From: a virus | Direction: 5' to 3' (one strand) | Length of the DNA stretch: 20,361 bases | Virus record (IMG/VR): IMGVR_UViG_3300034356_001575 | Span: 1 to 20,361 of that record | Shown here: one piece after another, positions 1 to 20,361 of the stretch | How positions within the stretch are numbered: the first letter of the stretch is position 1 | Layout of the letters: each line of letters starts with the position of its first letter | Program-made: the position numbers and the translations under genes | Notes under the pieces: model-generated | Told to the model about the DNA's origin: nothing | Seen by the model: only the letters and a program-made list of their open reading frames with translations | Database searches by the model: none

Positions 1-642
1 CAACTCCATGCCAAACTTGGTCAGATTTGCTCGCTTGTCGGCGTCAAATTTGCCATCCCAGCCAATGTCAGGCTTGGGACTGTTGAGATGCTGGACTGCC
101 CGCTCAATGGAGATTGCACGTTCGTGTTCTACCTTGGCATTCAGTTCGCTTCTGCGGCCCTCAACGTGGCCGGAAAGACGGTCGTGGAAGTCTTTCAACT
201 GCGTGTATTCAGCCTGCATGACAGCATGCTGCTGCATGTCCTGCTGTGCCAGTGCGGCCCAATTAACGCCCTGGAACTGTTCGAGACGCTGGCGAACGGT
301 GAGCAACTGCGCTTCCTCTTGGAAAAGCTGCTGCTTCGTTTCTGCTTCCCACTGCGTTGCTTGGCGTTCCACCTCTAGGGCTTTGCGCTGCTCGGCTAGG
401 GCCTGCGTCTTCTGGGTGTAGTCGGCCTGCATCATCATGCGGGCCTTGAGCTTCTCGGCAAGGGTCTTGGGAACCCTTATCGGGTCGCCGTCAATGTCGA
501 GTTCCTCGTCATCTTCGAGGCCCTCACCGTCCGTGTCTGCTTCGTCTGCAAACTCGTCGGCAAGAGCCTCGTTTTTATCGACTTCCGCTGCCTCCGCTTC
601 AGGTGCTTCGGCAATCAGATTAGTCGTGTCATCATTTTCCAT
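1..642 (-). CDS. Scaffold-like head assembly protein (partial, C-terminus outside window)
   Basis: The frame is open from an ATG at 642 to the left edge (214 codons seen), so the C-terminus is missing. The first ~60 residues are very acidic (runs of D and E, including GLEDDEELDIDGDP). From about residue 75 the protein becomes a Q/E/K-rich helical, probably coiled-coil, region with many MQ and QQ pairs. This composition, with the position downstream of portal, fits internal scaffolding proteins that guide procapsid assembly and leave before DNA packaging. The major capsid gene would be expected just beyond the left edge. No sequence family is recognised with certainty. The Shine-Dalgarno site is weak, and the start was chosen as the first ATG after a 103-base non-coding gap. 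A general head-morphogenesis protein is the alternative. Confidence 0.6.
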   Translation of the reverse strand, partial: MENDDTTNLIAEAPEAEAAEVDKNEALADEFADEADTDGEGLEDDEELDIDGDPIRVPKTLAEKLKARMMMQADYTQKTQALAEQRKALEVERQATQWEAETKQQLFQEEAQLLTVRQRLEQFQGVNWAALAQQDMQQHAVMQAEYTQLKDFHDRLSGHVEGRRSELNAKVEHERAISIERAVQHLNSPKPDIGWDGKFDADKRANLTKFGMEL

Positions 643-675
643 CGGGAGTGCTTTCGCTTGCTCACAGGGACAGCA

Positions 676-728
676 CCGCTTCACAGCGGGGCATTCGGGG
701 GTTATTCCCCGAATAGGGTTGCCTATTC
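676..728 (-). promoter_or_regulatory. Three consecutive hairpins in the leader of the scaffold-like gene
   Basis: This 103-base gap (643-745) is one of the few in the late operon. It holds three inverted repeats: 711-717 with 722-728 (GAATAGG/CCTATTC), 693-700 with 707-714 (ATTCGGGG/CCCCGAAT) and 676-680 with 685-689 (CCGCT/AGCGG). The first two share bases 711-714, so they cannot form together. No T-run follows on the minus strand, so a simple intrinsic terminator is unlikely. An attenuator, RNA processing site or mRNA-stabilising element is possible; this is inference. Confidence 0.5.
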
Positions 729-745
729 AGGCAGATTGATAATGG

Positions 746-1225
746 TTACAGCCACACCCTCGCGCGATTATGAACGACAGCCGGATCAAAGAGGCACACC
801 CCGTTCGGCCCTTCATACCCACCCGGAACACTGGGGCCGGGGATCGGCGTCCACACTAGGTCGGGAATGAGGGACAGGATGTTGGTCCTCTCGAACACGC
901 CCAGCAGCTTGCCGTCTTCGTCGTACTGCGGAAGCACTGTCGGGTTGCCCTCTGCATCGGGCGGTCCCTGCATCAGTAGTGCCACGATGGGGTCGATGGC
1001 GAGAAGGTTAACGTGATGGCCCGCGATGACAACGGCAGGAGTATCCTCCGTTGCAGGCGTCTTCGTAATCGGGCCAATCTCGTCGATGATGACGCCCTGA
1101 TGCGGGATCAGGTTGCCGTTCTCGTCGAGCGTTGCCAGCATAGAGCCGTCAGGCAGTGCTGTCGTGGTCATGCCCGTGACGAACAGTTCGCGGGTCGAAC
1201 ACCATGCGAAGATTTCGATGCTCAT
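746..1225 (-). CDS. Hypothetical late protein, 159 aa
   Basis: Family not recognised. The ATG at 1225 shares one base with the TAA stop of the upstream fibre gene (TAATG), indicating coupled translation. The protein is soluble, without a signal peptide or membrane segment. It is rich in P, D and V, with a proline-rich stretch near the end (WTPIPGPSVPGGYEGPNG). Sitting directly after a large fibre gene, it may be a fibre accessory, chaperone or minor virion protein, but nothing in the sequence shows which. It is the last gene before the only sizeable gap in the late operon. Confidence 0.75.
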   Translation of the reverse strand: MSIEIFAWCSTRELFVTGMTTTALPDGSMLATLDENGNLIPHQGVIIDEIGPITKTPATEDTPAVVIAGHHVNLLAIDPIVALLMQGPPDAEGNPTVLPQYDEDGKLLGVFERTNILSLIPDLVWTPIPGPSVPGGYEGPNGVCLFDPAVVHNRARVWL

Positions 1226-3387
1226 TATACGGTCCTCGTCTGGAGTTCGGTGTTGCTGATGCGGCGCGGGAGGTAGGTGATCTGGCGGATGTGGCCGTTG
1301 AACACATAGCTGGCTTGAATATTGCCAAAATCAAATGAGCTAGCAACTGCGGCAACAGTTGTTCCAACACTCGATACAGCACCTCCGTTTCTGACAGCGC
1401 CGTTTGAAACCCCGTTATAGGCAATTGCGAGTTTTTCGATTGCGCCAAGGCTCGATGTGCCGAGAGCGACGTTTGATGCATCAACATATGCCACCAACGA
1501 GTATGTAGTTGCAGGCTGATACAAAAGAAGCCCATTGCCACTTGCGCCCTTTAACGAAAACACAGCACTGCCAGCCGCTGCCCCTCCCGGTCCTATGGGG
1601 GAAGCGGAAGCAACAATCGTACTTTCGCTCGCACTATACGGGAACGCTTGCGTGCTTACGCTGGCAACATCAGCATTGCGGGTGGCTCCAGCAATGGCAT
1701 CACCATTCGGGATGTAGCTGGTCGCAAAGTCGCCCAGTTCAAGCTGCGCTCCGTAGGCGTACACAGTGCCAGCGGTCAGCGTCTGTCCACCAGCGTTGCC
1801 ATCTGCACCAATGTCGCAGCCAATAGTCGTGATAGACGCCACAGTTGCTCCAGTAACGGTAAACCGCTGCCACGATGAAGTCAGTGTGCAGAGCGTGTTG
1901 GCGCGATTTCCACCGCCGTCACTAAAGCGAAGATACACACTGCTAGTGGTCCCAGCCTTTAGCCAAACGCTGAAGGTGTACGTACCATTGGCAGTAGTTG
2001 AGAGAGTATGACGCCAGACACTATACGTCCCTGCTCCCGTCACTGCCGTGTTGAAGGTAATCAAAGAAGCAGATGTCGAAAGGCCATCCGGTCCCGTAGC
2101 GTTGTCGATAGTGATTGTGTTCGCTGTGCCTGAAGCCAAATTACCCCAATAGCTGCTAGTTGTTTGCAGAGTGCGTGAGTAGCGGATACGGTTTACCCTC
2201 TGCTCCTCCACCAGCAGCCCCTTAGCCGCCAGCGTCACCGGATCGTAGTCCAGTCGCGGCCCGTAATACGCAGCGGCAGTCGGTGCGGCTCCGTAGTTCG
2301 GCACGTAGGTGTCGAGGGACGCGCTGTCGGAGAGTTGTGCGCCCCAGAGGTAGATGCCGCTTATTCCATCTGCAGCCCATGAAACTGATACACTGCTTGT
2401 CGTGTAAGAAGGCGATAAAATTTGGACAGCAAATCCTGTAGATGCGCTGCCTGTGCTGCTAAATGAAATGCGATACCAACCATTAGAAAGAGCTATAATG
2501 GTTGGATTGCTTGCGCCAATTCCAAAATCTAAAACGTTTCCAGCGCCCGCCAATTGAAATGAGGCATATGCCCCAGTTGTTGCGTAGTCCCAAATACCAA
2601 TTTTATCGTAGCCGCCTGCCTTTGCGTAAAGGGAATATTTTACAGGTGTAGAGGTAGGCAAAGACACGATACATTGAACGCGATGCGTCGAATTTGAAGT
2701 TTCAGGAACTAAAAAGTCAGCGGTTTGCAATTCATTTGGCGCAAGAATGGCATTTGATATTGACCCAGAGCCAAATGCTTTGATGTTACTTTTCCCCCAA
2801 GCCGCATTGCTGAAGTCTTCCGAGAACCCCAGCAAATTCTTCGGCGTAGTCGGGTTGTACATCGGGTACGCAGAGGTGTTCGCCTTCATGCCGCCGAGGT
2901 CGCTGCGGTAGAGGTGTGCGCCCCATGCCTCAACAGCGTCAGCAGATGTGACGATGCGGATGCCTGCCGAAATAGTTCCAGCCGCAGGCGTCTGCGTCAC
3001 AGTGTATAAAGCCCAGTCAGAGGTAATCGTCACCGTTGTATAGGTGCCGCTGTCAGCCGCTATCTGGATGTTGCCCGTTCCGGTCTTACGCTTGAGCCAA
3101 ATGCCAAAGGTATATGAGACGCCGAGAGACGTATAAGACTGAAGCGTTGTGCCGTTCGCACCAGAGGCCGTAAGCGTGTCAGCGGTCGTGGTTCCATTAG
3201 GCGCAGCAACAGCATTAGCAGACGGCGTGGTGGAGGTCTTCGTCCAACTCGCGCTATCAAACTGCTCACTCGCCAGCAGGAGGTTATGCGGTGCCCACTT
3301 GATCAGTCCATCGCTGTCCGTAAGCGTTGCATTCGACGTGCGCGAGAACGTGATGAACTCTGTTGCGTTGCCAGTGATAGTAGCCAT
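1225..3387 (-). CDS. Modular phage head-spike / tail fibre protein, 720 aa
   Basis: Large beta-rich, S/T/A/G-rich surface protein, likely an exposed fibre or spike that contacts host glycans. Three tandem carbohydrate-binding-like modules are visible. Each opens with an NLL..SE.F...W or related motif (about residues 35-48, 184-198, 399-414), has a central aromatic Y-x-F/L-x-x-W/A-x-K strand (92-99, 251-256, 470-477) and ends with WGAHLY, WGAQL or YGAQLE (155, 348, 545). A final ~145 residues (575-720) look like a LamG/concanavalin-type domain. The layout resembles proteins annotated as phage head spike fibre domain proteins. The gene starts one base after the stop of the 76-aa gene. The part encoding the second module (about 2385-2815) is clearly more AT-rich than the rest, suggesting module exchange. 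No catalytic depolymerase motif is seen. Confidence 0.75.
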   Translation of the reverse strand: MATITGNATEFITFSRTSNATLTDSDGLIKWAPHNLLLASEQFDSASWTKTSTTPSANAVAAPNGTTTADTLTASGANGTTLQSYTSLGVSYTFGIWLKRKTGTGNIQIAADSGTYTTVTITSDWALYTVTQTPAAGTISAGIRIVTSADAVEAWGAHLYRSDLGGMKANTSAYPMYNPTTPKNLLGFSEDFSNAAWGKSNIKAFGSGSISNAILAPNELQTADFLVPETSNSTHRVQCIVSLPTSTPVKYSLYAKAGGYDKIGIWDYATTGAYASFQLAGAGNVLDFGIGASNPTIIALSNGWYRISFSSTGSASTGFAVQILSPSYTTSSVSVSWAADGISGIYLWGAQLSDSASLDTYVPNYGAAPTAAAYYGPRLDYDPVTLAAKGLLVEEQRVNRIRYSRTLQTTSSYWGNLASGTANTITIDNATGPDGLSTSASLITFNTAVTGAGTYSVWRHTLSTTANGTYTFSVWLKAGTTSSVYLRFSDGGGNRANTLCTLTSSWQRFTVTGATVASITTIGCDIGADGNAGGQTLTAGTVYAYGAQLELGDFATSYIPNGDAIAGATRNADVASVSTQAFPYSASESTIVASASPIGPGGAAAGSAVFSLKGASGNGLLLYQPATTYSLVAYVDASNVALGTSSLGAIEKLAIAYNGVSNGAVRNGGAVSSVGTTVAAVASSFDFGNIQASYVFNGHIRQITYLPRRISNTELQTRTV

Positions 3388-3388
3388 A

Positions 3389-3619
3389 TCAGTATTTCAC
3401 CGCGTAAGAGTTGTCTGTCATGTCAATGGCGAAGCCGACTTGATCGTTGTAAATCAGGCTTTCAGCACCGTTGTTCACGTTGATTGCATACGTGTCCGAC
3501 AAGAAGTCGATAGCAAACGCATTGGGGTCAGCCGAAATCAACAGGCTCGCCGGATAAACGGGCGAGACAGAACTGCCCCCTGAAAGAAGGGCGACCATCA
3601 GGGGGAAGTTGTTGAACAT
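3389..3619 (-). CDS. Small late protein with internal duplication, 76 aa
   Basis: Family not recognised. The ATG shares a base with the TGA of the preceding gene (TGATG), and the stop is one base from the fibre start, so it is embedded in the late operon. A 12-residue unit occurs twice: FAIDFLSDTYAI (35-46) and FAIDMTDNSYAV (63-74), each with FAID and YA conserved. The N-terminus is hydrophobic (FPLMVALLSGG), but it is too short and proline-broken for a clear membrane helix. A fibre-attachment or small virion protein is a reasonable guess from position only. Confidence 0.7.
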   Translation of the reverse strand: MFNNFPLMVALLSGGSSVSPVYPASLLISADPNAFAIDFLSDTYAINVNNGAESLIYNDQVGFAIDMTDNSYAVKY

Positions 3620-4095
3620 CAGCTGCGTACCATCTCAAGCTCAACAGTGAACACTTCAGCACTCGCCGGGGTATAGGCACCGCGAGCCTCAAGCAGGCCG
3701 AAGCAGTTTCCAATGTCATAGTTCAGTTCAGAACCAGACGAAGGTGCGCCAACGCCCTGAGCGCCGTCCGTGAATGCCTTGTCCAGGGTGATATCAATCG
3801 ACCCGACATAGTTGGCGACATTGTTCGTGGACCACACGCCGTTGTCACCGTTCGCACAGGTGATGCCAACCGTCTCGTAGATATGCAGCCGGAATGCAGC
3901 CGAAGTCACAGACGTACCCGACTTCTTGATACGGGCGCGGCGGATCATCGAGCCACGGTTTTCCGGGCGAATGACAAAGGTCATGGGAATGACGCTGCCA
4001 GCCGTGGTCGAGTTCGCCACAAGGTCGCCGGAAGCATACGCAGTGGTGTCAGCGGGGCGCGTGAAGCTCGCCGCCGCAATCGAAATGAAGGACAT
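3619..4095 (-). CDS. Probable virion structural protein, 158 aa
   Basis: The protein is beta-rich with many T, S, A and G residues and no membrane segment. It has two basic residues in a strand-like MIRRARIKKSGT segment (about 50-61) and ends in a hydrophobic-acidic strand (FTVELEMVRS). It lies 15 bases downstream of portal and just before the 76-aa gene. That position and composition fit a head decoration, head-completion or fibre-attachment protein. I cannot name the family. The ATG at 4095 has a plausible purine-rich site upstream (AGGAGT). Confidence 0.7.
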   Translation of the reverse strand: MSFISIAAASFTRPADTTAYASGDLVANSTTAGSVIPMTFVIRPENRGSMIRRARIKKSGTSVTSAAFRLHIYETVGITCANGDNGVWSTNNVANYVGSIDITLDKAFTDGAQGVGAPSSGSELNYDIGNCFGLLEARGAYTPASAEVFTVELEMVRS

Positions 4096-4110
4096 TGGGA
4101 TAACTCCTGA

Positions 4111-6105
4111 TTAGATCGGGGGCATCACAGGCGGAAGCGGTGCCATCAAAGCCTGTTCGGCCTGCATGCGCTCAGTCTCAGCCCGATAAGCCTCAATTTG
4201 CATTTTCTGGCGGTCAATTTCCATGCGCTGTATTGCAATTTGCATGTCAGCCTGCGCCTTTTGAGCATCAGCCTGTGCCTTCTGCATGTCCATGCCCTGG
4301 GATTGCTTGAGCTGCTGGTTTTCCTGCTCCAACTGCTGCAACCGCTGCTGGCCTTCCTGAATTTGCTGCTGAATTTCAGCGGGAATGCCGTCATTGATCT
4401 GCTGCGGAAGCATGCTCTTGAGGCGTTCGGCAATCTCTTCGGCGTTCTGCCAATCAAGAGACTTCACCAGCAAGTCACCGATGAGCGGTGCCGCCTGCGG
4501 ATAGCCACGGATCAACTCAATCATCTGCTGCGCCTGTTCCTCGCGCCGCGTGGTGAACGAAGGTCCGGTATCAACCGCAACGTCATAGCGGCCTACACCC
4601 AAGTCATAGATGCGCTCGGCACCCTCGATCATGCCTTCCTGCTCAGGCGCTTCGCCCTCTTCCTGCTGGCCGATCTTGGCGACCTCTTCGGTGTCATCCT
4701 GGCCGATGATGCGAACAATGCGCTGGCCGCTGTAGACCTTCGGAATGAGGTCAATCAGGACGCAGCCCACATGGCGGATGGAGCGGGCAAGGTTGTCAAT
4801 GAAGTGGAAGGTGTTGACGTCACCCTCACGCTGTCGGGCCATGATAGCCCTGCCCGAGGTTTCGTTGCTGCGCTGCCCCAATGAGGCATCGTACATGCCG
4901 ATAATCGACTTCATATCGTCAGACGCCGCAAGGGCTTCAGACATGGCACCCGCAGCGCCACCGCTGTCAAGAGGCTGCCGTTGGGGCGAATTGGTCCCGC
5001 GAGCGTACTGAAGGAAAGCGTGGTTCTGAGAGTTCGCCGTCAGCCAGTTCGGGTCAGCGTCAAAAGCGCCTTCCTCACCGATGTACGGGACGCGGGGTGC
5101 TAGAGCGACGAGTTCCGTGGCGGTCGTGCGCCAATAGTTGAACATCCGCTGTGCGTCTTTAGCATTATGGATAAGACTGCGGAAATAGCGGCGACCCTCG
5201 ACATTGAGTTCCTCACCGTACACCGGAATGATGGGCAAGTACTGGCCCAGCCACTCGTTCTCTTCCAGAATCTCCGCGCCCGTCATGATGCGCTGCGTAA
5301 TCTTGTAAGCCTTGGTCGTGCGGCTATTCACAGGCACAATGCCTGCCATCTCGAAAATGTCGCGGCCTGCTTCGTATTCCTGCTTGCCGACAATCTCGCC
5401 CGACGAAAGCTGATAAATCTCGCGCTGGGTTTCCTCGCGGTGCCAGCTTTCGCAGACCAGAATATCGTCGCTGTCACGCCAAGGGGCCTTGAGGTTGTCA
5501 TAGCCAAGGCTTTCCCAGTCCACAGGGTCAGCGTTCTTCCACTTGGCCTTGAACTCTTCCTTGGACTTCAGTTCCGTGATCCAGCATCGGTTCCAATCGG
5601 AGCCGTCCATGCTTGTCGAATACGGATCACCGTAGACGCTGAAGGGGTTAGCGATACGTTCAATCTTGAGGCATTTGTCAAACGTATCGTCGTACTCATA
5701 GTCGATATTGACCCGGATGTAACCCCAGCCCATCGAAACCGCGTAGTCAACCGCCGTATCATAAGCGACATCGGCCTTGGAAGTGCGCTCGATATTGCGG
5801 ATAAGACCTTCCAGCACGTTCGCCGTGTCAATATCAGCCTTGTCATCGACGGGCTTCACCTTGATCTGCGGGCGGTTCTGACGGCTGTCGTTGACCACCT
5901 GGCGAATGAACGCAGGCATCTTGTTAATCGTCAGGATCGGACGGCCATCGACCTCGCGCTGCTTCCTGATCTGCTCAGGCCACTGCTCGGACAGACGGGC
6001 GAACTTGAGGTCTTCCAAGGCTGTGTTGCGGTTTTCAGACTCCGCATCATAAGCCTCTTCAAATTCCTCAATTTCCTTCTTCAGGGTATCGTCTTCCGAA
6101 GCCAT
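4111..6105 (-). CDS. Portal protein, P22-type
   Basis: At 664 aa this has the size of P22-family portals, the dodecameric ring at the head vertex through which DNA enters and leaves. The N-terminal part (about 15-130) carries the typical pattern RP.L.INKMPAFIRQVVNDSRQN followed by KVKPVDD and an acidic-hydrophobic segment. Next comes NPFSVYGDP, then the wing/stem region with GRR-Y-RSLIHNAKDAQRM. A SG-R-A-I-M-ARQREG segment lies near residue 420. The last ~110 residues are an E/Q-rich coiled coil (QQLEQENQQLKQ and following), matching the helical barrel of P22-like portals. The gene follows the large terminase and a small protein, the normal packaging order. The P22-type portal suggests, but does not prove, a short-tailed virion. 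Confidence 0.9.
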   Translation of the reverse strand: MASEDDTLKKEIEEFEEAYDAESENRNTALEDLKFARLSEQWPEQIRKQREVDGRPILTINKMPAFIRQVVNDSRQNRPQIKVKPVDDKADIDTANVLEGLIRNIERTSKADVAYDTAVDYAVSMGWGYIRVNIDYEYDDTFDKCLKIERIANPFSVYGDPYSTSMDGSDWNRCWITELKSKEEFKAKWKNADPVDWESLGYDNLKAPWRDSDDILVCESWHREETQREIYQLSSGEIVGKQEYEAGRDIFEMAGIVPVNSRTTKAYKITQRIMTGAEILEENEWLGQYLPIIPVYGEELNVEGRRYFRSLIHNAKDAQRMFNYWRTTATELVALAPRVPYIGEEGAFDADPNWLTANSQNHAFLQYARGTNSPQRQPLDSGGAAGAMSEALAASDDMKSIIGMYDASLGQRSNETSGRAIMARQREGDVNTFHFIDNLARSIRHVGCVLIDLIPKVYSGQRIVRIIGQDDTEEVAKIGQQEEGEAPEQEGMIEGAERIYDLGVGRYDVAVDTGPSFTTRREEQAQQMIELIRGYPQAAPLIGDLLVKSLDWQNAEEIAERLKSMLPQQINDGIPAEIQQQIQEGQQRLQQLEQENQQLKQSQGMDMQKAQADAQKAQADMQIAIQRMEIDRQKMQIEAYRAETERMQAEQALMAPLPPVMPPI

Positions 6106-6124
6106 TGGGCCTCCAATCGTGCCG

Positions 6125-6337
6125 CTATCTCAGCGGGAGTTCGTGCCAGCACCATTGCCCGTTTTTGGCTTCCGACAGGTGCGGCATGGCGCGTTTAATG
6201 TCTTCAACCGGGGGCCACGCAAGCGGGGCAGTGAGTGGTGGCATTTTCAATAGTTTGTCGGGTCCGTCAGATTTGACGCCCAGCCTGAACTTGTATTTAT
6301 CGCCGTCTATGCCGTAAGCAATAATCACGACATCCAC
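6125..6337 (-). CDS. Small protein between terminase and portal, 70 aa
   Basis: Family not recognised. The start is a GTG at 6337, overlapping the end of the large terminase gene by 13 bases. A second GTG at 6328 would give a tight GTGA overlap with the terminase stop and 67 residues, and is equally plausible. The protein is mixed alpha/beta with a C-terminal WCWHELPLR. Small proteins of unknown role are common at this position, where they may act in portal or terminase assembly; that is inference. Confidence 0.6.
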   Translation of the reverse strand: MDVVIIAYGIDGDKYKFRLGVKSDGPDKLLKMPPLTAPLAWPPVEDIKRAMPHLSEAKNGQWCWHELPLR

Positions 6338-7608
6338 CCGCCGTTGCCAACCATTACACGCTCACGGGGCTTGGCCTTCTCTCTCGGGGCTTCGTAGGCC
6401 ACGGCCATCAGGCCAAATGCGTCTGCGGCGTGCGATGACCAATCGTGGTCAGGCCCCAAGCCAATGTTGCGGGCCTCGTCGCGCTTTTCGTGATACCAGC
6501 CGATAGCGTCCAAGCCAGCCCGCGTTGTGTCTTCGTTGAACCAGATGCTCGGGAAGAGGCGTCTTGCAGCCTCAATGCGCTTCATCGCAGCGCCCTTACC
6601 CTGGTTGTCTACTGTTTCAGCTTTGAAGCCAGCTTGGCGGATATGATCTGCGAAGCGCATTCCAGTAACGTTGCTATGCTGGGCACCGTCATGGGGGAGT
6701 ACACATAGACAGTTACTCCACCGATCTCGCAGCCATACCAAGTGGGCCGCGAGCGGTTGCCCTTGCGCTTCGTAGTAGTCGAGGACACGGACTTCGCGTC
6801 CAACGAACTGAGCGACCCAGATGGCTGTGCTATCATTGAAGCCTATGTCCCAGAATGCTCTAATCTGCATGAGTGGGTCAGCTGCTACCTTGCCGATCCG
6901 GCCCTGCGCTCTGGCCTCTGCCAAGTGCTTGGCGTAGTAAGCGCCCGTCAGCACCGTGGCGTAGTCGCCCTCCCAGATATGCGGATACTGGTCAGGCTGG
7001 CTTCTGAGGCAGTCCTGGCGCTCTTGCTCAAGGACGCTTGGGAACCACGGATTGTCTGACCAGTTGGCCTGAACTACCGTGGCATTCGTGGGCAATTCTG
7101 CCCCTCGCAGCATCTGGTCTACCGGGTCTGACTTCCTCGTCGGATTAAAGCTAAACCACAGTTCCGAGTTTTCCGCGCGAATGGTAGGACGAAGAAGGCC
7201 CAAGCTCCGAGTCGAAAGTGTCTGCGCTTCCTCAACCCATGCCACTCTGTAGTTTTCGAGAGACTTGACGCTTTCTGCCGTGTGGTCCTGCATGCCTTGG
7301 AAGCCGATAAGGCCGCCGCCTGGCGTTTCGATGCGGTCAACGAGAACGCGGAACCCATGAGCCTCGCCCAGACCGTATTCGCGCAGTTTGTCCTCAATCA
7401 AGCGTTTAGCCGATTCTTTCAGCGACTTCTGCACCTCGCGGATACACACGGCGCGCATGCCTGGGTTCCGTGCGGCTTCTTCAACCAGCAGGCCAGCGAA
7501 GAAATGTGACTTACCACTTCCTCGACCGCCGAAAGCCCCACGATACCGGGCTGGCTTCAGAAGCGGCTTGAAGACAGGCGCGGTCTTAATCGGTATTCTT
7601 GTGGTCAA
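6325..7608 (-). CDS. terL: Terminase large subunit (ATPase and nuclease)
   Basis: This is the motor that pumps DNA into the procapsid and cuts it. With a TTG start at 7608 it is 427 aa. Walker A is GGRGSGKS (27-34) and Walker B is RVAWVEEA (121-128). The C-terminal RNase H-like nuclease shows acidic residues at WDIGFND (D254), LPHDG (D307) and HAADAF (D396). The frame stays open upstream to 7866, but that part is a shadow of the small-subunit gene in another frame, so a start near the terminase overlap is required. TTG at 7608 gives a 23-base overlap, with only a weak GAG-type ribosome site. ATT codons slightly downstream cannot be excluded. It resembles the PBSX/P22-like group. Confidence 0.92.
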   Translation of the reverse strand: MTTRIPIKTAPVFKPLLKPARYRGAFGGRGSGKSHFFAGLLVEEAARNPGMRAVCIREVQKSLKESAKRLIEDKLREYGLGEAHGFRVLVDRIETPGGGLIGFQGMQDHTAESVKSLENYRVAWVEEAQTLSTRSLGLLRPTIRAENSELWFSFNPTRKSDPVDQMLRGAELPTNATVVQANWSDNPWFPSVLEQERQDCLRSQPDQYPHIWEGDYATVLTGAYYAKHLAEARAQGRIGKVAADPLMQIRAFWDIGFNDSTAIWVAQFVGREVRVLDYYEAQGQPLAAHLVWLRDRWSNCLCVLPHDGAQHSNVTGMRFADHIRQAGFKAETVDNQGKGAAMKRIEAARRLFPSIWFNEDTTRAGLDAIGWYHEKRDEARNIGLGPDHDWSSHAADAFGLMAVAYEAPREKAKPRERVMVGNGGWMS

Positions 7609-8011
7609 CAATTTCGCGCTCAAAAACAAACCGCTGCGGACCACCGTTCGGACCTGTCTGCTCCTGAACAACCTTTTCGGTGTACTTCTCACGGAAACGA
7701 GCCTGCATGGATTTGGCCCATACGGACGCTTGGAACTTGTCAGCGAATAACGCCGTCTGCCCGATGGTTTCCCACCAATCCTGTTCCAGTTCCTTTGCGC
7801 GCGTGAGTGCTGTCCGAAATTCAGGAAATTCATCAGCCCAACGCAGCATCGTCGTGCGCGGTACATCTATGGCCGCTGAGATTTGCTCTGGTGATTTGCC
7901 TTCAGCCCCAAGAGCAACCACACGGTCACAGAATGCTGGGTCATATGTGGACGGTCTGCCGCGCGTGTTTGTCACTTCACCCGCGACTGCCTCATTGGCT
8001 TGGTCGCTCAT
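7586..8011 (-). CDS. terS: Terminase small subunit
   Basis: A 141-residue DNA-recognition subunit that selects phage DNA for packaging by the large subunit. The start at 8011 was chosen for the AGAGG site five bases upstream; an in-frame ATG at 8098 would run through the promoter region. Residues 18-60 form a homeodomain-like helix-turn-helix (GRPSTYDP, then GKSPEQISAAIDVPRTTMLRWADEF). A central helical oligomerisation part follows, and a C-terminal tail (ERE.VDHKN) overlaps the terL start. It is the first gene of the late leftward operon. Confidence 0.85.
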   Translation of the reverse strand: MSDQANEAVAGEVTNTRGRPSTYDPAFCDRVVALGAEGKSPEQISAAIDVPRTTMLRWADEFPEFRTALTRAKELEQDWWETIGQTALFADKFQASVWAKSMQARFREKYTEKVVQEQTGPNGGPQRFVFEREIVDHKNTD

Positions 8012-8147
8012 GCTGGCCTCTTTGCTTGTGATGGGGTTCCCGCGCAATATTATTGCTTTTTGCAGCGATGTTACATTTCGTACGGATTGTTGTTGCAATC
8101 GCTACGTTGTGGCCTCATATAGAAGTCACCAACAACGGAGAACGACA
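8012..8147. promoter_or_regulatory. Divergent promoter region between terS and the small plus-strand operon
   Basis: TTGCAA (8093-8098) reads the same on both strands. On the minus strand it is followed after 17 bases by TGTAAC (8075-8070), a possible late promoter for terS. On the plus strand a good -10, TATAGA, lies at 8118-8123, with TTGCAA 19 bases away. A perfect palindrome GCAATA-T-TATTGC (8044-8056) followed by five T on the plus strand sits inside the terS leader and could be an operator. The plus gene has a GGAG site at 8137-8140. Promoter calls are by eye. Confidence 0.45.
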
Positions 8148-8342
8148 ATGATCGGCGCAGATGAAATGACCATTCAGGACAAGTTCGGGAACGTGGTGTT
8201 TGTCCGTCGCGGCATTGACGCCCAGCGTCATATCAACAACATCGTTGCAGCCTATGCGGCAGCGGGGTTTGAGGTTCGCGGGCAGACCATTATGGCACCC
8301 AAGGCCGAGATTGAGGCCGCTGTCCGTGAGGTCGGCGTTTGA
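8148..8342 (+). CDS. Small protein, 64 aa, coupled to an HTH gene
   Basis: Family not recognised. The ATG at 8148 has a clear GGAG seven bases upstream and a TATAGA promoter element before it. The frame is open further upstream, but that part lies under terS and the divergent promoter, so the later start was chosen. The protein is mixed alpha/beta, with a central helix (DAQRHINNIVAAYAAAGFEV) and an acidic-hydrophobic C-terminus. Its stop overlaps the TTG start of the next HTH gene (TTGA), so the two are probably co-translated. Confidence 0.7.
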   Translation: MIGADEMTIQDKFGNVVFVRRGIDAQRHINNIVAAYAAAGFEVRGQTIMAPKAEIEAAVREVGV

Positions 8343-8521
8343 CCCCCGCTTCTCTTGAAGCCTGGATGGAGCGCCTTCACCTCAACAAGGTGGGGGCGGC
8401 TTCCGCATTGGGTATCGCCCGTTCAACGCTGGACCGTTACCTAGACGGGTCTGTTCGTATTCCTCAGTACATTGCTCTGGCATGTGCCGCAGTCGCCCAC
8501 GGTCTTCCGCCAATCAAGTAG
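8339..8521 (+). CDS. Cro/CI-like small HTH protein, 60 aa
   Basis: Residues 8-45 make one compact helix-turn-helix: MERLHLNKVGAASALGIAR, then STLDRYLDGSVRIPQYIALA. The architecture is that of minimal Cro-type DNA-binding proteins. The TTG at 8339 overlaps the upstream TGA by two bases, the same TTGA coupling seen at the HNH gene, and an ATG at 8366 would trim nine residues. Being encoded opposite terS, it may control the late promoter in the divergent region; this is inference. Its stop codon abuts the start of a long base-paired segment (8521-8593). Confidence 0.75.
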   Translation: MTPASLEAWMERLHLNKVGAASALGIARSTLDRYLDGSVRIPQYIALACAAVAHGLPPIK

Positions 8522-8800
8522 GGTTCCAGCCGCACGGCGCGATCTGCTCTGACGCTGAACCGGGAGGGGTGGCAGTGGCGTGGGCTGGAATTTCTGTGAA
8601 CTGGAGTCCGATGCGTCTAGGACGCGCCAAGTGGCACAGGCTCGGACAAACACCTGATGGTAGGTATCCCCTGCGCGATTCAGCCCCTAGGACGGGTGCA
8701 GTCGGGAGGACGTTGGGATTGAGGAAGCGCAGGGGAACTTAATCGGGTGCCAAGTTAGCCGTCTGGTGCAGCGGCCTTGGATTCTGCGGCATCACCAGAT
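8521..8800 (+). ncRNA. Candidate structured RNA (fills the gene-poor 8522-8908 gap)
   Basis: There is no convincing protein gene here, but many complementary segments on one strand. 8524-8531 pairs with 8583-8590 (TTCCAGCC/GGCTGGAA), extended by three G-U pairs outward and by CACG/CGTG (8533-8536 with 8579-8582) inward. 8613-8617 pairs with 8621-8625 (GCGTC/GACGC). 8606-8610 pairs with 8643-8647, while 8594-8598 with 8635-8639 would cross it as a possible pseudoknot. 8667-8676 pairs with 8727-8736, ten perfect pairs (TCCCCTGCGC/GCGCAGGGGA). 8762-8768 pairs with 8793-8799. The first helix begins at the stop codon of the HTH gene. Strand is inferred from the plus-strand operon. No known RNA family is recognised. 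8801-8908 holds nothing further that I can support. Confidence 0.4.
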
Positions 8801-8908
8801 AACCGCCGTCACCCAAACTGAATTTCAGGCAATTCTTCTCAACACGCCGCAACGGGTGCAGCGGTTACAGCCACGGGGCGAACCCTCTTGAGCGGCATAT
8901 GCAGTTCG

Positions 8909-9448
8909 TCATCGTGCAATATCGGGGTTAATTGTAACTTTTTTATGGCAGATTAACCAGAGCACTGTTGCAACTACCAGCGTCATCCACAGTTTGCCCA
9001 GAAGCTGCCCGCCCATGAACTCCAGCGAACCAAAAGCCAGCCACAAGAACGCCGCTGAGTCAGCCACAGCGCCCACCACGCCCGATGCCAACACGGCCAG
9101 CGGCAAGTGACGCTTTCGCAGCGGGGTATAAACCGCGAGGTCCAACAATTCAGCGATACCGAACGCCACTGCCGAAGCGACCACAAGCGCAGGGGGGGCA
9201 ACCAGGATTGACAGCACCACTCCCACTGCAATGGCCGCAAATGCCCACCGGATGCCCAGCAACTGCTGCACCGCATCACGAAGCACCAGCGCCGCACCAA
9301 TCATCAGAACACCTGACGGGGCAGACAAACCAAACCCTACAGGGATGAGGCACGGGCCGTTGGGAACGCAGAACGTCCCGACATTTCCGATAAGCCAGTT
9401 AGCCAACGGGATGGTTGCGAGATAGGCGAGGAAGATTGCAATTCTCAT
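8909..9448 (-). CDS. VUT-family transporter, probable 7-deazaguanine (queuosine precursor) importer
   Basis: A 179-residue integral membrane protein with about six hydrophobic segments. It carries the pattern seen in VUT/YhhQ-like proteins (DUF165): an early AYLATIPLANW, then PVGFGLSAPSGV, LRD, a Y-T-P-L-R-K-R loop and GA-V-ADSAAFLWLAFGSLEF. The family imports preQ0/preQ1 in bacteria. The ATG at 9448 overlaps the stop of the transglycosylase-like gene (ATGA), so the two are translationally coupled. A frame extension to 9484 exists but would run further into the upstream gene. Beside a DpdA-like gene the natural reading is supply of the 7-deazaguanine base for DNA modification; that link is inference from known phage gene sets. 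Confidence 0.75.
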   Translation of the reverse strand: MRIAIFLAYLATIPLANWLIGNVGTFCVPNGPCLIPVGFGLSAPSGVLMIGAALVLRDAVQQLLGIRWAFAAIAVGVVLSILVAPPALVVASAVAFGIAELLDLAVYTPLRKRHLPLAVLASGVVGAVADSAAFLWLAFGSLEFMGGQLLGKLWMTLVVATVLWLICHKKVTINPDIAR

Positions 9449-10125
9449 GCGATGAGTTCCATCTGTTCGGGTTGTGTTTTCCATTTAATTGGACACTGCA
9501 CTGCGTCGATGACACGGGCCATTGCTTCAGGGCATGAGTCCGTATCTTTGTAATTTCGCGCTACGTTCACGCTGTCCACGCTAGCGAACGGCCATCTTTT
9601 CCCTGCCACGGCCATGCCCCTGAGCATGTGTATCCACGGGATTGGCCCCCGGCGTCCAAGTTCGTTGAATGCCTCATCGCAACGGCGGCACCACGGCTCA
9701 GAACCAACTTGCCAATAGGCACCGGATGAACCGAAGCAGACCTTGGGAAACTCCTGCGCGAAGTCCAAAAGGGTTTCGAGCGGTTCCGCCATATGCCACA
9801 CAGGTGCGCCAAGTTCTTTCCGGTGCGGCCACTCCTTCACCAGCTGGGCGTTGTCTTGCACATCACCATCAATAACGTCAGGGATAACTGCCCAATGAGG
9901 ATGACCAAGGCGGCTTTCAAGCCAGCGATAGTATCTGGTCCAATCCACGGCCTTGCCCTTGGTGAACAGGCTGAACGCGCCGTTGTCCCACATCACGCTT
10001 TGGCCGATCCGCAGGCAAATATCCGCATCTGCGGGATTGGCGTAGGAAACGCAGAAGTTTTTGCCAGCCATGAGCCACAACTGGTCACGGGGGCTCAGCG
10101 GCGTGCCGTGATAGTGGATGGTCAC
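9445..10125 (-). CDS. TGT-like transglycosylase, DpdA-like (putative 7-deazaguanine insertion into DNA)
   Basis: At 226 aa it is much shorter than bacterial tRNA-guanine transglycosylase, but the motifs run in the same order. WDNGAFS (46-52) resembles DSGGFQ with its first catalytic Asp (D47). IPDVIDGD (81-88) and CFGSSGAY (130-137) match the substrate loop positions, and HMLRGM (166-171) the YLMGVG strand. SVDSVNVAR (182-190) resembles FDCVMPTR with the nucleophilic Asp (D184). Only one CxxC pair (146, 149) is seen, so the usual CxCx2C-His zinc site looks reduced. Phage DpdA proteins exchange guanine in DNA for preQ0 derivatives, blocking restriction. The GTG start overlaps the upstream stop (GTGA). 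The assignment is by motif reading, not alignment. Confidence 0.6.
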   Translation of the reverse strand: MTIHYHGTPLSPRDQLWLMAGKNFCVSYANPADADICLRIGQSVMWDNGAFSLFTKGKAVDWTRYYRWLESRLGHPHWAVIPDVIDGDVQDNAQLVKEWPHRKELGAPVWHMAEPLETLLDFAQEFPKVCFGSSGAYWQVGSEPWCRRCDEAFNELGRRGPIPWIHMLRGMAVAGKRWPFASVDSVNVARNYKDTDSCPEAMARVIDAVQCPIKWKTQPEQMELIA

Positions 10126-10574
10126 GCCGCCTGCTCCAACTGCGCTTTGGCTTGGTCAACCATTTCCAGCAACGCCTCTCGGAGGTCGCGCCATTTTGCC
10201 TTTTGCTTTCTGCTAGCACTTTGTGATAGCGCCAGTGCCGCCCTATTCTCCGCATCAATCACCGCACGGAATGCGGAGATTTGGCTGTCAGGGATGACCA
10301 CTGGCCGCATGTCGCCGTCAAACTCGACGCCTACCAAATGCCGAATGCCCTGTAGATCGTCTACGGAGGCCACTGGCAGGCATGCGAACACACGGCGGGG
10401 TAATATCGCTATCTCACGGTAAGCCCGTAGCTGCGCCTTTGCTGTGACACGGCGGGCCACTGCGGGGCGGCAGGCTATAACCTGGACCGGATGCCATGCC
10501 GGAAAGCCCATGTTCCCAATTTGGGAAACAACGTAGGGCTCTTTCCGAAAGTCAGTGCGCATAATTATCCACAT
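10122..10574 (-). CDS. NusG/RfaH-like antitermination factor (NGN domain)
   Basis: A 150-residue protein whose first ~110 residues follow the NusG N-terminal domain pattern. An initial WIIMR strand is followed by KE, a helix and GFPAWHPV (about 23-30). PRRVFACLPV stands where NusG has the PGYVFV strand, and VDDLQGIRHLVGVEF, PVVIPDSQISAF and a helix follow. The C-terminal KOW domain is absent; instead there is a basic, A/Q/K-rich helix (QSASRKQKAKW). NusG paralogues bind RNA polymerase and let it pass terminators, so this protein could extend early transcription into distal genes. The ATG directly follows the upstream TAA. A start at 10562 would also fit. Confidence 0.65.
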   Translation of the reverse strand: MWIIMRTDFRKEPYVVSQIGNMGFPAWHPVQVIACRPAVARRVTAKAQLRAYREIAILPRRVFACLPVASVDDLQGIRHLVGVEFDGDMRPVVIPDSQISAFRAVIDAENRAALALSQSASRKQKAKWRDLREALLEMVDQAKAQLEQAA

Positions 10575-10769
10575 TTAGCTTGCGTCCCGGCAAATGATTT
10601 TCAGGGCTTCAATCTCGGCTTGGAGGTCGTTGATCCGCTGGAGCGCGTCATCGTATTTTTCGGTAAGCTTCTGAAAATCATCGCCAACCACCCGGATGTA
10701 GGCGTGGCAAAGTTCTACTGTGTTGAGGTAGTCAAAGCTGTTGAAGGGGGAGAATGTCACCTCGTTCAT
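10575..10769 (-). CDS. Small coiled-coil protein, 64 aa
   Basis: Family not recognised. The N-terminal third is mixed and aromatic (FSPFNSFDYL), then residues ~30-58 make an amphipathic, probably coiled-coil helix (DDALQRINDLQAEIEALK). The ATG overlaps the stop of the 211-aa gene (ATGA), and the stop directly precedes the NusG-like start, so it is inside the same operon. It may be a dimerising partner of a neighbour; that is not shown. Confidence 0.7.
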   Translation of the reverse strand: MNEVTFSPFNSFDYLNTVELCHAYIRVVGDDFQKLTEKYDDALQRINDLQAEIEALKIICRDAS

Positions 10770-11401
10770 GCTCTTTGTTCCTCGCTGGGAATGAACGGCC
10801 AGCCTTCGGCCTCTAACTTTTCGCGCAACTGGCGTGAGATCGGGCCGGGAGGGGTTTTGAGCTTGAGGTTCCGCAAGTCTTCAGCCGTGGGCGGCACAAG
10901 ATCGCGCTTCGGTTCAATCTGCTGCGCCTTGTGCGATGGGTTGTAACCCAGCAGTTCCCTCACCACGCGGGCCTTGCGCTCGTAATCGGTTTCCTTTTCC
11001 CACGGCCCGCTGTCTTCGTTCAGGCGGCGATAGGCTGTGTGGGCAGGCTTGTACTCTGCTTCTCTGGCACGTTTTGCGCGCAAGAAGTCGTGAACATCCG
11101 CCGCTGTTGGAAGGAATTTGCATACCGTGGCTAACCCTTCACGCGGGTTGGCAATCCACGCAAGTTCTTCATCGGTGAGGTATGATAGCGTTTCCGTGAG
11201 GCCAACGGCATACTCGGTCGATTCCTTGCCGTAATCAGGCCGCGCGCGCATCAGTGTCTCGTAAACCGTCACCGCCGTCCTCATTTTCTCGGCGTTCGGC
11301 TTCCTCAACGATAGCTCGTAGACGTTCCCGGTTCGCTTGACGGTTGTTATCGGCAGCGGAGGCGGTGCCAGGGGATGCATGTCGTCCGGGTGATTTGTCA
11401 T
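10766..11401 (-). CDS. Hypothetical protein after the replication initiator, 211 aa
   Basis: Family not recognised. The N-terminus is proline-rich (PLAPPPLPI). Residues ~40-110 are helical with a conserved-looking YLTDEELAWIANP and KFLPTAADVHDFLRAKR. The C-terminal third is charged, with PPGPISRQLREKLEAEGWPFIP. Lying directly after a winged-helix initiator, it could be a helicase loader or other replication accessory by analogy with phage O/P pairs, but no AAA+ motif is present. The ATG at 11401 has a good GGAAGG site eight bases upstream, which makes the 167-base overlap with the initiator gene credible. An internal ATG at 11281 would shorten the overlap to 47 bases. Confidence 0.7.
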   Translation of the reverse strand: MTNHPDDMHPLAPPPLPITTVKRTGNVYELSLRKPNAEKMRTAVTVYETLMRARPDYGKESTEYAVGLTETLSYLTDEELAWIANPREGLATVCKFLPTAADVHDFLRAKRAREAEYKPAHTAYRRLNEDSGPWEKETDYERKARVVRELLGYNPSHKAQQIEPKRDLVPPTAEDLRNLKLKTPPGPISRQLREKLEAEGWPFIPSEEQRA

Positions 11402-12056
11402 CGTATTTGCCTTCCATGAGCTTTACGAAACTTGATTCCTGAAGCACGAAGTCGAAGTCAGCACGCCACGCACCAACCTCCCCACGACACAGCGGGCTTC
11501 CCCGGATTTTCGCCATTGCAACGTGCCAGCCCTCCAAGCCGCCACATTCCCGCAACCGTGCAGCCAGCTTCCGCCGCCGCGTTTCGGTCATCCGCTGGAC
11601 TTTGGGCAGTGAAAGGTCGCTTGCGAGGTCGTTCCAAACCTTAACGGCTTCGTCTTCGTCGCTATCCCGCTTAACGCGTTGCGCGCTATTCCTACTAAGT
11701 GAAGGTTCTATGATAGGTTCTGCTGTAGCACTGTGCGACTTAGGTTGTTGCTGTGTGCTACGTTGCTGGGAGCTACGTTGCTCAGTGCGACTTAGGTCGA
11801 GAATGATCAAATCAGATGACCTTGACCCGTCTTTCCGGTGCCGCCGCTCACGGGTAATCAAGTCCATCTCTTCCAACTGGTCGAGGGCGCGCATGATGCT
11901 ATGGCGAGACAGTTCCGTATCGTCGGCAAGCTGCTCCTGGGAAGGCCAGCAAATGCCTTCCTCATCAGCATAGTTAGCAACAGCCAGCAGAACAGACTTG
12001 ACCGTTGCCGATCCCGTCTTGATGCCGCGCGCCCAGGCCATTGCCGAATAACTCAT
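11235..12056 (-). CDS. Winged-helix replication initiator (phage O-like)
   Basis: A 273-residue protein. Residues ~15-90 form a winged helix of the HTH_36 type found at the N-terminus of phage replication proteins (GICWPSQEQLADDTELSRHSIMRALDQLEEMDLITRER, a charged wing, then LIILDL). A Q/S-rich linker follows (about 90-115). The C-terminal part has KVWNDLASDL and GEVGAWRADFDFVLQESSFVKLMEGKY, a pattern common in this family. The last ~55 residues are low-complexity and overlap the next gene. The ATG lies only six bases after a perfect TATAAT, so its mRNA may be leaderless. The role would be origin binding and helicase recruitment. An origin could lie in or near this gene, but no clear iterons were found. 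Confidence 0.8.
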   Translation of the reverse strand: MSYSAMAWARGIKTGSATVKSVLLAVANYADEEGICWPSQEQLADDTELSRHSIMRALDQLEEMDLITRERRHRKDGSRSSDLIILDLSRTEQRSSQQRSTQQQPKSHSATAEPIIEPSLSRNSAQRVKRDSDEDEAVKVWNDLASDLSLPKVQRMTETRRRKLAARLRECGGLEGWHVAMAKIRGSPLCRGEVGAWRADFDFVLQESSFVKLMEGKYDDKSPGRHASPGTASAADNNRQANRERLRAIVEEAERRENEDGGDGLRDTDARAA

Positions 12057-12102
12057 GCGAAGATTATACCTCTGAAACCGTCAGAACGCGCCAACGTGAC
12101 TC
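12057..12102 (-). promoter_or_regulatory. Internal promoter for the replication initiator, possibly leaderless
   Basis: A perfect -10, TATAAT, lies at 12068-12063, followed by six bases and then the initiator ATG, so the predicted transcription start falls at the start codon. No Shine-Dalgarno is placed to serve that ATG. No good -35 is seen; instead TCTGA-n5-TCAGA, an inverted repeat, lies just upstream. GAGTC (12102-12098), a GANTC methylation site of the kind GcrA reads, is about 30 bases before the -10. Confidence 0.5.
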
Positions 12103-12110
12103 AACCAAAT

Positions 12111-12206
12111 TCAAATATTTCTGTTACAGATGCCCGCAAAGTACGCGAGGCCAATGGCGAAGAAAAAGGCGTAGGCAAGTATGAAGCCGAACGCCGCGCC
12201 GCTCAT
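12111..12206 (-). CDS. Tiny membrane peptide, 31 aa
   Basis: The ORF ATG..TGA encodes 31 residues that are almost entirely one hydrophobic helix (AAFGFILAYAFFFAIGLAYF) with a short polar tail (ICNRNI). Its ATG overlaps the stop of the DnaA-domain gene (ATGA), the same coupling used throughout the operon, which supports a real gene despite its size. Function unknown; a membrane-acting small phage peptide (host takeover or exclusion) is possible. Confidence 0.55.
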   Translation of the reverse strand: MSGAAFGFILAYAFFFAIGLAYFAGICNRNI

Positions 12207-12550
12207 GCTGCCATCCTTTCGTCAATCGTTTCGCCAAGTTCAGCAGCAATGGCCTTGATCTTCGGCCACACGCGCGACAGGTCACGGTCCAGCTTCCGAA
12301 CGCCGTGCATAATTGTGCAGTGGTCACGCTTGATAAAACGGCCAATCTCAGGGTAAGAGCGGGCCGTGAAATAGCGGGCGCACCAATAGAAGATATGCCG
12401 CGCTTCCATGATGTTTGCGGCGCGGTGTGCGCTCATGATGTCTAGTCGCCCAATCCGCGTTGTCTTTGTAACCGCTTGGAGTATCTGCTCCATAGAATGC
12501 CCGAACGCAGTGGCGTCTTTCAGCGTGAGAATTGCCGCCGTTGCCCTCAT
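12203..12550 (-). CDS. Stand-alone DnaA domain IV-like DNA-binding protein
   Basis: A 115-residue protein. Residues ~45-95 match the C-terminal DnaA-box-binding domain: EARHIFYWCARYFTARSYPEIG, then the signature-like RDHCTIMHGVRKLDRDL. The AAA+ ATPase part of DnaA is absent. It probably binds DnaA boxes and either occludes host DnaA or marks the phage origin; both are inference. The start at 12550 was chosen for an AGGAGG site eight bases upstream and the ATGA overlap with gcrA, rather than the in-frame ATG at 12652 inside gcrA. Confidence 0.8.
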   Translation of the reverse strand: MRATAAILTLKDATAFGHSMEQILQAVTKTTRIGRLDIMSAHRAANIMEARHIFYWCARYFTARSYPEIGRFIKRDHCTIMHGVRKLDRDLSRVWPKIKAIAAELGETIDERMAA

Positions 12551-13062
12551 GCTGCGACCCTCCTGTTGTAGACATGCCACGCAGAACGGACGGTCTTGCT
12601 GATGAGTGTGCGGCTGTAGGACGCCACGCTTTCCGCCTTGTGGTAGGGGCAATAAGAACTTCCATCCAGAGTGCCGTGATTGCAGAAGGCCACACCGCCC
12701 ACATAAGCCTCATCGTCTTTCACGGGCCACTTGCAGCCTGTGACGTCAATTATTGAAGCCAACTGCCCTTCGTCAGGAGCGGAAACGGAAGTCACGGGCA
12801 ACTTGGCAAGCACAAACCCGGCGCGGGCGGGCAGCGTCATCTTCCTCGCCTTGCGTGGTTCGTCTGTTTTGGATGGCTTGCGAATGCGGGGCTTTGCTTC
12901 CAGGATGCCGCGAGCAATCTTGACGCGGTGAAGCTTGCCGCAGATGGTGTTGCGGCTGACACCGAAGTGAGCGGCCATTTGGTATGTGGTGTAACCAGTG
13001 CGCCACATTGTTAGCATTTCCTCAATGCGGGCTTCGGTCCAATCAAAGGCTGGGGCATTCAT
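12547..13062 (-). CDS. gcrA-like: GcrA-family cell-cycle regulator
   Basis: A 171-residue protein with GcrA architecture. The N-terminal HTH (8-50) has WTEARIEEMLTMW, YTTYQMAAHFGVSRNTICGK and LHRVKI. A basic linker follows (54-76). The C-terminal region carries CKWPV (110-114) and FCNHG...YCPYH (126-141), the cysteine/histidine pattern of the family. Host GcrA binds sigma70 RNA polymerase and methylated GANTC promoters to control the cell cycle in alphaproteobacteria. A phage copy may redirect this, or activate phage promoters carrying GANTC. The TAATG overlap with rusA and ATGA overlap with the next gene place it mid-operon. Confidence 0.85.
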   Translation of the reverse strand: MNAPAFDWTEARIEEMLTMWRTGYTTYQMAAHFGVSRNTICGKLHRVKIARGILEAKPRIRKPSKTDEPRKARKMTLPARAGFVLAKLPVTSVSAPDEGQLASIIDVTGCKWPVKDDEAYVGGVAFCNHGTLDGSSYCPYHKAESVASYSRTLISKTVRSAWHVYNRRVAA

Positions 13063-13445
13063 TAGGCTGCGTTCTCCAAAGCGTCTGCCTGCACAATGGT
13101 AATCTCAGCGGCCACGCCTGCCGGAAGGTCGGCTGACCAGTACAGGTTCAGGCCCATCACGTTCTTGTCGTTGTCTATGGCCTGCACATGCTGAAGAAGG
13201 TCCAGGAGGCCCTTGGCGCGATTGTCGAGGTCGGAATTGGCGCGAGGGCGCTTCATCGCAATGGTGAGAAAAACGGGGCCTGTGAACTTGTGCTGGCCCT
13301 TGAGTTGCGGTGCGAGGTTCCATTCCTCGCCGCGCAAGAAGGTCATGTACTCTGCGGTACGGTACATCTTGCCGCCGCGCGTGTGACGCCATATCGCGTT
13401 GACGCTAGGCGGCAATGCTGTGAGGGTCAGCCGCGTTTTACTCAT
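13062..13445 (-). CDS. rusA: RusA-family Holliday junction resolvase
   Basis: A 127-residue endonuclease that cuts four-way junctions arising in replication and recombination, useful before packaging. Family motifs are present: LPPSVNAIWR near the N-terminus, SDLDNRAKGLLDLL (71-84) with metal-binding D72 and D74, and IDNDKNV (90-96) with D91/D93 at the third acidic position. The ATG at 13445 was preferred over an in-frame TTG at 13454, because the AAGAAGG/GAGG purine stretch sits before the ATG and the TTG has no spacing. It works with the ERF annealing protein encoded on the other early operon. Confidence 0.85.
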   Translation of the reverse strand: MSKTRLTLTALPPSVNAIWRHTRGGKMYRTAEYMTFLRGEEWNLAPQLKGQHKFTGPVFLTIAMKRPRANSDLDNRAKGLLDLLQHVQAIDNDKNVMGLNLYWSADLPAGVAAEITIVQADALENAA

Positions 13446-13450
13446 TGGCC

Positions 13451-13813
13451 TCAAGCCTTCTTGCGAGCCGGATCATTGGGACAACAGATCGGCAACACAA
13501 TGTCGCCCAACGCTTTAAGAGCATCGCTAAAAAACTCCGGGTCACTCTGCTGCATTTCGACCAGAGCGTGGAAAGCGGCCCGCCGTAATTCTCTGTCATG
13601 CCGTGTTGCTCTTTCGCGCAATTCATCCGCCAAGAAGGCCGGAATGTTTTTGGTTTCCCGATACCAGAGTTTTTTTGTCTGGCCGTAGGTAAGGCCCGCC
13701 CGCGTTGCGGCACGGCGGATGCACGCTTTTACTGACTCCCCCGCAACGGCAGGGTCAGCGAGGTGACGCAACAAGGCGCTGATTTCGTCCTGAACTTGGT
13801 CTGCTGTTCTCAT
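13451..13813 (-). CDS. Hypothetical first gene of the RusA operon, 120 aa
   Basis: Family not named with confidence. The protein is helical and charged. A segment at about 26-60 (ACIRRAATRAGLTYGQTKKLWYRETKNIPAFLADELRER) looks like a DNA-binding HTH. This pattern occurs in small proteins of alphaproteobacterial phages. The ATG at 13813 was chosen over a GTG at 13825. Upstream lies an inverted repeat (13836-13841 with 13850-13855, ACTCGG/CCGAGT) that may be an operator for this gene and the divergent 53-aa gene. Confidence 0.65.
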   Translation of the reverse strand: MRTADQVQDEISALLRHLADPAVAGESVKACIRRAATRAGLTYGQTKKLWYRETKNIPAFLADELRERATRHDRELRRAAFHALVEMQQSDPEFFSDALKALGDIVLPICCPNDPARKKA

Positions 13814-13881
13814 GGCTAGGAACACCTTTCCCGCAACTCGGAATGCCCCCCGAGTAAAGTAAAGGAAGGAAGGAGAACGTT

Positions 13882-14043
13882 ATGAGCAACGTGATTTACT
13901 TGAATGACGTGCGGGCGCGACTTGGCAGACATCAAGGCCCGCCTATAAAACGCCGCACCCGCGCTGGTGGAGGACGGAGAAGAACCCCGACCAGCATTGG
14001 TGAACTGAGCGCCGAACTTCTGCGGCTGCTTCAGACTGAATAG
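13882..14043 (+). CDS. Small basic protein, 53 aa, divergent from the RusA operon
   Basis: An ATG at 13882 with a strong purine-rich ribosome site (AAGGAAGGAAGGAG) opens 53 codons ending in TAG. The product has an N-terminal SNVIYLNDVRARLGR, a very basic centre (KRRTRAGGGRRR) and an amphipathic C-terminal helix (SIGELSAELLRLL). No family recognised; nucleic-acid binding is plausible from charge. The frame remains open for another 30 codons after the TAG, to 14136. This is the only candidate gene in 13826-14165. Confidence 0.55.
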   Translation: MSNVIYLNDVRARLGRHQGPPIKRRTRAGGGRRRTPTSIGELSAELLRLLQTE

Positions 14044-14047
14044 AAAG

Positions 14048-14152
14048 TGGCCCGTCTGGGAGGACAGAGCGTTACATGTAACGCGGGCCAAGTTGCCGCC
14101 CCTGACACCAGGGAGGAGCTTGCCGTTGCCAAATGATCTAGGGGAACAACGG
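14048..14152. other. Cluster of inverted repeats with a perfect 16-bp palindrome
   Basis: 14048-14053 pairs with 14085-14090 (TGGCCC/GGGCCA). Inside it, 14055-14058 pairs with 14065-14068 (TCTG/CAGA), and 14069-14084 is a perfect palindrome (GCGTTACATGTAACGC). The three helices could form a compact three-way junction. Next come CCCTG/CAGGG (14100-14104 with 14109-14113) and CCGTTG/CAACGG (14123-14128 with 14147-14152). This lies downstream of cro on the minus strand and could be an RNA control element or a protein-binding site. Confidence 0.4.
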
Positions 14153-14165
14153 AACGGGGCGGGTT

Positions 14166-14381
14166 TCATTGCGCGGCCTCTGTGTGCATCGTCACAAGCC
14201 GCTCGTAGGTGACGCCATCAACGCCGCTCGCTTCGCAAGCCTCCACTAGCTTCGGCCAATACTTGACCGGAATGGAGCCGCGCCGCTTCATCTCTGAAGC
14301 AGTCGTAAAGCCAACACCCAAGATGCGGGCCACTTTTGTTGGACCGCCAAGGGTTTCGAAGATGGTGGAAACTGAACACAT
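14166..14381 (-). CDS. Cro-like repressor, 71 aa
   Basis: A small HTH protein: VSTIFETLGGPTKVARILGVGFTTASEMKRRGSIP, then VKYWPKLVEAC. This is the carph-isopro/YdaS-Cro type, where a Cro-like protein recognises operators as a dimer. The ATG at 14381 was chosen over that at 14396 because the latter lies inside the palindromic operator 14384-14399. With the -10-like TAACAC (14392-14387) only five bases upstream, the message would be nearly leaderless. The gene is divergent from the repressor, as in lambdoid immunity regions. Confidence 0.75.
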   Translation of the reverse strand: MCSVSTIFETLGGPTKVARILGVGFTTASEMKRRGSIPVKYWPKLVEACEASGVDGVTYERLVTMHTEAAQ

Positions 14382-14383
14382 GC

Positions 14384-14434
14384 CCCGTGTTAACATGGGT
14401 CGTGTTATACGTCAAACATTATTTATGTTAACTG
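14384..14434. promoter_or_regulatory. Operator/promoter region between cro and repressor
   Basis: The near-perfect palindrome CCCGTGTTAACATGGG (14384-14399) is followed by related sites CGTGTTATACG (14401-14411) and TATGTTAACTG (14424-14434). On the minus strand TTGACG (14415-14410), 17 bases and TAACAC (14392-14387) form a cro promoter overlapped by the palindrome. On the plus strand TTATAC (14405-14410), 17 bases and TTAACT (14428-14433) form a possible repressor promoter. The two promoters overlap, so occupancy of one site would switch between them. Confidence 0.6.
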
Positions 14435-14452
14435 TCGGCGTATGCGGGATGC

Positions 14453-14776
14453 ATGAATACAATGAGCGATAGGCTACGCGAAGCCAGAATTAGCAGCGGC
14501 TACCATTCCGCTAGTTCAGCAGCAAAAACACACGGTTGGGGTGTATCTACATATATTGCCCACGAAAACGGGCAAAACGAGTTCAATGCCGAACGCGCAG
14601 AAATTTATGCAAAAGCTTTTAAAACAACGGCGGAATGGTTATTGCTGGGCAAGGAAACGCAATCTGCAGGGATTGACGCTCAGTTGCGAGCTTTACCGCC
14701 AGATGACGCTAAGAAACTGATTGAGAGGTTCAGGGCCATGATTGAAGGCGTCAAAATCGTCGGAAAAATAAGGTAG
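14453..14776 (+). CDS. HTH (XRE) repressor without peptidase domain, 107 aa
   Basis: Residues ~4-65 form a CI/Cro-type HTH (MSDRLREARISSG, SAAKTHGWGVSTYIAHENGQNEF, then AEIYAKAFKTTAEWLLLGKE). A short helical C-terminus follows (DDAKKLIERFRAMIEGVK). No LexA/CI-type S24 peptidase is present, so RecA-stimulated self-cleavage is not expected, and induction must use another route such as Cro competition or an anti-repressor. ATGs at 14453 and 14462 are both possible and neither has a good ribosome site. The gene is more AT-rich than its neighbours, as is common for immunity genes that are exchanged among phages. Confidence 0.75.
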   Translation: MNTMSDRLREARISSGYHSASSAAKTHGWGVSTYIAHENGQNEFNAERAEIYAKAFKTTAEWLLLGKETQSAGIDAQLRALPPDDAKKLIERFRAMIEGVKIVGKIR

Positions 14777-14805
14777 GGCTACCCGCCAAAAAAATTTGCC
14801 CACTG

Positions 14806-14849
14806 CTAACACGTTTTGTGTTGACATGCGCCGTGTTAACATCTACCGT
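14806..14849 (+). promoter_or_regulatory. Early right promoter with overlapping operators
   Basis: A consensus -35, TTGACA (14821-14826), is followed by 17 bases and TACCGT (14844-14849). GTGTTGACAT (14818-14827) covers the -35 and GTGTTAACAT (14833-14842) fills the spacer. The latter ten bases are identical to the core of the operator at 14387-14396. An inverted half-site CTAACACG lies at 14806-14813. The promoter would drive the rightward early operon and be shut by the repressor. The 14777-14805 stretch before it shows GGTAG-GG-CTACC (from 14772), without a T-run to make it a terminator. Confidence 0.7.
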
Positions 14850-14878
14850 GTGAACCATAGCAGATCGGGAGACACGCA

Positions 14879-15235
14879 ATGCCAACCCTTCACATCCCCT
14901 ACACCCTGACACTGGTTTCCAACCTTGGCCGTGACGCAGCCCTTGGCACCATCAAGCGCGGCTTCGTTGCTGAGTTTGATGCAACCCTTGACCTTGACTA
15001 CGAAGACGCCCGCAACTGGGAGATCACCTCTGTCACGTTTGAGCAAACGCGCTGGACCGACGAGTTCAGCGTTGACGAGAAATCTGACCCTGACCTCTGG
15101 AAGCTGATCCAGCGTTCGTTCGAATACGACTGGAAGGACTTAGGCGACAAGGTGCGTGAGTGCATCATTAATGACCACGCCGAATATGGCGATGACCGTG
15201 GCGACCACCTCCGCGACATGCAGATGGGGCGCTGA
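14879..15235 (+). CDS. Hypothetical early protein, 118 aa
   Basis: Family not recognised. This is the first gene of the early right operon, with a GGGAG site before the ATG. It is a soluble acidic protein with a beta-rich N-terminus (LHIPYTLTLVSN, FVAEFDATLDLDYED) and a helical, D/E/H-rich C-terminus (IINDHAEYGDDRGDHL). Such first early genes often act on host functions, but nothing here shows a specific role. Its stop is one base before the next ATG. Confidence 0.75.
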   Translation: MPTLHIPYTLTLVSNLGRDAALGTIKRGFVAEFDATLDLDYEDARNWEITSVTFEQTRWTDEFSVDEKSDPDLWKLIQRSFEYDWKDLGDKVRECIINDHAEYGDDRGDHLRDMQMGR

Positions 15236-15236
15236 G

Positions 15237-15455
15237 ATGAACGTCATTGTTTCATACATCTGCCCGCCCATCCCTGACCGCAGCGCCGATTGGGAAGCCC
15301 GCATGGACAACCACGATGACAACGAAAATACCATGCGCGGGTTTGGCATTACCAAGCTGGCGGCGATGGAAAACCTTCTGGAGCAATTTGATGGAGATGA
15401 GCCGGAAGCCCGCGCCATCTGGGATGCAATCAACCGCATAGAAAGGCAGTGGTGA
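15237..15455 (+). CDS. Hypothetical early protein, 72 aa
   Basis: Family not recognised. The ATG at 15237 lies one base after the previous stop with GGGG upstream; the longer frame from 15156 is inside the preceding gene. The protein is acidic with a small hydrophobic start (VIVSYICPPIP), a D/N-rich middle and a helical C-terminus (AAMENLLEQFDGDEPEARAI). Its stop overlaps the start of the 26-aa membrane peptide (TGATG). Confidence 0.65.
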   Translation: MNVIVSYICPPIPDRSADWEARMDNHDDNENTMRGFGITKLAAMENLLEQFDGDEPEARAIWDAINRIERQW

Positions 15456-15535
15456 TGACTTGGACCATACCCGTCAAAGCCCTCGCAGGCTTCATCGCAT
15501 TTAGCATTGGTTTCTTGGCAGCAATCAACTGGTGA
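15455..15535 (+). CDS. Single-helix membrane microprotein, 26 aa
   Basis: ATG overlaps the preceding TGA by one base. The 26 residues are a short polar start (MTWT) and one transmembrane-like helix (IPVKALAGFIAFSIGFLAAI) ending NW. The gap to the next ATG is only five bases. The perfect fit between neighbours is the main reason to accept it. Function unknown; with the 31-aa peptide at 12111-12206 it makes two tiny membrane peptides in the two early operons. Confidence 0.5.
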   Translation: MTWTIPVKALAGFIAFSIGFLAAINW

Positions 15536-15540
15536 GCATC

Positions 15541-15699
15541 ATGGAAAACGACCCTGACTGGCTTGAAGCAGACCGGGACGAGTTCATTGACCGCTACCTC
15601 GCAGAACACCCGGACGCCACGGAATTTGAAGCCGCTTTGATGTGGGCAATATCGCCCGAAACCGAACCCACGAAGGATTATTCACATGCGAACATCTGA
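15541..15699 (+). CDS. Small acidic protein, 52 aa
   Basis: Family not recognised. It is strongly acidic (ENDPDWLEADRDEFIDRYLAEHPDATEFEAAL) with a short variable tail, and overlaps the ERF gene by 14 bases in another frame. Acidic DNA-mimic proteins occur in phage early operons, but this one is too short to claim that. It sits directly before the recombination genes. Confidence 0.6.
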   Translation: MENDPDWLEADRDEFIDRYLAEHPDATEFEAALMWAISPETEPTKDYSHANI

Positions 15700-16315
15700 A
15701 GCCATTGACCAGCTTGCCACGGCACTTGCTTCCGCTCAGTCGGAAATGAAGAACGCCAAGCTGAACAAGGTCAACCCGCACTTCAAGAGCAAGTACGCTG
15801 ACCTTGCCGAGATCAGGGATACCGTCACCCCTGCCCTGTCCAAGCACGGTATTGCCGTGGTCAACGGCACGGATGCCACGGAAGGCGGCTTGCACGTTGT
15901 CACGCGGCTCATTCACAAGTCGGGCCAGTGGATTGAATCCAGGTTCCCGATTGCCTATGACAAGCCGCAGACGATGGGCAGCGCCATCACATACGGCAAG
16001 CGGTATAATCTTGCCGCAGTCGCCAACATCGCCGCTGATGAGGACGATGACGCCAACGCCGCGAACGACAAGCCCGCACCGCCGCCCGTCATGCTGGCAG
16101 CAAGCGGAACCCCCGGCGCATCAAAGGCCGGAAGCCGCGACACGTTTTCAAAGCTGGTGAAGGAAATTCGTCAGGCTGCGTCCGTCACCACGCTCAAGGC
16201 TTGGTATCAGTCCAACGTCACGACGATTGACGCGCTGCCGCCTGACTTTCTTGACGAACTGCGCGTTGAGTACAATGACCGCCAGAGCGAACTTAAGGCA
16301 TCGGTGGCGGCATGA
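15686..16315 (+). CDS. erf: ERF-family single-strand annealing protein
   Basis: A 209-residue recombinase that binds ssDNA and anneals complementary strands, used in phage recombination and genome circularisation. The ERF pattern is clear: AEMKNAKLN.VNPHFKSKYADLAEI-type N-terminus (about 17-44), LSKHGIAVVNG, LIHKSGQWIES and the GSAITYGKRYNLAAVANI core (about 98-115). An acidic D-rich segment (DEDDDAN) and a P/A-rich linker follow, then a C-terminal helical domain (about 150-205). An AAGGA site precedes the ATG. It is the functional partner of RusA from the opposite operon. Confidence 0.9.
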   Translation: MRTSEAIDQLATALASAQSEMKNAKLNKVNPHFKSKYADLAEIRDTVTPALSKHGIAVVNGTDATEGGLHVVTRLIHKSGQWIESRFPIAYDKPQTMGSAITYGKRYNLAAVANIAADEDDDANAANDKPAPPPVMLAASGTPGASKAGSRDTFSKLVKEIRQAASVTTLKAWYQSNVTTIDALPPDFLDELRVEYNDRQSELKASVAA

Positions 16316-16806
16316 GCGAAACATTCCCCCTTCTCTACGAAGGCAACGGGCTGTTCCGCTGTCTCCACCCGAAAAGGGTCAAGCTAGACGTTGGCGCAGT
16401 CCACGGCTGGCAGATGGCGGAAAACAGATCAAGCGAATCCCATAGGCACTTCTTCGCTGTGGTGAATGAGGCGTGGAGGAACTTACCTGAAGACTTGGCT
16501 GATGACTTCCCCTCGCCTGAACACCTCCGCAAGTGGGCGCTCATCAAGGCGGGGTTCTGCTCTGAGACGCGCATTGTCTGCGCCAATAACTCGGAAGCCA
16601 TGACGCTGGCAACGAAGGCCAAGTCGCTTGACAAGTACAGCGTTGTAGCGATCGACGGGAAGACCGTCACGATCTGGACGGCTGACAGCCAGCGCCGTGA
16701 CGCGATGGGGCGCAAGACATTTCAGGAGGCGAAAGAGCGGGCTCTACACATCATTAGCAATCTACTCGGCGTTGACTTCACAATCTTATTAAAGGAGGCC
16801 GCATAA
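16312..16806 (+). CDS. Hypothetical protein in the recombination module, 164 aa
   Basis: Coupled to erf by ATGA. The layout has an N-terminal beta part, then [36 protein letters not shown] and a C-terminal [23 protein letters not shown]. This recalls phage proteins of the DUF1367/NinB type, which have the same HR-FFA-helix and G-Y/F pattern, but I am not certain of the family. Location in a recombination cluster supports a role in DNA recombination or replication. Confidence 0.7.
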
Positions 16807-17093
16807 TGACCACTTACGACAACACTAATCGAGGAATCCTTGGCCGCAACAAACGCAAGGAAAAGGACACTCATCCTGATTTTAGCGGCAGCATCAACGT
16901 AGAAGGCCACGACTATTGGCTGTCAGGTTGGCTGAAAGAGAACGCCAACGGGAAGTTCTTCAGCCTGTCAGTCAAACGCAAAGACGGCACAGCAGAGAGG
17001 CCGGAACAGTTTGTGGCAAAGGCCAAGGAAGTGTTTCCAGGTGCTCAGATTGACCTCGATGACTCTGTCCCATTTGCTCCCGAGGTTCGTTGA
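16806..17093 (+). CDS. Hypothetical early protein, 95 aa
   Basis: A strong AAGGAGG site and TAATG overlap define the start. The central part (about 20-60: [23 protein letters not shown]...[12 protein letters not shown]) is a compact beta domain resembling the small DUF736-like proteins found in phages and plasmids of alphaproteobacteria; the match is by eye. The C-terminus is acidic (DLDDSVPF), a feature of some ssDNA-associated proteins. The stop overlaps the TTG of the HNH gene. Confidence 0.7.
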
Positions 17094-17431
17094 CCAAGCG
17101 CATCACCATAACCCCCAAGCGGCGGGCAGAGGTATTCCGAGACGCGGGCGGCATATGCCACCTGTGTTCTCGGAAGATTGCCCCCGGAGAGCCGTGGGAA
17201 GTTGAGCACCGCAAACCTTTGGCATTAGGTGGCACTAACGATCCTGAAAACCTTTTCCCGGCTCACGTTGATTGCCACGCGGGCAAGTCTCGCGGGGAGA
17301 TTAAAATCATCCGCAAGGCAGATCGGCAGATGAAGAAAGCAATAGGCGTCAAGGCCAGCCGCAACCCGCTTCCGGGCGGCAAACGGTCCAAGTGGAAAAA
17401 GCGCATGGATGGAACGGTAGTCGAAAGATGA
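17090..17431 (+). CDS. HNH endonuclease
   Basis: A 113-residue protein with a full HNH nuclease layout. C23HLC26 and later C62H63 act as structural zinc ligands, [11 protein letters not shown] (38-48) holds the catalytic E39-H40, N54 is in PENLFP and H59 follows. The C-terminus is very basic ([14 protein letters not shown]). The start is TTG overlapping the upstream TGA (TTGA), with GAGG before it. Phage HNH proteins may be homing nucleases or helpers of DNA cutting at packaging. Lying in the recombination/integration cluster, a role in DNA processing is likely but not specified. Confidence 0.85.
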
Positions 17432-17805
17432 AACTTTACAGCCCCGAAGAAGTCCAGGCGATGTTTCCCGACAATCGCCGCCCGTCTCTCAAGCGCCTGA
17501 TTGCCAAGGCCAAAGAAGCAGGCTGTTGCTGCAAGCTGGGCCGGGGAATAGGCTTCACACCGGAACAGGTTCAGACGTTCCTTGGATACCTCACATGCTC
17601 CGTATCAAGAAATACCCCACCCGCTCAAAGAACTGGTTCGTCCGTGGGACGGTTGGCGGGGTCATCATATTTGAAAGCACGGGAACTGCTGACCGGGGCC
17701 AAGCGGAACGCTACCGCCTCAAACGCGAACGGGAAGTCTATGACGCCGCCCGACTCGGACAAGTCAAAGACGCCACATTCGCTGATGCCGTCACCGTCTA
17801 CCTGA
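17428..17805 (+). CDS. Excisionase-like HTH protein
   Basis: Starts at an ATG overlapping the HNH stop (ATGA). Residues 1-55 ([44 protein letters not shown]) form a winged/MerR-like HTH of the kind found directly before integrases, which acts as a recombination directionality factor. The remaining ~70 residues are S/T/A/K-rich, low-complexity and overlap the integrase by 211 bases in another frame. SYLKARELLTGAK in this tail looks like a possible real helix. It may help excise the prophage by bending DNA at att. Confidence 0.65.
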   Translation: MKLYSPEEVQAMFPDNRRPSLKRLIAKAKEAGCCCKLGRGIGFTPEQVQTFLGYLTCSVSRNTPPAQRTGSSVGRLAGSSYLKARELLTGAKRNATASNANGKSMTPPDSDKSKTPHSLMPSPST

Positions 17806-18560
17806 ACAAGGGAAAAGGGGGCCGCTTCTTGGCCCAGCTACTTGACCACTTCAAGGAAACACCATTGCCACAGATTGGACAGATTGAGATTGATGAAGCC
17901 GCGCGGGTTCTGTACCCGGACGCCAAGGCTTCCACGCTCAACCGTCAGGTATACGGTCCAGTTGTTGCCATCCTGCGCGCTGCCGCTAAGGCAAGGTTGC
18001 CGGGGGCCACGGCACCGATGATTGACCGCCGCCATGAACAGAAGCCGGAAATTACCCCAGCCGATGACAAGCACCTTGACGCCCTATTGCCGCATCTGCC
18101 GGAAGGGCTTGCCGCACTCATAACCTTGATGACCTACACGGGCCTTCGGACGGGCGAGGCGCTGTCAATCCGGCCAGAGCATGTGCGGGATGGTTTCGCA
18201 CTTGCGGGACGGACCAAGAATGGAGAACCGCGCCTCACGCCCGTTCCAGAGGGCTGGGAGTACCCTTCTGGGGGATGGGGCTACAACACCACCCAAGGCG
18301 TTGGGAAGGCCCTCAGACGCGCCCACAAAGCCGCTGGGCTACCATACCGGGACGGGCATGAATTGGGCCGTCACGCCTTTGCAGCGCGGTTCCTGAAGGC
18401 CGGGGGCAGTATCAAGCGGCTGAAGGAAGCCGGGGGCTGGAAAAAGCTGCAAGTGGTGGATGAAAGTTATGGACACTTGGAGATGACGGACGTTCACGAC
18501 TTTATGCGTGAACTTTCCAGAAAGCGTGTGAAATCCGTGAACCCAAGTGGCAGCAAATGA
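17595..18560 (+). CDS. int: Tyrosine integrase
   Basis: At 321 aa, this is a phage-type tyrosine recombinase. The start at 17595 removes an upstream shadow. Catalytic residues: R185 in TYTGLRTGEAL, K208 in the beta-hairpin region, H255 and R259 in GHELGRHAFAARF, a conserved GGW (280-282) and nucleophile Y292 in ESYGHLEM. The N-terminal ~100 residues would be the SAM-like core-binding and arm-binding parts. It catalyses attP x attB recombination; the att core could not be identified. The gene ends 20 bases before the A-tract of a minus-strand terminator. Confidence 0.9.
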   Translation: MLRIKKYPTRSKNWFVRGTVGGVIIFESTGTADRGQAERYRLKREREVYDAARLGQVKDATFADAVTVYLNKGKGGRFLAQLLDHFKETPLPQIGQIEIDEAARVLYPDAKASTLNRQVYGPVVAILRAAAKARLPGATAPMIDRRHEQKPEITPADDKHLDALLPHLPEGLAALITLMTYTGLRTGEALSIRPEHVRDGFALAGRTKNGEPRLTPVPEGWEYPSGGWGYNTTQGVGKALRRAHKAAGLPYRDGHELGRHAFAARFLKAGGSIKRLKEAGGWKKLQVVDESYGHLEMTDVHDFMRELSRKRVKSVNPSGSK

Positions 18561-18580
18561 AAATGTTCAATTATATCAAT

Positions 18581-18614
18581 AAAAAAGGGCCGCAAGTGAA
18601 ACACCCAGCGGCCC
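18581..18614 (-). terminator. Intrinsic terminator facing the integrase gene
   Basis: GGGCCGC (18587-18593) pairs with GCGGCCC (18608-18614), seven G-C pairs with a 14-base loop. On the minus strand the stem is followed by TTTTTT (18586-18581), so it stops leftward transcription. It probably shields int from antisense reads coming from the lysis operon. On the plus strand there is no T-run. Confidence 0.75.
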
Positions 18615-18645
18615 AAGTCTAGGGAGGAAATTACGTGGAAAAAGC

Positions 18646-18704
18646 AACGGGAACGGCCCATTTAGCGAACAGACACGGCACAATTGGCCCCTTTTGTTCC
18701 CGTT
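18646..18704. repeat. 9-bp inverted repeat in the gap after integrase
   Basis: AACGGGAAC (18646-18654) and GTTCCCGTT (18696-18704) are perfect inverted copies 41 bases apart, with GGCC next to or inside each arm. Gap 18561-18763 also holds the terminator above and two ribosome-site candidates. This is the expected attP neighbourhood, so arm-binding sites are possible, but no core is identified. Confidence 0.4.
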
Positions 18705-18763
18705 TACGTCAGTCTTGTTTTGAAAAAGTGTGCCGAAATACGTGTACCCATAGGAGGCCCGTG

Positions 18764-19156
18764 ATGAATAACCCCGAGCGGGAAGACCACTGTGACAAAA
18801 CTGGCCCGCAGCTAGGAAATGAACCGAGCGGGATTGCCGCCTGGCTGATCCGGCAGGCCCAGCAGTTTGAGGACCAGCACGCGCCGCAGCACCTGACGAT
18901 TGGGTTGAGAGAGGCGGCTGGGGAGATCGAACGTCTGAACCGCGAGCTGGATGATGTCTGGGACGCCCTAGCTATCCAGCGGGAGGACAACGCCAGCTTT
19001 GGCGATGCGTTTAAACGGCAAGCCGCCGAGATCAAGCGTCTGCGGGCGAAGCTGGCGCTGTTCGCGTGTGACTGCGCGGTTAACGAACGGTGCGCTGTGC
19101 CGGACAACTGCCGCAATTTTCAGGCTCGTAGAATGTTGGAGGCTAACAATGATTGA
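18764..19156 (+). CDS. Hypothetical coiled-coil protein, 130 aa
   Basis: Family not recognised. The helical C-terminal half contains REAAGEIERLNRELDDVWDALAIQ and AAEIKRLRAKLALF, likely coiled coil, followed by a Cys-rich tail (ACDCAVNERCAVPDNC). The ATG at 18764 has an AGGAGG site. However, an in-frame GTG at 18635 also has a strong GGGAGG and would give 173 residues with four extra cysteines, so the start is uncertain. The stop overlaps the next gene by eight bases. Three further small genes follow in the same operon. Confidence 0.65.
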   Translation: MNNPEREDHCDKTGPQLGNEPSGIAAWLIRQAQQFEDQHAPQHLTIGLREAAGEIERLNRELDDVWDALAIQREDNASFGDAFKRQAAEIKRLRAKLALFACDCAVNERCAVPDNCRNFQARRMLEANND

Positions 19157-19379
19157 CCCTGCACAGATACCGGGCGAGGTGGTGGAGGCGGCTTTATGGG
19201 CTTACAACTACGCATCCAGAGATTGTTACACGGCGGAAGAACAGGACATTGCTACCGCCATCGCAGCAGCCCTCAATGCGTGGCCGGGGATGAGCCAGCT
19301 TGCGGAAAACGACAGCGCCAGCATCCGCGAGATGGCCGCCCTCATCCTCCCCCTGCCGCAGGAGGCGCGTGATGACTGA
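19149..19379 (+). CDS. Hypothetical small protein, 76 aa
   Basis: Family not recognised. It overlaps the preceding and following genes by eight bases each. The protein is helical and acidic, with VVEAALWAYNYASRD and ATAIAAALNAWPGMSQ. Related small proteins with the E-A-A-x-W/x-A pattern are common in rhizobial phages; the role is unknown. Confidence 0.6.
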   Translation: MIDPAQIPGEVVEAALWAYNYASRDCYTAEEQDIATAIAAALNAWPGMSQLAENDSASIREMAALILPLPQEARDD

Positions 19380-19551
19380 CATTGTGGAGAGGCTGCGGGC
19401 GCACAAAGTACCGCAAATGCACGAAGCTGCCGCCGAGATCGAACGGCTGCGGGCGGCGCTGTTGAAGATCAAGCGTGGTTCAGTATGGAACTGCGACATT
19501 GAAGCATTCATCGACGCAGCCCTCGCAGAGGAGAAGAAGGATGACCTCTGA
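19372..19551 (+). CDS. Hypothetical coiled-coil small protein, 59 aa
   Basis: The ATG has AGGAGG upstream and overlaps the preceding stop by eight bases. The centre, HEAAAEIERLRAALLKIKRG, repeats the motif of the 130-aa protein (EAAGEIERLNREL), suggesting duplicated modules. The C-terminus is helical and acidic (IEAFIDAALAEEKKDD). Function unknown. Confidence 0.6.
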   Translation: MTDIVERLRAHKVPQMHEAAAEIERLRAALLKIKRGSVWNCDIEAFIDAALAEEKKDDL

Positions 19552-19717
19552 CCGCCGCGCCGCGCTGGTGGAGAAGGTGGCTAGGGCCATCAGCAATCCA
19601 AACGGCTTTGAGGACAATTGGAAGTTCTGGACTGGGGAAGCTGAAATCGCCGTCGACCTCATCCTCGCCGAGGTGCTGGAGGAAGCGGCGTTTCTGAGGC
19701 TAGAAAGGCCATCCTGA
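19541..19717 (+). CDS. Hypothetical small protein, 58 aa
   Basis: ATG at 19541 overlaps the previous gene by 11 bases and has an AGAAGAAGG purine site. The sequence is helical: RRAALVEKVARAIS, a short NGFEDNWKFW stretch and an EAEIAVDLILAEVLEEAAFL helix. No family recognised. It converges on the lysis operon, with 25 bases between the two stop codons and no strong terminator. Confidence 0.6.
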   Translation: MTSDRRAALVEKVARAISNPNGFEDNWKFWTGEAEIAVDLILAEVLEEAAFLRLERPS

Positions 19718-19742
19718 TCTACGCCCGATCCCTGCGCTACTA

Positions 19743-20003
19743 CTAGCCCTTCGGGGGCAGTCCCAGCCGCTTCCTGCGCCATTCATCGCCCCTGCCCGCC
19801 CGTTCGGCCTTGCGCCATTCGGCTTCCTCTTGCGGGGTCATGCGCTTGGACAGGATAGCCAAAATCTGAGGCCAAGCCTTTGTTGCCAGTTCCCTGACAA
19901 CCTCCCCCCAGAATGCCGGGGTTCGCATCACCAAAAAAGAAGCGGCCCCCACACCAATGAGGACCGCCACGATAAGAGCAAATACTATTACGCCTTCCGA
20001 CAT
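19743..20003 (-). CDS. One-helix membrane protein of the lysis cassette, 86 aa
   Basis: An N-terminal transmembrane helix (VIVFALIVAVLIGVGAASFLV, about 5-25) is followed by a charged cytoplasmic or periplasmic region with RMTPQEEAEWRKAERAGRGDEWRRKR. The TAATG overlap with the holin gene makes them a pair. N-in, one-helix proteins here are often spanin-like or holin-modulating, but the charge pattern alone does not decide. The frame extends to 20174 through the holin gene; the later start is chosen for the overlap. Confidence 0.7.
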   Translation of the reverse strand: MSEGVIVFALIVAVLIGVGAASFLVMRTPAFWGEVVRELATKAWPQILAILSKRMTPQEEAEWRKAERAGRGDEWRRKRLGLPPKG

Positions 20004-20179
20004 TAGGCCGCAGCCTTGCCCTTCTGCCAGAACACCCACCAGGCGATGCCGCCCAGCGAGACAATGGCACCCGTGAGGGTAACGCCCATTTCGGCAGTAA
20101 TAAGGCCCTTGCTGACAAGCATGCCCGCAACCACTTGCATAATGATGCGGATAAACTGCTGGATTGTGTCCCAATTCAT
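20003..20179 (-). CDS. Holin, 58 aa
   Basis: Two hydrophobic segments (about 8-25 and 33-51) flank a short polar turn (SKGLITAEMG), with a basic C-terminus (WQKGKAAA), typical of small phage holins that form membrane holes releasing the endolysin. The ATG at 20179 has AGGAG seven bases upstream; the longer frame to 20227 overlaps the endolysin end. It lies directly after the endolysin and before the one-helix membrane protein. Confidence 0.75.
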   Translation of the reverse strand: MNWDTIQQFIRIIMQVVAGMLVSKGLITAEMGVTLTGAIVSLGGIAWWVFWQKGKAAA

Positions 20180-20189
20180 ATTCGTACTC

Positions 20190-20361
20190 CTAAGCTTCGT
20201 TTGTTGAGAGGGAGCCGCTGGCTGCAAGTTTCACGGGCTTGACATTGACAGGCTCGTTCACCCTCCAGGGGCAGCGGCGAATGCCCAAGAGGCGGTTCTT
20301 TGCAATGCGCTTAATCATCACGCGGTCAGACTGATTGCCGCCCAGAACGTGATAGGCGGAA
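20190..20361 (-). CDS. Endolysin, C-terminal part (partial, start outside window)
   Basis: The frame is open to the right edge and ends with TAG at 20190. The visible residues include SAYHVLGGNQSDRVMIKRIAKN, then RLLGIRRCPW, the typical end of TIGR02594-type (NlpC/P60-CHAP-like) phage lysozymes, where V-L-GGNQSD-V is highly conserved. A short tail (VNVKPVKLAASGS) follows. The catalytic Cys/His lie outside the window. With holin and membrane protein it forms a normal lysis cassette. Confidence 0.75.
   Translation of the reverse strand, partial: SAYHVLGGNQSDRVMIKRIAKNRLLGIRRCPWRVNEPVNVKPVKLAASGSLSTNEA

What the first reader, a model, noticed from the sequence alone, without database searches (positions are those of the whole stretch)
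8909..10125. Compact DpdA-like plus VUT transporter pair: possible 7-deazaguanine DNA modification system
A TGT-like protein is translationally coupled to a queuosine-precursor-type importer. Phages are known to use DpdA to place preQ0 derivatives in DNA and escape restriction. This window has no preQ0 synthesis genes (folE, queC, queD, queE), so the pair may be a minimal version that relies on host or imported base.
Basis: partly seen in the sequence, partly recalled or inferred. Interest (0 to 1): 0.75.

Follow-up and report, generated by a model that had tools for sequence, protein, structure and literature searches.

The report
Phage DNA-base swapper plus base importer
Two overlapping genes in a virus of alphaproteobacteria most likely encode an enzyme that swaps guanines in the viral DNA for a queuosine-precursor base, which should hide the DNA from bacterial cutting enzymes, and a membrane protein that imports this base so the virus need not make it.

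Summary
The 226-aa ORF (9445-10125, -) falls in the same viral family (PHROG 887) as the experimentally proven DpdA of phage CAjan. It is overlapped by a Vut_1/YhhQ-type transporter whose start, from homologues, is 9448 (179 aa, ATGA overlap), not 9484. Both genes are under purifying selection. The pair is not chance: in 79 of 80 related viral loci the two genes lie together; the exception has QueE and QueD at the transporter's position. None of 50 relatives carries QueC. The transporter is 58-64% identical to transporters inside alphaproteobacterial Dpd DNA-modification clusters but only distantly like the hosts' YhhQ. A confident AlphaFold model (pLDDT 93.5) is a TIM barrel with the invariant residues at strand ends; its named viral matches are queuine tRNA-ribosyltransferases. 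Best reading: an import-dependent 7-deazaguanine DNA-modification module of a temperate phage of Alphaproteobacteria. Hutinet et al. 2019 already proposed that DpdA-only phages use host or imported precursor and that some carry YhhQ, but saw no correlation. The near-fixed coupling, the swap with QueE/QueD and the Dpd-type transporter are the new parts. The chemistry (which base, DNA or tRNA) is untested.

The parts
9445..10125 (-). DpdA/TGT-like guanine transglycosylase, 226 aa, GTG start
   Evidence: PHROG 887 E 2.3e-45; same PHROG as proven CAjan DpdA; hhalign to CAjan DpdA prob 94%, E 1e-7; AF2 TIM barrel pLDDT 93.5; BFVD matches to queuine tRNA-ribosyltransferases, best named E 4.6e-9
8909..9448 (-). 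Vut_1/YhhQ-type putative 7-deazaguanine precursor transporter, 179 aa from the conserved ATG (191 aa if the ATG at 9484 is used)
   Evidence: Pfam Vut_1 E 1.1e-9; weak TIGR00697 queuosine precursor transporter, below cut-off; start inferred from homologues
9445..9448 (-). ATGA overlap of DpdA-like stop and transporter start (translational coupling inferred)
   Evidence: sequence; exact overlap in 47 of 80 relatives
9982..9987 (-). codons of D47-N48 (motif DNGAFS), counterpart of CAjan DSGAFSA; D47 invariant in the family
   Evidence: alignments A2, A5; hhalign
9571..9576 (-). codons of invariant D184-S185 at the end of a barrel strand, candidate nucleophile region
   Evidence: nucleophile role inferred from TGT, not shown
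10122..10574 (-). upstream 150-aa ORF of unknown function, overlapping the DpdA-like start by 4 nt (GTGA); probably same operon, role not shown
   Evidence: no Pfam family

Best explanation
A two-gene, import-dependent DNA-modification module of a temperate tailed phage of Alphaproteobacteria. The transporter brings preQ0 or a related 7-deazaguanine into the infected cell, adding to what the host makes for queuosine. The DpdA-like enzyme then exchanges chosen guanines in phage DNA for that base, which should block restriction enzymes that read N7 of guanine. Shown here: both families, their coupling, selection, the predicted fold, absence of synthesis genes in the records searched, and their replacement by QueE/QueD in rare relatives. 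Inferred: the transported and inserted base, DNA as substrate, and the anti-restriction benefit.
For: Same PHROG as CAjan DpdA and same PHROG as CAjan's preQ0 transporter; deleting dpdA in CAjan removes dPreQ0 and restriction resistance (PMC6884629). VUT within 4 kb on the same strand in 79/80 viral relatives and anywhere in 49/50 records, with QueC in 0/50. In L078 and the prophage-like locus L113, QueE and QueD above curated cut-offs lie downstream instead of VUT. Transporter 58-64% identical to those next to QueC in Dpd-type clusters, against 22-42% over 52-114 residues for host YhhQ, and the two separate in a tree (93/70). A different DpdA family (Pfam DpdA) in phage phiLM21 overlaps a 54% identical VUT. 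11 of 13 genomes carrying relatives encode strong QueC; 12 of 13 encode TGT. Invariant D47, H111, G132, H166, D184 sit at C-terminal ends of predicted barrel strands.
Against: No measurement of modified bases in any member of this subfamily. Phages with DpdA but no synthesis genes had none (Orion) or traces (7-11) in Hutinet 2019. Profile comparison with canonical host TGTs is not significant; PDB fold matches are generic TIM barrels at E 4e-3 or worse. D83 is not kept in CAjan DpdA. Most close relatives share one lineage, so 79/80 is not 80 independent events.
Confidence: 0.78

Rival explanations
1. The pair acts on tRNA: the phage imports queuosine precursor and its TGT-like enzyme modifies host or phage tRNA to tune translation.
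For: Superfamily and transporter family were first known from tRNA queuosine; PHROG 887 is annotated as queuine tRNA-ribosyltransferase.
Against: No match to tRNA-TGT families and a bare 226-aa barrel with no separate C-terminal domain; same family as CAjan DpdA, shown to act on DNA; transporter groups with Dpd DNA-modification clusters; most hosts already have a TGT.
Confidence: 0.1
2. The module inserts a base other than preQ0 (for example 7-carboxy-7-deazaguanine or preQ1); otherwise as in the best explanation, of which this is a sub-case.
For: The rare swap carries QueE and QueD but no QueC nearby, whose product would be 7-carboxy-7-deazaguanine; several 7-deazaguanines are known in phage DNA.
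Against: Most host genomes examined encode QueC, so precursor would be carried on to preQ0.
Confidence: 0.3
3. The two genes are unrelated neighbours: a TGT-like moron and a transporter for some vitamin, together by phage mosaicism.
For: Vut_1 is a broad family; in enterobacterial lambdoid relatives no VUT is near the TGT-like gene (0/80).
Against: 79/80 co-location in both gene orders with frequent overlaps; replacement by QueE/QueD; independent pairing with another DpdA family.
Confidence: 0.04

Closest known systems
Phage CAjan (Seuratvirus) dPreQ0 pathway: DpdA, FolE, QueD, QueE, QueC, preQ0 transporter
   Same: Transglycosylase and transporter in the same PHROGs (887, 4899)
   Different: CAjan makes preQ0 itself and its DpdA is 306 aa; here no synthesis genes and 226 aa
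DpdA-only phages, group 3 of Hutinet et al. 2019 (for example Salmonella 7-11, Mycobacterium Orion)
   Same: Transglycosylase without FolE/QueDEC; dependence on host or imported precursor already proposed there
   Different: That study saw no correlation of YhhQ with any group; here VUT is nearly fixed beside this subfamily
Bacterial Dpd cluster of Alphaproteobacteria (DpdB-DpdA-DpdB-QueC-VUT)
   Same: Transporter 58-64% identical; DpdA of the same superfamily
   Different: Phage lacks DpdB and QueC and has a much shorter transglycosylase
Sinorhizobium phage phiLM21 DpdA (Pfam PF23859) plus VUT
   Same: Two-gene overlapping pair with a 54% identical VUT
   Different: DpdA from another family
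Rhizobium phage RHph_N3_2 and Pseudanabaena phage Pam5 pairs
   Same: Same two genes, 47.6-52.6% (DpdA-like) and about 61% (VUT) identical
   Different: Annotated only as hypothetical protein or transglycosylase and as DUF165 or VUT family; no function stated for the pair in the records

Membership tests
Phage DpdA (7-deazaguanine DNA transglycosylase) | Sequence family shared with an experimentally proven DpdA | tested here: met
   PHROG 887 for window (2.3e-45) and CAjan (8e-96); hhalign 94%
Phage DpdA (7-deazaguanine DNA transglycosylase) | TGT-like TIM barrel with conserved active-site Asp and His | tested here: met
   Confident TIM barrel, viral TGT-annotated matches, invariant D47, H111, H166, D184; the PDB search itself does not single out TGT
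Phage DpdA (7-deazaguanine DNA transglycosylase) | Inserts a 7-deazaguanine into DNA | not testable with these tools
   needs LC-MS of DNA
Pfam PF23859 DpdA / NCBIfam NF041059 DpdA | Score above the curated cut-off | tested here: not met
   no match; CAjan DpdA itself also misses both cut-offs
Canonical tRNA TGT (PF01702) | Match to the TGT model | tested here: not met
   no match; hhalign with 7 host TGTs not significant
Vut_1 / queuosine precursor transporter | Pfam Vut_1 above cut-off | tested here: met
   39.2 bits against 27.2
Vut_1 / queuosine precursor transporter | NCBIfam equivalog TIGR00697 or PRK11212 above cut-off | tested here: not met
   39.3 against 50.95 and 22.2 against 252 bits; Dpd-cluster VUT also below
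Vut_1 / queuosine precursor transporter | Transports preQ0/preQ1 | not testable with these tools
   needs a transport assay
Complete preQ0/G+ phage pathway (Hutinet groups 1-2) | FolE, QueD, QueE, QueC in the phage | tested here: not met
   absent from the records searched apart from QueE/QueD in L078; records may be fragments
Bacterial Dpd system | DpdA of the bacterial type with DpdB | tested here: not met
   no PADLOC Dpd match for the two window proteins

The most novel reading that the evidence does not exclude
A widespread alphaproteobacterial phage lineage has fixed an import-only 7-deazaguanine DNA-modification strategy: a compact DpdA permanently coupled to a DNA-modification-specific transporter shared with bacterial Dpd islands, with partial synthesis (QueE-QueD) as the interchangeable alternative.
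Probability: 0.55. Interest if true: 0.6.

Novelty: new variant of a known kind. Interest (0 to 1): 0.48.

Why it matters
Whether phages with DpdA but no synthesis genes really modify their DNA, and where the base comes from, was left open in 2019. This lineage makes the question testable: a two-gene module small enough to move into a laboratory strain, with precursor supply set by host genotype or medium. It also suggests that one branch of the Vut_1 family serves DNA modification rather than tRNA queuosine salvage, which would change how these genes are annotated.

Tried and rejected
Direct hhalign of the family with canonical host TGTs: not significant. First AF2 model from 28 close relatives: pLDDT 73.7, no meaningful PDB match; a 67-sequence alignment fixed this. 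PDB sequence searches: nothing relevant. VUT search by single sequence in viral contigs reached few relatives, so a profile was used instead. Salmonella 7-11 gp107, guessed as its DpdA, gave no TGT/DpdA match and was not used. A paper search for newer DpdA subfamilies returned nothing usable. No tRNA or Rfam element in the window. Lambdoid relatives were checked as a counter-case: no VUT near (0/80).

Full report
What is there. The window is a 20,361-base viral record with a P22-like portal, a large terminase, an Erf-like annealing protein, a phage integrase and a GcrA homologue. GcrA is an alphaproteobacterial cell-cycle regulator (established knowledge), and relatives of the transglycosylase in bacterial genomes lie in Devosia, Ensifer, Agrobacterium, Microvirga, Rhizobium, Bradyrhizobium, Pararoseomonas and unnamed alphaproteobacteria, plus one distant Pantoea. 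A temperate phage of Alphaproteobacteria is therefore likely.

The pair. The 226-aa ORF matches PHROG 887 and nothing in Pfam or NCBIfam. CAjan DpdA, whose deletion abolishes dPreQ0 and restriction resistance (PMC6884629), is in the same PHROG. With the CAjan-like rows removed, the family still aligns to CAjan DpdA at 94% probability, pairing DNGAFS with DSGAFSA, and H111 and D184-S185 with their counterparts. Across 67 members G21, D47, G49, H111, G132, H166, P179, D184 and S185 are invariant. The second AlphaFold model (pLDDT 93.5, pTM 0.90) is a TIM barrel with D47, H111, G132, H166 and D184 at or next to the C-terminal ends of strands, where barrel active sites lie. Among viral predicted structures, nearly all named matches below E 1e-4 are queuine or queuosine tRNA-ribosyltransferases. 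Against the PDB only generic TIM barrels appear, so the TGT assignment rests on the viral chain of homology, not on solved TGT structures.

The transporter. The second gene is Vut_1. Homologues begin at the ATG that overlaps the DpdA-like stop as ATGA, giving 179 aa. Both genes are under purifying selection.

Is the pairing meaningful? In 79 of 80 viral relatives a VUT lies within 4 kb on the same strand, 58 downstream and 21 upstream. At 75% identity these relatives form 19 clusters, of which all but the one made of L078 have the VUT. Over whole records, 49 of 50 have Vut_1, none has QueC and one has QueD; of 22 records including the window, one has QueE and none has FolE. The single exception, L078, carries QueE and QueD directly downstream of the DpdA-like gene, and so does the prophage-like locus L113. 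In the Pam5-like branch 14 of 41 have VUT and 5 have QueE or QueD, never both nearby. Transporter and synthesis genes thus behave as alternatives at one position. Caveats: relatives share ancestry and many records are fragments.

Which kind of transporter? In Devosia, Microvirga, Ensifer and a Rhizobiales genome, VUTs sit next to QueC; in the first three the cluster also holds DpdA and DGQHR/DpdB-type genes (Devosia checked gene by gene, Microvirga for DpdA, Ensifer by sequence look). The window transporter is 58-64% identical to these but only weakly like the YhhQ elsewhere in the same genomes, and a tree separates the YhhQ group from phage plus Dpd transporters (93/70; midpoint root, some long branches). 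This ties the phage transporter to DNA modification.

Supply. Of the 13 genomes holding relatives, 11 have strong QueC and 12 have TGT. Most likely hosts therefore make preQ0, and import would raise supply or serve hosts that lack synthesis, such as R. subbaraonis, which has no strong QueC match but does have a YhhQ.

Comparison. Hutinet et al. 2019 described DpdA-only phages, proposed host or imported precursor, and noted YhhQ homologues in some phages without correlation. A preQ0 transporter beside a full pathway is known in CAjan and EC151 (PMC8310023). The general idea is therefore known. The near-fixed two-gene form, the swap with QueE-QueD, and the link to Dpd-type transporters were not found in the papers held; a 2023 Nucleic Acids Research paper on DpdA subfamilies (own knowledge, not held) could not be checked.

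Verdict. Observation confirmed with a corrected transporter start; interpretation supported by sequence evidence; chemistry untested.

Noticed in passing
L122 (2441-7269), L123 (3671-8581), L125, L300, L301: Alphaproteobacterial Dpd-type clusters in which DpdA is accompanied by DGQHR/DpdB genes (two copies in L122) and by QueC and often QueE or QueD; a VUT follows QueC in all but L301. L122 was checked for all parts, the others by DpdA or QueE hits or sequence look.
   Followed up: partly
window 12203-12652 (-): Phage ORF with a DnaA C-terminal DNA-binding domain (Bac_DnaA_C E 2.5e-17), overlapping the GcrA-like ORF 12547-13062; possibly a regulator or decoy at DnaA boxes.
   Followed up: no
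window 12547-13062 (-): GcrA cell-cycle regulator homologue (E 3.7e-17) in a phage.
   Followed up: no
L097 (phiLM21) 2207-3558: A different DpdA family (Pfam PF23859) overlaps a VUT of the same type; only 3 of 37 viral relatives of that DpdA have a VUT nearby.
   Followed up: partly
L114 (Pantoea ananatis) 7986-9704: DpdA-like domain at the N-terminus of a 572-aa ORF, followed by an ORF that looks like a DNA cytosine methyltransferase.
   Followed up: no
L113 7854-8673: DpdA-like gene split over two frames (possible frameshift or assembly error) upstream of intact QueE and QueD.
   Followed up: no
L107 6910-7989: PAPS-reductase-like protein directly upstream of and overlapping the DpdA-like gene.
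   Followed up: no
window 20003-20227 (-): Holin of the Pam3 gp28 family (PF23987).
   Followed up: no
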